64,000 nucleotides of DNA, taken from NCBI GenBank assembly GCA_030536575.1, contig JAUNPS010000001.1:1-64000 (forward strand). The letters run 5' to 3'. Position numbers and translations under genes: made by a program. How positions within the stretch are numbered: position 1 is the stretch's first letter; each line of letters opens with the position of its first letter. Source of the stretch: Eubacteriales bacterium (GTDB lineage: Bacteria > Bacillota > Clostridia > Lachnospirales > Lachnospiraceae). Shown here in pieces: positions 1 through 64,000 of the stretch. A model generated the notes under the pieces. It saw only the letters and a program-made list of their open reading frames with translations. It made no database searches and was not told where the DNA came from.

Positions 1-140
1 CCAGGCTGCGATGGCGGCATACCAGGGCCGGGGCGGCCAGGCCGTGATGGCTGCATCATACCCGGCCCCTGCCACCACGGCGGATTCTGCATCCTCCGGC
101 ACTCCGGACAGGAACGAAAGGATTCCTTTCTCTCTTCCAT
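1..140 (-). CDS. Pro/Gly-rich protein with N-terminal CxxC, partial
   Basis: An ATG at 140 follows AGGAG at good distance. The first 46 codons are open to the window edge, so the C-terminus is missing. The product starts MEERKESFRSCPECRR and then becomes very rich in Pro, Gly, Met and Trp (WWQGPGMMQPSRPGRPGPG). The CPEC pair could bind a metal or form a disulfide. No family is recognised; low-complexity Pro/Gly proteins of this kind occur among spore and surface proteins of Clostridia, but that is only a guess. It lies downstream of the atp terminator, so it has its own transcription. Confidence 0.55.
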   Translation of the reverse strand, partial: MEERKESFRSCPECRRMQNPPWWQGPGMMQPSRPGRPGPGMPPSQP

Positions 141-313
141 AGTAAACTCCTGTTTCTCACTCCTTATATCCTATGCGCCGTCCCCGAAAAATGTCCCTTT
201 CATCCCCGCCGAAACCGTCTGTGCCAGCCGCAGATCCTGCCCCCCGCGCGCGACGCCAAACTCAAGCACCCCAAAATCGCGCCCTCCCCCACGCCTGCAC
301 GCCCCCACCACGC

Positions 314-343
314 AAAAAAGGCGCTGCGCCCACGCGCAGCACC
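314..343 (-). terminator. Rho-independent terminator of the atp operon
   Basis: Read on the minus strand, a 10-bp stem (GGTGCTGCGC pairing with GCGCAGCGCC, one G-U) with a 4-base loop is followed by six T residues. It starts 3 bp after the atpC stop codon. Confidence 0.9.
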
Positions 344-346
344 CTC

Positions 347-775
347 TCACTTCTTCTCATTCACATGATCCGCCAACTCCAGCCGAATCAGCGCCTTCCT
401 CAGCGCCATCTCCGCCCTCGCCAGATTAATATTCGGGTCCCTCATCTGCATCCGTCTCTCCGCCCGCACCCTGGCCTCCTCAGCCCGGTTCCGGTCGATC
501 TCCTCTGGCCACTCCGCCACTTCCGCCAGAATCGTCACCTTCTCCTGCGTGATCTCCATAAAGCCCGCATGCAGCGCAGCCTCCCTTTTCGTATCACCCT
601 CGGTAATCACGGCGACCCCCGGCTGAATAATCGTCGTCAGCGGGATATGTTTCTTATAGACACCGATCTGTCCCTCACTGGTATTCAGCTCGATCATGCT
701 CGCCTTCCCTTCATAAAAAATCCGGTTCGGCGTAATAATTTTCAGGTCAAAAAACTTGTCATCCGCCATAGACAC
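347..775 (-). CDS. atpC: F1Fo ATP synthase subunit epsilon
   Basis: The 142-residue product has the usual epsilon layout: an N-terminal beta-sandwich (FDLKIITPNRIFYEG) and a C-terminal helical hairpin rich in Ala, Arg and Glu (RAEEARVRAERRMQ). It couples the central stalk to the c ring and can inhibit ATP hydrolysis. It is the last gene of the operon, 5 bp after atpD. Length is normal for Firmicutes. Confidence 0.97.
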   Translation of the reverse strand: MSMADDKFFDLKIITPNRIFYEGKASMIELNTSEGQIGVYKKHIPLTTIIQPGVAVITEGDTKREAALHAGFMEITQEKVTILAEVAEWPEEIDRNRAEEARVRAERRMQMRDPNINLARAEMALRKALIRLELADHVNEKK

Positions 776-780
776 ACCCC

Positions 781-2211
<1,431 letters not shown>

Positions 2212-3069
2212 TTAACTGATCGCTTCTGCACCTGCGATAATTTCAGTCAGTTCCTGAGTGATGGAGCCCTGTCTTGCGCGGTTGTACTGCAAGGACAGTT
2301 TCTCGATCATCTCCTCCGCATTGCTGGTAGCCGAATCCATGGCCTGCATTCTGGCCCCGTTTTCACTGGCTGCCGCTTCCACCAGTCCCCCGTAAATCAG
2401 GCTGGTGATATATTTCGGAATAATGATATCCAGGGCTTCTTCTTCCCCCGGTTCATAATTCATCAGAGTGTCACGCTCCTCTTTTGAAAGCTCCTGAGTG
2501 TCAAATTCCACCGGAAGAAGCTTTAACATCTTTGGTTCGTGCACCACCGTATTTTTAAAAGACGTATAAACCAGATAAATTTCTCCGGTTTTTCCAGCTT
2601 CGAAATCCTCCAGAACCTGATTGCAGATGGTCTGGGCGTCGGAAAACATCGGCGCATTGATCACATCGCTGTAGTCCTGCTCCACCGTGTAGCCCTTTTT
2701 CAGCAGGGCCTCCCCGGCTTTCCGGCCGATATTGTACAGGCGCACTTCCTCTTTGGGAATGCCGCTGTCGGTAATCATCCGGACAATGTTCGAATTATAG
2801 CCTCCGGCCAGCCCGCGGTTGGAAGAAATGACAACCACCGCCTTTTCTTTGGATTTCCCCGGCTTCAAATACCGGTGATCCACCACGCCCGAACGGGCCA
2901 GGATGGAGGTCACCACCCGGTACATATTCTCAAAATAAGGCTTGGACTGCTCCGCCTGGTTTCTGGTTTTCTGCAGCTTCACCGTGGAAACCAGCTTCAT
3001 GGCTTTGGTGATCTGCTGGATGCTGGTGATACTGCTCTTACGCCTTTGAATGTCTCTCATGGAGGCCAT
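2212..3069 (-). CDS. atpG: F1Fo ATP synthase subunit gamma
   Basis: The 285-residue product has the typical gamma ends: MRDIQRRKSSITSIQQITKAM at the start and a C-terminal helix ending RQGSITQELTEIIAGAEAI. The two helices form the rotating coiled coil in the alpha3beta3 core. Two starts are possible (3069 and 3060); 3069 is chosen because an almost perfect anti-SD match, AAGGAGGTGAT, lies at proper distance upstream of it. Confidence 0.97.
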   Translation of the reverse strand: MASMRDIQRRKSSITSIQQITKAMKLVSTVKLQKTRNQAEQSKPYFENMYRVVTSILARSGVVDHRYLKPGKSKEKAVVVISSNRGLAGGYNSNIVRMITDSGIPKEEVRLYNIGRKAGEALLKKGYTVEQDYSDVINAPMFSDAQTICNQVLEDFEAGKTGEIYLVYTSFKNTVVHEPKMLKLLPVEFDTQELSKEERDTLMNYEPGEEEALDIIIPKYITSLIYGGLVEAAASENGARMQAMDSATSNAEEMIEKLSLQYNRARQGSITQELTEIIAGAEAIS

Positions 3070-3083
3070 GCGGTATCACCTCC

Positions 3084-5157
<2,074 letters not shown>

Positions 5158-5170
<13 letters not shown>

Positions 5171-5673
5171 GTATCCTCACCTATCTCCCTTAACGTATCT
5201 TCCAGGAGTGTTTCCTGAATCTGCGGCGTCACCGCGCCGGCCACCACTTTTTCCGCCATCAGGGATGCGATGGAAATCATTTCCTTCTTCATGTCATCCA
5301 CAGCGGCTTTCTTTTCCAGCTCTACCTGGGCGTTTGCCCTGGCGAGAATCCTGGCTGCCTCTTCCCTGGCGTCGTCCAAAATCTTCGCTTCATTCTGCAG
5401 GGCTTTCTTCCGGGCCGCGCTTAAAATTTCTTCCGCTTCCGCGTTAATATTCCGGATGCGGGCTTCGTAGTCTTCCCGAAGCTTTCTGGCTTCTTCCTTG
5501 TCCTTGGCGGCCGTGTCGATATCCGACTGGATCCTGTTCTGGCGCTTTTTTAAGAAATCCCGCACGGGGTTAAAAAGCAGATAGGACAGGAATGTAAACA
5601 TAACCAGAACGGCTATGGCCAGCAAAATCGCATCAAAGAGAAGCTGGGCGTCAAGGCTGAATAATCGCTCCAA
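5158..5673 (-). CDS. atpF: F1Fo ATP synthase subunit b
   Basis: The 171-residue product has one N-terminal membrane helix (about residues 12-33, FDAILLAIAVLVMFTFLSYL) followed by a long charged coiled coil, the standard peripheral-stalk layout. There is a single b-type gene and no b-prime gene, so a homodimer is expected. Confidence 0.96.
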
Positions 5674-5724
5674 GGTTCCGCCTCCTTTCGCTTATTGTTC
5701 CATCATATTCTTGTTTCGGAAACA

Positions 5725-6757
<1,033 letters not shown>

Positions 6758-6761
6758 TTTT

Positions 6762-7184
6762 TCACCCTCCTTTACGTTTTAGTTTTTCAAATACATTGTG
6801 CAGTAACGGCTGTAAATAGGCCGCCGCCTTCGCGGTCATCATTCCCAGGAAAACCGCGATCAGATTTCCCAGATTCAGATAGTAGATCGCCACAAAGGCT
6901 GCCACGGTCACGAGAAAACGAAGCGCCGCCATCTTCGCGGAATACGCTTTCGCGTCCTTTTCCGTCATGTCCAGGGCCTCGCCGATTCCATAATACATAT
7001 GGCAGATCCGGAAAACGGAAACGGCCACGCCCAGCCACAGGCCTGTCGTGAAAGACAGCTTCGAGTCCGCGAGCCACATGAGCGTCACCTGGAAAAGCAA
7101 TCCTACCAGAAGGATTCCCGCAAGGACTTCCTTTAATACCGGATGCAGGCCTTCAATCTTTTCCTTTAGGGAAATCTTTTTCAT
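6762..7184 (-). CDS. ATP synthase subunit I-like membrane protein
   Basis: The 140-residue product has four predicted membrane helices, short loops and a basic C-terminus (KLKRKGG). Its place between the AtpZ-like gene and atpB is the classical position of the atpI-type accessory gene, thought to help assemble the c ring or import Mg2+ or Na+. It overlaps the upstream gene by 32 nt and has its own GAGGAG site. The family call rests on position and topology more than on motifs. Confidence 0.75.
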   Translation of the reverse strand: MKKISLKEKIEGLHPVLKEVLAGILLVGLLFQVTLMWLADSKLSFTTGLWLGVAVSVFRICHMYYGIGEALDMTEKDAKAYSAKMAALRFLVTVAAFVAIYYLNLGNLIAVFLGMMTAKAAAYLQPLLHNVFEKLKRKGG

Positions 7185-7404
7185 GCTTGTTCTCCTCTGC
7201 GTGCTGAAGCTGCTTTAAGAGCAGCCAGGTGTTGCGCATGCCTGCCAGGATGCCCAGCAGCAGCAAGGGCAGCGTCGTGTACCAGCCGAACTTTTCATCC
7301 AGCCAGGCGCCGATAAAGACACACAAAACAATGGGAGCCAGCATGCTGATGCCCACCTGGGTGATCATGGCAAGGTTCTGCATGACGTTTTTATTGAGTT
7401 TCAT
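7153..7404 (-). CDS. AtpZ/AtpI-family ATP synthase accessory protein
   Basis: The 83-residue product has two membrane helices and the AtpZ-like pattern TQVGISMLAPIVLCVFIGAWLD followed by LLGILAGMRNTWLLLKQ. It is the first gene of the atp operon, behind AAGGAGGCGG. Members of this family are small membrane proteins encoded upstream of atpB. It probably acts with the following subunit I-like protein. Confidence 0.8.
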   Translation of the reverse strand: MKLNKNVMQNLAMITQVGISMLAPIVLCVFIGAWLDEKFGWYTTLPLLLLGILAGMRNTWLLLKQLQHAEENKHEKDFPKGKD

Positions 7405-7437
7405 TCTGCCGCCTCCTTCTTTGCATTGCTATTACCT

Positions 7438-7466
7438 ATCTTATGATATTTTTACCGAATTGTCCA
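7438..7466 (-). promoter_or_regulatory. Promoter of the atp operon
   Basis: On the minus strand TGGACA (7466-7461) and TAAGAT (7443-7438) are 17 bp apart, about 35 bp upstream of the first atp gene. This is a good sigma-A-like match. The AT-rich stretch behind it (7480-7510) could act as an UP element. Confidence 0.65.
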
Positions 7467-7610
7467 GTTCTAATACTTGGAAATTTGTAAAATTTTCCAT
7501 AAGTTTTCCACACAGCGCGGGGTTTTGTTAATTAATTAACATTTTCAGGTTGGGCTGCGTGCCGCGCGAAATGCAGGCATTGCCCCCAGTACGTTATTCG
7601 CGAAAATCGA

Positions 7611-7645
7611 AAAAGCGCCGACCGGGTAAAGTCCCTGGCAGCGCT
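7611..7645 (-). terminator. Terminator after the fucU-like gene
   Basis: Minus strand: AGCGC pairs with GCGCT, with GGG/CCC inside, and the stem is followed by TTTTTC. It starts 16 bp downstream of the stop codon at 7661. Confidence 0.75.
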
Positions 7646-7660
7646 CTTTGCTGTTCAAAA

Positions 7661-8101
7661 TTATTCTACGACAACGCCTTTTTGCAGCATCACATTTGCA
7701 TACAATGCTTTTTCGCTGGTGGCTACGATGCAGTACGCGGTCTTCGCTTCTTCATAGAAGGCGAAGCGCTCGATGTTTCCGATGGCTTTTTCGCCACGTT
7801 CATCGTACTTGGCCACGATCTCTTTGTAGGTATCCCAGATCGGGGTTTCTACGTCATCTCCTGCCATGACTTCCATCAGGTTTACCGGATGCTCAACATA
7901 AGTATCCAGCGGGAACAGCTTCAGAATCGCGTCCAGAATCTCCGGTACGCCGTGGCCGTCGCAGCGGATCACGACAGCGTTCTTTCCCATGGATTCTACC
8001 GGGAAATTTCCGTCGGCGATGACGATGCGGTCGCTGTGGCCCATTTCACAGAGCACTTTTAAAAATTCCGGTGATAAAATCTGCGGTATTCCTTTTAACA
8101 T
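7661..8101 (-). CDS. FucU/RbsD-family sugar mutarotase
   Basis: The 146-residue product fits the FucU/RbsD fold: MLKGIPQILSPEFLKVLCEMGHSD, then IVIADGNFP and a C-terminal ALYANVMLQKGVV. H22 in GHSD and the Tyr of LYAN match residues used in anomer interconversion. Such enzymes convert alpha and beta forms of fucose or ribose for the next kinase or isomerase. Length and the C-terminal region look more like FucU than RbsD. It is a single-gene unit, so its sugar cannot be told from context; the ribose-type transporter at 21737-26417 is 14 kb away. Confidence 0.9.
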   Translation of the reverse strand: MLKGIPQILSPEFLKVLCEMGHSDRIVIADGNFPVESMGKNAVVIRCDGHGVPEILDAILKLFPLDTYVEHPVNLMEVMAGDDVETPIWDTYKEIVAKYDERGEKAIGNIERFAFYEEAKTAYCIVATSEKALYANVMLQKGVVVE

Positions 8102-8169
8102 CTTTGAATCCTCCTCGTATCTTCCTGGAGGGAGAGCCGGACGGGGCTTCCCTGCCTCTGCACAGATAC

Positions 8170-8228
8170 AGTATAGCGCAAATCTGGAAATTTCTCAAGC
8201 TTGAGTTTTGGGAATTGGAGCGCGCTCC
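8170..8228 (-). promoter_or_regulatory. Promoter and palindromes of the fucU-like gene
   Basis: On the minus strand TTGAGA (8198-8193) and TATACT (8175-8170) are 17 bp apart. The -35 box overlaps a perfect 12-bp palindrome CTCAAGCTTGAG (8194-8205). A second perfect 12-bp palindrome, GGAGCGCGCTCC, lies just upstream (8217-8228). The first is well placed for a repressor, the second for an activator or second operator. No cognate regulator is identified. Confidence 0.6.
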
Positions 8229-8267
8229 GGGCTGGGGAAATTTTCCCCATCTTTTTTGCCATATAGT

Positions 8268-8447
8268 TTATTCAAGCTGTTTCGTTTCAATCTTTCCCCG
8301 CTCCTTCTCCACCTGTTCCAAGTGCTGAATCAAAACATATTCGATGTAGTTTGTCATGGAGCGATGTTCGTTTGTAGCTAGAACGCCAATCTTATCAAAT
8401 ACTTCGTCAGACAGGCGCAAAGTAAATACACGCTTGTTGGTTGCCAT
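8268..8447 (-). CDS. Ribbon-helix-helix regulator, copy 1
   Basis: The ATG at 8447 follows GGAGGGCAGGAGA and gives 59 residues; a longer in-frame form lacks a good site. The layout is Arc/MetJ-like: a short strand (KRVFTLRLS), helix A (DEVFDKIGVLATNEHRS) and helix B (MTNYIEYVLIQHLEQ). Such proteins bind palindromic DNA as dimers. It is almost identical to the copy at 8575-8748, so the two arose by duplication and may form mixed dimers. A perfect palindrome lies in its promoter region. Confidence 0.8.
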   Translation of the reverse strand: MATNKRVFTLRLSDEVFDKIGVLATNEHRSMTNYIEYVLIQHLEQVEKERGKIETKQLE

Positions 8448-8500
8448 TCTCCTGCCCTCCATTCCGGGTATGAATTCATGGTATACCAAGTTGCTTTGGA

Positions 8501-8536
8501 ATTATACAGTCATTAGACTGTTAAGTGATATCACTT
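8501..8536. promoter_or_regulatory. Operator palindrome upstream of RHH copy 1
   Basis: AAGTGATATCACTT (8523-8536) is a perfect 14-bp palindrome. On the minus strand TATAAT (8506-8501) lies 16 bp downstream of it, so the palindrome covers the -35 region of the RHH copy 1 promoter. The same core recurs at 8823-8836. I infer autoregulation by the RHH proteins. Confidence 0.65.
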
Positions 8537-8574
8537 TACATTAAAAAGAAAAATAATTTCTGCAATAAGCTGTC

Positions 8575-8748
8575 CTATTCTCCTATTTTTATCTCACCTT
8601 GTTCCTTTTCGACTTCTTCCAAATGCTTAATCAAAACATATTCAATATAGTTTGTTAAGGAACGATGTTCGCTTATAGCTAATACGCCTATTTTATCAAA
8701 AACTTCATCCGATAAGCGTAACGTAAAGACTCTCTTATTGGTTGCCAT
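8575..8748 (-). CDS. Ribbon-helix-helix regulator, copy 2
   Basis: The ATG at 8748 behind GGAGGGCAGA gives 57 residues. The sequence matches copy 1 almost residue for residue through the DNA-contacting strand (ATNKRVFTLRLS) and both helices; differences cluster in the tail (EVEKEQGEIKIGE). It is divergent from the membrane protein at 8905 and shares with it an intergenic region holding the second operator. A 126-bp gap with its own operator separates it from copy 1, so the two are probably separate transcripts. Confidence 0.8.
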   Translation of the reverse strand: MATNKRVFTLRLSDEVFDKIGVLAISEHRSLTNYIEYVLIKHLEEVEKEQGEIKIGE

Positions 8749-8813
8749 ATTCTGCCCTCCCATTTGGGTATAGGTAAATGGTAGTCGAAAACAAGCAAAT
8801 AGTATGCATTCAC

Positions 8814-8842
8814 TTGACAGTTAAGTGATATCATTTTATGAT
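8814..8842 (+). promoter_or_regulatory. Consensus promoter with internal RHH operator
   Basis: TTGACA (8814-8819) and TATGAT (8837-8842) are exactly 17 bp apart and face the membrane protein gene at 8905. The spacer holds AAGTGATATCATTT (8823-8836), a near-copy of the perfect palindrome at 8523. A repressor bound here would block this promoter and probably also that of RHH copy 2 on the other strand. Confidence 0.75.
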
Positions 8843-8904
8843 ATAAAGGCAGTAATAATGAGGAAAAATCAAATATTTGCGTCTAAGATGGAGAGGTGTG
8901 GGGC

Positions 8905-9729
8905 ATGAAAAGGATATGGAACATAATAAGGCGGAGGTGGCGGTATTTCTTGCAGGATGACAGCTATGATAAATTCGTATACCATTTAAGCCAGTCAGAC
9001 AAAAGAGATTTATTGTATGGCGCTTTCATGCTCTGCATGAGTGCAGTTGCCCTCTTCAGTCTGGTGATCGGGTTCAGCAACATGCGGGTAAACAGAAAAA
9101 ACAGCGAGAATATGATGGAAGTCATGGAAATGATTGCAACTTATATAGGTTCTGCAACGCAGGACGAGTATGAGGAAATCGCAAAGACGCTCCGGAATGA
9201 TCTGGTATTTTCCGAGTATGGACAGGACATGGAAAATTATATTCAGTATATCCCGAATACAACGGATAACTGCCGCACCTGCATGGACGCATTCCCATCA
9301 CAGGTTTATCTCATTTATACGAACACTGGACAGCCTTATGACCTTGATTTATTTGAGCCAGGTGAAAAGCCAAACGAAGATGACTATGATTCTACGACCA
9401 TGAGTTTTGGCTATGATGAAATCAGCGAAACCAGCCTGCATATCGCAAAAATGCCAGGACAGCACATAGGAAATGCAACCATCCATAGGAAACAAGGAAT
9501 TCTCAGCGTCCAGAGGATGAAGTCCTTGTTTTGCGACGACTGCATCCGGGAAATTCTGGGAACGGTAGAACACCAGTTGGTTGAGGAAGTGATCATTTTT
9601 GATGCAGCTCAGAAGAAATTTTATCCGGTAGATAGCGGAACGGTGGTAATCGGAGATTATACTTTACAAATCGAATACGATCATGGAGATTATGAAATTG
9701 ATATCAAGTATACCAAAACAGAACCATAA
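8905..9729 (+). CDS. Membrane-anchored protein with two CxxC motifs, unknown function
   Basis: The ATG at 8905 has GGAGAGG 8 nt upstream and gives 274 residues. An in-frame GTG at 8896 is less likely. A basic N-terminus (KRIWNIIRRRWRYF) precedes one membrane helix at about residues 40-60 (GAFMLCMSAVALFSLVIGF); the rest should be extracytoplasmic or a soluble sensor part. Two CxxC pairs, CRTC near residue 129 and CDDC near residue 215, could form a redox pair or bind metal. I recognise no family. It is controlled by the same operator as the two RHH genes, so the three form one regulatory unit. Confidence 0.7.
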   Translation: MKRIWNIIRRRWRYFLQDDSYDKFVYHLSQSDKRDLLYGAFMLCMSAVALFSLVIGFSNMRVNRKNSENMMEVMEMIATYIGSATQDEYEEIAKTLRNDLVFSEYGQDMENYIQYIPNTTDNCRTCMDAFPSQVYLIYTNTGQPYDLDLFEPGEKPNEDDYDSTTMSFGYDEISETSLHIAKMPGQHIGNATIHRKQGILSVQRMKSLFCDDCIREILGTVEHQLVEEVIIFDAAQKKFYPVDSGTVVIGDYTLQIEYDHGDYEIDIKYTKTEP

Positions 9730-9811
9730 GTATTCAAAGACGGAACAGAAAGCGCAGAGGCTTTCAGACTGTTGGAAGAAAACGCAGGGATGGAAAGCAG
9801 CCCAGACAAAG

Positions 9812-9854
9812 AAAAACACCCGATGGCTTATCCGTTGGATAAAACAGCGGGTGT
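9812..9854 (-). terminator. Terminator downstream of the M24-like operon
   Basis: On the minus strand ACACCCG pairs with CGGGTGT, with an inner TTATCC/GGATAA pairing, followed by TTTTTC. It ends the operon that begins at 18151. Confidence 0.7.
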
Positions 9855-9904
9855 GATTGCGGTGCAGGCACAGGAAATCGGTTCGTCTTTGTGCGCCTAC
9901 GGAA

Positions 9905-11104
9905 TCAATACAGCCGAATCAGTTCCCTCGGAAAACGGTTCAGGCGAACGGCCCCCTCCGCCCGGATCACATAAAGATCCCCGCAGCTCACCGCCTCCGT
10001 CACTCCGTCATCCACAGTCGGCCCCACATAAAGCACCATATTCTCCCGGAGCGGCATCGCCGTTTCCTCGAAAACCTGAGGTCTTTCCATCACCGCTGCC
10101 CCGATTCCATGAATCATCGTCCGCGTATCCTTCCGCATCCCCCGTTCCTCCAGGAAACGGTTGACAGCCTCGGCCACGTCCTTCACGAACGCGCCCGGTT
10201 TTAACAGGCTGGCGGCATAGTCCTGGGCTTCCACAGCTGTTTCCCACAGCCGTTTTGTAGATGCTTCCGGCTCGCCCAGCACATACAGCCTGGACATTCC
10301 TGCAAAATATCCGTCATTTCCGACCGCAAACATTTTGATGCTTACCTGGTCGCCTAAAGCAACCTTCCTTCCCGGATAGAGCAGCGCACCTTCTTCTTTC
10401 GCCGCTCCATCCTTTGAGGACACCAGCTCGCACGGCGCGCTTAACAGGTGATCCACTCCGCCGCATCCCAGCCGGTACGCACTGTAGCGCAGCTCGGTCA
10501 CGATATCCCGCTCATATTTCTGCGGATTGACAAAGACGCTCGCTCCGGCGAACACCTTGTCCATCATCCGCGCATTGTCCGATAAACTGCGGAGTTCCTC
10601 TTCACTCTTCACCGCACGGATGGCTTCCATTTCTTCGGAAACATCCAGAAGTTCCGCTTCCGGGAAATTCTCCTTCAGATATTCGTACAAATCCGCTCTG
10701 AGATAACGGCCGCCAATCAGCCCAATCTTCTGATTTCCCCCAAGCATTTCTTCCATCAAATCCGCGGAAAAGCCTTCCGTGCTCCCGTAACCGGAAAAAC
10801 CGTCGCCCTCCAAAGCCGGGGCCATTGCATAATTCCGCTCTCCTTTGCTCCCTCTGGGTACAAGACTTCCGCCGTTTACAAGAACTACATCCCCTTTGTG
10901 TCCGATCAAAATTGCCCCTTCCGACGGACGGCCCGGCCCATCCGTCCCGGTAAGCCAGTTCCGCCAGCCCTCCTTCATCGGGCACACCGCCATACACAAT
11001 CCAATCCCTTTTTCGTCCATAATCCGGCGGACTTCCCCGATTCTCCGGTCAAGTTCCTCCTGGCTCACGGTAATCAGGCAGCCTGTTGATAAATCCAGTT
11101 TCAT
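9905..11104 (-). CDS. M24/creatinase-fold protein, type B, metal ligands missing (copy 2)
   Basis: I place the start at the ATG at 11104, behind GGAAGGAGCGAAGGA, giving 399 residues; an upstream TTG at 11128 overlaps the previous gene. The protein has a creatinase-type N-domain (about 1-150) and a pita-bread C-domain. Where aminopeptidase P has its two metal Asp residues, this protein reads GDQVSIKMFAVGNDGYFAGMS, with Lys and Gly/Met instead. HGIG is kept, but the two metal Glu positions read YVGPT and GDLYVI. A dinuclear metal site is therefore unlikely. It pairs with the type A protein at 11121-12368 and has a paralogue at 15674-16894. Confidence 0.8.
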   Translation of the reverse strand: MKLDLSTGCLITVSQEELDRRIGEVRRIMDEKGIGLCMAVCPMKEGWRNWLTGTDGPGRPSEGAILIGHKGDVVLVNGGSLVPRGSKGERNYAMAPALEGDGFSGYGSTEGFSADLMEEMLGGNQKIGLIGGRYLRADLYEYLKENFPEAELLDVSEEMEAIRAVKSEEELRSLSDNARMMDKVFAGASVFVNPQKYERDIVTELRYSAYRLGCGGVDHLLSAPCELVSSKDGAAKEEGALLYPGRKVALGDQVSIKMFAVGNDGYFAGMSRLYVLGEPEASTKRLWETAVEAQDYAASLLKPGAFVKDVAEAVNRFLEERGMRKDTRTMIHGIGAAVMERPQVFEETAMPLRENMVLYVGPTVDDGVTEAVSCGDLYVIRAEGAVRLNRFPRELIRLY

Positions 11105-11120
11105 CTTCCTTCGCTCCTTC

Positions 11121-12368
11121 CTACTCAATCACGATCAGTTCCCGCGGAATCTTATTCTGGCGCACGCCGCCTTCCTTCGTCACAAGGTATGTGTCGATGG
11201 CATACAGGTCGTCATAGACGACTTTTCCGGTATCCGCTCCCCGGTCAATCCGCACATGGGGATGGTTCAGATAAACCATATTTTCCTGAAGCGGAATCGT
11301 CTCAGAGGGGTCGTGCAGATAAGGTTTTTCTCCCAGAACGTAACCAAGGCTGTGCAGGTAATTCTGGCGGTTCGTGCGGTGTCCCAGGCTTTCGATATAT
11401 TTGACATTTTCGTCGAAAATTTCTTTAATAATTGCGCCGGGCTTTAAGCGTTCGGCCGCAAAATCCTGCATTTTCAGGCAAAGCTCCCAGTATTTCTGTG
11501 TCTCGGCGTCAGGCTCACCCAGGCAGAAATTTCTTCCGAGGGCCGTAAAATGGCCGCCAATGCCATTTGCTTCCAGCAGCATAAAGACCCGGTCGCCCTT
11601 TTCCACCGCCCGTTCCGGGTACGGCGCGAGGCCGGAATGATGGCACAGGGGGCCTTTCCGGTCGTCTCCAAACTGAATTGCAAAGGCCAGGCATTCTTCC
11701 GTTCCGCTTCCGAGCTGGTGAATCAGGTAGCGGGCTTCCAGATTAATCTGCTGGATTGTCCGCCCCGGACGGATAATCGAGGGCATTGCCTGCATGACTT
11801 TTTCGTGAATCACGACCGCATTGCGGATGAGCTGCATTTCCTCCGGGCTTTTGATCCCCTTCACCGCATCCAGAGCCAGGGTGATATCCACGTATTCCGC
11901 CTGGGGCGCGGCTTCCTTCAGGTATTGTTTCATCGCCCAGGTTATGCTTTCCAGATGGATAAAGCCAAGACGGGGATTCTGATAAGAGTCTAACATTTTC
12001 GCGATTCCGTAGCCGTCCAGGCCGCGGACGTATTCGATTTCCGGGTGAACCGGTTCCGGCATGAGTAAATCTGTGGCCCGTTCAGTCAACAGTTCCGCCG
12101 ACGGGGTTTCTCCTTTTGCAAGGAATTCTTCCCCAAATACCGCCGTAATCTTCCCTTCCTTCGGGACGATAATCACCGACGGCGTGCGGTTCCCCACGAG
12201 CCACTGGCTGTAGCCCTCCCAGAAGCCCTCCAAAACCAGGACAACGTCCGTCCCCTGCTCCTGCATTACCTGCCTGAATAGCGCGAAGCGCCGCTCCATT
12301 TCTCCTTTTGAAAAGCACATCGCTTTTTCATAACGGTTTATCATCCGACTGTTCTCATAGTATTCCAT
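11121..12368 (-). CDS. M24/creatinase-fold protein, type A, metal ligands missing (copy 2)
   Basis: The 415-residue product has the two-domain M24 layout. The region of the two catalytic Asp reads VFMLLEANGIGGHFTALGR: the first position is Glu and the second is not acidic. The His segment is kept as YLHSLGYVLGEKPY, but the usual EP motif is NHP. Some family members, such as creatinase, work without metal, so a hydrolase acting on a small amidino or N-methyl compound is possible. It pairs with the type B gene 16 bp downstream. The closest relative here is 16913-18151. Confidence 0.8.
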   Translation of the reverse strand: MEYYENSRMINRYEKAMCFSKGEMERRFALFRQVMQEQGTDVVLVLEGFWEGYSQWLVGNRTPSVIIVPKEGKITAVFGEEFLAKGETPSAELLTERATDLLMPEPVHPEIEYVRGLDGYGIAKMLDSYQNPRLGFIHLESITWAMKQYLKEAAPQAEYVDITLALDAVKGIKSPEEMQLIRNAVVIHEKVMQAMPSIIRPGRTIQQINLEARYLIHQLGSGTEECLAFAIQFGDDRKGPLCHHSGLAPYPERAVEKGDRVFMLLEANGIGGHFTALGRNFCLGEPDAETQKYWELCLKMQDFAAERLKPGAIIKEIFDENVKYIESLGHRTNRQNYLHSLGYVLGEKPYLHDPSETIPLQENMVYLNHPHVRIDRGADTGKVVYDDLYAIDTYLVTKEGGVRQNKIPRELIVIE

Positions 12369-12390
12369 TCTTCAAAATCTCTCCCTTCTG

Positions 12391-12575
12391 TCATGGAAAA
12401 ACGCCGCGCGGCCCGGTCGCCCAGTATCCGCCAAAACTCTGCCACGACACGCGCCACGGAAAATTCCTCCGCGCAGCCCAGCACCTCGGCATCTGCCAAA
12501 GCACCCGGCGCGAAAAATCCCCGCGCGGCTCAGTCCCCAGCATCCGCCGAAACCCTGACGCACCCCGCTCCGCGG
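12391..12575. repeat. Degenerate tandem repeats between binding protein and M24-like pair
   Basis: Three imperfect units start near 12395, 12458 and 12512. Each reads GGAAAAA-type, then a GC-rich CCGCGCGGC-type core, then an AGCATCCGCC-type block. A fourth, partial start at 12574 merges into the terminator. Spacing is 54-63 bp. Read on the minus strand each unit ends in a GC-rich block followed by a T-run, so it looks like an array of decayed terminator-like hairpins. Confidence 0.45.
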
Positions 12576-12603
12576 AAAAAGGCCGCCGCACGATGCGGCA
12601 GCC
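12576..12603 (-). terminator. Intra-operon terminator or attenuator after the binding protein
   Basis: On the minus strand GGCTGCCGCA, loop TCG, TGCGGCGGCC and then TTTTT form a 10-bp stem with a T tract, 14 bp after the binding protein stop. It probably lowers transcription of the downstream M24-like pair and stabilises the upstream mRNA. Confidence 0.8.
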
Positions 12604-12616
12604 CTCCCGACTGTTC

Positions 12617-13897
12617 TTAATAAGCTGCTTTAAAATCAGCATCCAGCGCACTCAAGAATCCTTCCACATCCAGTTCATCCTTCATCAGATACTCCTGGAG
12701 CCTTGCCTGGATAATGCCATAGCCGCCGCCCTGGAACTGGACAATATCGCCGTTGCTCCAGCACTGGCCATTATTGACATACTCCATCAAATCATTGCAG
12801 GAAGTATTAAAGCTCATATCAACTTCCTTAAAGGTCGAAATCTTATTCCCCATCTCCGCGTATTTCTGTCCGGATTCCACCGAATACATCACTTCAAAAA
12901 CCTTCAGGCAGGCATCCAGCATTTCCGGATCTTCCGAATTATAGCACAGGGGGCCCGAACCCGGCTGAGCAATCACCACACTGTCCGCCGGATCATCCGA
13001 AACCGGCATCGGGAACGCGCTCATATTCACATCCGGATTAATGGAAAGCACGCCGTCCATCGTCCAGGAACCGTTCGCAATCATCGCGGCCTGTCCGGTG
13101 GCCACCATATTCAGAGCGGTCGCCCAGTCTGTCGCCATCGGATCATCGGAGAAATAGTCGCGCAGAGAATACAGGATTTCAAAGGATCTTGCATAAGCCT
13201 CATCGTCCGCGAAGGTATCCGTCAGGCTCTCTTTATCCTCATACCAGGTCTTGTCCGCCTCAAATCCGCCGTAACCGCCCATGCAGAGGGTCATGTAAAT
13301 CGGTGACATCTGCTCCTGCAATGTCCAGATATCGCCAAAGCCGCAGGCAAAGGGGGCAATGCCGTTTTCCTGTAAGGTATCGCACACCGCATAAAGCTCC
13401 GTCAGCGTGGTGGGCACTTCCAGCTCCAATTCCTCAAAAATGTCCTTGTTATAAAACAGCCCATAGTAATTCGTATCCATTGGCACATACGCCTGCGTAT
13501 CGCCGGATACCCCCGCGGACAATACCTCATCCTGAATATTGGAAATCCATTCCTCGCCGCTCAGATCATAGACATAGCCGGCATCCACATATTCCTGCAC
13601 ATTAAACCCGCCGAAAATGCCCGGTGCATCATCGCTTGCAATCTTCGTCTTCACGATCTGGTCAATGCTGTCTGAGGAATACGTCTGCATATCAAGGGTA
13701 ATATACGGATATTTCTCTTCCACGGTCTCCTTTACCCACTCAGACCATGCGCTGATCCCGTCCTCATTGTAGCTGTTCAGCCAGGTTACGGTAATGGGGT
13801 CATGGGATTCTTCCTCCGCATAGACGCCGATGCCTGCCATCGAAGCCATCGCGGTACACGCTGCCAGTACGAAAGCCAGTTTGTTCCTTTGTCTCAT
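12617..13897 (-). CDS. Extracellular solute-binding protein, family 1 (MalE-type)
   Basis: The 426-residue product has a signal peptide ending in GVYA-EEE and then the family-1 fold (ITVTWLNSYNEDGISAWSEW; DAPGIFGGFNVQEYVD; NGSWTMDGVLSINPDVNMSAFPMP). It delivers substrate to the two permeases just upstream in the operon. No ATPase gene is present here, which is common for CUT1 systems that share an MsmX-type ATPase. A short LAAC segment lies inside the hydrophobic core, but cleavage at VYA fits better. The flanking M24-like pairs suggest an unusual substrate. Confidence 0.93.
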   Translation of the reverse strand: MRQRNKLAFVLAACTAMASMAGIGVYAEEESHDPITVTWLNSYNEDGISAWSEWVKETVEEKYPYITLDMQTYSSDSIDQIVKTKIASDDAPGIFGGFNVQEYVDAGYVYDLSGEEWISNIQDEVLSAGVSGDTQAYVPMDTNYYGLFYNKDIFEELELEVPTTLTELYAVCDTLQENGIAPFACGFGDIWTLQEQMSPIYMTLCMGGYGGFEADKTWYEDKESLTDTFADDEAYARSFEILYSLRDYFSDDPMATDWATALNMVATGQAAMIANGSWTMDGVLSINPDVNMSAFPMPVSDDPADSVVIAQPGSGPLCYNSEDPEMLDACLKVFEVMYSVESGQKYAEMGNKISTFKEVDMSFNTSCNDLMEYVNNGQCWSNGDIVQFQGGGYGIIQARLQEYLMKDELDVEGFLSALDADFKAAY

Positions 13898-13973
13898 AAT
13901 AAAATCCTCCTTTTTAAAAATAATTCTATAGCATGCCGCTTACGCGTGCATTACTTTCCATTTGTTTCCAGTA

Positions 13974-14816
13974 TCAGCCCTTCACCGCCCCGGCGGTAAT
14001 CCCGCCCACCAGGTATTTCTGCATCAGCAGGAAGAAAATCAGTACCGGGATCATTCCCATAATCGCCGCCGCGAACGCCATATTGTAGTCCGACGCGTAT
14101 TCGGAAAAGAAATAAAACTGCTTGATCGTCAGCGTCCGCACCTCGTCCTTCTGCAGAAGGATCAGCGAAATGTTAAAATCGTTCCACAACCACATCGCAT
14201 GAAGCGCAGCCACCGTGGCCGTAATCGGCTTCAAAAGCGGAAAAACAATCATCCAGAATGCTTGAAATTGGTTACAGCCATCGATCCGCGCCGCTTCCTC
14301 CAGCTCCACCGGAACCGATTTGATAAATCCCACATACAAAAACGTGGCATAAGCGACGCTGATTCCCGTCAGCATAATAATCATACCCAGCAGATTGTTG
14401 ATCAGGCCCATACTCTTAAAAATCTTGTATACCGGAATCATGATAACCTGGAAAGGAATCATGATCGAAGATAAAAAGACCCGATCCAGAATTTTAAAAT
14501 AAATATGCTTGTTCAGATTCCGGGCAATGGCATGGCCGCTCATCGAGGAACACACCACGATCAGCACATCCCCTGCCACCGTCACAATCAGCGTATTCAG
14601 CAGCGATTTTGAAAAGTTAATCTTTTTCATCGCGTCCTGATAATTGGCAAAGGACAGGGACGACGGCAATGCCAGGGCGTTTTCCGCCGTTTCAAGCTGC
14701 GTCTTAAAACTGTTCACCACCGCGATATAAAACGGGGACAGGAACAGGAAAATGACGAGAACCGCCAAAACCGTCCAAAGCACTTTTTCAACAGGAGATC
14801 TTCGCATTGTTGCCAT
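13974..14816 (-). CDS. ABC permease, MalG-type (CUT1)
   Basis: The 280-residue product has six membrane helices and the EAA loop ELEEAARIDGCNQFQAFWMIVFPLLKP that docks the ATPase. The C-terminus ending VGGITAGAVKG is typical of MalG-like subunits. Its start overlaps the stop of the MalF-type gene. It forms the channel with that protein. Confidence 0.95.
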   Translation of the reverse strand: MATMRRSPVEKVLWTVLAVLVIFLFLSPFYIAVVNSFKTQLETAENALALPSSLSFANYQDAMKKINFSKSLLNTLIVTVAGDVLIVVCSSMSGHAIARNLNKHIYFKILDRVFLSSIMIPFQVIMIPVYKIFKSMGLINNLLGMIIMLTGISVAYATFLYVGFIKSVPVELEEAARIDGCNQFQAFWMIVFPLLKPITATVAALHAMWLWNDFNISLILLQKDEVRTLTIKQFYFFSEYASDYNMAFAAAIMGMIPVLIFFLLMQKYLVGGITAGAVKG

Positions 14817-15661
14817 TACAGTTCCACCTCCCGCTTCCGGAAAAAGTTCGTCATCAGGTTCCCGACAAGGATCAGGAAGGCCAGAAATGCGAGAGAAATC
14901 GCCTGCCCGTATCCCGCCCTGCTATAGGTGTACAGGTTGTTATAAATATACATGGAAATCGTTTCACTGGCTCTGGCGGGGCCGCCTCCGGTCGCCGACA
15001 TCACCGTGCCGAATTCCTTCAGCATCGCGGTAAAGGTCATAGTCACACAGGTGGTAAAGGCCGGCGCGATCATTGGCAGCGTAATGTTCTTAAAAACCGC
15101 CAGACGGCCCGCGCCATCCACAATCGCCGCTTCCACCAATTCCGTCGGCACATTTTTCAGCGCCGCATAATAAATCAGCATATTGATGCCCGCCCCATTC
15201 CACAGGGCAATGACCACGATAGCCGGAAGCACCCAGAACATACTTCCCAGAGGGCTGTTCAGTCCCGTCAGGGCGCTCAGGACAAAACGGAAAATAAATT
15301 TCCAGATATATGCGGACAATACGCCGCTTAAACAGCACGGTACAAAGACGATCAGCCTGCAGATGCTTCCGAATTTCCCGTTAAATTTCGTGAACAGAAG
15401 GGCCAGCCCCAGCGTCACCGCATTGTTTGCGATCACGCCGATCACCGCCAGGATCAGCGTATTTTTGATCGGCGCCACGATACGGGAATCCGAGAACATC
15501 CGGATAAAATTTTCCAGCCCCACATAGTTGTAATCCTTTGTCACACCGTTCCAGTCCGTAAAGGCAATGTTGATTCCCATAAAAAACGGGATCAGGAGGG
15601 CAATGCAAAAGAAGAACAGGGACGGAAGCGTAAACAAAAAGCTCGAAAGATTTTTTTTCAT
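14816..15661 (-). CDS. ABC permease, MalF-type (CUT1)
   Basis: The 281-residue product has six membrane helices and an EAA loop (ELVEAAIVDGAGRLAVFKNITLPMIAP). It is the first transporter gene after the first M24-like pair, 12 bp downstream of it. It lacks the large periplasmic loop of enteric MalF, as usual in Firmicutes. Confidence 0.95.
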   Translation of the reverse strand: MKKNLSSFLFTLPSLFFFCIALLIPFFMGINIAFTDWNGVTKDYNYVGLENFIRMFSDSRIVAPIKNTLILAVIGVIANNAVTLGLALLFTKFNGKFGSICRLIVFVPCCLSGVLSAYIWKFIFRFVLSALTGLNSPLGSMFWVLPAIVVIALWNGAGINMLIYYAALKNVPTELVEAAIVDGAGRLAVFKNITLPMIAPAFTTCVTMTFTAMLKEFGTVMSATGGGPARASETISMYIYNNLYTYSRAGYGQAISLAFLAFLILVGNLMTNFFRKREVEL

Positions 15662-15673
15662 CCGCCATCCCTC

Positions 15674-16894
15674 CTACTGAATAAAAATTTCTTCCACTTC
15701 CCTTGGGAATGCGTTCAGCCGGACAGCCCCGTTTTCCTGAATTTCATACAGATCCGCACAGTACATGGTTTCCGCGCCTTCCATCTTCAGCTCCGGCGCA
15801 ACCGCAAGCACCATTCCCTCCTTCACGATCATGGTCTGCTCATAAGTAAGATGCGGAGCTTCCCCCGCCTGAACGCCGACTCCATAAAGGAAATTACTGG
15901 CATCCTCCGGCATTCCCTGTTTTTTCCGGAACGCCTGGACCTTCGCCGCCGTTTCCGCCAGGGTCGTCCCAGGCTTTAAAAGAGATGCGGCAAAATCCTG
16001 TACCTTCACCAGCTTTTCCCAGTTCTGTTTCGTCTCTTCCGACGCTTCCCCAAGGACAAAGCACCGCCCCAGCACGCCATAATAGTCGTCGTAGCCGACA
16101 CACTGGACTTTCAGGTTCAGCCGGTCGCCTTCCCGCAGGATTTTTCCCGGATAAAGGACTTCTTCCAGTTTTTCTTTTCTGCCGTCCTGCCCGGAAGTCA
16201 GATGTACGACCGCGTTTCGGGTGACGTCCTCACCTCCGCAGCCCATCTGGTAAGCCCGGTAGCGCAGTTCCTTCACGAAATCCCCTTCCAGCCTTCCGGG
16301 AATCGCCAGAACGCCCACCGTAGGAAACAGCCGGTCATGGAAATCTGCCATGTCCCGGAGAATTTTCCGCTCTTCCGGACTTTTCCAGGCCTTCAATTCA
16401 TTCATTTCATGCGTCACATCGACCCATGCCATGCCCGGAATATTCGCTTCCAGATACTCCTTCACCGTCCTGCGCAGGGAATCCGGAAAAACAATCCCGA
16501 CCCGCTTCTTCTCCGTAAGTTCCTCGGACACGTACCGGTAGTAGAACGCCGGAACGTTCGCCGCATCCCCAAAACGGGTATCCTGGGTATTCGTTGCGTC
16601 CACTTTCGTATAGTTTTTCTGCTGCTCGTCGCTGAAGCACTCGGAGGTCAGACAGATTTTCATTTCCCCTGTCCGCGAAAAGATCAGGATTTCCTCCGTG
16701 GGCCGCTCGCTCAGTCCGGCTCCTAAAAGCCATTGAAAATAACCGCCCCGAACCATGTCAACCAGCATCAGCACATCCGTTTCTTTTTCTTCCATCAGCC
16801 GCTTTACCGCTTCTCTTCTGCGTTCCAGCTCCGTATGCGGCATCTGATAATAGCGGCACTCCCAACCGGCCACCATTGCTTTCGTGATATCCAT
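15674..16894 (-). CDS. M24/creatinase-fold protein, type B, metal ligands missing (copy 1)
   Basis: The 406-residue product is a paralogue of 9905-11104. In the place of the metal Asp pair it reads LNLKVQCVGYDDYYGVLGR. The conserved His of the M24 family is also lost (YGVG instead of HGIG), and the late Glu positions are AP and DLYEI. It is thus even further from a metallopeptidase than copy 2. It is co-transcribed 18 bp after the type A partner and 12 bp before the MalF-type permease. A binding or non-metal catalytic role on the transported compound is the most I can infer. Confidence 0.8.
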   Translation of the reverse strand: MDITKAMVAGWECRYYQMPHTELERRREAVKRLMEEKETDVLMLVDMVRGGYFQWLLGAGLSERPTEEILIFSRTGEMKICLTSECFSDEQQKNYTKVDATNTQDTRFGDAANVPAFYYRYVSEELTEKKRVGIVFPDSLRRTVKEYLEANIPGMAWVDVTHEMNELKAWKSPEERKILRDMADFHDRLFPTVGVLAIPGRLEGDFVKELRYRAYQMGCGGEDVTRNAVVHLTSGQDGRKEKLEEVLYPGKILREGDRLNLKVQCVGYDDYYGVLGRCFVLGEASEETKQNWEKLVKVQDFAASLLKPGTTLAETAAKVQAFRKKQGMPEDASNFLYGVGVQAGEAPHLTYEQTMIVKEGMVLAVAPELKMEGAETMYCADLYEIQENGAVRLNAFPREVEEIFIQ

Positions 16895-16912
16895 ATCCGT
16901 CCCCCCTTTTCG

Positions 16913-18151
16913 TCAATGCGGCAGCACGATCAGCTCCTGCGGGAAATCGTTTGCGCGCACGCCGCCCTCTTCTGTGACAAAGTACGTATCCAGCGCAAAA
17001 ATCCCGTCCATTGCATCCGTTCCCGGATAAGGCCTTTGGATCACCGGATGCGCAATGTAATGCATCCCTGCCCGCAGCGGCGTATGCTCGGAGGGCGCAT
17101 TGAGATAGGGCTGCTCCCCGTACTGAAAGCCCAGGCTGTGTAAATAATTTTGGTCATTCGTCAGAAAACCGCAGCTTGTAATATATTCTCTGTTTTTATC
17201 TGCAATTTCCCGGACACTGACGCCCGGCTTCATCATTTTCGCCGCATTTTTCTGGGCTTTTACCGCCATGTCCCAGTATTTTTTCATCTCCGGGCTGGGT
17301 TCTCCCAAAATGCAGTACCTGCCAAGGGCGCTGTAGTGACCGCCCGGCCCGTTGGTTTCAATCAGGATAAAAATCTTGTCTCCCTGCCGCAGCACGAACC
17401 CCGGATAAGGCTGCCGCTTCATCCCGTCCGGGCTTGGCTCATCCTGGGGGCCGCAGTTGACGCAGAACACATGGACGAAATGTCCGCCGCTTCCCAGGCG
17501 CATGGCCAGGTATTGGAATTCATCCGTAATTTCTTTCAGGCTCCGTCCAGGACGGACAATTGTTCTGGCAGCCGCCATCAGCTTTTCATTCATTTTATTG
17601 ACCTGACGGATCAGATAGGTTTCTTCTTCGCTTTTTACCACCCGAACCGCATCCAGTTCCAGCCCAATGTCAAAATAGGTAAAGTTCCCCAGGACAGCCT
17701 TCATATTTTCATACCAGGTATTTCTTAAAACTTCCGGATGAATCATGGCGATCCGCAGCGGTTCTTTCTTTTCGCAGTCCCGCAGGATATCCCGCGCGTC
17801 AAAAGTATCTACAAAGCGCAGCTCCGGGTGAACCGCCTGCACCGGTTTTCTTGCAATCCATTTTTCAAAATCCGTAGGCCGCTCCGTCCGGTAAACCCCT
17901 TCGTTTTCCACGTCCCTTCCCAGGACAACGGTAATCGCTCCTTCTTTTGGAACCAGGATTGCTTCGCATTCCCGATTTCCGATAAACCAATGATTATACC
18001 CTTCATAGGAGCCTTCCAGGACGATCAGGTAATCCGCCTGCGCTTCCCGCATGACCTGTCTGGCCAGGGCCCATCTGCGCTCCATCTCTTTTTCTCCAAA
18101 TACCAGAACCTGTTCAAAGCGTTCCAGCATGGTTCTGCCCGTCAGTTCCAT
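16913..18151 (-). CDS. M24/creatinase-fold protein, type A, metal ligands missing (copy 1)
   Basis: The 412-residue product is a paralogue of 11121-12368: IFILIETNGPGGHYSALGR at the Asp-pair region, YLHSLGFQYGEQPY at the His region, and AHP where the EP motif should be. It is the first gene of the operon, preceded by AAGGAGGCAGAAGG and divergent from the histidine kinase gene. The A-B order is the same in both pairs, so a two-gene unit was duplicated around the transporter and the halves have since diverged. Confidence 0.8.
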   Translation of the reverse strand: MELTGRTMLERFEQVLVFGEKEMERRWALARQVMREAQADYLIVLEGSYEGYNHWFIGNRECEAILVPKEGAITVVLGRDVENEGVYRTERPTDFEKWIARKPVQAVHPELRFVDTFDARDILRDCEKKEPLRIAMIHPEVLRNTWYENMKAVLGNFTYFDIGLELDAVRVVKSEEETYLIRQVNKMNEKLMAAARTIVRPGRSLKEITDEFQYLAMRLGSGGHFVHVFCVNCGPQDEPSPDGMKRQPYPGFVLRQGDKIFILIETNGPGGHYSALGRYCILGEPSPEMKKYWDMAVKAQKNAAKMMKPGVSVREIADKNREYITSCGFLTNDQNYLHSLGFQYGEQPYLNAPSEHTPLRAGMHYIAHPVIQRPYPGTDAMDGIFALDTYFVTEEGGVRANDFPQELIVLPH

Positions 18152-18275
18152 CCTTCTGCCTCCTTACTTTTCTTTTCTGACATTACCCTAACACATCTTT
18201 TATTGTTGTACAATTTGTTTGAACCGAACTGCGTAAAATGGCTACTGAGTTGCTTAAATCCCCTACCGGAATGTA

Positions 18276-18303
18276 TTGATTTTTTCTCTTTTTTCGTTAA
18301 AAT
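18276..18303 (+). promoter_or_regulatory. Promoter of the kinase/LytTR pair
   Basis: TTGATT (18276-18281) and TAAAAT (18298-18303) are 16 bp apart, 60 bp upstream of the kinase start. The 211-bp region is shared with the divergent M24-like/transporter operon, the natural place for LytTR regulator sites. Confidence 0.55.
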
Positions 18304-18362
18304 GTAGATAGAACCATTTTATTTCCAAAAAAATTGTGCATTTTAACAAAGGAGTGACCCTT

Positions 18363-20963
18363 ATGCCGGCTGGAAGGCTTCCCATGCACCTGAAAAATAT
18401 CATCTATTATCTGCTCTTTCTGTTGACCCTGGTCGTTTCCGTCTACATGGTTTTTACCATTACCGGCCACCAGATGCGTTACCTGAGCTACCTTCTGTAT
18501 GATAAATCCCATTTGTCCGCGGTGTACCGCCTGCTGAACCAGTCTGTCCTGCGCAAGCTTTTGTTTTCGGTTCTCTTGTTTTTCACCGCGATGATCATGT
18601 TGTACCTTTTTTATTTTTCCTACTACCAGCTCGTCTATCTGAAGCTTTCGGTGGTCTGCTTAGGCTGCATTTTTTACTGTGCCTCGCTGACGGAAACGGA
18701 CACGATTTTTTATATCGGAACCTCCCAGGGCCAGCTCTGGCAGAATATGGGGCTGATTTCCTGTATCTTTCTGGTGCTTCTTTTCCTGTATCTGGCGTTT
18801 GATTCCTTTCTGGAAAAACACAGCGTGTTCTTTATGCTGATCCCGCTCTTGTTCTATGGCGGCTTGTCTGTCTTCATGCTGTTCCGCCGCTATTCGGCCA
18901 ATACGCAGCTAATGCCGTTCCTCTTTTTCAGCCTCGCCGCCCTTTCCCTGTTTTTTACCTTCTGGTGCCTGTTCAGCAGGGATTTTCGGACGCTGCTCCC
19001 TGCGCTGCCCGCCCTGGCCGGAATTTTCTTTCTTTTATACGCCAATTATGTTGTCAGACTCCACGTTTATGTGATTTCACTCCTGAATCAACGGGCCGCC
19101 TACTACGATGCCAGCCTTTATGTGGCAGTCTGCACGGACGCCTATCTGCTTTTCCGAACCATTTTCCGGAACCGAAACCGGATGATGCACAGCCGGGATC
19201 TGAACCGGAAGATGGAAGAGCTGGATCAGTCCAAGCAAATGCTCCTGGGGCTCTTATATTTCAATGTAAAAAATTACCTGTTCAGCGCCAAAACCGCGCT
19301 GGATTCCCTCCAGGCCCAGCCCGGCCTTCCGGACGCCGCCCAGGAAAACGTCTCCCAGCTTCGCAAAGAACTGCACAACATCGGCACGCTTTATAATCAG
19401 ATTCACAACTATACGATTTTTTACCGGAATTCCCTGAACCTGCACCAGACCACCATCAACATGGATCTCTTTTTCCGCCTGCTCTCCGAACGGCTTTCCT
19501 ATTCCGGTCTGCTTTTGCCGGACGACCAGGTGCAGATTCCCACCGGGAGCGGTTACGCAGACATTTTTCCGGAATATCTGCTGCAATCTTTAGAAGACCT
19601 GCTGATCCTTCTGCGCCAGCAGCTCCCAAACGGCTGCCTGGAAATCAAAAGCCGCACGGCTTCCGGCGACATTTCCCTGATCCTCCGGTTTTTCCCGCCA
19701 AAGCCTATGGAAAACGACCGCATCCGCAAAGGCCGCCCGCTGCTTCGGGCCGCGGCAGGCCCTTCCCTGGATCTGAACAGTCTGGATTATATTTTGAGCA
19801 TTCTCAAACATCAGGCAAAGGCCTGCGGCGGGACACTGGGCGTTTCTTCCGACTACAGCCTGGTTCTGCAAATGTCTTTTCCGGCTGCCTCTGCGGAACC
19901 TGCGGCGTATTCCCAGGAATGTTTTCCCTGCGCGGACAAACAGGCCAGCCATCTTCTGTTTCTCTCCTCGGACATTGCCCAGACAGAGGAAATCAAAAAG
20001 CTGCTGCCCTTTGACCAGTACCACATTACCATTGCAAATGATGCGGAGTATTTTCTGGAGCATCCCCAGGCGCTTTCCGCTTACTCGCTGCTGATCGTTG
20101 GGAATCTCTACCGCCGCATCTATTTCCGGGATTTCTATCATGCGGTGCGCCTGGACTACCCGATGACGGCCCTGCCGATCCTGATGCTCCTGCCGGATCT
20201 CTATGCGGAAAACAGCTTTTACATCCGCTCGACCATTAACGACTACCTGATCCCGCCCTATTCCCAGGTATCCCTTGCGAAAAAAATCCACTCCCTGGTA
20301 GCCGTAAAAAAGACTGCCGATATCGCGCTGGAAGCCCATCTTGAATTCTGGCAGTCTCAGATCAACCCACATTTTATTTTTAATTCGATCAATTCGATCA
20401 TGCATATGTGCATCAAGGAGCCGATGAAGGCCTACGCGCTTCTGGACGATTTCAGCGAATACCTGCGCGGCCATCTGCTTTCCCTGTCGCTGAACCGGAT
20501 TTCGACCATCCAGAAGGAAATCGACCTGATCTCCGCTTATCTGCAAATTGAGAAAGCCCGGTTCGGGGACAAGATTTATTATGAGCTCGATGTGGACTGT
20601 GCCGAGGATTTTCCCATTCTCCCGCTTCTGATCGAGCCGCTGATTGAAAATTCGATCAAGCACAGTTCCCTGCACGAATCCGGCGTGACGGTCAGCGTCC
20701 AGATTTTCCAGGATGGAAATCAGCTTTTCGTGCGGGTTGCCGACGACGGGAACGGCATGCCGGAGGAAACGGTTCAGAAAATTTTGTCGAACACGTTTGA
20801 GAGCAATTCCATCGGCCTGTCGAATGTGTGCAGCCGTCTCCGGCATTATTACCACACGGCGCCCTCCATCGAAAGTACCGTAGGCCAGGGAACGACCGTG
20901 CAGTTTACCATCTCGCAATCATCCAAAAAGGAGGACAACGATGCTGAAAGCAATCATTATTGA
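18363..20963 (+). CDS. Multi-domain LytS/YesM-type sensor histidine kinase
   Basis: The ATG at 18363 has AAAGGAG 8 nt upstream and gives 866 residues; an upstream in-frame ATG at 18336 lacks a site. About eight membrane helices fill residues 1-260. A first, eroded kinase-like part follows (residues 280-520: a helical DHp-like segment, then a region resembling an ATPase domain without clear N and G boxes). A receiver-like part (about 530-650, SHLLFLSSDIAQTEEIKKLL, LLIVGNLYRR) lacks a normal phospho-acceptor Asp. The real kinase core comes last: QSQINPHFIFNSIN with H670, then PLLIEPLIENSIKHS and DDGNGMPEE. It pairs with the overlapping regulator gene. Confidence 0.88.
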   Translation: MPAGRLPMHLKNIIYYLLFLLTLVVSVYMVFTITGHQMRYLSYLLYDKSHLSAVYRLLNQSVLRKLLFSVLLFFTAMIMLYLFYFSYYQLVYLKLSVVCLGCIFYCASLTETDTIFYIGTSQGQLWQNMGLISCIFLVLLFLYLAFDSFLEKHSVFFMLIPLLFYGGLSVFMLFRRYSANTQLMPFLFFSLAALSLFFTFWCLFSRDFRTLLPALPALAGIFFLLYANYVVRLHVYVISLLNQRAAYYDASLYVAVCTDAYLLFRTIFRNRNRMMHSRDLNRKMEELDQSKQMLLGLLYFNVKNYLFSAKTALDSLQAQPGLPDAAQENVSQLRKELHNIGTLYNQIHNYTIFYRNSLNLHQTTINMDLFFRLLSERLSYSGLLLPDDQVQIPTGSGYADIFPEYLLQSLEDLLILLRQQLPNGCLEIKSRTASGDISLILRFFPPKPMENDRIRKGRPLLRAAAGPSLDLNSLDYILSILKHQAKACGGTLGVSSDYSLVLQMSFPAASAEPAAYSQECFPCADKQASHLLFLSSDIAQTEEIKKLLPFDQYHITIANDAEYFLEHPQALSAYSLLIVGNLYRRIYFRDFYHAVRLDYPMTALPILMLLPDLYAENSFYIRSTINDYLIPPYSQVSLAKKIHSLVAVKKTADIALEAHLEFWQSQINPHFIFNSINSIMHMCIKEPMKAYALLDDFSEYLRGHLLSLSLNRISTIQKEIDLISAYLQIEKARFGDKIYYELDVDCAEDFPILPLLIEPLIENSIKHSSLHESGVTVSVQIFQDGNQLFVRVADDGNGMPEETVQKILSNTFESNSIGLSNVCSRLRHYYHTAPSIESTVGQGTTVQFTISQSSKKEDNDAESNHY

Positions 20964-21675
20964 CGACGAAACTCTGATTCTCGACAATCTCTCTTACATT
21001 TTCCAGCAGCTTGAAAATGCCACTCTGCTGAAAGCCTATGCCGATCCCGCGCAGGCTCTGGAAGAATACGCGTACTTGAAGCCGGATGTGGTCATTGTGG
21101 ATATCAACATGCCCTCCATGAACGGACTGGAATTCGCGGAAAAGCTCCGCCTGCTGGACGACCAGGCGAACATCATTTTCCTCACCGCCTATGACCAGTA
21201 TGCCATCGACGCCTTTTCCGTCCATGCGGTGGACTATATCCTGAAGCCGGTCACGACCTCCAAACTGAAAAAATCCCTGGCTCGTATCCAGGGAAAGGAG
21301 GACGCCCACGCGGAACAGCTTCCGGCCTCGGAGACGACCGGGCATCCGCTGAAAATACCGGGGCTTTTGAATAACCGGATTCATCTGCTGAATCCGGCGG
21401 ATGTGCTGTATATCGAGGTGAACCAGCGAAGCGTTTCGTGCTGTACGGGAAGCGAGGTTTATCAGCTGAAGCATAATATTTCTTATTGGGAGGAGCTTTT
21501 GTCGGGGAAGGGATGGTTCCGGTGCCACCGGTGTTTTCTGATTAATCTGAATCAGGTGGCGGAGATTTCGCAGATGTTTCATAATACGTATGAGGTGCGG
21601 CTGCATCATTGCCAGACGGTGATTCCGGTGAGCAGGACGTATGCGAATGCGTTTAAAAAATATCTGGGGCTGTGA
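20941..21675 (+). CDS. LytTR-family response regulator
   Basis: The 244-residue product has a receiver domain (IIIDDE, phospho-acceptor D54 in VVIVDINMPSMNG, Lys in YILKPV) and a LytTR DNA-binding domain (about 140-244; ADVLYIEVNQRSVSCCT, WFRCHRCFLINLNQV). It overlaps the kinase gene by 23 nt, so the two are coupled. The likely target is the divergent transporter/M24-like operon; the ribose-type transporter, which runs toward it from the other side, is a second candidate. Confidence 0.95.
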   Translation: MLKAIIIDDETLILDNLSYIFQQLENATLLKAYADPAQALEEYAYLKPDVVIVDINMPSMNGLEFAEKLRLLDDQANIIFLTAYDQYAIDAFSVHAVDYILKPVTTSKLKKSLARIQGKEDAHAEQLPASETTGHPLKIPGLLNNRIHLLNPADVLYIEVNQRSVSCCTGSEVYQLKHNISYWEELLSGKGWFRCHRCFLINLNQVAEISQMFHNTYEVRLHHCQTVIPVSRTYANAFKKYLGL

Positions 21676-21689
21676 AATGCCAGACATTT

Positions 21690-21716
21690 AAAAAGCCGCC
21701 GGGGAAAATCCCCGGC
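21690..21716. terminator. Convergent terminator
   Basis: GCCGGGG, loop AAAAT, CCCCGGC form a 7-bp stem (21698-21716). On the minus strand it is followed by GGCTTTTT, so it ends the ribose-type operon; on the plus strand it may also slow read-through from the regulator gene. Confidence 0.8.
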
Positions 21717-21736
21717 AGCTCTCATTTCGGCTTCAA

Positions 21737-22828
21737 TTAGTCGTACAGGTTCGGAGCGATTTCGTCGCTGTCCATATTGGTAGAATCATACCAGTAACCA
21801 TCCGTCGGAAGGTCGGTTACTTCTTCGCCGTTTGCGATCTGGGTCAGGACGTCAACGGTCTTGATACCCATAGCCAGCGGAGACTGGGTAACAGCGCCAA
21901 ACATGGTTCCGTCAGCGATGGCTGCTTTGATGGTGGAACCAGCGTCGAAGCCTGCTGCCAGGATCGAGGTTTCCGGATCACTTCCCAGAACGCCCAGGTT
22001 TCCGTTTGCGGTCAGGATACCTTCTGCGGCTACCTGGTTGGAACCGAAGATACCGATCGTGTCGGCTTTGTTCAGGATGTTGGAAGCTTCGGTTGCGCAC
22101 AGTTCTACGGTGGTCTGAGCCGGAACTGCTACGTCGATGATGATGTTTGCAGAAGCTTCGTCACCTGCATCTGCGCAGTTGTTTACATAGTATTCATTTC
22201 CGGTAACGGCAACGGTATGTCCGTCAGCAGCAGCCAGCTCGGTGAATTTGTCGATGAAGCCGAGGCCACGGCTGGTGATGGATTCAGAGGTTGCTTCCTG
22301 GTTTACTTCGCCGATGCGGACAACGCCGTCTGCTGCTGCGATCTTGTCTTTCAGAGCTGCATACAGATTTTCTGCTGCGGTCGCGCCTGCTGCGTAGTTA
22401 TCGGTGGCAATGGTAGAATATACGGAACCTTCCGGAGCGTTTGCAACACCGGAGTCAAAGCATACAACCGGGATGCCTTTTTCCTGTGCTAATGCAAGAG
22501 CTTCCAGAACTGCTTCCTGGTCGCAGGCTGCCAGACCGATGCCGTCCGGGTTGTTATTGATCGCATTGTTCAGCATATTTACCTGGTCAGCGATATCGGA
22601 TTCTGCGTTCGGGCCTGTTGCGTTTACTTTTACGCCTACGGCTTCCGCTTCGGAATTAATACCCTGAACGGCTGCCTGCCAGTAGGAGGACTGGTAACTC
22701 TTTACGATAATCTCAAACGTGTACTCTTCGTTCGCCGTTACTTCGGCTTCTTCTTCCGCAAATCCAACGCATCCCATGGCTGCGATCATGCTTGCACTTA
22801 CTACCAGTGCCAAAAGTTTCTTTTTCAT
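21737..22828 (-). CDS. Sugar-binding protein of a ribose-type ABC transporter
   Basis: The 363-residue product has a signal peptide (MKKKLLALVVSASMIAAMGCVGFA-EEE) and the type I periplasmic binding fold: IIVKSYQSSYWQAAVQGINSEA, NPDGIGLAACDQEAV, GIPVVCFDSGV, GIFGSNQVAAEG. It is the last gene of the CUT2 operon, encoded 62 bp after the second permease; last position with a wide gap is common when the binding protein is made in excess. The Cys in AAMGC is not in a good lipobox. Confidence 0.94.
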   Translation of the reverse strand: MKKKLLALVVSASMIAAMGCVGFAEEEAEVTANEEYTFEIIVKSYQSSYWQAAVQGINSEAEAVGVKVNATGPNAESDIADQVNMLNNAINNNPDGIGLAACDQEAVLEALALAQEKGIPVVCFDSGVANAPEGSVYSTIATDNYAAGATAAENLYAALKDKIAAADGVVRIGEVNQEATSESITSRGLGFIDKFTELAAADGHTVAVTGNEYYVNNCADAGDEASANIIIDVAVPAQTTVELCATEASNILNKADTIGIFGSNQVAAEGILTANGNLGVLGSDPETSILAAGFDAGSTIKAAIADGTMFGAVTQSPLAMGIKTVDVLTQIANGEEVTDLPTDGYWYDSTNMDSDEIAPNLYD

Positions 22829-22890
22829 TTTAATTACCTCCAGTCATATTTTTTTGATTTATATGAAGTCGCTCTGACTGCATATCTGAT

Positions 22891-23910
22891 TTATTTTACT
22901 TCTCTGCGTTTTTTAATTACATCGATCAGAACCGCGCTGATCAGCACAAGACCTGTAATAATCTGCTGCCAGTTCGCCTGCAGCCCGATAAACGGAAGCC
23001 CCGTTTTCAGAAGACAGATCACAAATACGCCTAACAGCGAACCCGTCACGGTTCCCACGCCGCCTGACGCTGAGACGCCGCCGATGATCGCGCCGCCGAT
23101 GGCCTCCAGCTCGAAGCCCGCGCCCGTACCCGGCTGAACCGTCGTGAAGACTGCCGAATAGGAGATGGCTGCCAGCCCTGCGAAGAATCCGGAGATCACA
23201 TAGGCCAGGATGTGGTACAGCTTTACATTGACGCCGGATAATCTGGCTGCTTCTTTATTACTGCCGATGGCAATGGTGTAGCGTCCGACTCTGGTATGGT
23301 TCAGCACGAAAGACATGATGATAACCAGAAGGATGACCCACAAAATGCCGATGGGAATCAGGGTTCTCTGGCCTGCCTCGTTGGTCAGGGTGATCTTAAA
23401 GATGTTCCGGAACCAGCCGCCCGGCTGAATCGCGGTGGGCCAGGAGATTCCGAAGCCGCCTACGATGATGGAGCCAAGTCCGCGGGTGATCATACAGGTA
23501 CACAGCGTTACCAGGAACGGCGGGATCTCCATAATGGCGACCAGGACGCCGTTTAACGTGCCGATAGCGATACCGAATAAAACCGTTACCAGCATTCCGG
23601 CCCATACCGGGAATCCCTGGTGGGTGATCAGATACCCGCCTACCAGCGAATAACAGATAACGCCCGTCCCGATGGAGAGGTCAACGCCTCCGGTGATCAG
23701 CGGGAATGTCACGCCGATGGCCATCAGGGCAATGTAATAGGAATAATCCAGGATACTTACCAGGGTCGTATATTTCCGAAAGTTCGGACTCATTGCGAAG
23801 AAGAACAGGTACAATGCAATGATTACAATAAGAACCAGAAACTTCTGTCCGCCCAATTTGTCCAGTGACGACTTCTTTTTTGCCGTGGATGCGGCTGTCT
23901 GATTTGTCAT
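22891..23910 (-). CDS. ABC permease, RbsC-type (CUT2), second copy
   Basis: The 339-residue product has eight to ten membrane helices and the RbsC-type segments GVDLSIGTGV, SNKEAARLSGVNVK and EAIGGAIIGGVSASGGVGTV. It forms the pore together with the other permease of the operon. The N-terminus has a short basic stretch after the poly-Ser/Ala start. RBS spacing is normal. Confidence 0.95.
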   Translation of the reverse strand: MTNQTAASTAKKKSSLDKLGGQKFLVLIVIIALYLFFFAMSPNFRKYTTLVSILDYSYYIALMAIGVTFPLITGGVDLSIGTGVICYSLVGGYLITHQGFPVWAGMLVTVLFGIAIGTLNGVLVAIMEIPPFLVTLCTCMITRGLGSIIVGGFGISWPTAIQPGGWFRNIFKITLTNEAGQRTLIPIGILWVILLVIIMSFVLNHTRVGRYTIAIGSNKEAARLSGVNVKLYHILAYVISGFFAGLAAISYSAVFTTVQPGTGAGFELEAIGGAIIGGVSASGGVGTVTGSLLGVFVICLLKTGLPFIGLQANWQQIITGLVLISAVLIDVIKKRREVK

Positions 23911-23925
23911 GTTCGCTTCTCCTTC

Positions 23926-25422
23926 CTAACCGATCTCGCGCGTGGCCAGATTCATGATGCTTTCCTGCGTCGCTTCTGCAATGTCGATTTCTCCGGTGAT
24001 CTTGCCTTCGCACATAATTACGATCCGGTCGCTCATACGGAGAATTTCAGTCATTTCGGAGGAAATCATGATGATTGCCTTGCCTTCCGCCGCCAGTTTG
24101 TTCATCAGCTTGTAAATCTCATTTTTCGCGCCGACGTCGATGCCTCTGGTGGGTTCGTCGAAGATCAGGATATCGCAGTTCCGGGTCAGCCATTTGGCAA
24201 TTACGACTTTCTGCTGGTTTCCGCCGGAGAGGTTGACCACGAGCTGGTCTACCGACGGGGTTTTGGTCGCCAGCGAATCCACGTATTCCTGGGCGATCTT
24301 TTCTTCTTTTTTCTTATCAATGAACACGCCATTGCAGAAATTTTCCAGGCTTGCCATGGTCGTGTTTTCCGCTACGGTTTTCTGTACGACGATCCCGTAG
24401 CGCTTCCGGTCTTCGGAGAGGTAGCCGATGCCGTTCTTTACCGCATCCTGCGGGTTGTTGATCGTAACTTTCTTTCCGTTAATATAAATGTCGCCGCTCT
24501 GCTTGGGGTCGGCTCCGAAAATGGCTCTGGCCGTCTCGGTACGTCCCGCGCCCATCAGGCCGGAGAAGCCGAGGATTTCGCCTTTGTGCAGCTCGAAGCT
24601 GACGTTCTGAACCATTTTCCCGGCGTTCAGGTTTTCGACTTTCAGGACTACCGGCGCTCCCTTGGGAACCATACTGTGGGTCTTCGGGTCTTCGTAAATG
24701 ACACGGCCGACCATCATATTGATAATGTCGTTCTTCGTGCATTCTTTCGTGATCAGGGTTCCCACGTAGGTGCCGTCCCGCATGACCGTTACCCGGTCGG
24801 TGATGACTTTGATCTCATCCATCCGGTGGGAAATGTAGACGATACCCAGGTTCTGATCCCGCAGGTCGCGGATGATCTTGAACAGTTCTTCGATTTCGGT
24901 TTCGGTCAGCGCCGCCGAAGGCTCGTCGAAGATAATGATTTTCGCTTCGTGGGAAATGGCTTTTGCGATTTCACACATCTGCTGTTTTCCGACGGTAAGG
25001 TTTCCCATCATTTCGGTGGGGTCGATGTCAATGTTCAGCCTTTTGAAGAGTTTGGCGGCTTCCTGGTTCATTTTCTTGTCGTCGATGCGGAAGCCTTTTT
25101 TGAATTCTCTGCCGATGAAAATGTTCTGCGCAACGGTCAGGTGGCTTAACATGTTCAGCTCCTGGTGCACGATGACGATTCCGGCGTCCTGCGCTTCTTT
25201 TGTATTATGGAATTCGACTTCTCTTCCTTCGTAGGTGATGGTGCCGGAATCTTTCGTATAAATTCCGGTGAGGACTTTCATCAGGGTGGATTTTCCTGCG
25301 CCATTCTCGCCCATCAGGGCCAGGACTTCGCCTTTGCGGACTTCCAGGTCTACGTGATCCAGTGCGTGTACGCCTGGGAAGGATTTATCGATTCCTTTCA
25401 TTGTTAAAATGATTTCGCCCAT
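23926..25422 (-). CDS. Double ABC ATPase of a ribose-type transporter
   Basis: The 498-residue product has two ABC domains. Domain 1 has Walker A GENGAGKST, signature LTVGKQQMCEIAKA and Walker B IIIFDEPSAALTETE. Domain 2 has the degenerate P-loop GLMGAGRTE, signature LSGGNQQKVVIAKWL and ILIFDEPTRGIDVGAK. A degenerate second P-loop is normal for RbsA/MglA. It energises sugar uptake with the two permeases on either side. Confidence 0.96.
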   Translation of the reverse strand: MGEIILTMKGIDKSFPGVHALDHVDLEVRKGEVLALMGENGAGKSTLMKVLTGIYTKDSGTITYEGREVEFHNTKEAQDAGIVIVHQELNMLSHLTVAQNIFIGREFKKGFRIDDKKMNQEAAKLFKRLNIDIDPTEMMGNLTVGKQQMCEIAKAISHEAKIIIFDEPSAALTETEIEELFKIIRDLRDQNLGIVYISHRMDEIKVITDRVTVMRDGTYVGTLITKECTKNDIINMMVGRVIYEDPKTHSMVPKGAPVVLKVENLNAGKMVQNVSFELHKGEILGFSGLMGAGRTETARAIFGADPKQSGDIYINGKKVTINNPQDAVKNGIGYLSEDRKRYGIVVQKTVAENTTMASLENFCNGVFIDKKKEEKIAQEYVDSLATKTPSVDQLVVNLSGGNQQKVVIAKWLTRNCDILIFDEPTRGIDVGAKNEIYKLMNKLAAEGKAIIMISSEMTEILRMSDRIVIMCEGKITGEIDIAEATQESIMNLATREIG

Positions 25423-25445
25423 ACTTTTACCTTATCCTTTCCTGA

Positions 25446-26417
25446 TCAGTTCTTACGGCGTCTGCCGAGTACGTCGAAGTATACGGCCGCAATAACGATG
25501 ATTCCTGTGATAATCAGCTGGTAGTTTTTGTTCAGGCCGAGTGCCAGGATGCCTTCCTGGAGCAGGGCGATGATGAAGACGCCGATGACGGTTCCGCTGA
25601 TGGAGGCGAGGCCGCCGGCCATGGAGGTTCCGCCCATGACGCAGCCGGCGATGGCTTCGTTGTTATACTGATCGCCGTAGCCGGGCTGTACGGTGGTGTA
25701 GGCGGCCACGAAGAAGATGGCGCCGATGCCGACCAGAATGCCGCAGATGACGTAGGCGAGCATTTCCCATTTTTTGACGTTTACGCCGGAGAGGCGGACG
25801 GCTTCTTTATTGCTTCCAAGACTCAGGATGTAGCGGCCGATCTTGGTTTTGTTCAGGATGATGGCGCAGATGATGGCTGCTGCGAGGAAGATGAACAGGC
25901 CGACCGGAACGTTTCCGATCTTTACAAGGCTTCTGTACCAGCCGCCTTCCGCGGAGGCCTGGGGCCAGCTTACGGACTGGGTTTTTGTGAAGACGGAGGC
26001 GAGGCCTTTTGCAATGTTCATGCTTGCCATGGATACGATGAACGGAGGTACGGACCAGTAGGCGACCAGGTAGCCGTTAAAGCAGCCGAAGAGACAGCCG
26101 ACCAGGATGCTGATCAGCATGGCGGCGATCATGGGGAAGCCGTAGCTGGTCAGGCAGTAGCCGGAGATCAGGGCGCAGCAGAACATGACCGGGCCGATGG
26201 AGAAGTCGATGCCTCCGGTGGCGATGACGAATGTGACTCCCAGGGACAGAAAGCCCAGGAAATAGACGTAATTCAGCAGGCTCAGGATTCGGGAGTAGCT
26301 TAAGAAGGTGGGGCTGATGATTGCGAAGGCTACGTACATGACGATCAGCACACCGATCAGTAAGAGCCTGTTTAAGCCGATTTTTTTTACGAGCGGATTG
26401 TTTTTGAGATTTTCCAT
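25446..26417 (-). CDS. ABC permease, RbsC-type (CUT2), first copy
   Basis: The ATG at 26417 follows AGGAGGAATCAAA and gives 323 residues. It has the same CUT2 motifs as the other permease (GGIDFSIGPVM, SNKEAVRLSGVNVK, NEAIAGCVMGGTSMAGGLAS). It is the first gene of the operon, then ATPase, second permease and binding protein. Two different permease genes suggest a heterodimeric pore. The two share motif spacing but are clearly diverged, so the duplication is old. Confidence 0.94.
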   Translation of the reverse strand: MENLKNNPLVKKIGLNRLLLIGVLIVMYVAFAIISPTFLSYSRILSLLNYVYFLGFLSLGVTFVIATGGIDFSIGPVMFCCALISGYCLTSYGFPMIAAMLISILVGCLFGCFNGYLVAYWSVPPFIVSMASMNIAKGLASVFTKTQSVSWPQASAEGGWYRSLVKIGNVPVGLFIFLAAAIICAIILNKTKIGRYILSLGSNKEAVRLSGVNVKKWEMLAYVICGILVGIGAIFFVAAYTTVQPGYGDQYNNEAIAGCVMGGTSMAGGLASISGTVIGVFIIALLQEGILALGLNKNYQLIITGIIVIAAVYFDVLGRRRKN

Positions 26418-26473
26418 TTTGATTCCTCCTAGTTTTGTGTGCAAATTGCCGTACTATCTCCGCACTTGGGATT

Positions 26474-26502
26474 ATTATATTAGGAAGATGACGAAAAAGA
26501 AA
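26474..26502 (-). promoter_or_regulatory. Likely promoter of the ribose-type operon
   Basis: On the minus strand TATAAT (26479-26474) lies about 57 bp upstream of the first gene. The best -35 at 17 bp is TTTCTT (26502-26497), a weak match, so an activator may be needed. Confidence 0.5.
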
Positions 26503-26573
26503 TGGAAAATTTTCTAAGGAATGTTCAAAATTTTACTTTTTACTACTTGTTTATAATCGGACGTCACCGTGCC

Positions 26574-26785
26574 GTCGAAAATCTTTCGGGGAACGGGGCA
26601 ACGTCATCGTCAAACTTCCCCTAACTGCGACTAAGCCGCTCAGGAGAGCCTTCGCGGCTAAGTCTTAGTAAGGGGTGATTTCGACTCTTCCTAAGTGCGC
26701 CCCTCGAAACACGTCCCCGAAATCTTTCCGCCTTCCCGGTAACTGTGCATCACAAACCGGTAGGATTCCCCCGAAAGATTTCCCT
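26574..26785. other. Structured intergenic element with nested inverted repeats
   Basis: The 373-bp gap between the GH2 gene and the ribose-type operon holds no credible gene. A 22-nt imperfect inverted repeat (26618-26639 with 26654-26675, 18 of 22 positions pair) encloses a 14-nt loop. Around it GTCGAAAATC (26574) pairs with GATTTCGAC (26677). AAATCTTTCGGGG (26579-26591) is repeated in inverse at 26769-26781. It could be a small RNA, a long-hairpin terminator or a MITE remnant. Confidence 0.5.
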
Positions 26786-26790
26786 CTTTC

Positions 26791-29700
26791 CTACGCCTGT
26801 GAATTGGCTGGCGTAATTCGGATCGCGTGGATTATGGCCTGGTTGCTGTGCAGGCGTGGGAAGGTGAGGCGGAGCATGCCGTCCTTGGCGTTGGCAAGGA
26901 ACTGCTTTTTCAGCGGACGACGGCTGCCGTGGGCTTCTTTCCAGATGTCCAGGTTTTCGAGAACGGCCGTGCCGTTGAGGGCAATGTCGAAGGAGCGCCA
27001 GCCTTCGGCGTTTTCTCCGGCGTTGCCGTACCAGGGTTCGGCGAAGTAGAGTTCGATCTGGTAGGTGCCGGGGGCGGCGGGGAAGGTGTATTCCAGGTTT
27101 TGGCGGCCGTAGCGGAACTGGCGGAAGAAGCCGGGGTCTGTGGCGGTTTCGATTGGGTCGGAAGTTTCAGCGAAGCTGCCGATTTCGTCTTCGACGTTTT
27201 CGAAGGCCATACCCCAGGAGCGCCAGCCCCAGGTTCCTTCGGCGGCTTTCTGGTCGCCGGACCAGAGGCGGCCGTGGCTGTCTACGTAGTCCGGGCCGCC
27301 GCAGTTTACGCGGTAGAGGTCGGCTTCGGAGGAAGTTACCTGAAAGCCGGGCGCGGAGGCCGGCCGGTCGGTCGGCATGGGAAGCGCAGGGAAGTACAGG
27401 CGGTCTTCCGCGACGCATGCCCCGTTGTGGTAGCCTTTGGCTGTCAGGACGCCGTGGGTAACGGATACTTGCCGGAAGGTGTAGTGCTCGCCTTTGGCGC
27501 CGCGTTTCTGGCGTTCGATGAGGGTTGTGCCGTAATCATTATAGAGTTCGACCTCTTCGCAGTTCGAGTAAACGACAATATCCCCGGTTCCGGGCTTTTG
27601 GAAACGCTCCGGCCAGGAATGCGACACAATATAAACCATCGGCTCCTTTTCCGGCGAAACGTAGTTAGAACGATACATATAATAGGTGTCCGTCGGCTCG
27701 CCCCAACTCGTGAAAAGCCCCTTGCTGTTCACAACGCCCACACCGTTCGTCCCCTTCCCGTCCAGGCAGTACAGCAGCTCCCGTCCAGGGTTCGCATGCG
27801 TCACAAAAATCCACTGAAAATGCCCGTAAAAGTTTTCCCGGACTTTTTCCGCCTCACGCACTTTCGTCTCCAGACAGTACGCAAACAGCTCTTCACTCAC
27901 ATCTCCGCCGCTGTTCTGGCAGGCGCGCACATCTCCCTCCTGATGCTTCCCTTGCACGCGGTACTGGCCATATTCACCGATCATCCGCATCTGCACGGCC
28001 TCCCGCCCATAATTTTCCACATCGCCGCCATAAGTGCCCGACCAGTTCTGCGGAACATTCCAATCGCTCCCAGTGCCGCCATTGCACGTCACAACTTTCC
28101 GCTGCTCAGGCGAAGTCGTATCCAGCTCGCGAACACGTTTCGTCAACTGACGGGCGAAATCCGAAGGCAGCATCGACTCGTTCTGAAGGCTCCATAGAAT
28201 GATCGACGGGGAATTTCTCCGCTCCCGCAGCCACTCCTCCATCAGAATCCGGAAATTCTCCCGGAATTCCTCGGTATCGAAGTAGATATGCGCGCCCATC
28301 TGCGCCCAGTACAGAATGCCGTTCCGGTCACAGTATTCCAAATAACGCAGATTATGCGGGCAATGCGCCTCCCGAAACGCAGTAAACCCGGCGGCCTGAA
28401 ACATCCGCATCCGCGTCTGGATCATCTCATCCGAAAAAGCATGGTCATTTCCGAGCTCATGTTCGTACTCGCAGGAGCCGTTCAGGAAATAATGCTTCCC
28501 ATTTACCAGGAAACGGCGCTTTACCAGTTGGCCGCTCTCCAGCTCCGTAACGAATGCGTCGCCCTTATTCGCCGCCCCGTCGCATGCCCGGATTCCAAAA
28601 GGCGTACTCGTCTGACAATATTCTTTTAACTCCTCGTCGATCCCGCGGACCGTACTGATCACATTGTGGAGCGTCGGATTCTCTTCCGACCACAAATCCG
28701 GGAAAATCAACGGATCGCAGGCCTGCGTGACCGTGCGCGTCTCGCCAGGGTTCAGCTCTACCTGCGTAATCAGGTTGGCAATGGATTTCGTCCGGTTGAA
28801 GGTTTGCACAAAAGATTCCAGTTGGATTTGATGTGCCGCACAGTCCTGATTCTTAATCGTCGTATCGATCACGATCAAGGCTCTTTCCGGCGAAAATTCC
28901 GGAATCTGCACCGTCACACCGCCCGGAAGAATCGCAACAGCCGACTTTCTGCTTCCCCGAAGATACGTCACAAAATTCTCATTTTCCGCACACGGCACTT
29001 CCGCAAGCTTTTTCGGGTCAATGATTTTCTCCGCGCCGCCGTCAAAATTTTCCCATTCAATCCGACGGAAACCAAAGCTGTTTTCCACCCGATCAATTTC
29101 TTCTTTACCATTTAAAATAGTAGTCCGAATCCGATAGAGCACCGGAGAATCCGGATACCACAGAGACAGATTTTCCCGTTCCGGCAGCGTCTGCCCAATC
29201 TTCCGCCCTTCCCCCGCCTCAATTCCAAAGGTCTGCTCCAGCTTATCCAGGACAGCACCGGACGCATCCAAAAGCTCCTGGCGAAGCGTCACCTCCCGCA
29301 TCGTCTCCGAGAGGTTCACAATTTCGCTTTCAATCTGCACATCCGAGCGGTTTCCCGCCAGATGCGGCGTCGTAATCCAAACCCCAAAAGGCTTCACCCG
29401 CACCGGCCCCGTCACCTGAAGCTGCACCGGCCGGAAAATCCCAAGGGGCTGGGAACCCTCCGAATTCGGCGTCCCATAGCATCCTCCGCAAATCCACGGC
29501 AGATCCCGAATCTTCTCCGGATGCCGCGCCCGCACATAGAGGACATTCGGCTTTTGGGACTGCAATTTTTCCGTCAGATCCACCGAAAAACACGTCCGGC
29601 CACCCGCATGTCCCCCCGCATACTTCCCATTGACCCAGACGTCGGCATAAGAACCCACGCCCTCAAAAAAGAGAAACACCCGTTTCCCCTCCCATTCCTC

Positions 29701-29910
29701 CTGCCAGTCCAGCGTTTTCCGATACCACGCCGTCCCATGCATATTGCCATGGGAAACCCGGTGATATCCGTCGTACTGATCCCAGTTGTGCGGAATTGCC
29801 ACCTTTTTCCAGTTTTCCAGCCCAAGAACCTGCTCCAGCGCCTCCTGATCCGGCCCTGCCAGAACCGTTTCCCATCCCTCATTTATTGTCCTGCTGCTGC
29901 GATATTCCAT
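26791..29910 (-). CDS. Glycoside hydrolase family 2 with C-terminal malectin-like domain
   Basis: The 1039-residue product has the GH2 order: sugar-binding jelly roll (about 1-170), Ig-like domain, TIM barrel (about 440-700), further beta domains and a malectin-like C-domain (DLYRVNCGGPDYVDSHGR to the end). Acid/base Glu sits in WSLQNES and the nucleophile in MRMIGEYGQ. There is no signal peptide, so it acts in the cytoplasm on imported oligosaccharides. It is the last gene of the operon with a leaderless family-5 binding protein and a LplBC-type transporter. The exact glycosidic bond cannot be told; beta-galactosidase and beta-glucuronidase are both possible. Confidence 0.9.
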   Translation of the reverse strand: MEYRSSRTINEGWETVLAGPDQEALEQVLGLENWKKVAIPHNWDQYDGYHRVSHGNMHGTAWYRKTLDWQEEWEGKRVFLFFEGVGSYADVWVNGKYAGGHAGGRTCFSVDLTEKLQSQKPNVLYVRARHPEKIRDLPWICGGCYGTPNSEGSQPLGIFRPVQLQVTGPVRVKPFGVWITTPHLAGNRSDVQIESEIVNLSETMREVTLRQELLDASGAVLDKLEQTFGIEAGEGRKIGQTLPERENLSLWYPDSPVLYRIRTTILNGKEEIDRVENSFGFRRIEWENFDGGAEKIIDPKKLAEVPCAENENFVTYLRGSRKSAVAILPGGVTVQIPEFSPERALIVIDTTIKNQDCAAHQIQLESFVQTFNRTKSIANLITQVELNPGETRTVTQACDPLIFPDLWSEENPTLHNVISTVRGIDEELKEYCQTSTPFGIRACDGAANKGDAFVTELESGQLVKRRFLVNGKHYFLNGSCEYEHELGNDHAFSDEMIQTRMRMFQAAGFTAFREAHCPHNLRYLEYCDRNGILYWAQMGAHIYFDTEEFRENFRILMEEWLRERRNSPSIILWSLQNESMLPSDFARQLTKRVRELDTTSPEQRKVVTCNGGTGSDWNVPQNWSGTYGGDVENYGREAVQMRMIGEYGQYRVQGKHQEGDVRACQNSGGDVSEELFAYCLETKVREAEKVRENFYGHFQWIFVTHANPGRELLYCLDGKGTNGVGVVNSKGLFTSWGEPTDTYYMYRSNYVSPEKEPMVYIVSHSWPERFQKPGTGDIVVYSNCEEVELYNDYGTTLIERQKRGAKGEHYTFRQVSVTHGVLTAKGYHNGACVAEDRLYFPALPMPTDRPASAPGFQVTSSEADLYRVNCGGPDYVDSHGRLWSGDQKAAEGTWGWRSWGMAFENVEDEIGSFAETSDPIETATDPGFFRQFRYGRQNLEYTFPAAPGTYQIELYFAEPWYGNAGENAEGWRSFDIALNGTAVLENLDIWKEAHGSRRPLKKQFLANAKDGMLRLTFPRLHSNQAIIHAIRITPANSQA

Positions 29911-29911
29911 T

Positions 29912-31720
29912 TCACTGCTCCTCTCCTACATACCATGTTTTTCCTGAAGAAAGCGCCGAATAAAGCGTCGCCTCCCCTTCTTTTATCCCGGTAACGAACT
30001 TTTTGTCCACCAAAAACGGCTGCCGGACACCGGAAACCGTCCCGATCACCCACAAATTCTCCGACTGGAGCTCATAAAGCCCCTTCGCAGCCTCGAAACG
30101 CTCCTCCTCCGTCCGTGCGCCCTTCAGTTTCTCCCGAAGCCGGTACAGCTCTTTCACCTCCGGAATCGGCTCGACCCCTTCGGCCCCCTTTGTCTCGTAC
30201 CAACGCCAGTACAACGGACACGGGTCACTGAGCCCTCCGATCTGATACGGCAGAAACGGGTCGTCCCCCGGCATCTCCCACACCGTCAGGATATGCCGGT
30301 TCCGAACCTGGTAAGCGCCCATCTCGGAACCATTTTTCAGCCGCGTAACCGTCAGCCGAATCCCGATATTCCGCAATCCTTCTTTCAAAAATGCCACGGC
30401 TTCATCCGCCATCGGCGTCACCAGATAATAAACCAGCTCCAGAGACGCCTCCTCTCCATTTGGAAAATACCGGACATCCCTTTCGCCCTCCCGGAAACAG
30501 ATTCCCATCTCATCGAGAAGCGCCCCGGCCAGCTCCGGATCAAACTCCGCATTCCGCACCGGAAAACGCGCGTCATAGTAGGGCCGGTACGGCTCCGGCG
30601 CAATCTGAGAAGGCGTCCCGTCTCCACAGAACATCTCCTCCTTCATCCGCTCCCGGTCAATCGCCAGCGACAGCGCCCGCCGGAACCGGAAATCCTGCAC
30701 AAACGGCCGCATCCACGCCTGTTCCGGGCAGAGATTGATCAGAAACACCACCTGCTGCACCTGCCAGGGCCGCAGCCAGATTTTCGCACAGCGCTCCAGA
30801 ACCTCCCGGTTCTCCAAGATTGGATCATTCAATTTCAAAAAACACCCGGAAACATCACATTGCCCCCGCACAACTGCTTCTGACAGCTCCTCGCGGGTAG
30901 GATAAAAATCACGCGTAACCGTCTCAATGTACGGAAGCCGGTTCCCCTCCCGGTCATGCTGGTAAAAATGCGGATTCCGTTTCAAAAGGTAGTGTTCCGG
31001 CGTCGAACGCCGGTCATAAATCCATGGATCCAAAGACGGATAATCCCAAATCCGCGGGACGCGTTCCGGCACAAAATACCCCGCCTCCCGAATCACCGGA
31101 TCAATAAAATGATAATAAACGTCCCAGCTCTCCTTGTCAAACCCATCCGCGCGCATCTTCTCCGCCAATGCTTCCCGCTCCGCATAGCGGAAATGATATT
31201 GCTTCAGATAATGGGACGGCTTCAGCAGCATCTGCCATCTGGCGGAGCGCACCTGCATTCTCGCAAATCCGTAACACGGAGCCGAAAAGATCAGCGTAAA
31301 CCGCCGCTCATCCACAATCTGAAGCCGCACAGGCTCATTGCCCCAATGAATCCACTCCCACTCCGGCAGCATGATCTTCGCATTTTCCGAATTCGTCAGA
31401 TACTTCCGCAGTTCCGGCAGCAGCAGCACATCCTCCACCGCATACCGCACATCCTCCGTCGTGACAGGCTCCCCGTCCGACCACAAAAGCCCCTTCCGAA
31501 TCGAAAACGTATGGCGCATCCCGCTCTCATCCGCCGAAAATTCCTCGAAAATCCCCGGCAGAACCTTCCCGTCCGTCTTGCTGTAATGATGCCATTTCGC
31601 CGGATCTTCCGTTTCCAGAAGCGGCGCTTCATTCAAAAACCGCAGATAATGACAGAAGCCGGGCGTCATCTCGGCCAGGCGAAGTGTTCCCCCCGCCCGG
31701 CCGTCTCTCCTTTTCTCCAT
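29912..31720 (-). CDS. Family-5 solute-binding-like protein without signal peptide
   Basis: The 602-residue product matches the SBP_bac_5 fold of oligopeptide-binding proteins: HTFSIRKGLLWSDGEPVTTEDVRYAVED, RRALSLAIDRERMKEEMF and ALLDEMGIC. The start is fixed by GAAGGAGCGAGGG just upstream of the ATG. The N-terminus (MEKRRDGRAGGTLRLAE) has no hydrophobic stretch and no lipobox, so it should stay in the cytoplasm. A cytoplasmic family-5 domain is known in SgrR-like sugar sensors, but no DNA-binding domain is seen here. It is 1 bp from the GH2 gene. A soluble ligand sensor or carrier for the oligosaccharide is a reasonable guess. Confidence 0.8.
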   Translation of the reverse strand: MEKRRDGRAGGTLRLAEMTPGFCHYLRFLNEAPLLETEDPAKWHHYSKTDGKVLPGIFEEFSADESGMRHTFSIRKGLLWSDGEPVTTEDVRYAVEDVLLLPELRKYLTNSENAKIMLPEWEWIHWGNEPVRLQIVDERRFTLIFSAPCYGFARMQVRSARWQMLLKPSHYLKQYHFRYAEREALAEKMRADGFDKESWDVYYHFIDPVIREAGYFVPERVPRIWDYPSLDPWIYDRRSTPEHYLLKRNPHFYQHDREGNRLPYIETVTRDFYPTREELSEAVVRGQCDVSGCFLKLNDPILENREVLERCAKIWLRPWQVQQVVFLINLCPEQAWMRPFVQDFRFRRALSLAIDRERMKEEMFCGDGTPSQIAPEPYRPYYDARFPVRNAEFDPELAGALLDEMGICFREGERDVRYFPNGEEASLELVYYLVTPMADEAVAFLKEGLRNIGIRLTVTRLKNGSEMGAYQVRNRHILTVWEMPGDDPFLPYQIGGLSDPCPLYWRWYETKGAEGVEPIPEVKELYRLREKLKGARTEEERFEAAKGLYELQSENLWVIGTVSGVRQPFLVDKKFVTGIKEGEATLYSALSSGKTWYVGEEQ

Positions 31721-31734
31721 CCCTCGCTCCTTCG

Positions 31735-32631
31735 TTATCCTTTAATCGAACCGATCATCACGCCCTTGACGAAATATTTCTGAATAAACGGATAAATGAT
31801 AACGATCGGAATCATTGTCACCACGATCAGCGCGTACTTGATCACGTTCGCGATCCGCGCAATCTGCATCTGCAGTTCCGGGTCTGTCACTGTCGACGGG
31901 TCAATCTGGCTCGAAATCAGAATCTGCTTCAGAATGATCGGCAAGGAATATTTCTCAGGATCGTTCAAATACAGCATCGCATTGAAATAGGAATTCCAGT
32001 GCGCCACGCCATAAAACAGCACCAGTACCGCAATCACCGCCCCGGACAGCGGAAGCACAATTTTCAGGAAAAATTTAATGTCGCTGCACCCGTCCATTTC
32101 CGCAGCCTCGTACAGCTCTTTCGGAATATTGGACTGGATAAATGTCCGGGCAATGATCAGATTATAGGCGCTGATCGCCCCCGGCAGCACCATAGCCCAC
32201 ATTGTATCCATGATATGCAGGTTCCGGATCAGCATGTAATTCGGGATCATTCCGCCGCTGAAAAACATGGTGAACGTGAACAGGAACATAATTTTATTGA
32301 CGCCAGGGACGTCCGTTCTGGTCAGCGCGTAGGCCGCGCACATGGTCATGGAAACATTGATCGTGGTTCCGACCACCATATAAAGCAGGGAATTTCGGAA
32401 CCCGATCAGCACATCCCGGTCATTGAAAACCGTCCGATACCCGTCCAGGCTGAAATCCACCGGCCACAGGAACACCTTCCCGCTGGAAACCGCATCCCCG
32501 GAGGAAAATGACGCCGCCACCACGAACACGATCGGGTACAGCACCAGGATAAAAAACACCGTGATCAGGATTCCGGTAATCACATAAAACGCCAGATCGG
32601 AACGGCTTTTCTTCACTTTTGTTCTTCCCAT
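31735..32631 (-). CDS. ABC permease, LplC/YtcP-type
   Basis: The 298-residue product has six membrane helices, the EAA loop ELYEAAEMDGCSDIKFFLKIVLPLSG and the C-terminal FVKGVMIGSIKG usual in LplC-type permeases. It pairs with the LplB-type gene 15 bp upstream. No ATPase is encoded here. Confidence 0.95.
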   Translation of the reverse strand: MGRTKVKKSRSDLAFYVITGILITVFFILVLYPIVFVVAASFSSGDAVSSGKVFLWPVDFSLDGYRTVFNDRDVLIGFRNSLLYMVVGTTINVSMTMCAAYALTRTDVPGVNKIMFLFTFTMFFSGGMIPNYMLIRNLHIMDTMWAMVLPGAISAYNLIIARTFIQSNIPKELYEAAEMDGCSDIKFFLKIVLPLSGAVIAVLVLFYGVAHWNSYFNAMLYLNDPEKYSLPIILKQILISSQIDPSTVTDPELQMQIARIANVIKYALIVVTMIPIVIIYPFIQKYFVKGVMIGSIKG

Positions 32632-32646
32632 TGCCTTTCCTCCCCT

Positions 32647-33591
32647 CTAAAAGATTGAATTGTCGGTCAGACGCTTGCTGATGCCGTTTACAATTACCAA
32701 TAGGATAAAATTAATCACGGAATTAAACATGCCAATCGCCGTAGACAGCGAAAAGTCGCCGATTCCGGTCTGTAACCCAACTTTATAGACATAAGTGGAA
32801 ATCACTTCACTGTAAGCAATATTCAAATCATTCTGCATCAGCAATGCCTTTTCGAAGCTGACATTCATGATGCCCCCCGCCGCCAGAATCAGCATAATCA
32901 CCGCCGTGGGACGGATGCTGGGCCAGTCGATGTAGCGCAGCCGCTGGAACCGCGTCGCGCCGTCGATGCAGGCCGCCTCGTGAAGGCTCTGGTCAACGTT
33001 TGAAAGTGCTGCAATATAAATAATTGCATTGTAGCCGGTACTCTGCCACACGCCCGACCACACGAAAATGTGCTTAAACAGCTTTCCCTTCGATAAAATA
33101 TCCGGCGCGATCTCTCCGGTAAACAGGGTGTAAAGGCTGCCGTAAATCCCCACGCGGTTATTTAAAACCTGCATGATAATGCCGACCATTACAACGGTCG
33201 AAATGAAATGCGGAATATACGTCACGGTCTGCACCACTTTTTTGTAACGCCGGCCCGGAAATGCGTTCAGCAGCAACGCAAACACAATCGGAATCGGAAA
33301 GCTGACCAGCAGAGAATACACCGCCAAAGTCAGGGTATTACGCAAAACAACGGTAAACTTATATGATTGAAAGAATTTTCGGAAATTTTCCAATCCCACC
33401 CAGGGACTTCCCCAGATGCCCTTGGAAAGGTCGTATTTCTTAAAGGCCAGAACCAGGCCGCCCATCGGTACATAGCAGAAAATAATCAGATAGATCATCG
33501 GAAGCAGCAGCAGCAAATAAATCTGCCATCCCGACGCCATCCGCTTCCACAGGGATTTCTGCGTACTCACTTTCTGTTTTCTTTTTCCCAT
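32647..33591 (-). CDS. ABC permease, LplB-type
   Basis: The 314-residue product starts with a basic stretch (KRKQKVSTQKSLWKR), has six membrane helices and the EAA-type loop SLHEAACIDGATRFQRLRYIDWPSIRP. It ends ISKRLTDNSIF, typical of LplB proteins. It sits 61 bp after the binding protein gene and forms a channel with the LplC-type subunit. Confidence 0.95.
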   Translation of the reverse strand: MGKRKQKVSTQKSLWKRMASGWQIYLLLLLPMIYLIIFCYVPMGGLVLAFKKYDLSKGIWGSPWVGLENFRKFFQSYKFTVVLRNTLTLAVYSLLVSFPIPIVFALLLNAFPGRRYKKVVQTVTYIPHFISTVVMVGIIMQVLNNRVGIYGSLYTLFTGEIAPDILSKGKLFKHIFVWSGVWQSTGYNAIIYIAALSNVDQSLHEAACIDGATRFQRLRYIDWPSIRPTAVIMLILAAGGIMNVSFEKALLMQNDLNIAYSEVISTYVYKVGLQTGIGDFSLSTAIGMFNSVINFILLVIVNGISKRLTDNSIF

Positions 33592-33652
33592 CCTCTGCCT
33601 CCTTTACGCAAACCGGGCGCGGAACCGAAGCCCCCGCGCCCGGAAAGAAAGA

Positions 33653-35278
33653 TTATTTAGCCCGGTCGTAAGCCGTCTGAGCCGTTTCAACCAAATAAGA
33701 GAGTCCCATATTTTCCAGTTCTTCCAGATAGTTGTCCCAGTCGGACAGCGGCCGGTTTCCGGTGACAAATTCTGCCAGGCTGCTGGAAACGTAGGTCTTC
33801 ACATCCGTTGCAATGCTGGAGATCTGCTCGGCTTCATCCTGCGTATAAACCAGCGTCGGAAGCATTTCCGGGTGTGCGTCGTAGTACATTTCGTAGGAGG
33901 TTGCGCGCAGGACTGCGTTCCGGTTGTCGTCTCCGGTCTGCATGGAATCCAGTCCGCGGTAGTCATCTGTGCTCAGGTAGTGCGGGCACGCTGCATACCA
34001 GTGCTTGTTCTGAACTTTCGACCACTGGTTGTCCAGGATGGCAATTTTACACGGAATGCCTAACATATCTTCATAAAGTCCGACTCTTTCCGCCGTATCG
34101 GCTTCGTCCGTCGACCAGTCTACGCCCTCTTCTCCATAACGGGTCGTATAGGAAACGTCTTTCCGGTAGAAGAAATCGCCGACTTTCATCGCCAGTTCCG
34201 GGTCTGTGCAGTCTTTTGTGATGTTGTAATAGAAATTCGGGCAATATTCAAAGGATGCCGCATAAGCAACGCCTTCCGGCCCTTCCAATGGCGGAAGCAG
34301 GACGAAATCCTGGAAGTTTTCGGAATCCAGTCCGTTTGTCCAGTAGCCCCAGCCGCCTACGCAGACGCAGCCCACCTGATTTGGGGTCTGGTCGAGCATT
34401 GCGGTAAACTGGGTCGCGTCCATCGTGAACATGGACGGGTCTAACAGGCCCTCTTCGCACAGGCTGTTCATGTATTCCAGTCCGGCTTTCCATTCTTCGG
34501 TAATGAAAGGCGCAATGACTGTCTCGCCGTCTTCGGCCAGTGCCAGGCCGTTGTTGGCCAGATCGCCGTTATAGAAAATGAAGGAGTTCATCAGGTAGTA
34601 AGGGGTGAAGCAGCCCCAGGCGGCGGAGGGCACGGAACCGCTGAGGGCGATTTCGTCGTTAATGCCGTTGCCGTTGGGATCCTGGGTGGCAAAGGCTTCG
34701 AGGACGGTTTTCAGTTCGTCGGTGGTGGTGGGAACTTCCAGGCCCAGGGTATCCAGCCAGGTTTTGTTGATCCAGCAGCGGTACGGGGTCAGGTTGAAGT
34801 CTTCCGGCGACCAGTCGGCCAGAGTGTAGATGTTGCCGTCCGGGCTGGTGATGGCCTGTAAGATGGCTGCTTTGTCTTCGTCGCCGATGCTGTTGAAGTT
34901 CGGGGTCAGCTCGGCATTGTCCAGGTAGTCATTCATTGGAAGGAAGACACCTTTGGAGCCGTATTCGGAAACTTCCAGGCTGGTAAGCTGCATGCACACC
35001 ACGTCCGGGAGTTTTTCGCCGGAGCTGGCCATCAGGGCCAGTTTGGATTTGGCGTCTTCGGTGGCGGTGGGGAGCAGAAGGAATTCGACGTTGATGCCGC
35101 ATTCGCTTTCAATGAGTTGGGTCAGGTAGTTGGTGTCGTAGTCTTCGACGTTGGCGTTTTGGGACAAGGCGATGGTGAGGGTTGGGGTTTCCTCGGCGCT
35201 TGCCAGGCTTCCCATAGGAAGGGCGGCGGCGACGGTTCCCATTGCCAGCATAACCGCTAAGATTTTTTTCGTTTTCAT
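33653..35278 (-). CDS. Extracellular solute-binding protein, LipO/YtcQ-type
   Basis: The 541-residue product has a signal peptide cut at SLASA-EET and the long family-1 fold of LplA/LipO proteins (KLPDVVCMQLTSLEVSEYG, DLANNGLALAEDGETVIAPF, FEYCPNFYYNITKDCTDPELAMKVGDFFY). There is no lipobox Cys. It is the first gene of the glycan operon and will decide its specificity. The upstream 338 bp lead to the toxin-antitoxin array. The locus is likely regulated by the membrane AraC protein at 36466. Confidence 0.93.
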   Translation of the reverse strand: MKTKKILAVMLAMGTVAAALPMGSLASAEETPTLTIALSQNANVEDYDTNYLTQLIESECGINVEFLLLPTATEDAKSKLALMASSGEKLPDVVCMQLTSLEVSEYGSKGVFLPMNDYLDNAELTPNFNSIGDEDKAAILQAITSPDGNIYTLADWSPEDFNLTPYRCWINKTWLDTLGLEVPTTTDELKTVLEAFATQDPNGNGINDEIALSGSVPSAAWGCFTPYYLMNSFIFYNGDLANNGLALAEDGETVIAPFITEEWKAGLEYMNSLCEEGLLDPSMFTMDATQFTAMLDQTPNQVGCVCVGGWGYWTNGLDSENFQDFVLLPPLEGPEGVAYAASFEYCPNFYYNITKDCTDPELAMKVGDFFYRKDVSYTTRYGEEGVDWSTDEADTAERVGLYEDMLGIPCKIAILDNQWSKVQNKHWYAACPHYLSTDDYRGLDSMQTGDDNRNAVLRATSYEMYYDAHPEMLPTLVYTQDEAEQISSIATDVKTYVSSSLAEFVTGNRPLSDWDNYLEELENMGLSYLVETAQTAYDRAK

Positions 35279-35409
35279 ACGTTACCTCCAATTCTTTTCT
35301 TTTGTATTTTTTAAGTAACCGGCCGGTCTCTCTGTTTCTTTTTTATCACATTTTTTCTTCGGTTCGTAGTCTCAATCTTCGGAATTTTCTCTCAGAAATC
35401 CTTAAAAGG

Positions 35410-35443
35410 AAATGAGAGGCCGGCCTTAGCCAGTCTCTCATTT
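35410..35443. terminator. Hairpin between toxin array and binding protein gene
   Basis: AAATGAGAG (35410-35418) pairs with CTCTCATTT (35435-35443). On the plus strand TTTTT follows; on the minus strand TTTCCTTTT follows. On the minus strand it could stop read-through from the antisense RNAs and the sensor operon before the transporter operon. Confidence 0.65.
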
Positions 35444-35506
35444 TTCGATTTTCCCTCCAAAAAGGAGGAATTTTCTGCGCAATGCAAACATATGTTCTAT
35501 TTTCTA

Positions 35507-35535
35507 TTGATTTTCCGATGGATTTATGGTAGAAT
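35507..35535 (+). promoter_or_regulatory. Promoter of toxin unit 1
   Basis: TTGATT (35507-35512) and TAGAAT (35530-35535) are 17 bp apart, with the toxin ATG 82 bp downstream, which leaves a long structured 5' leader. Units 2 and 3 show a matching TATAAT (35854-35859 for unit 2) without a clear -35 box. Confidence 0.65.
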
Positions 35536-35616
35536 ACTTAGCAAAATATACTTACCTGGGCAGCCGGGGAGGCGTGCAGTCCTCCGCTCCTTATCCTGTA
35601 GGAAGGGTGAACGCTT

Positions 35617-35694
35617 ATGAGTACATATGAAGAGTTCATGGTTATTTTAACCGTGGCGCTGCTCATTGTAGCAATTCTCAATTATAGAAAATAA
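35617..35694 (+). CDS. Holin-like type I toxin peptide, unit 1
   Basis: This 25-residue peptide starts MSTYEEFMVILTVALLIVAI and ends LNYRK. One membrane helix follows the acidic STYEEF head, and the tail is short and basic. The MSTYE start and layout match the putative holin-like toxin (Hol_Tox, TxpA/BsrG-like) peptides of Firmicutes type I toxin-antitoxin modules. GGAAGGG lies upstream. The stop codon sits inside a perfect 11-bp inverted repeat (AATAAGCAAGC, 35690-35700, with its complement at 35728-35738). Confidence 0.8.
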   Translation: MSTYEEFMVILTVALLIVAILNYRK

Positions 35695-35811
35695 GCAAGC
35701 CGCCTTGTCTCTTGGCCGGAGTAGGCAGCTTGCTTATTAAGAAATTAATTTGTAACTGTTAAACTTTGCGCCGGGGCGGATAGGCTTCATCTATCTTCCG
35801 GCTGTCCTGTT
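35684..35811 (-). ncRNA. Antisense RNA antitoxin, unit 1 (predicted)
   Basis: A minus-strand promoter TTGAAA (35845-35840), 16-bp spacer, TATAAT (35823-35818) faces the toxin. The transcript would start near 35811, form a hairpin (GCCGG/CCGGC plus GATAG/CTATC, 35770-35802) and end at the AATAAGCAAGC inverted repeat, which on this strand is followed by TTTTCTATAAT. It would overlap the toxin 3' end by about 10 nt and its whole 3' untranslated region, as in TxpA/RatA. Confidence 0.7.
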
Positions 35812-35938
35812 AAGTCTATTATAACACATTAAAATGATTTTTCAACACAGAATTATAATATACTTACCCAGGCAGCCAGTAGGGCGGCTGCGGTTTCCTT
35901 TCCTGAGTCTTGACAGGAGGGGATGCTTATGAGTGCTT

Positions 35939-36022
35939 ATGAGTGATTATGAGATTTTTATGATTATCTTGACAACTGCAAGTTTAATCGTATCCATCCT
36001 TACATATACCCATAAGAAATAG
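35939..36022 (+). CDS. Holin-like type I toxin peptide, unit 2
   Basis: This 27-residue peptide starts MSDYEIFMIILTTASLIVSI and ends LTYTHKK. The ribosome binding site AGGAGGGG (35915-35922) is best placed for a first ATG at 35929, which gives only MSAYE before a stop codon. The full peptide starts at a second ATG at 35939, inside that mini-ORF, created by a tandem copy of ATGAGTGCTT. Translation of this unit may therefore be weak, coupled or lost. Confidence 0.7.
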   Translation: MSDYEIFMIILTTASLIVSILTYTHKK

Positions 36023-36115
36023 CCGCCCTGTCACTGGAAAGATAGGCAGCTACTTCTTAGCTTAATATATTCGCCAGGACGGGGAGCCTTAACCTCCCTT
36101 ACTGGCTGTCTTGTT
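36012..36115 (-). ncRNA. Antisense RNA antitoxin, unit 2 (predicted)
   Basis: The promoter TTGAAA (36149-36144), 16-bp spacer, TATAAT (36127-36122) matches that of unit 1. The first hairpin keeps its shape with changed bases (GCCAG/CTGGC and GGGAG/CTCCC, 36073-36106). The likely 3' end is the stem TAGC/GCTA followed by TTTCTT over the toxin stop codon. Confidence 0.7.
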
Positions 36116-36231
36116 AAATCTATTATAACACATTAAAATGAGTTTTCAACACAGAATTATAATATATTTATCCAGGCAACTGGAAGGGCAGCTCCCACCG
36201 CTTCGGAGGTCTTACGAAAGGGGTGGTAATT

Positions 36232-36315
36232 ATGAGTACATACGAAGAGTTTATGATTATTATTGCAACCGCAAGTTTAATCGTATCCATCCTGAATATG
36301 AAAAATAAAAAGTAG
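36232..36315 (+). CDS. Holin-like type I toxin peptide, unit 3
   Basis: This 27-residue peptide starts MSTYEEFMIIIATASLIVSI and ends LNMKNKK. It keeps the acidic head of unit 1 and the membrane core of unit 2 (TASLIVSIL). The site AAAGGGGTGG precedes the ATG with normal spacing. The stop codon lies within the terminator-like repeat of the antisense strand. Confidence 0.8.
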   Translation: MSTYEEFMIIIATASLIVSILNMKNKK

Positions 36316-36409
36316 CCGCCCTGTCTCCCGAAAAGATACGCGACTACCTTTTACAACTTAACTTTTCCCGGAGCGGATGGGATGCAGCCATCTCTCCAGT
36401 TGTCTTGCT
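36301..36409 (-). ncRNA. Antisense RNA antitoxin, unit 3 (predicted)
   Basis: The promoter TTGAAA (36443-36438), 16-bp spacer, TATAAT (36421-36416) again faces the toxin. The first hairpin uses GATGG/CCATC (36376-36392) with GGAG/CTCC outside. The end is a clear terminator: GTAG-CGC/GCG-CTAC and then TTTTTATTTTT across the last toxin codons. Confidence 0.72.
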
Positions 36410-36465
36410 AAGTCTATTATAACACATAAAAATGAGTTTTCAACAGAAAATTTCCCATCCGCTCC

Positions 36466-38724
36466 TCATTTCTCCTCCGCCCCCGCCGCATTCTTCCGAT
36501 ACACCCCCGGCGAAACCCCCATCTTCTTATTAAACACCCGATAAAAACTATTCGGCGACCCAAACCCCGCCTCCTCCGCAATCCTCTCATTACAAAAATC
36601 CGTACTCACCAAAAGCTCCTTCGCCTTCTCAATCCGCAAATCCTCCACATACTTCGCAAACGTCTTCCCCGTCTGCTCCTTCAAAAACTGCGCCAGATAC
36701 TTCTCCGAAATCTTCATCTCCTGGCAGACCCCCGCCGCCGTCAGATTCGCATCCTGGAAATGTTCCAGAATATACTGGGTAATCCCCTCCTTCAGCGCAT
36801 GATTGTGGCTCTTTTTCTTCTTCTCATTGGCATCCATCAGCCGCAGCGCCGCCTGCTTCAGCCCCTCGATCCCCTCCTCGAACCCATTGCTCCCGCTCCA
36901 CACCGGAAGTGCAAGCTCCCGCTCCGGAATCGACAGCTCGATCGCCGCACAGACAATCGCATGCCGCACCGAATAATAAATCCCCCGCACATTGCGCTCA
37001 TACAGATACGGGTCCACATGATAATGCCGGATCAGTTTATCCAGCGCCTCCGCAAAAATCTGCTTCTGCCCGCTTAACAAATACTGATAAAGCTTCGAAA
37101 GGAAATCCATATTCGTCAGGTTGTCCCCGCTGCTGTCCAGCAGATCCGAATAATACCCGATCGTATTCGTATGCTCCCGCGCATAGCAGGTCAGCGCCTG
37201 TTTCGCCTGGATATAGCAGGAATGAATATTCGAAAACACCATCCCGATCCCGCTGATCCCAATCCGGAAGACCTCTCCCGTCTCCTTCGTGGCCTTTTGC
37301 AGGACGCGTTCCAGCCGCCCGATCTCCTCCTGCTTCGCAATCTTCGCATCAGGGCTGATCCCCACCAGAAAGCTCTTCTCGTTTACCGCTGTCTGCGCCT
37401 TTAAGCACGCCTCTCCCATCGCCTCCGTGAAAACCATATCCAGCACATAAAAAGCCTTCAGCAAAATATCCGAGTCTTCCGCCTGACACTGTACCACCAT
37501 CACATAAAAATATTCCAGGTTCTCCGGAAGCAGCTTTCGATACTGCTCCTGCTGTTTTTCCGAAGTAATTTCCTGCACAAAGAGCTGTTCCTGCATATTG
37601 TTCTTCATCTGAATGCGAAGCTGCGTCAGATCCTTTTCGTAGGCATCCCTGGAATCCGCAATCATCCCCACATTTTCCTGAATGTATTTGTACTCATCCC
37701 CGTGGACAAATTCGCTCTTGGAACGCTCGTTAATGTGGTCAATCAGCCCCTGCATAGAAGAAGATTTCCGGTAACTGAAGAAGATAATTTCCGCCCCGCT
37801 CACCAGAAGCATCAGAACCACCACGCCCAGAATCACCTTCATCAGCCGCAGCGTCTCCTTTTTCACCTGCCTCGTAGGAACCGCCAGAATAATCGTATTC
37901 CCATCCACATTGTCCGTGGCCGTTCGAAGATAATAGCCCGCTCCGTTCACCGAAAAAACTTCCGTTTGCTCTGCAGGCTTCTCCAAAAGCTCCGCTCCTT
38001 CTCCAAAAGTGTACAGGATTTCTCCGGCCGCGTCCCGGATACAGATCAGATTTTCCTCATTGTTCCCCGCAAATAACTGCTTATAAAGCTCCGCCTGATC
38101 GATCACAAACACGAACGCCGACGCCTTATCGATCACCCGGTTCGACTCCGTAATCCGCACAATCACCATCAGCGGATTCGCCAGATTCTTCTCCCCGGAG
38201 TTAAAAACCTTCACAGCCGGACTGGTCAGACAGGTAATGCGCTCCGTGCAGGACAGAATCTCTTCCTTAAATTCCTCGGCGGACTTCCCTTCCACCTCGA
38301 AATACCTCCCATAATATTCCGCAAAATTGCCGGAGGTCTGCGTATTCGAGACCAGCGCCGGATTGTCCCGAAACAGGATAAACCCCGTCGCCTCAATATT
38401 GGCAATCATCTGAATATCGGACAAATCCTTTTGCAGATAATTCAGAAACACATATTTGTCCGTAGGAAGCTCCTCTGCCCGACAGCTCTTTAACTCCTGA
38501 AGGGAATCATTCGACCGCAATGCGGAAGAAATCGAATAGATGGAATTCAGCATTTCTTCCAGCTTTCCAATGCTCCGCGTCAGCGCGCTCTCATTCGCCT
38601 CAATGATATTCTTTTTTTCCAGATTATAGGTATAGACGACATCCGCCAAACATCCGATAAAGACCACCAGCACCAGGCTGAGGTTCATAAACAGGTACTT
38701 TTTAAACAGTTGATTCTTTTTCAT
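36466..38724 (-). CDS. Membrane-bound AraC-family transcription regulator
   Basis: The 752-residue product has a membrane helix at about 13-33, a large extracytoplasmic sensor (to about 300), a second membrane helix (about 304-325), a cytoplasmic linker and a C-terminal AraC domain with two helix-turn-helix units (LTAAGVCQEMKISEKYLAQFL; NERIAEEAGFGSPNSFYRVFNK). Such regulators usually stand next to LplABC-type transporters and sense the sugar outside the cell. It is 15 bp after the sugar-binding sensor gene, so it may be in the same operon, and faces the transporter operon across the toxin array. Confidence 0.9.
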   Translation of the reverse strand: MKKNQLFKKYLFMNLSLVLVVFIGCLADVVYTYNLEKKNIIEANESALTRSIGKLEEMLNSIYSISSALRSNDSLQELKSCRAEELPTDKYVFLNYLQKDLSDIQMIANIEATGFILFRDNPALVSNTQTSGNFAEYYGRYFEVEGKSAEEFKEEILSCTERITCLTSPAVKVFNSGEKNLANPLMVIVRITESNRVIDKASAFVFVIDQAELYKQLFAGNNEENLICIRDAAGEILYTFGEGAELLEKPAEQTEVFSVNGAGYYLRTATDNVDGNTIILAVPTRQVKKETLRLMKVILGVVVLMLLVSGAEIIFFSYRKSSSMQGLIDHINERSKSEFVHGDEYKYIQENVGMIADSRDAYEKDLTQLRIQMKNNMQEQLFVQEITSEKQQEQYRKLLPENLEYFYVMVVQCQAEDSDILLKAFYVLDMVFTEAMGEACLKAQTAVNEKSFLVGISPDAKIAKQEEIGRLERVLQKATKETGEVFRIGISGIGMVFSNIHSCYIQAKQALTCYAREHTNTIGYYSDLLDSSGDNLTNMDFLSKLYQYLLSGQKQIFAEALDKLIRHYHVDPYLYERNVRGIYYSVRHAIVCAAIELSIPERELALPVWSGSNGFEEGIEGLKQAALRLMDANEKKKKSHNHALKEGITQYILEHFQDANLTAAGVCQEMKISEKYLAQFLKEQTGKTFAKYVEDLRIEKAKELLVSTDFCNERIAEEAGFGSPNSFYRVFNKKMGVSPGVYRKNAAGAEEK

Positions 38725-38739
38725 GGCTTCTTCTCTCTT

Positions 38740-39723
38740 CTAATTATCCAGGAATGGAAACAACAGCTTCTGGTTTTCCATTTCGTACATGTTTTCCGTG
38801 GTGATCAGCTCCGACCCGGAATCCACCGTCTTCGAAACCTTCTCGCCCCTAAGCAGCTCCACCGCCTTTTCCACCCCCAGATACCCCATATTAAAGGGCT
38901 TCTGGATCACGATCCCCTGGAACAGATTTTCTTCCAGATACTGGATTTCTTCCAGGGAATTGTCAAACCCGATCATCTGGATCTGTTCTTCCAGCCCGGC
39001 GTCCTTCACCGCCCTGGCCGCACCAACGGCCGAATATTCATTCATTCCCACAATCACATTGATATCTGGATGTTCCTCTAACATCTGGCGCGTGACCTCC
39101 GAGGACTTGTCATAATCCGAATTTCCATAAACCGTGTCTACAATGCAGTTTTCATACTCCCCCAGCCCTGCCCGGAAGCCTTCCACCCGCTCCATCGCCG
39201 TAGAAGACCCTTCCACATGGGCCACAATCCCGATCACCGGTTCCGTCTCCAGAATGCTCCGGAGAAATTCCCCCATCTTCATGCCCGCCTCAAAATTGTC
39301 CGTACAAACCAGCGCATCCTCCACATGTTCGTCCAGCATGGAATCGACCAGCACCAGTTGAATCCCGGCTTCTTTAATCTCCTTTGCCGCGTCGGTGATC
39401 TCCGTGTAGCTGGTGGGCGTCAGCAGGATCACATCCGGCTTCATTTCGATAGCTTCCTGGATTTTTTCGATCTGTCCCTGGTCGTCATTCTCCGTTTTCC
39501 CGGCAATGATCGTCAGTTCCACCCCATATTCGTCCGCGGCCATCCGCGTGCCCTCCAAAAGGGACATCCAGAAATCATTTTTCTCATCAATGACTTTTGG
39601 AATGCAGACCATCCGGATCGGCTGACTGGCTTTTTGCCTGAGATAAAAAACCGCTCCGGTCAGGATCGCCAGCAAAACCGCCCCGGCAAAAATAAGAATT
39701 GCTTTAGATTTCTTCCTGCTCAT
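38740..39723 (-). CDS. Membrane-anchored sugar-binding sensor protein
   Basis: The 327-residue product has an N-terminal membrane anchor (AILIFAGAVLLAILTGAVFYL) and a type I periplasmic-binding domain (FWMSLLEGTRMAADEYGVEL, KPDVILLTPTSYTEI, VIVGMNEYSAVGAARAV, MIGFDNSLEEIQYLEE). It overlaps the kinase gene by 20 nt. An RbsB-like protein encoded with a YesM kinase and a YesN regulator is the three-component layout known from XylFII-LytS-XylR. It should bind sugar outside and hand the signal to the kinase. Confidence 0.9.
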   Translation of the reverse strand: MSRKKSKAILIFAGAVLLAILTGAVFYLRQKASQPIRMVCIPKVIDEKNDFWMSLLEGTRMAADEYGVELTIIAGKTENDDQGQIEKIQEAIEMKPDVILLTPTSYTEITDAAKEIKEAGIQLVLVDSMLDEHVEDALVCTDNFEAGMKMGEFLRSILETEPVIGIVAHVEGSSTAMERVEGFRAGLGEYENCIVDTVYGNSDYDKSSEVTRQMLEEHPDINVIVGMNEYSAVGAARAVKDAGLEEQIQMIGFDNSLEEIQYLEENLFQGIVIQKPFNMGYLGVEKAVELLRGEKVSKTVDSGSELITTENMYEMENQKLLFPFLDN

Positions 39724-41527
39724 GGCCCGCCTCCTCCTGGTAGGTATTCGGAATCCGGATATGCACCGTGGTTCCCTGGCCTTTCGCGCTTTCGTAGCTC
39801 AGGCCGTATTCTTTTCCGTAATAAAGCTGAAGCCGGTTATGGACATTGTAAATGCCGACGCCTTTATGCTTCCGCTCCCTGTCGTCCGGCTTTTTCTCCA
39901 GAATGTGCGCCAGCGTTTCCGCATCCATTCCCACGCCGTCGTCGCTGACATTTAACAGGATATCGCCGTCTTTCTCTTCGCCTGTAATGCGGATGGTGCC
40001 CTTTTCTTCCATATATTTGATGCTGTGATAAATGGCGTTTTCCGCAAGGGGCTGCACCACCAGCTTGACGATGGGAACTTTTAAAATATCGGGATCCACG
40101 TCGATTTCGAATTCGAGCTGGTCTTTGTAGCGCATTTTCTGAATGGTCAGGTAGCTTCTGGTGTAGTCGATTTCCTGTTCGATGGTTACGATTTCTTTTT
40201 CGTTGCTGATGCTCTGGCGCAGGAGTTTGGCCAGCGAAGAGGTCATCAGGACGACTTCTTTGTTTTTTCCCCATTCGGCCATCCAGATGATGGAATCCAG
40301 CGTATTGTAGAGGAAATGGGGATTGATCTGCGCCTGCAATGCCTGCAGCTCGCTCTTTCGTTTCTCTTTCTGTTCCTGCACATTGGCCTCCATCAGTTCC
40401 TGAATCCGGTCGGCCATGATGTTGAAGGAATTATTCAGGCTCGCGAATTCATTTTCCCCGTAGACCGGAATGTAAACGTGGTCGAAATGGCCCTGCTCCA
40501 CCTCTTTCATGAAATTGCGCAGGGTTTTGACCGGTTTTGTAATACCGGAGGTAATCAGCGCCGCAAACAGAATCGCCGCCAGGAACAACACAAATGCCGC
40601 TACCAGATACATGAGCTGCATTTCCTCTTTATTTTTCATCAATTCGTTTGTATAGGCCACGCCTGCCACTGTCCAGCCGGTTTTTTCCGAGCGGGAGAGG
40701 GTGTAGAGCTTGCTGTTGTCCCCTTCTTTTGTGACGAAACTGCCGTCTTCCGCGTCCAGAACTTCCTGAATGCGCTCGGTTTTCAGGCCGTTGTACAAAA
40801 GCTGCTGCCAGGGATGGTACACAATATTCCCTTCGCTGTCCAGGATAAACAGATAACCTTTGTTTCCCAGGTTAATCTGCTCACAGAGGTCGCTGATCGC
40901 GCTGTAATTCAGGTCAATGAAAAAAATGCCTTCAATGTCTCCGGTGTCCGGATTTTTCAGGCCCATGCTGAGGGTAACGACCCACTGATAGCTGTCTTTT
41001 ACAATGTTCTGCACATGGGAATAGGAAACCACCGGTGTTCCCCCGGCGGCCATGGTCTGTTGATACCATTTCATTCCTTCGATGTTCGCGTATTCATTGT
41101 AAACGGCTTCTTCATTGTTGATCAGATAACGTCCGTTGTCCCCCAGAATCCCGATGTTGCAGATATCGGAGCGGGTGGACAAAACCGTGGCGAACTGTTC
41201 TGCAATGCGTCCTTTCGCGCTCTCCCGGCGCAGGATATTTTTACTGAACAGAACGTCGGAAACATTGGAACCGCTCGTCACAAGCTCCGCAATGTTTTCC
41301 ATATAATTCATGTACGAATCAATATCCGCATTTAGCTGATCCACAAGCTGGGAGGTGTAATCAATGGAATTTTCCAGAACCGCATTCTGCGTAAAATTCA
41401 TCGAAAAAACCAGGAAAATCGCCAGCGCACTGATTACCAGCACCGCAAAGGACAGCAGGATCGAAGTGCGGATGCTCTTAAACCGGAAAAGCCAGCCCGG
41501 CTTTTTGGCCGTATGTTCTTTTTTCAT
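39704..41527 (-). CDS. YesM-type sensor histidine kinase
   Basis: The 607-residue product has two membrane helices (about 21-43 and 300-325) around a double-Cache-type sensor (ICNIGILGDNGRYLINNEEA; GYLFILDSEGNIVYHPW), a HAMP segment, the His_kinase core LQAQINPHFLYNTLDS and an ATPase domain (VVQPLAENAIYHSIK, SDDGVGMDAE, GVGIYNVHNRLQ). It works with the YesN-type regulator encoded 3 bp upstream and the sugar-binding protein downstream. Confidence 0.95.
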   Translation of the reverse strand: MKKEHTAKKPGWLFRFKSIRTSILLSFAVLVISALAIFLVFSMNFTQNAVLENSIDYTSQLVDQLNADIDSYMNYMENIAELVTSGSNVSDVLFSKNILRRESAKGRIAEQFATVLSTRSDICNIGILGDNGRYLINNEEAVYNEYANIEGMKWYQQTMAAGGTPVVSYSHVQNIVKDSYQWVVTLSMGLKNPDTGDIEGIFFIDLNYSAISDLCEQINLGNKGYLFILDSEGNIVYHPWQQLLYNGLKTERIQEVLDAEDGSFVTKEGDNSKLYTLSRSEKTGWTVAGVAYTNELMKNKEEMQLMYLVAAFVLFLAAILFAALITSGITKPVKTLRNFMKEVEQGHFDHVYIPVYGENEFASLNNSFNIMADRIQELMEANVQEQKEKRKSELQALQAQINPHFLYNTLDSIIWMAEWGKNKEVVLMTSSLAKLLRQSISNEKEIVTIEQEIDYTRSYLTIQKMRYKDQLEFEIDVDPDILKVPIVKLVVQPLAENAIYHSIKYMEEKGTIRITGEEKDGDILLNVSDDGVGMDAETLAHILEKKPDDRERKHKGVGIYNVHNRLQLYYGKEYGLSYESAKGQGTTVHIRIPNTYQEEAGHEQEEI

Positions 41528-41530
41528 TTG

Positions 41531-43135
41531 TTATCTCACCTTTTTCGCGTATTCCGTGGGCGTCATGCCGGTCATTTTTTTGAAGGCGGAACTGAAGTAA
41601 TGGGGATCGCTGTAGCCCACTTCGTCCGCGATTTCATAGGATTTTTTCGTGGTGTGCTCCAGCAGGCTTTTCGCTTTTTCGATCCGTTTTTTCGTCAGGG
41701 CCTCGATGAAGGTTTCGCCGGTGTAGGCCTTAAAGATCGAGCTGAAATAGCTGGTGCTCATGGCCAGGTAATTGCACACGGAATTCAGGGAAATGCTGGA
41801 ATCCCAATAATTTTTTTCTATGTAATCCAGCGCGAACAGCGCCTGCTTCTTACAGTAACTGTCTTTTTCGTCGTGGAGGCTTTCCGCCAGGTTCTCGCAG
41901 AAAGCGGTCAGCTCCTGAGCGATTTCCGACAGGTGCTCCTTCTGATAAATTGCGTGAAACAAGTCCTGTTCCTGTGAAAAAATCTTGTCTTCATTCAGGG
42001 AAGTGGTGTCCAGTCCGTTCATGACGGACAGAATCAGGTTTTGAATGTAAAAAATGCTGCGGTTCCGGGCCACATAGATTTCCCGCAGGGAGCTGATAAA
42101 GTTCCGGATTTCCGTGCGGATGCCTTCCCGGTGGTCGGCTTTGATCTCCAGGACGAGGGCGTTCGCGAACCGGGGGACGTTGACGTCTAAGCGTGTGCGG
42201 TTTTCCAGGAGGTTTTTCGCGTAGATCACCTGGCCCGGCCCTAAGAGGAATTTGAATTCCAGAGATTTTTCGGCGTCCGCGTAGGATTCGTTTAAGCGTT
42301 CCAGGCTGTGGACGCACAGGCCAATTCCGATGCTGCATGCCAGGTTCAGGTATTTTTTCACAGATTCCTGGATTTCCTCGCACAGTTTCAGCACCTGCTC
42401 TTCCATCTTTGCATTGCCCTGGAAGATCAGGACGGTGCTTTCGTCTACGCTCTGAAGCGTTTCCCCGCATTGATTCCGCTTTACGATTTCGTCCGCAATG
42501 TTATACACGGCGAAATAAGCCAGGTCTTTTTTATACTCCGTGGACTGCTGTAAAAATGGCTGCAGATCGTCCGTAGTCACAATGGCCGTCATGTAGCACG
42601 GCCCCTGCAGGCTCACCCGGTAATCCTCCATCTTTCCCGGAATGTCCTTGGCGTCCACCTTTCCCAACAGCAGGCTGTTCAGGAAACGTCCGCGCAGGAC
42701 GGGCAGATTCCGGCTGTAGGCGCCCTGGATTTTCCGGATGCTGGCTTCCTGGTTCCGTTTTTCGTCCAGCTTCGCCCGGATGCGCAGGAGGGTTTCGGTC
42801 ATCTCCTGGGGCGTGATGGGCTTTAAAATGTATTCCAATACCTGGTATTTCACGGCCTGCTTCGCGTATTCGAATTCGTCGTAGCCGCTGATGATGACAA
42901 CTTTGGTGTCCTGGTATTCTTCGTAGACCAACCGGGCCAGCTCGATGCCGTCCATGTAGGGCATGTTGATGTCGGTGAGGAGAAGGTCGGGCGGGTCTTT
43001 GCGGATGATTTCCATGGCTTCGCGGCCGTTTTTGCAGGAGGCGGTGAGGCGGTAGCCCAGATCCTCCCAGGGGATGTTTTCGGAGATGGCTTCGCGGATG
43101 AGGGCTTCGTCGTCGACGAGAAGTACTTTGTACAT
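41531..43135 (-). CDS. YesN-type response regulator with AraC output
   Basis: The 534-residue product has an N-terminal receiver (LLVDDEALIREAI, phospho-acceptor D55 in LLLTDINMPYMDG, YILKPI), a long middle region and a C-terminal AraC domain (ISLNSVCNYLAMSTSYFSSIFK; SYEIADEVGYSDPHYFSSAFKK). It is the first gene of the three-component operon. The glycan transporter/GH2 operon is the likely target. Confidence 0.95.
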   Translation of the reverse strand: MYKVLLVDDEALIREAISENIPWEDLGYRLTASCKNGREAMEIIRKDPPDLLLTDINMPYMDGIELARLVYEEYQDTKVVIISGYDEFEYAKQAVKYQVLEYILKPITPQEMTETLLRIRAKLDEKRNQEASIRKIQGAYSRNLPVLRGRFLNSLLLGKVDAKDIPGKMEDYRVSLQGPCYMTAIVTTDDLQPFLQQSTEYKKDLAYFAVYNIADEIVKRNQCGETLQSVDESTVLIFQGNAKMEEQVLKLCEEIQESVKKYLNLACSIGIGLCVHSLERLNESYADAEKSLEFKFLLGPGQVIYAKNLLENRTRLDVNVPRFANALVLEIKADHREGIRTEIRNFISSLREIYVARNRSIFYIQNLILSVMNGLDTTSLNEDKIFSQEQDLFHAIYQKEHLSEIAQELTAFCENLAESLHDEKDSYCKKQALFALDYIEKNYWDSSISLNSVCNYLAMSTSYFSSIFKAYTGETFIEALTKKRIEKAKSLLEHTTKKSYEIADEVGYSDPHYFSSAFKKMTGMTPTEYAKKVR

Positions 43136-43155
43136 GGGATTCCTCCTGTTTCTTG

Positions 43156-43818
43156 TTAAATGAAATCTTCTTTGAGGGTGGGATATTCCGTCAGATGTTC
43201 GCGCAGATAACCTCGTTTAAAGGCAGCAAAGGCGCTTTCTCTGCGGAGGAGAGCTTTCAGTTTCCGTCTGGCGGCTTTGGAAGCCGGATTTCTTTTGAGC
43301 TCCTCCAGATTATCGAACAGTACGTTCATTTCTGCCTGCAATGCTTTCAGTCGAAAATCGCTCCTGTAAATACGCATTCCGGTATTTCGCATATTAAAAA
43401 CTTCACAGATCAGTTTCGCTGTACGCACGGCTGTTTCGTCTTCAGCGCAGATTGCAGATACATCGATCTCATTTTTGTCCGAAAATCGAAAGGCTATGTA
43501 TTTTTCCGGGTCTTCCTGGCAGCAGTCCAGGATTCCCTCATCGTATTGTCTTTGGTTTTTGATGCTGTTGCAATGGCTGCATGACCAAAACAGGTTCTTC
43601 CAGTCAAATTTCCGTTCTCTGTACATGCCCCCTTTATGCGGCAGCAGATGTTCGACCTGTGGATCCTGCAGACCCTTTAATTCGCAGATATAGCATTTAT
43701 CGTGAAAATCCTTTTTTAGCTGTGCGACTACATCGGGCATCTCATAGCTTCCGGATTCTTTCTGCGCTTCGGCGGCAAGTGAGGCCGGCGCCGGAAACGT
43801 GCGTTCCACTTTTACCAT
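43156..43818 (-). CDS. ptuB: HNH nuclease, PtuB-like
   Basis: The 220-residue product has an HNH/zinc-finger core: CYICELKGLQ, VEHLLPHKGG, then FDWKNLFWSCSHCNSIKN. These provide two CxxC pairs and the Glu-His, Asn and second-half residues of the nuclease. The helical C-terminus is rich in Lys and Arg. Its start overlaps the ATPase stop by one base (coupled). An HNH protein right after a compact AAA ATPase is the arrangement of the Septu phage defence system. The symbol is by context and motif, not by database match. Confidence 0.78.
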   Translation of the reverse strand: MVKVERTFPAPASLAAEAQKESGSYEMPDVVAQLKKDFHDKCYICELKGLQDPQVEHLLPHKGGMYRERKFDWKNLFWSCSHCNSIKNQRQYDEGILDCCQEDPEKYIAFRFSDKNEIDVSAICAEDETAVRTAKLICEVFNMRNTGMRIYRSDFRLKALQAEMNVLFDNLEELKRNPASKAARRKLKALLRRESAFAAFKRGYLREHLTEYPTLKEDFI

Positions 43819-45080
43819 CAGAGATCCTCCCTCGCTTCGAAAGCCAGCCGGAGCTTCTGGTATTCCGTGGTAATATCCAGCGCCAGATAGTCCGGAATTT
43901 CCTCTAAAAACATCTCCAGCCTTGCAATTTCTTCAAAATCTTCATCCGTCAGTTCCTTCTTATTCACCAGAAATTTATATCTTTCGAATTTTTCCCGTAA
44001 ACTTGCAGACATTTTATCTGCCTGGAAATAGCCTTCGACAATCCCGTCATAAGGCACATTGGATAGGCCATTCTCCACGAAAATATGTCTTTCCAGATCG
44101 TAAATCACGGCATTCTCCAAGCTGTTCAGGATAAATGGCGAATGGGTCGAAACCACAAACTGAATATTCGGAAAGATCGCTGTCAGGAAATCCAATACTT
44201 TTTTCTGCATTTCCAGATGCAGATGCGTTTCGATTTCATCGATCAGCACAATCCCCGGAAGCTCAAACGCGAAAGATTTCTGGTTCTGTTTTTCCATCCG
44301 CATCATAAGGTCGACGACAATATCCAGGACGGCGGCATAGCCGCTGGAAAGCTCATTAAAGCCGAAGGGATGTCTGCCTGCTTCTGCCAGTTGAAAGGTA
44401 AAAGTATCTTCATCGAACTGTAACTCCAGCGTATCATCCTCGAAAATTCTGCGGAGCAATGCCTGGAATTGTGCGAACCAGTTTTGGATTTTCCGAGCTT
44501 TTTCTGTTTTTCCGCCAGCCAGGGCCAGGGCCTCGGTTGTCTTCAGATCTAAAAGGTACTTTACAAATTCCTGGCGCGGAACATCGAACATGGCATAGCA
44601 ATCCTTTAGTTTAACTTTTTCCACATGGTGTGGGATCTCTGTCTGAAAAATACGTTCTGCTTTATAATAGGCAAAGATCATCTGGCCATCTTCGTATTCT
44701 GCCATTATTTCATCCATCGGAAGATTAAAAGAAATCTGAATCCCGGTATTGGCCATATTCAGAAAGCCTTGATAATAACAAAGCACTCTGCGAATCATCT
44801 CAGATTCACGCTGCGTTTCCCGAACCATTTCTACCATCACATTCTGATCCAAAAGGTAATCAATTTTTTGAGATTCTTCTGCTTTCTTAGGAATCTTTCG
44901 GTACTTTTCGGTATTATAGCGCAAATACAGCGCAACTGCATCTAAAAGGCTCGTTTTTCCGCTCCCGTTTTTCCCTGTTAAAATCAGATGCTTCCGCTCT
45001 GTCTCCGAGACCGGAATATTCAGCTCTTTCAGATGGCGGACTTCAGCGATTTTTATTTCTTTTATGAATACTTCTCTCAC
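43818..45080 (-). CDS. ptuA: AAA ATPase, PtuA-like (Septu-type defence)
   Basis: The 420-residue product starts at a GTG behind GAGGTG. It has Walker A GKNGSGKT (residues 36-43), a signature-like ELSSGYAAVLDI, Walker B GIVLIDEIETHLHLEMQ and the switch motif VSTHSPFILNS. This is the ABC-type/SMC-like ATPase without a TOPRIM domain, so it is not an OLD nuclease. With PtuB it would form an anti-phage complex that degrades DNA on infection. No reverse transcriptase is nearby, so it is not part of a retron. Confidence 0.82.
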   Translation of the reverse strand: MREVFIKEIKIAEVRHLKELNIPVSETERKHLILTGKNGSGKTSLLDAVALYLRYNTEKYRKIPKKAEESQKIDYLLDQNVMVEMVRETQRESEMIRRVLCYYQGFLNMANTGIQISFNLPMDEIMAEYEDGQMIFAYYKAERIFQTEIPHHVEKVKLKDCYAMFDVPRQEFVKYLLDLKTTEALALAGGKTEKARKIQNWFAQFQALLRRIFEDDTLELQFDEDTFTFQLAEAGRHPFGFNELSSGYAAVLDIVVDLMMRMEKQNQKSFAFELPGIVLIDEIETHLHLEMQKKVLDFLTAIFPNIQFVVSTHSPFILNSLENAVIYDLERHIFVENGLSNVPYDGIVEGYFQADKMSASLREKFERYKFLVNKKELTDEDFEEIARLEMFLEEIPDYLALDITTEYQKLRLAFEAREDL

Positions 45081-45121
45081 GGCTTCACCTCTTCGTCGTC
45101 ACATTCTCTCCTTCCATCATA

Positions 45122-46165
45122 TCACAAACCCTCCCTCTTCGAAACCCCCATCTCCCTCAGAATCTCCAGGATCACCAACAAACTCAGCGGCCCCAGTACC
45201 ACCCCCGTCGGCCCATAAATACAAATCCCCAAATACACCACCACCGCAATCACAATCGGATAAACCCCCATCTTCTCCCCGATCAGCCGCGGCTCCAAAT
45301 ACTCCCGCACCGTATTCGCCACCAAAAACAGCACCAAATACGCAATCCCGTGATAAAAATCCCTCTGAATCATGCAGATCACCGCCCACGGCAGCAGCAC
45401 CGTCCCCGTCCCCAAAAACGGAAGCGCATCCAAAAGCCCAATCAAAATCCCCACCAGCAGCGCATACGGATTCCCCAGCAGCATCAGCCCCGCCACACAA
45501 ATCACAATCACCACCAGCATAATCAACGCCTGCGCCTTCAGCCACGCGCCCCCAAGCGTCCACAGCCTCCCCACCACCCGCATCCCATGCCGGTAAAGGG
45601 GATACTGCTTCAGCTTCCCCCGGATTTCCTCATAATCCTTCACAATCAGCGTCACCGCAACAAAAATCACAAACAGAACCCCCGCCCATTCCATCGCCGT
45701 ACTCAGATACCGGATCGAATTCTGAAACAGGTTCGGCACCACATGCTCCTCCACCCGCGCTTCCAGGTAATTCAGATTCTGGTTCACAAAGCGCATCGTA
45801 TCTTCCTTTTGGATTCCAAACGTATCCTCCACCAAACGGCAGCACCCTCCTAACACCTCCTGCAATTTGGCCTCATAAACATCCAGATTCGCAAGCACGC
45901 TCCGTATCTGCGAAAACAGGCTGGACGCCAGATACCACACGCCAACACCGGCCAGCACCAAAAACACCCCCAGCAGGATCACCGTCAGCGTCCCCTGCTT
46001 AAACGGCAGATATTTTTTCAGCCTCCCCGCCAGCGGATACAAAAGACGTACCAGAATCCAGGCCACAAAAAAGGGCGCCGCCAGCGCCAGGAGATATTTC
46101 ATCCCCAGATAAACCGCAAGCACAATTCCCGTTACGCTCAGAATTTTCCGTACCGTTTCCGACAT
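45122..46165 (-). CDS. AI-2E family permease
   Basis: The 347-residue product has about eight membrane helices with the AI-2E/PerM pattern: KYLLALAAPFFVAWILVRLLYPL at the start, GILIGLLDALPFLGTGTVLLPW, and EPRLIGEKMGVYPIVIAVVVYLG near the end. Members include autoinducer exporters, Na+/H+ antiporters and sporulation proteins such as YtvI; the substrate here is open. It is 41 bp upstream of the PtuA-like gene, in the same direction, with no clear terminator between. Confidence 0.9.
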   Translation of the reverse strand: MSETVRKILSVTGIVLAVYLGMKYLLALAAPFFVAWILVRLLYPLAGRLKKYLPFKQGTLTVILLGVFLVLAGVGVWYLASSLFSQIRSVLANLDVYEAKLQEVLGGCCRLVEDTFGIQKEDTMRFVNQNLNYLEARVEEHVVPNLFQNSIRYLSTAMEWAGVLFVIFVAVTLIVKDYEEIRGKLKQYPLYRHGMRVVGRLWTLGGAWLKAQALIMLVVIVICVAGLMLLGNPYALLVGILIGLLDALPFLGTGTVLLPWAVICMIQRDFYHGIAYLVLFLVANTVREYLEPRLIGEKMGVYPIVIAVVVYLGICIYGPTGVVLGPLSLLVILEILREMGVSKREGL

Positions 46166-46328
46166 GACGCTTCCTTCCTTTCCGCCGCGTCCCGGACTCG
46201 CCAGGATGCGCTTTTTTCTGAACGTAGTATGCGCCTTGTTGTCGAATTCATCCTTGTAGATCGCTGGATGGAAGAAAATTGCATAAATTATAATGGATAT
46301 TCAGGAATATTTTTATTCATATTGTCAG

Positions 46329-46498
46329 TTGCATGAAACTAACCAAATATGATAGGATAATTCCAACGCGCGATGTGATGAAAACGCATGTAAGACCAGT
46401 TTTCCTCACATCGTGCTTTTTTTCTGTTTTTACTTCCGTAAAACAAAAATAATGTCCGCGCCGGACTTCCGGTGCGGACAGTTAAGGAGGAAATAGCA
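46329..46498 (+). promoter_or_regulatory. Leader with terminator and second hairpin upstream of a Cys-rich small protein gene
   Basis: A weak promoter (TTGCAT 46329, TAGGAT 46353) is followed by an 18-bp hairpin (46368-46385 with 46399-46416, one mismatch) and TTTTTTT (46417-46423), a strong terminator on the plus strand with no gene before it. A second hairpin, TGTCCGCGCCGGA with TCCGGTGCGGACA (46453-46480), ends 4 nt before the ribosome binding site. The layout suggests transcription attenuation, possibly combined with translation control, of the gene at 46499. Confidence 0.55.
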
Positions 46499-46846
46499 AT
46501 GAGTGAAAACGTAAAAAAATGTCCTGTCTGTCCAAGGGAATGTGATTTGTCCGCGCCGCACTGTAAACGTGGAGAAGAATATGCGCGAACCGGAAAAATC
46601 CCCGAAGAGCGCGGCGGCCATGGCCCCCGGCTCCAGTTTGAAAAGAAAGAGCAGCAGCTTATCATGAAATACCTGCATCACGCCGTAGGCGCCGCAGACA
46701 ACGGAGGCATCACCCAGGAACAGGCCGGAGAAATGTTCTCTGTGCTGACCGAGGAGGAAACGTTTCGCCTGGAGGAGCTTTTGGAGCGGCTGGCGGATCA
46801 TTGGATGAAGCTGGCGCCCAATGCGTTTCCACATTCGAAGCATTAA
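46499..46846 (+). CDS. Small Cys-rich protein of unknown function
   Basis: The ATG at 46499 behind AAGGAGG gives 115 residues; a longer form at 46472 would start inside the hairpin. The N-terminus holds CPVCPRECDLSAPHC, with four Cys spaced as in a zinc or iron site, then CKRGEEYART. The C-terminal half is helical and reads like a winged-helix tail (EEETFRLEELLERLADHWMK). I do not recognise the family. It could be a metal- or redox-sensing regulator. It stands alone on the plus strand. Confidence 0.75.
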   Translation: MSENVKKCPVCPRECDLSAPHCKRGEEYARTGKIPEERGGHGPRLQFEKKEQQLIMKYLHHAVGAADNGGITQEQAGEMFSVLTEEETFRLEELLERLADHWMKLAPNAFPHSKH

Positions 46847-46873
46847 AAATCCGCTGCGGTCAGCCCGCAGCGG
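46847..46873. terminator. Bidirectional terminator between convergent genes
   Basis: CCGCTGCGG (46851-46859) pairs with CCGCAGCGG (46865-46873). On the minus strand TTTTT follows and ends the nine-gene ESCRT-like operon; on the plus strand AAACTTTT follows the Cys-rich protein gene. Confidence 0.85.
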
Positions 46874-46879
46874 AAACTT

Positions 46880-47815
46880 TTACTCCTCTATCTCGTAACA
46901 ATCCCATTCACAGATAAATTTACTGTAACTAAAGTCATCATCATCCCAGGTTCCCTCCCAGTAAATCTGGGCATAGTCCTGTCCGTTCTGGTCATTCGGC
47001 TCGCCGCTGGCCCAGTTCGTATAATCCGACTCCTCGCCATTCTCCCAAACCCAAACGCCTTCTTCCTGCCAGTCGCTGAATCCGAAAAACAGCATCTCTT
47101 CTTTCCAGTAATTGTTCACAAAATTGTAAATCGCGCTGTTCTCTGCCGCTGAGGTAATCGTTGCCAAATGCCCGCCCAGCGATTCGCAGAAGTCTCTGGC
47201 CTCCTGCCAGGTCGCGAGCCCCTCTTCATTCCCATAGTACATGGCATACTTATGGCCGTTCCATTCCAGCGCATTGGCCGGAATGTCCATCGCAGCACGC
47301 TTTTCCTGCAATTCCCCCATCTCAGAAATTTCCAGGCTGAACTCCGCGCTTTCCTCTCCGCAGGTAACGGTCATCAGCAATTCGCCGTCCCGCTCCACAA
47401 CCGCCTTTGGAATCTGCGTATGGTAAACCACAAGCATCTCGCACAGCGGATCCAGAACATAATCCTCTGCGGACTGCCAAGTCGCGGTCGGGAACACAAA
47501 GCTGTCCAGATCCATTTTGAATTCATAGCGGGACATAAAGCTCAGGTTCGCGGTCAGTTCATTGCGAAGCGCACGGTCTTCGTGCCCCAGATTTTGGACA
47601 AGCAGATTCACATAAAGCTCCGCATAATGATCGTCCTCCGCCTTACAAACCTCCATGCTTTCCGGCTTCAGGAGCAGCGAGGAAAGCTCCGTCGTCTCGC
47701 CCATCTCGCTGACCGCTTCATTTTCGCCGATAATCTGGACGGATTCCGCCCAGACGTTTCCCTGCATCGCGAACGCCAGCAGGCATCCGCCAAGTAACGC
47801 TGCTTTCTTTTTCAT
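46880..47815 (-). CDS. Secreted C-type-lectin-like protein
   Basis: The start is the ATG at 47815 behind GGGGGGA; upstream in-frame codons would extend into the previous gene. The 311-residue product has a signal peptide cut near NVWA-ESV, then the motif VQIIGE shared with the next two secreted proteins. A beta-rich middle region follows. The C-terminal 120 residues form a C-type-lectin-like domain (NGHKYAMYY, WQEARDFCESLGGHLATITS, FFGFSDWQEEGVWVWENGE, ASGEPNDQNGQDYAQI, FICEW). EPN is the classical Ca2+/mannose-type motif. A surface or secreted glycan- or protein-binding role is inferred. It is the last gene of the ESCRT-like operon. Confidence 0.85.
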   Translation of the reverse strand: MKKKAALLGGCLLAFAMQGNVWAESVQIIGENEAVSEMGETTELSSLLLKPESMEVCKAEDDHYAELYVNLLVQNLGHEDRALRNELTANLSFMSRYEFKMDLDSFVFPTATWQSAEDYVLDPLCEMLVVYHTQIPKAVVERDGELLMTVTCGEESAEFSLEISEMGELQEKRAAMDIPANALEWNGHKYAMYYGNEEGLATWQEARDFCESLGGHLATITSAAENSAIYNFVNNYWKEEMLFFGFSDWQEEGVWVWENGEESDYTNWASGEPNDQNGQDYAQIYWEGTWDDDDFSYSKFICEWDCYEIEE

Positions 47816-47828
47816 CTCAATCCCCCCC

Positions 47829-48668
47829 TTATTCCAAGCTGACCGTATAGGAATCTTCGCCGACAACCAGTTCCAGCACAAGGTTTCCCTCTGCCAGGCC
47901 TGCCGCCGCCTGATTGGGAAGCAGTACGCACAATGCGTAGTTCTCCTCTACCAGCGGTGCAATCACGGAATTGTATGTGCCTCCCGCGTCGCTTTCCGTC
48001 ATCGTGAACGTCCCCTCGCCGCTGTTTCCATCTTCGGCAAACCCGGATACCTCCAGCACAGACTCCTTCAAAGTCCCGTAGAACGACACGCGATTGTTCC
48101 CGGTTTGAATAAAATCACCATATTCGAAGGATACGCTTCCCGTTGTTTTATCGAAAAAGCCTGAGGAATTCCAGGAGGAATTTGCTGTCTGATAATCCTC
48201 ATCCTTCATACGCATAGTCATGCCTGTCAGCGTTCCGTCCTCCGCTTCCTCCGTAATTTCGAGCGTATAAACAATCTTTTGCTCATTTCCATAATCCACG
48301 ATTCCTTTCCAGGTTCCTACGCAGGAAGGCTGGTAGGAAGCGCAGGAAAAACGGTAGTCGTCATCATAAACCACCGACCAGGACAGCTCCGGATCGACCG
48401 TCAAATCCTCCAGCATCCAGTTCAAAACCGTGGCGTCAAAACACAGATATTTGTGGGCCGGATCGGCGACGTTGATTCCCGCGTTCTGGCCTATCTGGAC
48501 ATTTTCGATTTTCAGCTCATAGTCGTCCGTGCTCAGGCTCTCGCCGACCGAAAGCTCCCCGCCGGACGTCTGCCCGATGACCTGCACCGTTCCTGTTTCC
48601 TCCGCTATGGCGGGCATGGCCTGCAGCATCAGACCGGCCGCCGCCAGCACAAGCATTCTCTTTTTCAT
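47829..48668 (-). CDS. Secreted protein with VQVIGQ motif, unknown function
   Basis: The 279-residue product has a signal peptide cut near PAIA-EET and the motif VQVIGQ just behind it. The rest is predicted mainly beta, with an immunoglobulin-like first part (DDYELKIENVQIG, YLCFDATVLNWMLEDLTV) and a lipocalin- or sandwich-like middle (GTWKGIVDYGNEQKIVYTLEI). No catalytic motif is seen. It is encoded between the LamG-like and C-type-lectin-like proteins with 13-21 bp gaps, so it probably shares their site of action. Confidence 0.75.
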   Translation of the reverse strand: MKKRMLVLAAAGLMLQAMPAIAEETGTVQVIGQTSGGELSVGESLSTDDYELKIENVQIGQNAGINVADPAHKYLCFDATVLNWMLEDLTVDPELSWSVVYDDDYRFSCASYQPSCVGTWKGIVDYGNEQKIVYTLEITEEAEDGTLTGMTMRMKDEDYQTANSSWNSSGFFDKTTGSVSFEYGDFIQTGNNRVSFYGTLKESVLEVSGFAEDGNSGEGTFTMTESDAGGTYNSVIAPLVEENYALCVLLPNQAAAGLAEGNLVLELVVGEDSYTVSLE

Positions 48669-48689
48669 AATTTTTCTCCCTTTCTGCGT

Positions 48690-49442
48690 TTATTTTCCAT
48701 AAGAATCGTATAATTCTTTTACCTCTTCTTCTGAAAAGGCTCTGCCGTACAAGGCCAATTCGTCAAGCCAGCCCTGGTATTGTACTTTTTCTCTGTCGCC
48801 TTCCAGGTATTGCCGCCCAATCGTCACGGTATCTTCGTTTTCCGTAATCGGAATGCTTTGAAAAGAAGTGTCGTATTCTCCGTTGATATAGATGGATAAT
48901 TTCGAATATTCCGCCTGATAGGTATAGGTCAGCATGTACCATTGACCTGCTTCCAGTTCGGTGATTGTCTGGTATTCCTCATGACCACCGTTTCCGTCCG
49001 ACACCCAAAAGCTCGGATGGTTATAATTCAGATAAAAATCGTAAGGCCCATAATAATCCGTTTCATACTTCGCCAGGATCCCTGCATCGCTCCGCTCTTT
49101 GTTTTCCTCGTCCGTGTTGAGCCAGACGTTAAAGGTAAAATCACCAGGAAGATTGCATTCCTTCCCTACAATGATATAGTCTCCGTTACCATTCAGATAA
49201 ACCGCCGATCCCTTTACTCCTTCGCCAAACGTTCTCCGTCCAAAATTAATGCCCTGCGTATCATCCGCCGCATTCTCGTAATTCTCCTCAAACGAAAACG
49301 CCATCATCAGCGACTCATCCGAAATGCCGTCCTGCGCTTCCCCGATAATCTGCACCCCTTCTTCCGCGAATGCGGCGCACGGCGCCATCAGCATACCAAT
49401 CGCCAGTGCCGTTTTCCAAACCATCTTCTTAACTCTTCTCAT
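48690..49442 (-). CDS. Secreted LamG/concanavalin-like protein
   Basis: The 250-residue product has a signal peptide cut near CAAFA-EEG, the motif VQIIGE and then a LamG-type jelly roll that fills the protein: LMMAFSFEENYENAADD, GSAVYLNGNGDYIIVG, DFTFNVWLNTD, WYMLTYTYQAEYSKLSIYING, VTIGRQYLEGDREKVQYQGWLDEL. The WLDEL-YGRAFSEEEV end is typical for LamG_3 domains. These bind carbohydrates or proteins. It is the seventh gene of the operon. Confidence 0.85.
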   Translation of the reverse strand: MRRVKKMVWKTALAIGMLMAPCAAFAEEGVQIIGEAQDGISDESLMMAFSFEENYENAADDTQGINFGRRTFGEGVKGSAVYLNGNGDYIIVGKECNLPGDFTFNVWLNTDEENKERSDAGILAKYETDYYGPYDFYLNYNHPSFWVSDGNGGHEEYQTITELEAGQWYMLTYTYQAEYSKLSIYINGEYDTSFQSIPITENEDTVTIGRQYLEGDREKVQYQGWLDELALYGRAFSEEEVKELYDSYGK

Positions 49443-49463
49443 TCCCGTTCCTCCTTTTCCGGC

Positions 49464-50708
49464 TCAACGCGCATATTTTTCCCGAAGCCTGGAAAGCTCC
49501 TGCATATATTCCTCCCGCGTAAGCACCCCTTCGTTATAATCCTCCGTCAAAAGGTTCCTCGCCCGTTTGTATTCCTGGTTCCGCTTCTCCTCCGCCAACT
49601 GAGCAGCGCCGTCATTCTTTAAAATCGCCTTCATCCCATCCACAGCCGCCGCGGCATTCACCCCGGAATTCCCCGGAATTTTCCCTCCCATCTCCGGGAA
49701 GATCCCGCCTGACAGGAAGATTTCTCCGGTGGCCGCATCCGTATTCGCCGCAATGTTTTCGACCACTTTAAACGCCATTTTCTCCTTTTCCGTGATTCCC
49801 AGCGCCGCGTTCGTCGCCGCCTGAACCTGCCCTTCCTCCGCCTTCAGCGTATTGGACGCCCTCCCGGAAACGATCGTCTCATAAGCCGCCGTATCCGCCT
49901 GGATCTGCCGCACCTTCGCCTCATTCTGCGCCTTGAGCTGGTCAATCGTTCCCCGGCTCAGCACATTTTCATGATCCCGCTCATTTTTCATCCGATCCTG
50001 AAGCCGCTCTTCGGTGTTCTCCTTCAGGATCTTACGAATTTTTTCAATGTCATCGTCATTCACCGGAATCCGGTCAATGTAAAATTTCTCCAATATCAGG
50101 CCGTAGTCCCGGAATTCCTCCGCCAAAATACTCTTCAGCCCATCGGCTAAACGCTTCGTCTCCCTTGAGAATTCCATACAGCTGAGATTACTGGCCGAAA
50201 GCACATTGCTCAAATGATTCCCGATATTCCCGGCAAGCACGCCCCGGAAAAACCCGTCCATCTTCCCCCTGGTAAAGGACTCCTGCATCCCGACCATCTT
50301 TTCCAGAAGCTTCCGGCTGTTTCCAATGCGGACATGCATCGTCCCTCCGGCTCCGACCCGGATCGGCACATGGTAAACCGGATCCATCATCTCCACACTT
50401 TCCCTGGTTCCCCAGGAAATGGGCCGCGCCACCGCCATATTAAAGAAATAAACTTCTCCCGTGGTGGCCGTTTTCCCGCCGCTTAAAAATCCCTGAATTT
50501 TCCGGAATCCCGGCAGATTTTTCGATTTCAGAATATGCGTGCCGGACTCCATCGTGTCGCTCATCACGCCGCCGCTTATGTAAATGGCCTCCTGCGACGG
50601 GCGCACCACGACCTTCGAATTATTGTTAAAATTTACAATATCGGATTTCCAGACAAGATCCTCCGCTGTCCCTCCGTATTCCAGCACATCCGTAATATGC
50701 AATGCCAT
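49464..50708 (-). CDS. SPFH-domain protein, YdjI-like
   Basis: The 414-residue product has an SPFH/band-7-type domain (about 20-250: VVVRPSQEAIYISGGVMSD, MDPVYHVPIRVGAGGTMHVRI, YGLILEKFYIDRIPVNDDD), a coiled-coil part (EERLQDRMKNERDHENVLSRG) and a C-terminal SHOCT-like segment (RARNLLTEDYNEGVLTREEYMQELSRL). B. subtilis YdjI belongs to this group and is encoded with PspA, an ESCRT-III superfamily protein. Its presence behind ESCRT-III- and Vps4-like genes is thus telling. It has no membrane helix and should be peripheral. Confidence 0.88.
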   Translation of the reverse strand: MALHITDVLEYGGTAEDLVWKSDIVNFNNNSKVVVRPSQEAIYISGGVMSDTMESGTHILKSKNLPGFRKIQGFLSGGKTATTGEVYFFNMAVARPISWGTRESVEMMDPVYHVPIRVGAGGTMHVRIGNSRKLLEKMVGMQESFTRGKMDGFFRGVLAGNIGNHLSNVLSASNLSCMEFSRETKRLADGLKSILAEEFRDYGLILEKFYIDRIPVNDDDIEKIRKILKENTEERLQDRMKNERDHENVLSRGTIDQLKAQNEAKVRQIQADTAAYETIVSGRASNTLKAEEGQVQAATNAALGITEKEKMAFKVVENIAANTDAATGEIFLSGGIFPEMGGKIPGNSGVNAAAAVDGMKAILKNDGAAQLAEEKRNQEYKRARNLLTEDYNEGVLTREEYMQELSRLREKYAR

Positions 50709-50726
50709 AGCCGCTCTCCTTTTCCT

Positions 50727-53700
50727 CTACTCTGCTTTTTCCAGTCCCAGCGTATACCATGCGCTGTCCCAGCCGTCTTTGCTTTCCGCCTGAAGCACAT
50801 ACGTCCCGGCCGGAATCTGAAGGAGATAGCTCTTCGCTCCCTCCTCAGCCGCAAACGTCTCGCTCCAAAGCGTTCCCTCCTGGTCAGCCAGACAAAGCGT
50901 CAGAAGCATGCTTCCTTCCCCTCCGTCCGCCGCCCCGCAGGTCAGGCGCACCGTCGTCTGCTCTTCCAATACCACCGAGAAACGGTCGATATCGTCCTCC
51001 GAACCGAAGGAACCATACCGCGTCTGTCCGAATGCCAACGCGGTCGGCTGTTCCTCATTCGGCTCGCATTCCCCGTTCGCGTCCTGCTCGAAATCCATCG
51101 TCAGCCGGTAAACCCCTTTCAGCTCCTGCCGCCCCTCGCTCAACTGCACAAGGTAGGTTCCCGCATCCAGCCAGAGCTTTCCGCTCTCTAAAAGCTGTGC
51201 ATTGCCCTTCGCGGCATTGCTCCATAAAACATTCAGCGCTTCATCCGCAAGGGTAATCTGGCAGACAGAAGACGCGGAAGACTGTTCTTCAAATTCCAGC
51301 CGCAAAGTCACGCTTCCCGGCTCCCCTAAGGTAAACGTATAATTGTCTACATCCTGCTCCTGTCCCTGTGCCACGGACAGCAGGCTCCCGTACACGGTAC
51401 TGCCCGGCTCGATAGCTGCTGCCTCCTTCAAAAGGTCATTGGGCTCCGCTTCCGCAAGAACTGCTTCTTCGGATATGTATACCGTATATCCATTCTGATT
51501 CCAAGTCGGATTTTCGACTTTCAGCCGGTAGGTTCCCTGGGGCAAAATCACCGGTTCTGAAGAAAGCGCACCGTCTTTTCCTGCGGCTGTCCCATTCCAG
51601 AGTTCCGTTCCGTCTTCCGAAAGGAGCAATGCCGTATAAGTCTCTTTTTCACTCTCTGTCGCCGGGAAGTTCAGGCTGACCCCGATCAGTCCCGCCCCTT
51701 CCAGCGTAAAGGAATAGTAATCTACGTCTCCCTTTACGGCCGAATCCGCCTGAATCACCTGATTCGTGGAAATCGGCGTGGCGGTTTCCGCCGTATTGTT
51801 CGGTTCGGCTTCGCAGTCCGCGGCCGTCTCCGTATGGATTTCCAGGCAATAGCCCGCGCCCGTCCAGGTGTCGCCCGCTTCGACCTGCACCAGATAGCTT
51901 CCGGCGGCCAGATACGTTGCTTCCGTCGTTTCGCCCTGCGCCAGCGTGCTCTGCCTGAGAAGCTGGTAAGAATCGCCGTCCGCCAGCTTCACGGAAAAAC
52001 TCTGGGCTTCCTCCGAGCTGATTCCAATCGAAACCGCCGCCTGCTCTTCCAGCGTAAACGCGTAAATATCAATGTCTTCCTGTTCGGACAGCACCGCCTG
52101 AATTTCCGTATTCGCCGGAACCGTGCTCGCCTGCGCCACTGTATCATTCGGCTCATGCTCCGTCTCAAGCCCTGCTTCGGCCTGAAGTTTCAGCGTATAG
52201 TCACCGAAATCTTCTTTTCCTGCTGTCACGCTTAACTGGTAAACACCCGCATCCAGGAAGAGTTCTCTGGACTGCTGCGTCGCCGCCGATGCTTTCAGAC
52301 TGTAGCAAAACAGCGGCTCATCCGGATTTTCTTTTTCATTTAAAACAATCTGGTAGGCCACTTTCGTACCGTCCGCGTCTCCGGACTGCCAGAATAACGT
52401 TACCTTCGCATCATAGGGAAGAAGAATTTCATAGGTTCGGTTCTCTCCGGTTTCCTGGAGCGTATCCTGAACCTGCGTATTTAAGCAGAGCAATGGCAAT
52501 TCTCCGCCTTCTTCCGTCCACTCGTCCGTCTGCATCGGCGTCCGGGACGCACCGCAGAGCCGCCAGATGCCTTCCGCATCCTCCTCCAGCGCAAAATACC
52601 TGACCGCCGCTGTCCCATCTTCCGCTTCATATTCCGCACGAACCAGCTCCTGTCCGTCCTCCGCCCAGTAAGCGCTGCAGCTCATCTGGAGCGGGAACAC
52701 CGGCTTCGGAAGCGTTTCCAGTGCCTCGTAGGCCATCCAGCTATCCGCCTCCGACTGGGTTGTCAGCAATGCGAATTCTTCCCACAGCTCCAGCGCACAG
52801 GCTTCCATTGCCTGCGTCATCGCATCCTGAACCGATTCCGGAAGCGGGTAATCCTCCTCCGGCCAGGAAATTTCCTGGCATACGGCCTGGTCTGTCTGGA
52901 CGCCGATTTCATACAAATTCTTCTGATACCGCGGAATGCTTCCCTCTAAGAGACAGTCATACGAAATCACAAAATCCGTCCTGGAAAAATGAACCGCTTC
53001 GCTCTCGGTGAATTGCCGCACCAGAGTTCCGCCCTGGATCTGATAAACGGTAAATGCGGTCTGCGCTTCATTTTCCGCCAGAATATAGAACTGCTCCCTT
53101 TCCATGATTTCGATTTTCGAAAAACCGCTTTCTTCCTGGATGCTGCACGTCACCTGCTCCGCGGACACATGGTAATCTGCCAGGCAACCGTCCCCGTTCA
53201 ATCCGATTAAATCCGGCCATCCGTCTCCATCCCAGTCCGCAAAGGCCGTGCTTTTCAGGCCTTCCGTCCCTGCTTTTTCTTCTAATGCAGCGCGGTAAAG
53301 CGACTGCACGTCAATCGTTTCCGGTAAAATCCCCTGTTCCGCGCCCCATAAGAACAGCATCAGCCGGTCTTCGGTCAGCGCGGCCGTACTTCCATCTAAA
53401 ATCTGCGCCAGTTCCTCGGTCAGCAGGGCTTTCTGACTCTGGTATTCTTCCGGTTCGTCTTCGTATTCCTTTAACAGGCTGTTCCAAAGCTCCATGCGCG
53501 TCCGGCCTACCGGGAAATAGCTGACCGCTTCGCCCAGCGCCTCTTTCAGATCCGCGCCTTCCTCTTTCGCCTGCGCAAACCATTCGAGGCACTGTTCGTC
53601 GCACCAGGACGCCAGTGAAAGGGCATATTCCATACAAAGGGTTCCGGCATAGGCCGAAATTTCTTCTTCCATCTCATAGGCGGAAAAAGAACTGCTTTCT

Positions 53701-54944
53701 TCTTCACAGAACGCTCTCCAGAGCGCGATTCCCTGTTCCGGATCTTCCTCTGCCGCACAGCTGCGCTGCATCGTCTCCACATAGAAACGGAAGGTTTCTT
53801 CCACCGGGCTTAACTGGAAACCGTCCTTGGCATCCTGTATGGCGGAATCATAGTCCCCTTCTGCTTCGTGGGCCGCGGCACATTGCTGATAAGCGGTAAC
53901 GCTTGCTTCCCGCGCCGTGGAATCCGGGCGTTCGGAAAGGGCAGCTAAGTTACACTGAAGGGCGCATTCCGGGTCACTTTCCAGCAGGCGGCTTCCGAAT
54001 GCGAGCAGGCAGTCCGCCAGCGACGCGCGATCCATTGCAGCCGCCTCATTCCCGCTCTCCGTCATCTGAAACAACTCCGCGCTGCCGTCCGTCCGTAAAA
54101 CGGCCAGTTCTCCGTCCTCTGTCACATACCAGTCGATCAGATCTTCTTTCCCTGCCAGCTCTAAATGGGCTTCCAATGCCAGCGTTTCCGCATCCAGACT
54201 TCCTTCGGCATCAAAAACGTCCTGCTGTGCAAGCAGCGAAAGCAGTGTCTCCGGAGAAATCCCATTGGCCTGCCAGTCCGCGGCGGCTTCCGTCAGGGCT
54301 GTTTTCAGGAGGCTTGCCAGTTTTTCGCCATTTTCTTCTTCCAGGGTCATCACGCTTTCCAGCGCATTGTCCGGATCCCCTTTCTGGAGGGCGAGCAATG
54401 CATTGCATAAAACGGCCTGATTCCGGCTGTCCTGATAGTTTCCGCCAGCCTCAAATTCTTCCAGCGCGCCCGCGTAGTCGCCCTGCGCATACAGGGCTTC
54501 CGCTTTCTCATAATGCTTCGACGGGAACCATGAAACGGTCAGGTAGGCAAACACGGCTCCGGCCGCCGCGAGCAGCACAATAAGCGCAAGAAATTCCTTC
54601 TTCCGCCGCGCCCCTTTTTTCAGCTTCGCGGCCGCTCTCCGGCATTCTTCCGCTTTTTTCTGCGCGTCCCGGAAATCGCCAAGCCTGGAAAATTCCGTGA
54701 TCGCTTTCTGATAATTCTCCCAGGATTTCTTCTCATTTGCACGCGCGGCATATCCGGAAGCCCTTTCATAGACTTCCTCTTTTCGTTTTTCTTCTTTTAG
54801 TTCTTCGATCAGACGGTTCTGCGCGGCTTTTTCGCCTTCCAGCCCTTTCCATTCGCCGCAGGCGTCGCAGTAGCCCACCACGCAAGTCCCTTTGGTCTGA
54901 ATTTTCAGATTACTCTTTCCGCAAGTCGGACACCGATAACCCAT
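50727..54944 (-). CDS. Giant zinc-ribbon, membrane, TPR and PPC-repeat protein
   Basis: The 1405-residue product starts with a zinc ribbon (C5, C8, C26, C29), a helical TPR-like stretch, and one membrane helix at about 117-139 after a basic segment (KKGARRKKEF). Outside follow TPR-like repeats (YEKAEALYAQGDYAGALEEF), a long acidic region with an integrin-like segment (FADWDGDGWPDLIGLNGDG), and, from about residue 900, four pre-peptidase C-terminal domains starting HEPNDTVAQA, AEPNNTAETA, AEPNDLLKEA, CEPNEEQPTA plus a related domain before them. It seems to link the cytoplasmic membrane-remodelling proteins with the outside. No catalytic domain is found. Confidence 0.85.
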   Translation of the reverse strand: MGYRCPTCGKSNLKIQTKGTCVVGYCDACGEWKGLEGEKAAQNRLIEELKEEKRKEEVYERASGYAARANEKKSWENYQKAITEFSRLGDFRDAQKKAEECRRAAAKLKKGARRKKEFLALIVLLAAAGAVFAYLTVSWFPSKHYEKAEALYAQGDYAGALEEFEAGGNYQDSRNQAVLCNALLALQKGDPDNALESVMTLEEENGEKLASLLKTALTEAAADWQANGISPETLLSLLAQQDVFDAEGSLDAETLALEAHLELAGKEDLIDWYVTEDGELAVLRTDGSAELFQMTESGNEAAAMDRASLADCLLAFGSRLLESDPECALQCNLAALSERPDSTAREASVTAYQQCAAAHEAEGDYDSAIQDAKDGFQLSPVEETFRFYVETMQRSCAAEEDPEQGIALWRAFCEEESSSFSAYEMEEEISAYAGTLCMEYALSLASWCDEQCLEWFAQAKEEGADLKEALGEAVSYFPVGRTRMELWNSLLKEYEDEPEEYQSQKALLTEELAQILDGSTAALTEDRLMLFLWGAEQGILPETIDVQSLYRAALEEKAGTEGLKSTAFADWDGDGWPDLIGLNGDGCLADYHVSAEQVTCSIQEESGFSKIEIMEREQFYILAENEAQTAFTVYQIQGGTLVRQFTESEAVHFSRTDFVISYDCLLEGSIPRYQKNLYEIGVQTDQAVCQEISWPEEDYPLPESVQDAMTQAMEACALELWEEFALLTTQSEADSWMAYEALETLPKPVFPLQMSCSAYWAEDGQELVRAEYEAEDGTAAVRYFALEEDAEGIWRLCGASRTPMQTDEWTEEGGELPLLCLNTQVQDTLQETGENRTYEILLPYDAKVTLFWQSGDADGTKVAYQIVLNEKENPDEPLFCYSLKASAATQQSRELFLDAGVYQLSVTAGKEDFGDYTLKLQAEAGLETEHEPNDTVAQASTVPANTEIQAVLSEQEDIDIYAFTLEEQAAVSIGISSEEAQSFSVKLADGDSYQLLRQSTLAQGETTEATYLAAGSYLVQVEAGDTWTGAGYCLEIHTETAADCEAEPNNTAETATPISTNQVIQADSAVKGDVDYYSFTLEGAGLIGVSLNFPATESEKETYTALLLSEDGTELWNGTAAGKDGALSSEPVILPQGTYRLKVENPTWNQNGYTVYISEEAVLAEAEPNDLLKEAAAIEPGSTVYGSLLSVAQGQEQDVDNYTFTLGEPGSVTLRLEFEEQSSASSVCQITLADEALNVLWSNAAKGNAQLLESGKLWLDAGTYLVQLSEGRQELKGVYRLTMDFEQDANGECEPNEEQPTALAFGQTRYGSFGSEDDIDRFSVVLEEQTTVRLTCGAADGGEGSMLLTLCLADQEGTLWSETFAAEEGAKSYLLQIPAGTYVLQAESKDGWDSAWYTLGLEKAE

Positions 54945-54980
54945 GCTTTCCCTCCCTCACGCCTGTTTCCTTTTCTGCTG

Positions 54981-56153
54981 TCAATGCTGCTGAGACTGCT
55001 CCCAGCGCCGGATCGCATCCAGGTCGCTTTTCTGTACGGAGGAATGAAAATTCTCCAGGGCGTCGTCCAGATCCTCCCGTCTGACGGCTCCGTTTTCCTG
55101 ATGGTTCGCAATCGCATAGCGGACTGCGTTTTCTTTAATGCGCCCGCAAAGCGCGTTAATGTCCGCGGCATTGCACCCTTCGGACACCTCCGCGATACGC
55201 TCCGCAAGTTTTTCCTCCTCGCAGGGAACCGACGCGAAGGCCTTTTTTGCCAGGAAAAGCCTGGCCTCATAGTCGGGCAGGCCCACATAGATTTTCTGGG
55301 TCAGGCGCGGCGGCCGCAGAAATGCGCTGTCCAGATCCCAGGGGCGGTTCGTCGCCGCCACGATCAGCAAATCTTTTTCTTCGTCATTCCGAAACCCGTC
55401 CATCTGGCCGAGAAGCTCCGGAACCAGCCGGTTCATCACCGTGGAATGCCCGCCGCGTTTGGCCGCCAGGGCTTCGAATTCGTCGAAAAAGATAATCGCG
55501 CGTTCATGCTGCCTGGCGGTTTCGAATAGACTGCGTATATTTTTTTCGGCTTCGCCGAAGTATTTTCCTACAATGTCGGAGCAGAATACCGGGTAAAACG
55601 CCGCCTGGATTTCCGTCGCAATGGCTTTCGCGATCATCGTTTTTCCCGTTCCCGGAGGGCCGTAAAGCAGGATTCCGCCCTTGGCCTCATAACGGAAACG
55701 CGCGTACACCTCCGGATACTTTCTTGGAAGAATGAGCCGCATTTGAATGCTTTCTTTCACATCCGCAAGCCCTGCGATATCATCAAAGGAAACGCCGGGG
55801 CTTTCGGTGCTCTGCCAGACCTTAACCCCTTCTTCGTCTTCGCCGCTTTTCTCTTTTGAAATGTTTGCGCGCCTTCCCTGACCGGATGAGGCCGCGGATG
55901 TGCCTTCTGTCCTGCGCGGCTTGGGTGCTGGCGTCTCCGGAATGCTCTCCGCCAGACGCATCAGCTTCTGGGCGCGCCGCACCAGCGCTTCTTTCATTTC
56001 GCCGTCGGTTTCTTTCGCGCTGCGCAGAAGGGCTTCGGCCGAGTGAAAATACATTTTCCGGGCTTCGTCCATGCGTCCCGCCGCATAGGCGTCTTTGGCC
56101 TGCCGAAAATAGGTTTCGTAGATCTGATACGAAAATCCCTGATTGTCTTTCAT
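54981..56153 (-). CDS. Vps4-like AAA ATPase with N-terminal MIT-like domain
   Basis: Residues 8-71 form a three-helix segment with the MIT pattern (FRQAKDAYAAGRMDEARKMY, AQKLMRLAESI). A charged linker leads to one AAA module of the Vps4/katanin group: VSFDDIAGLADVKESIQ, Walker A GPPGTGKT (165-172), pore loop KYFG (197-200), Walker B IIFFDEFEAL (D224, E225), sensor 1 ATNR, and Arg residues in FLRPPRL. The PWDLDSA-YVGLPD pattern is especially Vps4-like. In eukaryotes and Cdv archaea such ATPases disassemble ESCRT-III polymers through MIT binding. Two ESCRT-III-like proteins are encoded directly upstream (4 bp gap). Confidence 0.88.
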   Translation of the reverse strand: MKDNQGFSYQIYETYFRQAKDAYAAGRMDEARKMYFHSAEALLRSAKETDGEMKEALVRRAQKLMRLAESIPETPAPKPRRTEGTSAASSGQGRRANISKEKSGEDEEGVKVWQSTESPGVSFDDIAGLADVKESIQMRLILPRKYPEVYARFRYEAKGGILLYGPPGTGKTMIAKAIATEIQAAFYPVFCSDIVGKYFGEAEKNIRSLFETARQHERAIIFFDEFEALAAKRGGHSTVMNRLVPELLGQMDGFRNDEEKDLLIVAATNRPWDLDSAFLRPPRLTQKIYVGLPDYEARLFLAKKAFASVPCEEEKLAERIAEVSEGCNAADINALCGRIKENAVRYAIANHQENGAVRREDLDDALENFHSSVQKSDLDAIRRWEQSQQH

Positions 56154-56157
56154 CCTC

Positions 56158-56745
56158 TTACTCCTTCATCGTCGCGCTTTTCTTTTCGATCTGCGCCAGC
56201 AGGCTGTCGATTTCCGAATCCATCACGTCTACTTTGGCGGCTCCGGTCGCGTCGATCAAGGCTTCGATCTCTGCGTCCAGCTCTTCCGCGTCCTGGGAGT
56301 CCGCGAAGGACATGCCCGCATCTTCCATAAAGCTTTCAAGCTGATCCATCGCCGCTTCGGCTGCCATCATGCCTTTTTCAAAAGCCAGTTGGTTATTCGC
56401 AAAATTCGCCGTTTTATTCACTTGGGTCAGTTCTTTCCCCACATTTCCCATAATTTTTACAAAATTCGATGAAAGGGTGGTCAGGTCGCGCATGCTCTCG
56501 GTCATCTGGATCTGCAGGATCATGGCTTTGCAGCGTTTCTGGTAGGACAGGATCATTTTCAGGCCGCTGACCGCTACCTGGTACTGCTGGGTGATGCCCT
56601 GCTCTTTCGCGGTCTGGGCGTGTTCGATCATTTCTTTTTTCTTTTTTTCCAGGGTGCGGTCGTATTTTTTCAGGTTATTGATCCCCTGTTTGATGGCCAG
56701 CCTGGCTTCCATTTCTTTTTCGGCTTTTGACTTAAATAATTTCAT
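56158..56745 (-). CDS. ESCRT-III (Snf7/CHMP)-like protein 1
   Basis: The 195-residue product has the ESCRT-III layout: MKLFKSKAEKE start, a long basic helix (about 8-44), a loop at KEQGITQQYQ, a second long helix (50-86), and weaker helices (118-142, 152-166) with an acidic C-terminal third. It resembles CHMP2-type proteins in charge swing, length and the DQLESFMEDAGM segment. The last helix (SEIDSLLAQIEKK) looks like a MIT-interacting motif. A PspA/Vipp1 protein would be longer with a different N-terminal amphipathic helix. It overlaps the second ESCRT-III-like gene by 14 nt. Membrane polymer formation is inferred. Confidence 0.78.
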   Translation of the reverse strand: MKLFKSKAEKEMEARLAIKQGINNLKKYDRTLEKKKKEMIEHAQTAKEQGITQQYQVAVSGLKMILSYQKRCKAMILQIQMTESMRDLTTLSSNFVKIMGNVGKELTQVNKTANFANNQLAFEKGMMAAEAAMDQLESFMEDAGMSFADSQDAEELDAEIEALIDATGAAKVDVMDSEIDSLLAQIEKKSATMKE

Positions 56746-57694
56746 GCAGACTCACATCCTCCCCTGTCTCCTGCTGCGGTTCGCCGCTTTCTTCCGCAGG
56801 CTCCGAACCGGTTTCTTCCTTTTTTTGCCGGGCTTCTGCCTGACTTTGGTTAAGCGCTTCCTGCTGCATCTGTTCGAAAAGATCCATGCCCTGGCTTTCG
56901 TCGGCTTCCTGTACGAAAGCGTCCTGCACTCTTTGATTTCCTTTTTTGAGGATCTCGTCCATATCCTGGATTCGTTCTTTGGTATCTTCCGCGCCCTGCG
57001 CTATCTGCTCCATCAGCAGTTCTGCCTGGGCGGTTTCCGGCATCAGGGCCTGGAGGTCGAGCGTGATCCGGCCGTTATCCAACATGGTCTGATACTGGGT
57101 ATTATTCTGAAGGACGGCCGAGAACTGTTTCATCTGGCCTTCCAAAATTTTCATCTTTGACTGTTTTTCTTTTGCCTCTGCGAGAAGCTGCGCGTAGCGT
57201 GGATTTTTCTTATCCATCTTCACGCTTTCCGCCGCCAGCGTCTGAAGCTCCTGATAGCACTGTTCCCACTGGTCGGAAAGCCTGGAAAGCCGTTCCTTGA
57301 TTTCTCCAATGTTGTCCTCTGCCTGCTTCAGTTGGCGTTCGATCTGCTCGTGGCGGACGTCTTCCTGGCTTTTCTTTGGTTTAAACAGTTTTTTCAGTCG
57401 TTCCATAACGCTTCTACTCCCTCCCGGCTTCTGTTTCCATTCTTTTGCGGACGCCTCCAGCCGTTTTGCCTCCAGCCTGGCGGTGGAAAGGCGGCCCTGG
57501 CGCAATGCTTCCTGTAAGTTCTGCGCTGTCTCCAGCATCTGTCTTTGCATCGCAGGATTCCGGCTTTTCGCTTCTCTCAGCAAAGCCAGGGTATTTCGCA
57601 GAGACTGCCGGATTTCCGGATCTTCATTTCCGTCTCCGCAAAGTTCCAGTTTTACCCGAAGCTCTCTCTGCATTTCTTCCGTTTTCCTGCTCAT
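56732..57694 (-). CDS. ESCRT-III-like protein 2 with extra N-terminal helical domain
   Basis: The 320-residue product is almost wholly helical. Residues 1-90 form a helical domain (EEMQRELRVKLEL, LQEALRQGRLSTARLEAKRL). A second start-like segment, MERLKKLFKPKKSQED (97-112), opens a Snf7-like core with long coiled coils to about 290 (EQIERQLKQAEDNIGEIKER, RIQDMDEILKKGN), followed by an acidic tail ending VSLHEII. The basic-to-acidic swing fits ESCRT-III, and the extra N-domain recalls CHMP7-like fusions in layout only. The tail may bind the MIT domain. It lies between the membrane protein and ESCRT-III-like protein 1. Confidence 0.7.
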   Translation of the reverse strand: MSRKTEEMQRELRVKLELCGDGNEDPEIRQSLRNTLALLREAKSRNPAMQRQMLETAQNLQEALRQGRLSTARLEAKRLEASAKEWKQKPGGSRSVMERLKKLFKPKKSQEDVRHEQIERQLKQAEDNIGEIKERLSRLSDQWEQCYQELQTLAAESVKMDKKNPRYAQLLAEAKEKQSKMKILEGQMKQFSAVLQNNTQYQTMLDNGRITLDLQALMPETAQAELLMEQIAQGAEDTKERIQDMDEILKKGNQRVQDAFVQEADESQGMDLFEQMQQEALNQSQAEARQKKEETGSEPAEESGEPQQETGEDVSLHEII

Positions 57695-57725
57695 GTTCTC
57701 CCTCTGCTTTCCGAAGCTGGCTTTT

Positions 57726-58142
57726 TCAGGCGCCGCTTCGTATCTTTGCGTTCCGCTCGGCGATCAGTTGTTTCAATTTTTTCACGTGCAGAAATGCACG
57801 CTCGGTCTGGCGCTCTTCCAGGCTTTCTTTCAGCATGTCGAAGTTTCCGCTGATGCGGTCGTCGATTTCGTCCAGGGAAATGCCAACGCCCGGTTCGCTG
57901 TAGCGGATATCCTCCTTCAGCCCTTCGAGCGCCCTTTTCAGCTCCTCATCCTCAAGCCCGATCAGCAATGCATCAATTTTCCCGCTCAGTGCCCGCAAAA
58001 AACTGCCCGACTTCCCCGTCGGATCTTGCACCGTGCGAATTCTCTTCCTTCTGCTCCACAAAATCAACACCATCCCCACTATACACACCAAAATCAGTGC
58101 AATCATCCCTGCCCACAACAGCGTCATTGAGCCACTCATCAA
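57726..58142 (-). CDS. Small membrane protein with helical cytoplasmic domain
   Basis: The 138-residue product has one membrane helix near the start (LLWAGMIALILVCIVGMVLIL), a basic stop-transfer RRKRIR and a charged helical domain (ALEGLKEDIRY, ISGNFDMLKESLEERQ, AFLHVKKLKQLIAERNAK). The helical part resembles the first 90 residues of the next gene product in pattern. As first gene of the operon and a membrane anchor, it may recruit the ESCRT-III-like proteins; that is inference. No known family. Confidence 0.75.
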   Translation of the reverse strand: MMSGSMTLLWAGMIALILVCIVGMVLILWSRRKRIRTVQDPTGKSGSFLRALSGKIDALLIGLEDEELKRALEGLKEDIRYSEPGVGISLDEIDDRISGNFDMLKESLEERQTERAFLHVKKLKQLIAERNAKIRSGA

Positions 58143-58216
58143 ACGTCCCTCCTATCCGGCGCTTTTCTTATAAATTTTGCCTCGTTCACGTCTTCCCACA
58201 CCGGAATCTATTATTC

Positions 58217-58245
58217 ATTATATAGAAATTTTTTCCTATAGTAAA
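58217..58245 (-). promoter_or_regulatory. Promoter of the nine-gene ESCRT-like operon
   Basis: On the minus strand TTTACT (58245-58240) and TATAAT (58222-58217) are 17 bp apart, 75 bp upstream of the first start codon. No other strong promoter was seen down to 46880, so one transcript of about 11.3 kb is likely. Confidence 0.7.
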
Positions 58246-58276
58246 CCCTAAATCAGCCATTTTTGACAGAAAAATA

Positions 58277-58299
58277 GGGCAGGAATCGTTCTCCTGCCC
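58277..58299 (-). terminator. Terminator of the P-type ATPase gene
   Basis: GGGCAGGA (58277-58284) pairs with TCCTGCCC (58292-58299); on the minus strand TATTTTTC follows. It isolates the ESCRT-like operon promoter from the ATPase gene. Confidence 0.85.
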
Positions 58300-58321
58300 C
58301 GCTCCATTCTTATTAACGCAC

Positions 58322-60184
58322 TTATTGCTTCCTTTTCCACTTCAAAAGCAAAGCCGAATTCAAAATCACCGCCACCGACCCCGCATTATGCACCAGCGCC
58401 CCAAAAACCGGATCCAAAACCCCCGTAATCGCCAGCCCAATCGCCAAAAAATTCAGCGTCATCGAAAACGTCAGATTCCTCTTAATCGTCTTCATCATCC
58501 GCCTGGAAAGCCCCAGCAAATGCGGCAGCTCCTTCACCTCATCATCCACCAGCGCAATATCCGCCGCATCTACCGCAATATCGCTTCCCACACCGCCCAT
58601 CGCAATCCCCACATCCGCCTTCTTCAGCGCCGGCGCATCGTTCACCCCGTCGCCAATCATGCAGACCGCTTCCCCTTTTTCCTGATAAGAAGCAATCCAT
58701 TTCAGCTTATCCTCCGGCAGACAATTCGCATGAACCTGCCCTATATGCAATTCCTTCGCAATGGCCGCGGCCGCTTTTTCATTATCCCCGGTGAGCAAAA
58801 CCGGCTGAACTCCAATTTCACCCAGAGCATCGATCATCCGCCTGCTCTCTTCCCTCACCGTATCAGACAGCACCAGATATCCGGCCAATTTCCCATCTAC
58901 CGCAACATAAATCACCGTACTTCCCTCATTCAGATAGCTCTCAGCTCCGGCGACCGGAACATCCTTTCCGAAAATGAGCTTCAAATTTCCAGCCTTAATC
59001 GTTCTCCCCGCCACCGTCGCTGAAACACCTTCCCCCGGTATCATCTGAAAATCTTCCGCCGCTTCCGGCTTTTTGCCATAACACCGGACAACCGCCTTCC
59101 CAAGCGGATGCTCTGAAAACTGCTCCGCCGCAGCCGTCCATGCAAAAAGCTCCTCCTTTCCATAGCCCGACATACTTTCCACCGCAGTCACCTTCGGTGT
59201 CCCATACGTCAGCGTTCCTGTCTTATCAAACGTAATCTTCGTCACCTTCGCCAGTCGCTCCAAAGCGTCGCCCTCCCGAACCAGAAATCCGTGCTTTGTC
59301 GCATTTCCAATGGCCGCCATAATCGCCGTAGGCGTCGCCAGCACCAACGCGCAGGGACAGAAAACAACCAAAATCGTAACCGCCCGGATAATCTCCCCGG
59401 AAATCAGCCAGGTCAGCGCCGCCGCAGTCAGGGCAATCACCACAATCCACGTCGCCCACCGATCCGCAAGCCCAACAATCTTCGCCTTGCCTGCATCCGC
59501 CGACTGCACCAGCCGGATCATCCGCTGAATCGAACTATCCTCGCCGACTTTCGTCGCCCGCATTTCGAACGCGCCGAACTGGTTCACCGTACCGGAAGAA
59601 ACCTCGTCTCCTTCGCTTTTATCTACCGGAAGGGATTCACCGGTCATCACCGCCTGATTCACCGAAGTCTGGCCTGCGGTAATGATGCCGTCCACCGGAA
59701 CCGTTTCGCCTGGAAGCACCCGCAGCAGATCGCCTTTCCGAACCTGCTCCGCCGGGATCACTTTTTCCGTCTCGCCGGAAAGCACGCGGGCGGTCTGCGG
59801 CGTCAGATGCACCAGTTTTTCGATCCCCGCGCGGGCTTTCGCAACCGTAAGCTCCTCCAACAGGCCGCCAAGCTGCATGATAAACGCCACTTCCCCGGCT
59901 GCGAAAATTTCCCCGATGCAGACCGAAGCGATCAGCGCCAACGAAACCAGCACGTCCGCTTTAATGTCAAACGCGGTCACGAGTCCAATCACCGCTTCCA
60001 GGATGATGGGAACGCCGCAGAGCACAATCGCCGCCCAAGCTGTATCAAACGGAAGCTGCTCCCCGCCGAACAGGCTGACGAGCAGCGCCGCTCCGGAGAT
60101 TGCCAGCAGCACAATGTCCTTCTTCGTTCCTCCCAGTTCCAAAATCCTTTCTAATTTTTCCATTTTTTCTTTGAGGTTTTGCAT
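58322..60184 (-). CDS. P1B-type heavy-metal ATPase
   Basis: The ATG at 60184 behind AAGGAGG gives 620 residues; upstream in-frame codons run through the promoter. It has eight membrane helices, the TGES actuator motif (MTGESLPVDKSEGDEV), the ion-path VVFCPCALVLATPTA with CPC, the phosphorylation site FDKTGTLTYG, an HP motif (SEHPLGKAV) and GDGVNDAPAL. There is no N-terminal metal-binding domain. The last helices (RNLTFSMTLNFLAIGLA, HNAGSVAVILNSALLL) lack the YN/MxxS pattern of Cu+ pumps and the Lys/Asp pattern of ZntA, so the metal stays open. It exports a transition metal. Confidence 0.92.
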   Translation of the reverse strand: MQNLKEKMEKLERILELGGTKKDIVLLAISGAALLVSLFGGEQLPFDTAWAAIVLCGVPIILEAVIGLVTAFDIKADVLVSLALIASVCIGEIFAAGEVAFIMQLGGLLEELTVAKARAGIEKLVHLTPQTARVLSGETEKVIPAEQVRKGDLLRVLPGETVPVDGIITAGQTSVNQAVMTGESLPVDKSEGDEVSSGTVNQFGAFEMRATKVGEDSSIQRMIRLVQSADAGKAKIVGLADRWATWIVVIALTAAALTWLISGEIIRAVTILVVFCPCALVLATPTAIMAAIGNATKHGFLVREGDALERLAKVTKITFDKTGTLTYGTPKVTAVESMSGYGKEELFAWTAAAEQFSEHPLGKAVVRCYGKKPEAAEDFQMIPGEGVSATVAGRTIKAGNLKLIFGKDVPVAGAESYLNEGSTVIYVAVDGKLAGYLVLSDTVREESRRMIDALGEIGVQPVLLTGDNEKAAAAIAKELHIGQVHANCLPEDKLKWIASYQEKGEAVCMIGDGVNDAPALKKADVGIAMGGVGSDIAVDAADIALVDDEVKELPHLLGLSRRMMKTIKRNLTFSMTLNFLAIGLAITGVLDPVFGALVHNAGSVAVILNSALLLKWKRKQ

Positions 60185-60200
60185 GGGGTTCCTCCTTCTT

Positions 60201-60255
60201 ATACCTATAGGGGTATTTGTATTTTCATTATACCTATAGGGGTATAAGTTGTCAA
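60201..60255 (-). promoter_or_regulatory. Consensus promoter with twin metal-type operators
   Basis: On the minus strand TTGACA (60255-60250) and TATAAT (60232-60227) are exactly 17 bp apart. Two identical 16-bp sequences ATACCTATAGGGGTAT lie at 60201-60216 and 60230-60245, 29 bp apart, one over the spacer and -10, one near the transcription start. Their ATACC-GGTAT arms and G-run recall CsoR/RcnR-type operators. A repressor released by metal is likely; its gene is not in the window. Confidence 0.75.
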
Positions 60256-60548
60256 GGCTGACGCATTGGAAATTCTTGCAAAAAATTCTCATCTGAGATG
60301 CGTGACCAGGCCAGTGCTGGCATCCTCGCTCTCCTCCGTATCTTCGAAAAATCCACACAGAAAAAAGACCCCGACATGGCAAACTACCATGCCTGAGTCT
60401 CACCAGGAGAATACGCGGGGTTCGTTTGTGGAAGTGGTCTACAACGATTTGATTTACAATTAGACCGCTGTATTACGGGGAAAGTTCGCTGTCAGCAGAC
60501 GGCGGCTTTTCTTCGGTTGGTATTTAAGAAGTTATCATGTCTGTCGCA
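60256..60548. other. Intergenic stretch without a clear gene
   Basis: A plus-strand open stretch at 60389-60463 (24 codons) has no good upstream site or recognised family. A short CATGG/CCATG hairpin lies near 60375-60391. I see nothing else I can support; it may be remnants of an integrated element. Confidence 0.4.
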
Positions 60549-60556
60549 GAGTTAAT

Positions 60557-60698
60557 GTTACTGTTCAGACAGTACCTGAGCACTTAGCTGCTCAGGTACG
60601 TAAGAACGTGATACAGGTGTGAGCAGGCTCTTTTGCGAAGCAAAACTTAAAATGAGCCTGTGAATCGTTACTGGAACGAGGTACGAGTGAACAGTAAC
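60557..60698. mobile_element. MITE copy 1, with 8-bp target duplication
   Basis: The 142-bp element starts GTTACTGTTCA and ends TGAACAGTAAC, a perfect 11-bp terminal inverted repeat. GAGTTAAT flanks it on both sides (60549-60556 and 60699-60706), a perfect 8-bp target-site duplication. Inside are further palindromes (ACCTGAGCA with TGCTCAGGT; GGCTC with GAGCC). No transposase is encoded. The copy at 62709-62851 is about 95 percent identical in opposite orientation. Confidence 0.88.
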
Positions 60699-60793
60699 GA
60701 GTTAATGGCGGTAGCTTTGCAGAGCAAAGATGTTGGAGGTAGATTTCTTCACAATTCGGGTGTATAATATAAGGTAGTTCGGGAGGTGAGGCT

Positions 60794-61558
60794 ATGAAAA
60801 AAATCAAAAGTTTGAATCGCTATCAAAAAGGCGTCCTAATATTTATGGTTGCCATGACACTGGTATTTGCAGTGGTTTATTCCATGACAATCTCACAAGC
60901 TGGATTTGAATACAAGAACACAATTCTTGTCCCAAGTCAAGAAAATGGCAGTACGGTGTATTCCGGTAAAATCCAGGGGCAACAGGCACATTTTACGGTG
61001 TCGGAGGATAAGACCGTTGTATTTCAGCATGGCGATAAAACCTATGGTCCTTATACGGCAAAAGAAGACCCTACAGCTATTCCAAAGGACACGGAAACGG
61101 CGGAATATATGACCGGTGTGGAGCTTCGTCAAGGAGAAGAGATTCTGTTTCGTGGGGGCGTTTTTGAAACCGGGGATTCCTTTTGGCTATACAATGAGGA
61201 CGGAACATTAGATAACTTTGGATTATCCTATGTAACCATCGATGGAATCGAGAGAGACGAAAACGGGAATGTAATTGATCCCGTAGAGCCATCCGCATAT
61301 ACCATACTGGAAGTGATGAATGATCCTCCCCTGACACATAAGGGCGAATGGTTTGCATGGTTTGGAGCTATGTTCATTTGCGTTCTCAATGCACTTTCTG
61401 TTTTGTTTGCAGATGAACTGTTCCGCTGGAATGTGGCATTTCGGATTCGCAATGTCGACCATGCAGAGCCGTCTGATTGGGAAATTGCATGGAGATATAT
61501 CGGCTGGACTGTTGTGGCGATTATAGCATTAGTACTCTTTGTTATGGGGCTGCAGTAG
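60794..61558 (+). CDS. Membrane protein of unknown function
   Basis: The 254-residue product starts at an ATG behind GGGAGGTGA. It has an N-terminal membrane helix (GVLIFMVAMTLVFAVVYSM), an extracytoplasmic beta-rich domain of about 150 residues (STVYSGKIQGQQAHFTVSED, YNEDGTLDNFG) and two C-terminal membrane helices (WFAWFGAMFICVLNALSVLF; YIGWTVVAIIALVLFVMGL). I do not recognise a family. TATAAT lies at 60764-60769. It has lower GC than the rest of the window and stands between the two MITE copies, so it may be acquired. Confidence 0.7.
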   Translation: MKKIKSLNRYQKGVLIFMVAMTLVFAVVYSMTISQAGFEYKNTILVPSQENGSTVYSGKIQGQQAHFTVSEDKTVVFQHGDKTYGPYTAKEDPTAIPKDTETAEYMTGVELRQGEEILFRGGVFETGDSFWLYNEDGTLDNFGLSYVTIDGIERDENGNVIDPVEPSAYTILEVMNDPPLTHKGEWFAWFGAMFICVLNALSVLFADELFRWNVAFRIRNVDHAEPSDWEIAWRYIGWTVVAIIALVLFVMGLQ

Positions 61559-61660
61559 CAAAGCTCCCAGTTTATCGTTGAGTTGCAAATAAATGCATAG
61601 CTTTTGCTTGCTAATGTGTTTAAAAAAGAACAAATCATCTTGACAAACCGTTCCCTGATT

Positions 61661-62046
61661 TTATTGATTGCCTTTAATAAAACGAAAATCACAACACTCA
61701 GAACCTTCCCCGATTGTTCCGAAACGCTCAAACCTAATTTTAGGCTTATATCCTGCAAAGGACGTTATATCGCTTTGACAAAAGACTTTACAAAGTTCTG
61801 GGCAATTATATTTGTCACACATATCTTTATAAACGCATCGAGTTATATCAAAATGGACTTTCTTATTATCAATCTTTCTCCATTCTACTGAAAATCCCTC
61901 GATTGGATAGCTCTTTTTCATATGCGACTTAGCAAACAGCCTGAACAAAAAATATGAAAATGGCATTCTGGAAAATTTGGCGTTTTCTATCGCTTTTGCG
62001 CAAGTATGACACTGAATTTCTCGTGAAGCAAATGCAAGCGCATCCT
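61661..62046 (-). pseudogene. ATC hydrolase-like fragment, N-terminus missing
   Basis: The reading frame carries the C-terminal half of the L-2-amino-thiazoline-4-carboxylic acid hydrolase family: FDITRCVYKDMCDKYNCPEL, CKVFCQSD, then IRFERFGTIGEGSECCDFRF. The frame stays open upstream to about 62037 (EDALAFASREIQ) and then meets a stop codon, and no start with a site is present except an internal ATG at 61966, which would give 101 residues. Family members are about twice as long, so this is most likely a decayed gene. Confidence 0.6.
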
Positions 62047-62679
62047 CTATTTAAAGAGAATAGAAAACGATTTCAAAACAAACGGAAAATACATAAAGAA
62101 TAAAGTCATTCTTTCCCAAAGACCTTCATATTTTAAAATGCTGTTTTGAAATTGTTCTTTATCACCCATGATGAAAAATATAAAGAAAACAAATGCTAAA
62201 ATAAATGATACAATACATACAGTACCTAATATAATATTCCTATTCTTCAGTTCTAAAATTCCCTGCATAAGAGGGAAAAAGAGTAATGCCGTAAATCCTA
62301 TTGCTGCGCCAACGCCATGTATTTTGGACGCTAATGTAATAACACCTTTCTTTTCATTTATGCTGAAAACTCCTGAAAAGAAGCCAGCTCCAACAGCAAA
62401 AATCCCAATCGAAAGAGATATTAAAACTGATAGTACCGGAAATTTTTCTTTTGCCGCAATGAAATAAACAAATGCCGTAAATAGCATGACTCCGCCCAAC
62501 CATATTAACCAAAGATTATATACAAATCGAACGGGACTCTCCCGACTTCCCAATACACTCATTACCATAGATTTACTGTCATATCCGTCATAGTAATTCT
62601 TCAATGCATACGGAAGTAAAAACTCCCCAATGATTGTGAGAAGTAAAACAGCATGAAATAATGGATTCTCTATGTTCAT
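62047..62679 (-). CDS. DUF998-like membrane protein
   Basis: The ATG at 62679 behind GAGGGAGAAA gives 210 residues; a TTG 12 nt upstream is possible. It has six membrane helices, with the DUF998-type features of a first helix (FHAVLLLTIIGEFLLPYAL), a short polar loop and KIHGVGAAIGF in the fourth or fifth helix. Function is unknown. It is divergent from the padR gene, and padR genes often control a neighbouring membrane protein. A MITE copy sits 30 bp upstream of its start. Confidence 0.72.
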   Translation of the reverse strand: MNIENPLFHAVLLLTIIGEFLLPYALKNYYDGYDSKSMVMSVLGSRESPVRFVYNLWLIWLGGVMLFTAFVYFIAAKEKFPVLSVLISLSIGIFAVGAGFFSGVFSINEKKGVITLASKIHGVGAAIGFTALLFFPLMQGILELKNRNIILGTVCIVSFILAFVFFIFFIMGDKEQFQNSILKYEGLWERMTLFFMYFPFVLKSFSILFK

Positions 62680-62708
62680 TTTCTCCCTCAATATCTTTCA
62701 ATCCTTCC

Positions 62709-62851
62709 GTTACTGTTCACTCGTACCTCGTTCCAGTAACGATTCACAGGCTCATTTTAAGTTTTTGCTTCGCAAAAGAGCCTGCTCACTCCTGAATCAT
62801 GTTCTTACGTACCTGAGCAGCTAGGTGCTCAGGTACTGTCTGAACAGTAAC
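62709..62851. mobile_element. MITE copy 2, inverted, with near-perfect target duplication
   Basis: The 143-bp element has the same 11-bp terminal inverted repeats as copy 1, in opposite orientation. ATCCTTCC (62701-62708) and ATCTTTCC (62852-62859) flank it, an 8-bp duplication with one change. It separates the DUF998-like gene from the padR operator, so it may have changed that gene's control. Confidence 0.85.
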
Positions 62852-62891
62852 ATCTTTCCCTAGATTATAACTCTGCGTCATACGCTCCTTC

Positions 62892-62963
62892 TTGCATTTT
62901 GATTTTTGTTTTGTTATGATATAAGAGTAGTTTTTATAGCAAGTACTCTATATATAGAGTACT
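62892..62963 (+). promoter_or_regulatory. padR promoter with long palindromic operator
   Basis: TTGCAT (62892-62897) and TATGAT (62915-62920) are 17 bp apart. A perfect 22-bp palindrome lies downstream at 62942-62963 (half-site AGTACTCTATA). This is the size and type of site bound by PadR dimers, which fits autorepression. Confidence 0.8.
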
Positions 62964-62996
62964 ACAAATACAATCAAAAGTCAAGGAGGAACTACC

Positions 62997-63536
62997 ATGT
63001 TGTCAAAACCTGCCACAATGCTTTTAGGACTTATTTATGAAAAACCACTCAATGCATACGAAATTATAAAGCTCTTAAATTATATGAATGTAAAATGGTG
63101 GTTCAACATTGCCGATTCCACTGTTTACTCCACCCTGAAAAATCTTGAAAAAAAAGAATTTATATTGGGCGCGACTGAAAAAGTAGGAAATATGCCTGAC
63201 CGTACCGTTTATCGTCTTTCCGAAAAAGGAAAAAAAGAGTTTCGCAATACTTTAAAATCATCGATTTTACAATTTAACTATGATACAAATATTTTTTCTA
63301 TTGCCGCCTTTTTCTTAAACATATTTACCCCAAATGAACAAACAGAACTTTTACAAGGACGGCTCAATATTTTATATAAGTATCGTGAAGGAATTGATAA
63401 GCAAATCAATCCGCTATGGGAAAGTGAAGTATCTGCTATCCATGTTGCCAATGTTAAAAGAATGATGGACTTAGTTGATGCTGAAATAGTTGGCACAAAA
63501 CGCCTGCTCGAAGATTGCACAAAAGACGATGTATAA
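62997..63536 (+). CDS. PadR-family transcription regulator
   Basis: The 179-residue product starts at an ATG behind AAGGAGGAACTACC. It has the PadR winged helix (MLLGLIYEKPLNAYEIIKLL, DSTVYSTLKNLEKKEFI, PDRTVYRLSEKGKKEF) and a C-terminal helical dimer domain (RLNILYKYREGIDKQI). The length fits the class with a long C-domain. The palindrome upstream points to autoregulation; the divergent DUF998-like gene is the other likely target. Confidence 0.9.
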   Translation: MLSKPATMLLGLIYEKPLNAYEIIKLLNYMNVKWWFNIADSTVYSTLKNLEKKEFILGATEKVGNMPDRTVYRLSEKGKKEFRNTLKSSILQFNYDTNIFSIAAFFLNIFTPNEQTELLQGRLNILYKYREGIDKQINPLWESEVSAIHVANVKRMMDLVDAEIVGTKRLLEDCTKDDV

Positions 63537-63699
63537 CTCCTTAAAGGAGCCGCCTGGGGCCAGGACACTCCTACACTTCGGAACACGCTGTGACTTCCGG
63601 CGGCGCACATTCTCACTGCATTGCCCGAATTCACCACGCTCTTCAGCGGCGCACTCGTGCACATCCTGGAACGCGCCGTGGCCTCCGGCGGCACACATT

Positions 63700-64000
63700 T
63701 TACTCCACGCCCCGAAGCTCGCCCACCTCCTCCGGCCTCCACTCAAACCGCATCCGCTTCCCACTCCCCGGATGCGTAAACTCCAGCTTCACCGCCCATA
63801 ACGCCACATGCTCCGCTCCCTGCGCCTTCTCCTTCCCATACTTCCGATCTCCCACCAGCGGCATCCCCGCCCCGGCCATCTGCACCCGGATCTGATGATG
63901 CCGCCCCGTCAAAAGCTCCACCTCCAAAAGCGCACATCCCTCTCTTTGCTCCAGCACCCGGTAATTCAGCTCCGCCCTCTTCGCCCCTTTCGTCCCCTCC
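63700..64000 (-). CDS. RluA-family pseudouridine synthase, C-terminal part
   Basis: The reading frame is open from the stop at 63700 to the window edge; the N-terminus and catalytic Asp lie outside. The visible part has the RluA-type end: LLEVELLTGRHHQIRVQMA, GMPLVGDRKYGKEKA and ALWAVKLEFTHPGSGKRM. The enzyme isomerises uridine in rRNA or tRNA. Whether it is RluC-, RluD- or RluA-like cannot be told from this end. Confidence 0.88.
   Translation of the reverse strand, partial: EGTKGAKRAELNYRVLEQREGCALLEVELLTGRHHQIRVQMAGAGMPLVGDRKYGKEKAQGAEHVALWAVKLEFTHPGSGKRMRFEWRPEEVGELRGVE

Follow-up and report, generated by a model that had tools for sequence, protein, structure and literature searches.

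A rare, conserved operon of Clostridia places a Snf7-like gene next to a MIT-AAA ATPase gene: a candidate ESCRT-III/Vps4-like membrane-remodelling module

In the portions of the literature drawn on here, ESCRT components are described from archaea and eukaryotes and not from bacteria (PMC10936438), and bacteria are described as having no clear Vps4 homologue (PMC7615534). The first-pass annotation of the locus studied here, which credited bacteria with members of the ESCRT-III superfamily that act without a Vps4, agrees with both accounts. The same portion of PMC10936438 identifies Vps4 through its MIT domain or its ESCRT neighbours, and describes archaeal Meth_adaptin ESCRT loci that encode an SPFH protein with a coiled coil and a zinc ribbon. 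In B. subtilis, an SPFH protein serves as the membrane link of PspA (PMC8581546; also PMC10936438). According to the sections of Ravi et al. 2024 (PMC11237479) used here, bacteria acquired Vps4-like ATPases by transfer, snf7 not included, and genes of the PspA/Snf7 clade occur in bacteria near AAA+ ATPases. Parts of the operon that we describe are thus partly foreshadowed; an operon of this kind in Clostridia was not found in those sections, nor in a literature search by title and abstract that covered mostly papers other than subscription articles and preprints.

The DNA analysed is a stretch of 64,000 nucleotides (the window). Its three-gene core lies on the minus strand at 54981-57694 and is present as open reading frames for a coiled-coil protein, a Snf7-like protein and a MIT-AAA ATPase. 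As the first-pass annotation had described, these genes adjoin or overlap: the Snf7-like gene overlaps the coiled-coil gene by 14 bp and is separated from the ATPase gene by a gap of 4 bp. The co-directional run is longer than that annotation had it, comprising nine genes from 58142 to 46880, which we assume to form one transcript:

57726..58142, minus strand: membrane anchor gene (138 aa), which opens the run; assigned by hydropathy and family membership
56732..57694, minus strand: coiled-coil gene (320 aa), standing where relatives have the family coiled-coil gene
56158..56745, minus strand: Snf7-like (ESCRT-III-like) gene (195 aa); assigned by Pfam Snf7, AF2 model and VIA-align
54981..56153, minus strand: MIT-AAA ATPase gene (390 aa), with a MIT-like domain at about 1-72, a linker and an AAA module at about 115-390; assigned by Pfam, tree and motifs
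50727..54944, minus strand: large membrane protein gene (1405 aa); assigned by Pfam PPC, weak TPR/FG-GAP matches and hydropathy
49464..50708, minus strand: SPFH (Band_7_1) gene (414 aa); Pfam Band_7_1 at 1.1e-31
46880..49442, minus strand: three genes with probably secreted products (laminin-G-like, 250 aa; 279 aa; C-type-lectin-like, 333 aa)

By eye, most starts are preceded by a purine-rich sequence. The upstream neighbour (60403-58322) reads, also by eye, as a P-type ATPase from its DKTGT motif.

We consider this operon to be, with fair probability, a bacterial ESCRT-III/Vps4-like membrane-remodelling module that is driven by ATP and recruited by its SPFH and anchor proteins. The candidate polymer subunit is the 195-aa protein, whose top Pfam match is Snf7 (PF03357; E 1.2e-4, 157 of 171 positions). 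On the family-HMM criterion, its score of 22.2 bits falls under the curated cut-off of 27.3, and we therefore withhold formal ESCRT-III membership. Snf7 is also the commonest Pfam match across the Snf7-like family, found for 11 of 49 members at E<=0.1 (best 1.2e-4), with the next family at 4 of 49. PspA_IM30 (PF04012) neither matches the window's protein at E<=1 in Pfam nor stands among the 24 families listed for the 49 members at E<=0.1. Helices are predicted at residues 7-49, 52-109, 115-149, 153-169 and 175-194, and the AF2 model, of low confidence (mean pLDDT 58), has a five-helix ESCRT-III layout. In the VIA-align comparison of this model, ranks 1-8 are all ESCRT-III, tied in score with unrelated hairpins among the best 50 rows, and 19 of the 50 are ESCRT-III, PspA or Vipp1. 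Profile match and predicted model support, at weak significance, a Snf7 layout for this protein. Its C-terminal helix is conserved: a MIM1-like core, by a pattern picked post hoc against what we take to be the MIM1 consensus, occurs in 76 of 81 tails (the window and 80 related loci) and in 0 internal segments, a stricter first pattern fits 41 of 81 tails, and the window's protein fits neither. An hhalign comparison of the Snf7-like protein with ESCRT-III and PspA was set aside for lack of power, the accepted pair itself having scored 9.5%.

The first-pass annotation had counted two Snf7-like proteins. This holds for the 195-aa protein, through its weak Snf7 match, but the 320-aa coiled coil was rejected as a second one, since Pfam, the operon families and PspA proteins gave no convincing match. 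Its sole Pfam match has an E-value of 0.62, and HMM and hhalign comparisons with the coiled-coil, anchor and Snf7-like families and with 12 PspA proteins returned nothing convincing; the best single pieces (8.6e-5 with the Snf7-like model, 1e-4 with the PspA model) come from a three-sequence database, with whole-sequence scores below zero. As far as sequence comparison reaches, the protein appears either unrelated to the family coiled coil or diverged past recognition. In the relatives, the family coiled coil is about 200 aa long, with a predicted hairpin of 38 + 43 residues (pLDDT 71). The structural rows for its model are headed by CT398, with CdvB2 at rank 2 and Snf7 at rank 3 among many unrelated hairpins, and 13 of 50 are ESCRT-III or Vipp1. 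On this model, the relatives' gene may at most encode an ESCRT-III-like hairpin, and paralogy of the two coiled-coil families was not significant by hhalign. The wider claim of a bacterial ESCRT-like module thus survives for the ATPase, with its MIT-like domain and Vps4-side AAA, beside a Snf7-like protein in an arrangement conserved in Clostridia, and is withdrawn where it made both coiled coils Snf7-like.

The N-domain of the ATPase had been called MIT-like, and the isolated residues 1-75 bear this out: MIT is their best Pfam match (E 2.8e-4), though at 21.4 bits against a cut-off of 30. When 20 such N-domains were searched in isolation, MIT again came up most often in Pfam (5 of 20 at E<=0.1, best 1e-4), ahead of DUF1771 (3) and TPR_8 (2). 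Against the PDB, the N-domain profile matched a designed helical protein (2.5e-6), a consensus TPR protein (2.5e-4), 2mpk (3e-4) and Vps4A (0.079). The matches to Vps4A and to 2mpk, a chitin synthase 1 chain that we take to be a MIT domain, cover the N-domain from position 15 or 16 to 71.

The AAA module itself matches Pfam AAA at 7.1e-38 and has intact motifs: GPPGTGKT at 165, an aromatic pore position in GKYFGE at 196, FFDE at 222, ATNRPWD at 267, R280 and R283. Its placement was examined in a tree of 32 rows, comprising 20 bacterial modules, four Vps4, both modules of two Cdc48 and four FtsH-like frames from the same genome, a set without katanin, spastin and proteasomal ATPases. Within this set, the 20 bacterial modules form a single group (100/98), and they stand with the four yeast and archaeal Vps4 against Cdc48 and FtsH with support of 96/93. 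An alternative tree with the bacterial AAA beside Cdc48 D2 costs 9.8 log units and is not rejected (p-AU 0.076), and pairwise AAA scores are nearly equal for Cdc48 D2 and Vps4. Before the tree was built, the lid region of the ATPase of one relative (L027) had been searched against the PDB, where it scored 51.7-57.3 bits with isolated p97 D2 chains and 30.9-35.4 bits with katanin-type chains; no Vps4 chain stood among the best 60 of 187 rows, which counts against a Vps4 reading. In view of the lid search and of an AU test that does not decide, both of which weigh against it, we grade the Vps4 grouping down and, slightly, our confidence in the overall reading; the first-pass assignment to the Vps4 group keeps the best tree on its side and loses the firmness with which it was made. 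Rank in a phmmer search of the PDB was discarded as a guide to the AAA group, as two-domain Cdc48 chains win through their summed score.

Relatives were collected by a pattern scan of one genome per species, which gave 113 pattern matches; these yielded 98 relatives, and 80 of them were retained. Such scans skip relatives without the pattern. By name, 77 of the kept loci belong to Clostridia and one to Bacilli, and two are without class. The 80 loci were selected via the Snf7-like gene, hence its presence in 81 of 81 (window included) is by selection. The first-pass annotation had proposed a survey of the gene neighbourhood in other Clostridia, and this finds the MIT-AAA gene in all 80 of these loci, beyond chance, and exactly once per locus (81 of 81 with the window), the MIT model having been built partly from 18 of the 81 counted domains (19 with a duplicate record). 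Set beside the neighbour criterion for Vps4 in the portion of PMC10936438 used here, the MIT-AAA gene accompanies the Snf7-like gene, whose product is a candidate ESCRT-III member, in every locus.

The ATPase combines MIT with a Vps4-like AAA in 57 loci, with a CbbX-type and a Vps4-like AAA in 20 and with a CbbX-type motor in 4; CbbX-type is our presumptive label for the second motor, from the AAA_lid_6 match of L042. With MIT in all 81 and varied AAA types, it is the motor that can vary, against a constant docking domain and polymer candidate. At E<=1e-5, with loci cut by contig ends included and models built partly from the same records, AAA is found in all 81 loci, the coiled-coil family in 77 of 81 (without a match in the window, L050, L066 and L126), SPFH and anchor proteins in 75 each and a large protein of at least 400 aa in 66. 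In 73 loci, the coiled-coil gene is found no more than 180 bp upstream, and extra genes separate the Snf7-like from the ATPase gene in a few.

The operon is rare as well as conserved. Snf7-like relatives were found in 2 of 291 genomes of the window's class, presumably Clostridia (one being the window's own), and in 2 of 398 genomes of the phylum (its own and an uncounted 58-position match); there was none in 60 near relatives beyond the window's own genome and none in its two genus mates, both of which the P-type ATPase region matches at 72%. In the family of another carrier from that class, G286, the 2 of 118 genomes with a match are G286 itself and one attributed to chance; in its genus, 25 of 61 genomes have a relative. 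Two matches were judged chance or unclear and left uncounted, that of L005 within a 1220-aa frame and that of L006/L046 over 58 positions in G577. Contamination is unlikely, because a repeat of about 143 bp has copies on the window's contig and on many other contigs of the assembly, mostly at 94-99% identity. All 10 of 10 carriers tested have FtsZ, for which the operon is therefore no substitute. The window's genome gave no PspA match, and in the relatives' genus PspA passes its cut-off in 0 of 61 genomes, with one weak match, so the module is no simple addition to PspA.

The 138-aa anchor has an N-terminal hydrophobic segment by hydropathy (first over-threshold window at residues 1-19) and is helical in its remainder. 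The SPFH protein is of the same family as the one encoded 5' of the anchor gene in relatives, and we propose it as a membrane scaffold or recruiter; its counterparts in L027 and L042 carry zinc ribbons, and Pfam matched none in the window's. In the 1405-aa protein, a possible sensor, a hydrophobic segment at 115-133 is followed by TPR- and PPC-like parts (PPC 6.9e-6; TPR and FG-GAP weak). By eye, it begins cysteine-rich and zinc-ribbon-like. Despite its equivalent position, it has no match to the HMM of the relatives' large-protein family. The three downstream proteins are probably secreted, each having a signal-peptide-like start; Pfam finds Laminin_G_3 in the 250-aa protein (1.9e-21), Lectin_C in the 333-aa protein (8.3e-13) and nothing in the 279-aa protein, and a VQ[IV]IG motif common to all three was seen by eye. 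Downstream in L040, a trypsin-like protease is encoded.

In the mechanism that we propose, the SPFH protein and the single-span anchor would mark a patch of the cytoplasmic membrane, on whose inner face the Snf7-like protein, perhaps with the adjoining coiled-coil protein, would form a filament. The MIT domain of the ATPase would then dock onto the C-terminal helix of the Snf7-like protein, and the AAA ring would thread subunits through its pore, recycling the polymer and reshaping or resealing the membrane. Envelope signals could be coupled in through the large membrane protein. The analysis itself establishes which genes are present, their order and their conservation, together with the domain matches, the tree and the presence of FtsZ; from these we infer polymerisation, docking, the pulling of subunits, the signal, the task and any deep homology. 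We prefer an ATP-driven remodeller because it explains jointly the polymer candidate, the motor with its docking domain, the SPFH scaffold and the anchor. Its task is probably envelope stress or repair, not division; by analogy, the envelope-stress role fits the SPFH-PspA precedent of B. subtilis and the methanogen ESCRT loci with an SPFH protein. That the operon would be a genuine ESCRT-III-Vps4 system, sharing ancestry with those of archaea and eukaryotes and SPFH-coupled in Clostridia, with the MIT domain fused to a CbbX-type motor in some relatives, we hold at slightly under even chances; it would have come from archaea or be a bacterial relic.

The same genes could instead encode a functional analogue rather than a homologue, namely a bacterial coiled-coil polymer, linked to SPFH as PspA is, which would have grown similar to ESCRT by combining a helical docking domain with a Cdc48-type AAA, and by whose ATP-driven turnover membranes would still be remodelled. 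Such an analogue would suit the occurrence of the MIT-like domain on two different AAA types, the near equality of AAA scores for Cdc48 D2 and Vps4, the p97 D2-leaning lid of one relative, a Snf7 match under its cut-off and the commonness of coiled-coil hairpins. We judge it unlikely, however, given an AAA that sits with Vps4 in the best tree, the recurrence of Snf7 in Pfam, the lead of ESCRT-III in the structural list and MIT as the commonest N-domain match. The least probable account, to which we give very little credence, is that of an AAA chaperone of general type that serves a local coiled-coil complex, shapes no membrane and uses its N-domain as a TPR-like adaptor: TPR matches do occur among the N-domains and TPR chains rank higher in the PDB list, but the SPFH and single-span anchor genes, each in 75 of 81 loci, and MIT matches that span the N-domain speak against it.

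A less likely role in defence draws on the TIR domains (9e-10, 4.6e-9) that the large proteins of two relatives carry. The MIT-AAA protein would then be a regulatory remodeller in defence or stress signalling, with the TIR- or sensor-bearing large protein as effector and the coiled coils as scaffolds. This would agree with an uneven distribution, in which 25 of the 61 genomes from G286's genus have the gene and neither of the window's two genus mates does, with the protease gene 3' in L040 and with a match of the ATPase to PADLOC IetA (7.7e-38). Yet the IetA match, at 129 bits, falls on the AAA module and below CDC48 (201 bits) and CdvC (188 bits), and the two ATPases scanned also match the PADLOC AAA models TRIP13 and DolB (and mad8 for one). 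At 1e-4, PADLOC matched none of the other seven proteins, Pfam finds no TIR in the window's 1405-aa protein, and we regard the defence role as improbable.

If the reading as an ESCRT-III/Vps4-like remodelling module is true, bacteria with both a Snf7-like polymer gene and a MIT-AAA motor would put to the test whether the pairing of polymer and motor had a single origin, passed between domains or evolved twice. The operon is a compact system in which to ask how ATP could drive PspA-like polymers, and it offers an SPFH-ESCRT link of the kind suspected, in the portion of PMC10936438 used here, from B. subtilis and methanogens. As in archaeal Cdv/ESCRT systems (CdvB-CdvC), the Snf7-like gene lies immediately 5' of the MIT-AAA gene, and in the best tree the AAA groups with archaeal and yeast Vps4; unlike in those systems, the Snf7 match is below its cut-off, FtsZ is present and the host is a bacterium. 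With the Meth_adaptin loci, as that portion of PMC10936438 describes them, the operon shares ESCRT or ESCRT-like genes in the company of an SPFH gene and, in L027 and L042, SPFH zinc ribbons, whereas no adaptin appendage is among the matches listed for the proteins scanned here, and the large membrane proteins carry PPC or TIR domains. The systems in the sections of Ravi et al. 2024 (PMC11237479) used here likewise place AAA ATPases, Vps4-like or of other kinds, in operons of bacteria, but in those a TPR-6TM protein takes the place of snf7, or PspA occurs with a distinct two-AAA protein. PspA-YdjI of B. subtilis, in the part of PMC8581546 drawn on here, likewise joins a bacterial protein of the ESCRT-III superfamily to an SPFH partner; in contrast to that pair, the Snf7-like protein of the present operon has no PF04012 match and is accompanied by a MIT-AAA ATPase.

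The ESCRT-like operon of some relatives includes a gene for a trypsin-like protease with a zinc-ribbon-like start (loci L040 and L043), and the large operon protein carries a TIR domain at loci L042 and L043.

L040:4240-4983, trypsin-like protease gene (Pfam Trypsin_2, 6.6e-26)
L043:10541-11290, trypsin-like protease gene (sequence likeness only)
L042:9114-11858, large operon protein with a TIR domain (Pfam TIR_2, 9e-10)
L043:11345-14806, large operon protein with a TIR domain (Pfam TIR_2, 4.6e-9)

At another relative's locus, L126, the Snf7-like gene is preceded, at a distance of about 7 kb, by a further gene group that is perhaps a second module.

L126:281-3201, 339-aa helical protein, AAA frame and MIT-AAA frame

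By eye the helical protein has an ESCRT-III-like appearance; it has no Pfam match at 0.01. For the Snf7-like gene, the sequence search reported one TAA inside the match at each of L009, L018 and the locus in genome G863; this may simply be the gene's own stop codon, because the open frames there span 191-199 aa.

In the window, the products of three genes are possibly extracellular partners of the operon, two of the three having Pfam matches to lectin-like families; a repeat occurs there as well.

46880-49442, three neighbouring genes, proteins probably secreted (signal-peptide-like starts)
60557-60699 and 62709-62853, two mutually inverted copies of a repeat of about 143 bp

All three proteins share a VQ[IV]IG motif shortly after the signal-peptide-like start. 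The repeat looks like a dispersed mobile repeat, and a search of the window's genome found it on many contigs, mostly at 94-99% identity. The same genome encodes four additional AAA frames of 623-668 aa (contigs C76, C95, C50 and C100), whose scores resemble those of FtsH-type proteins.
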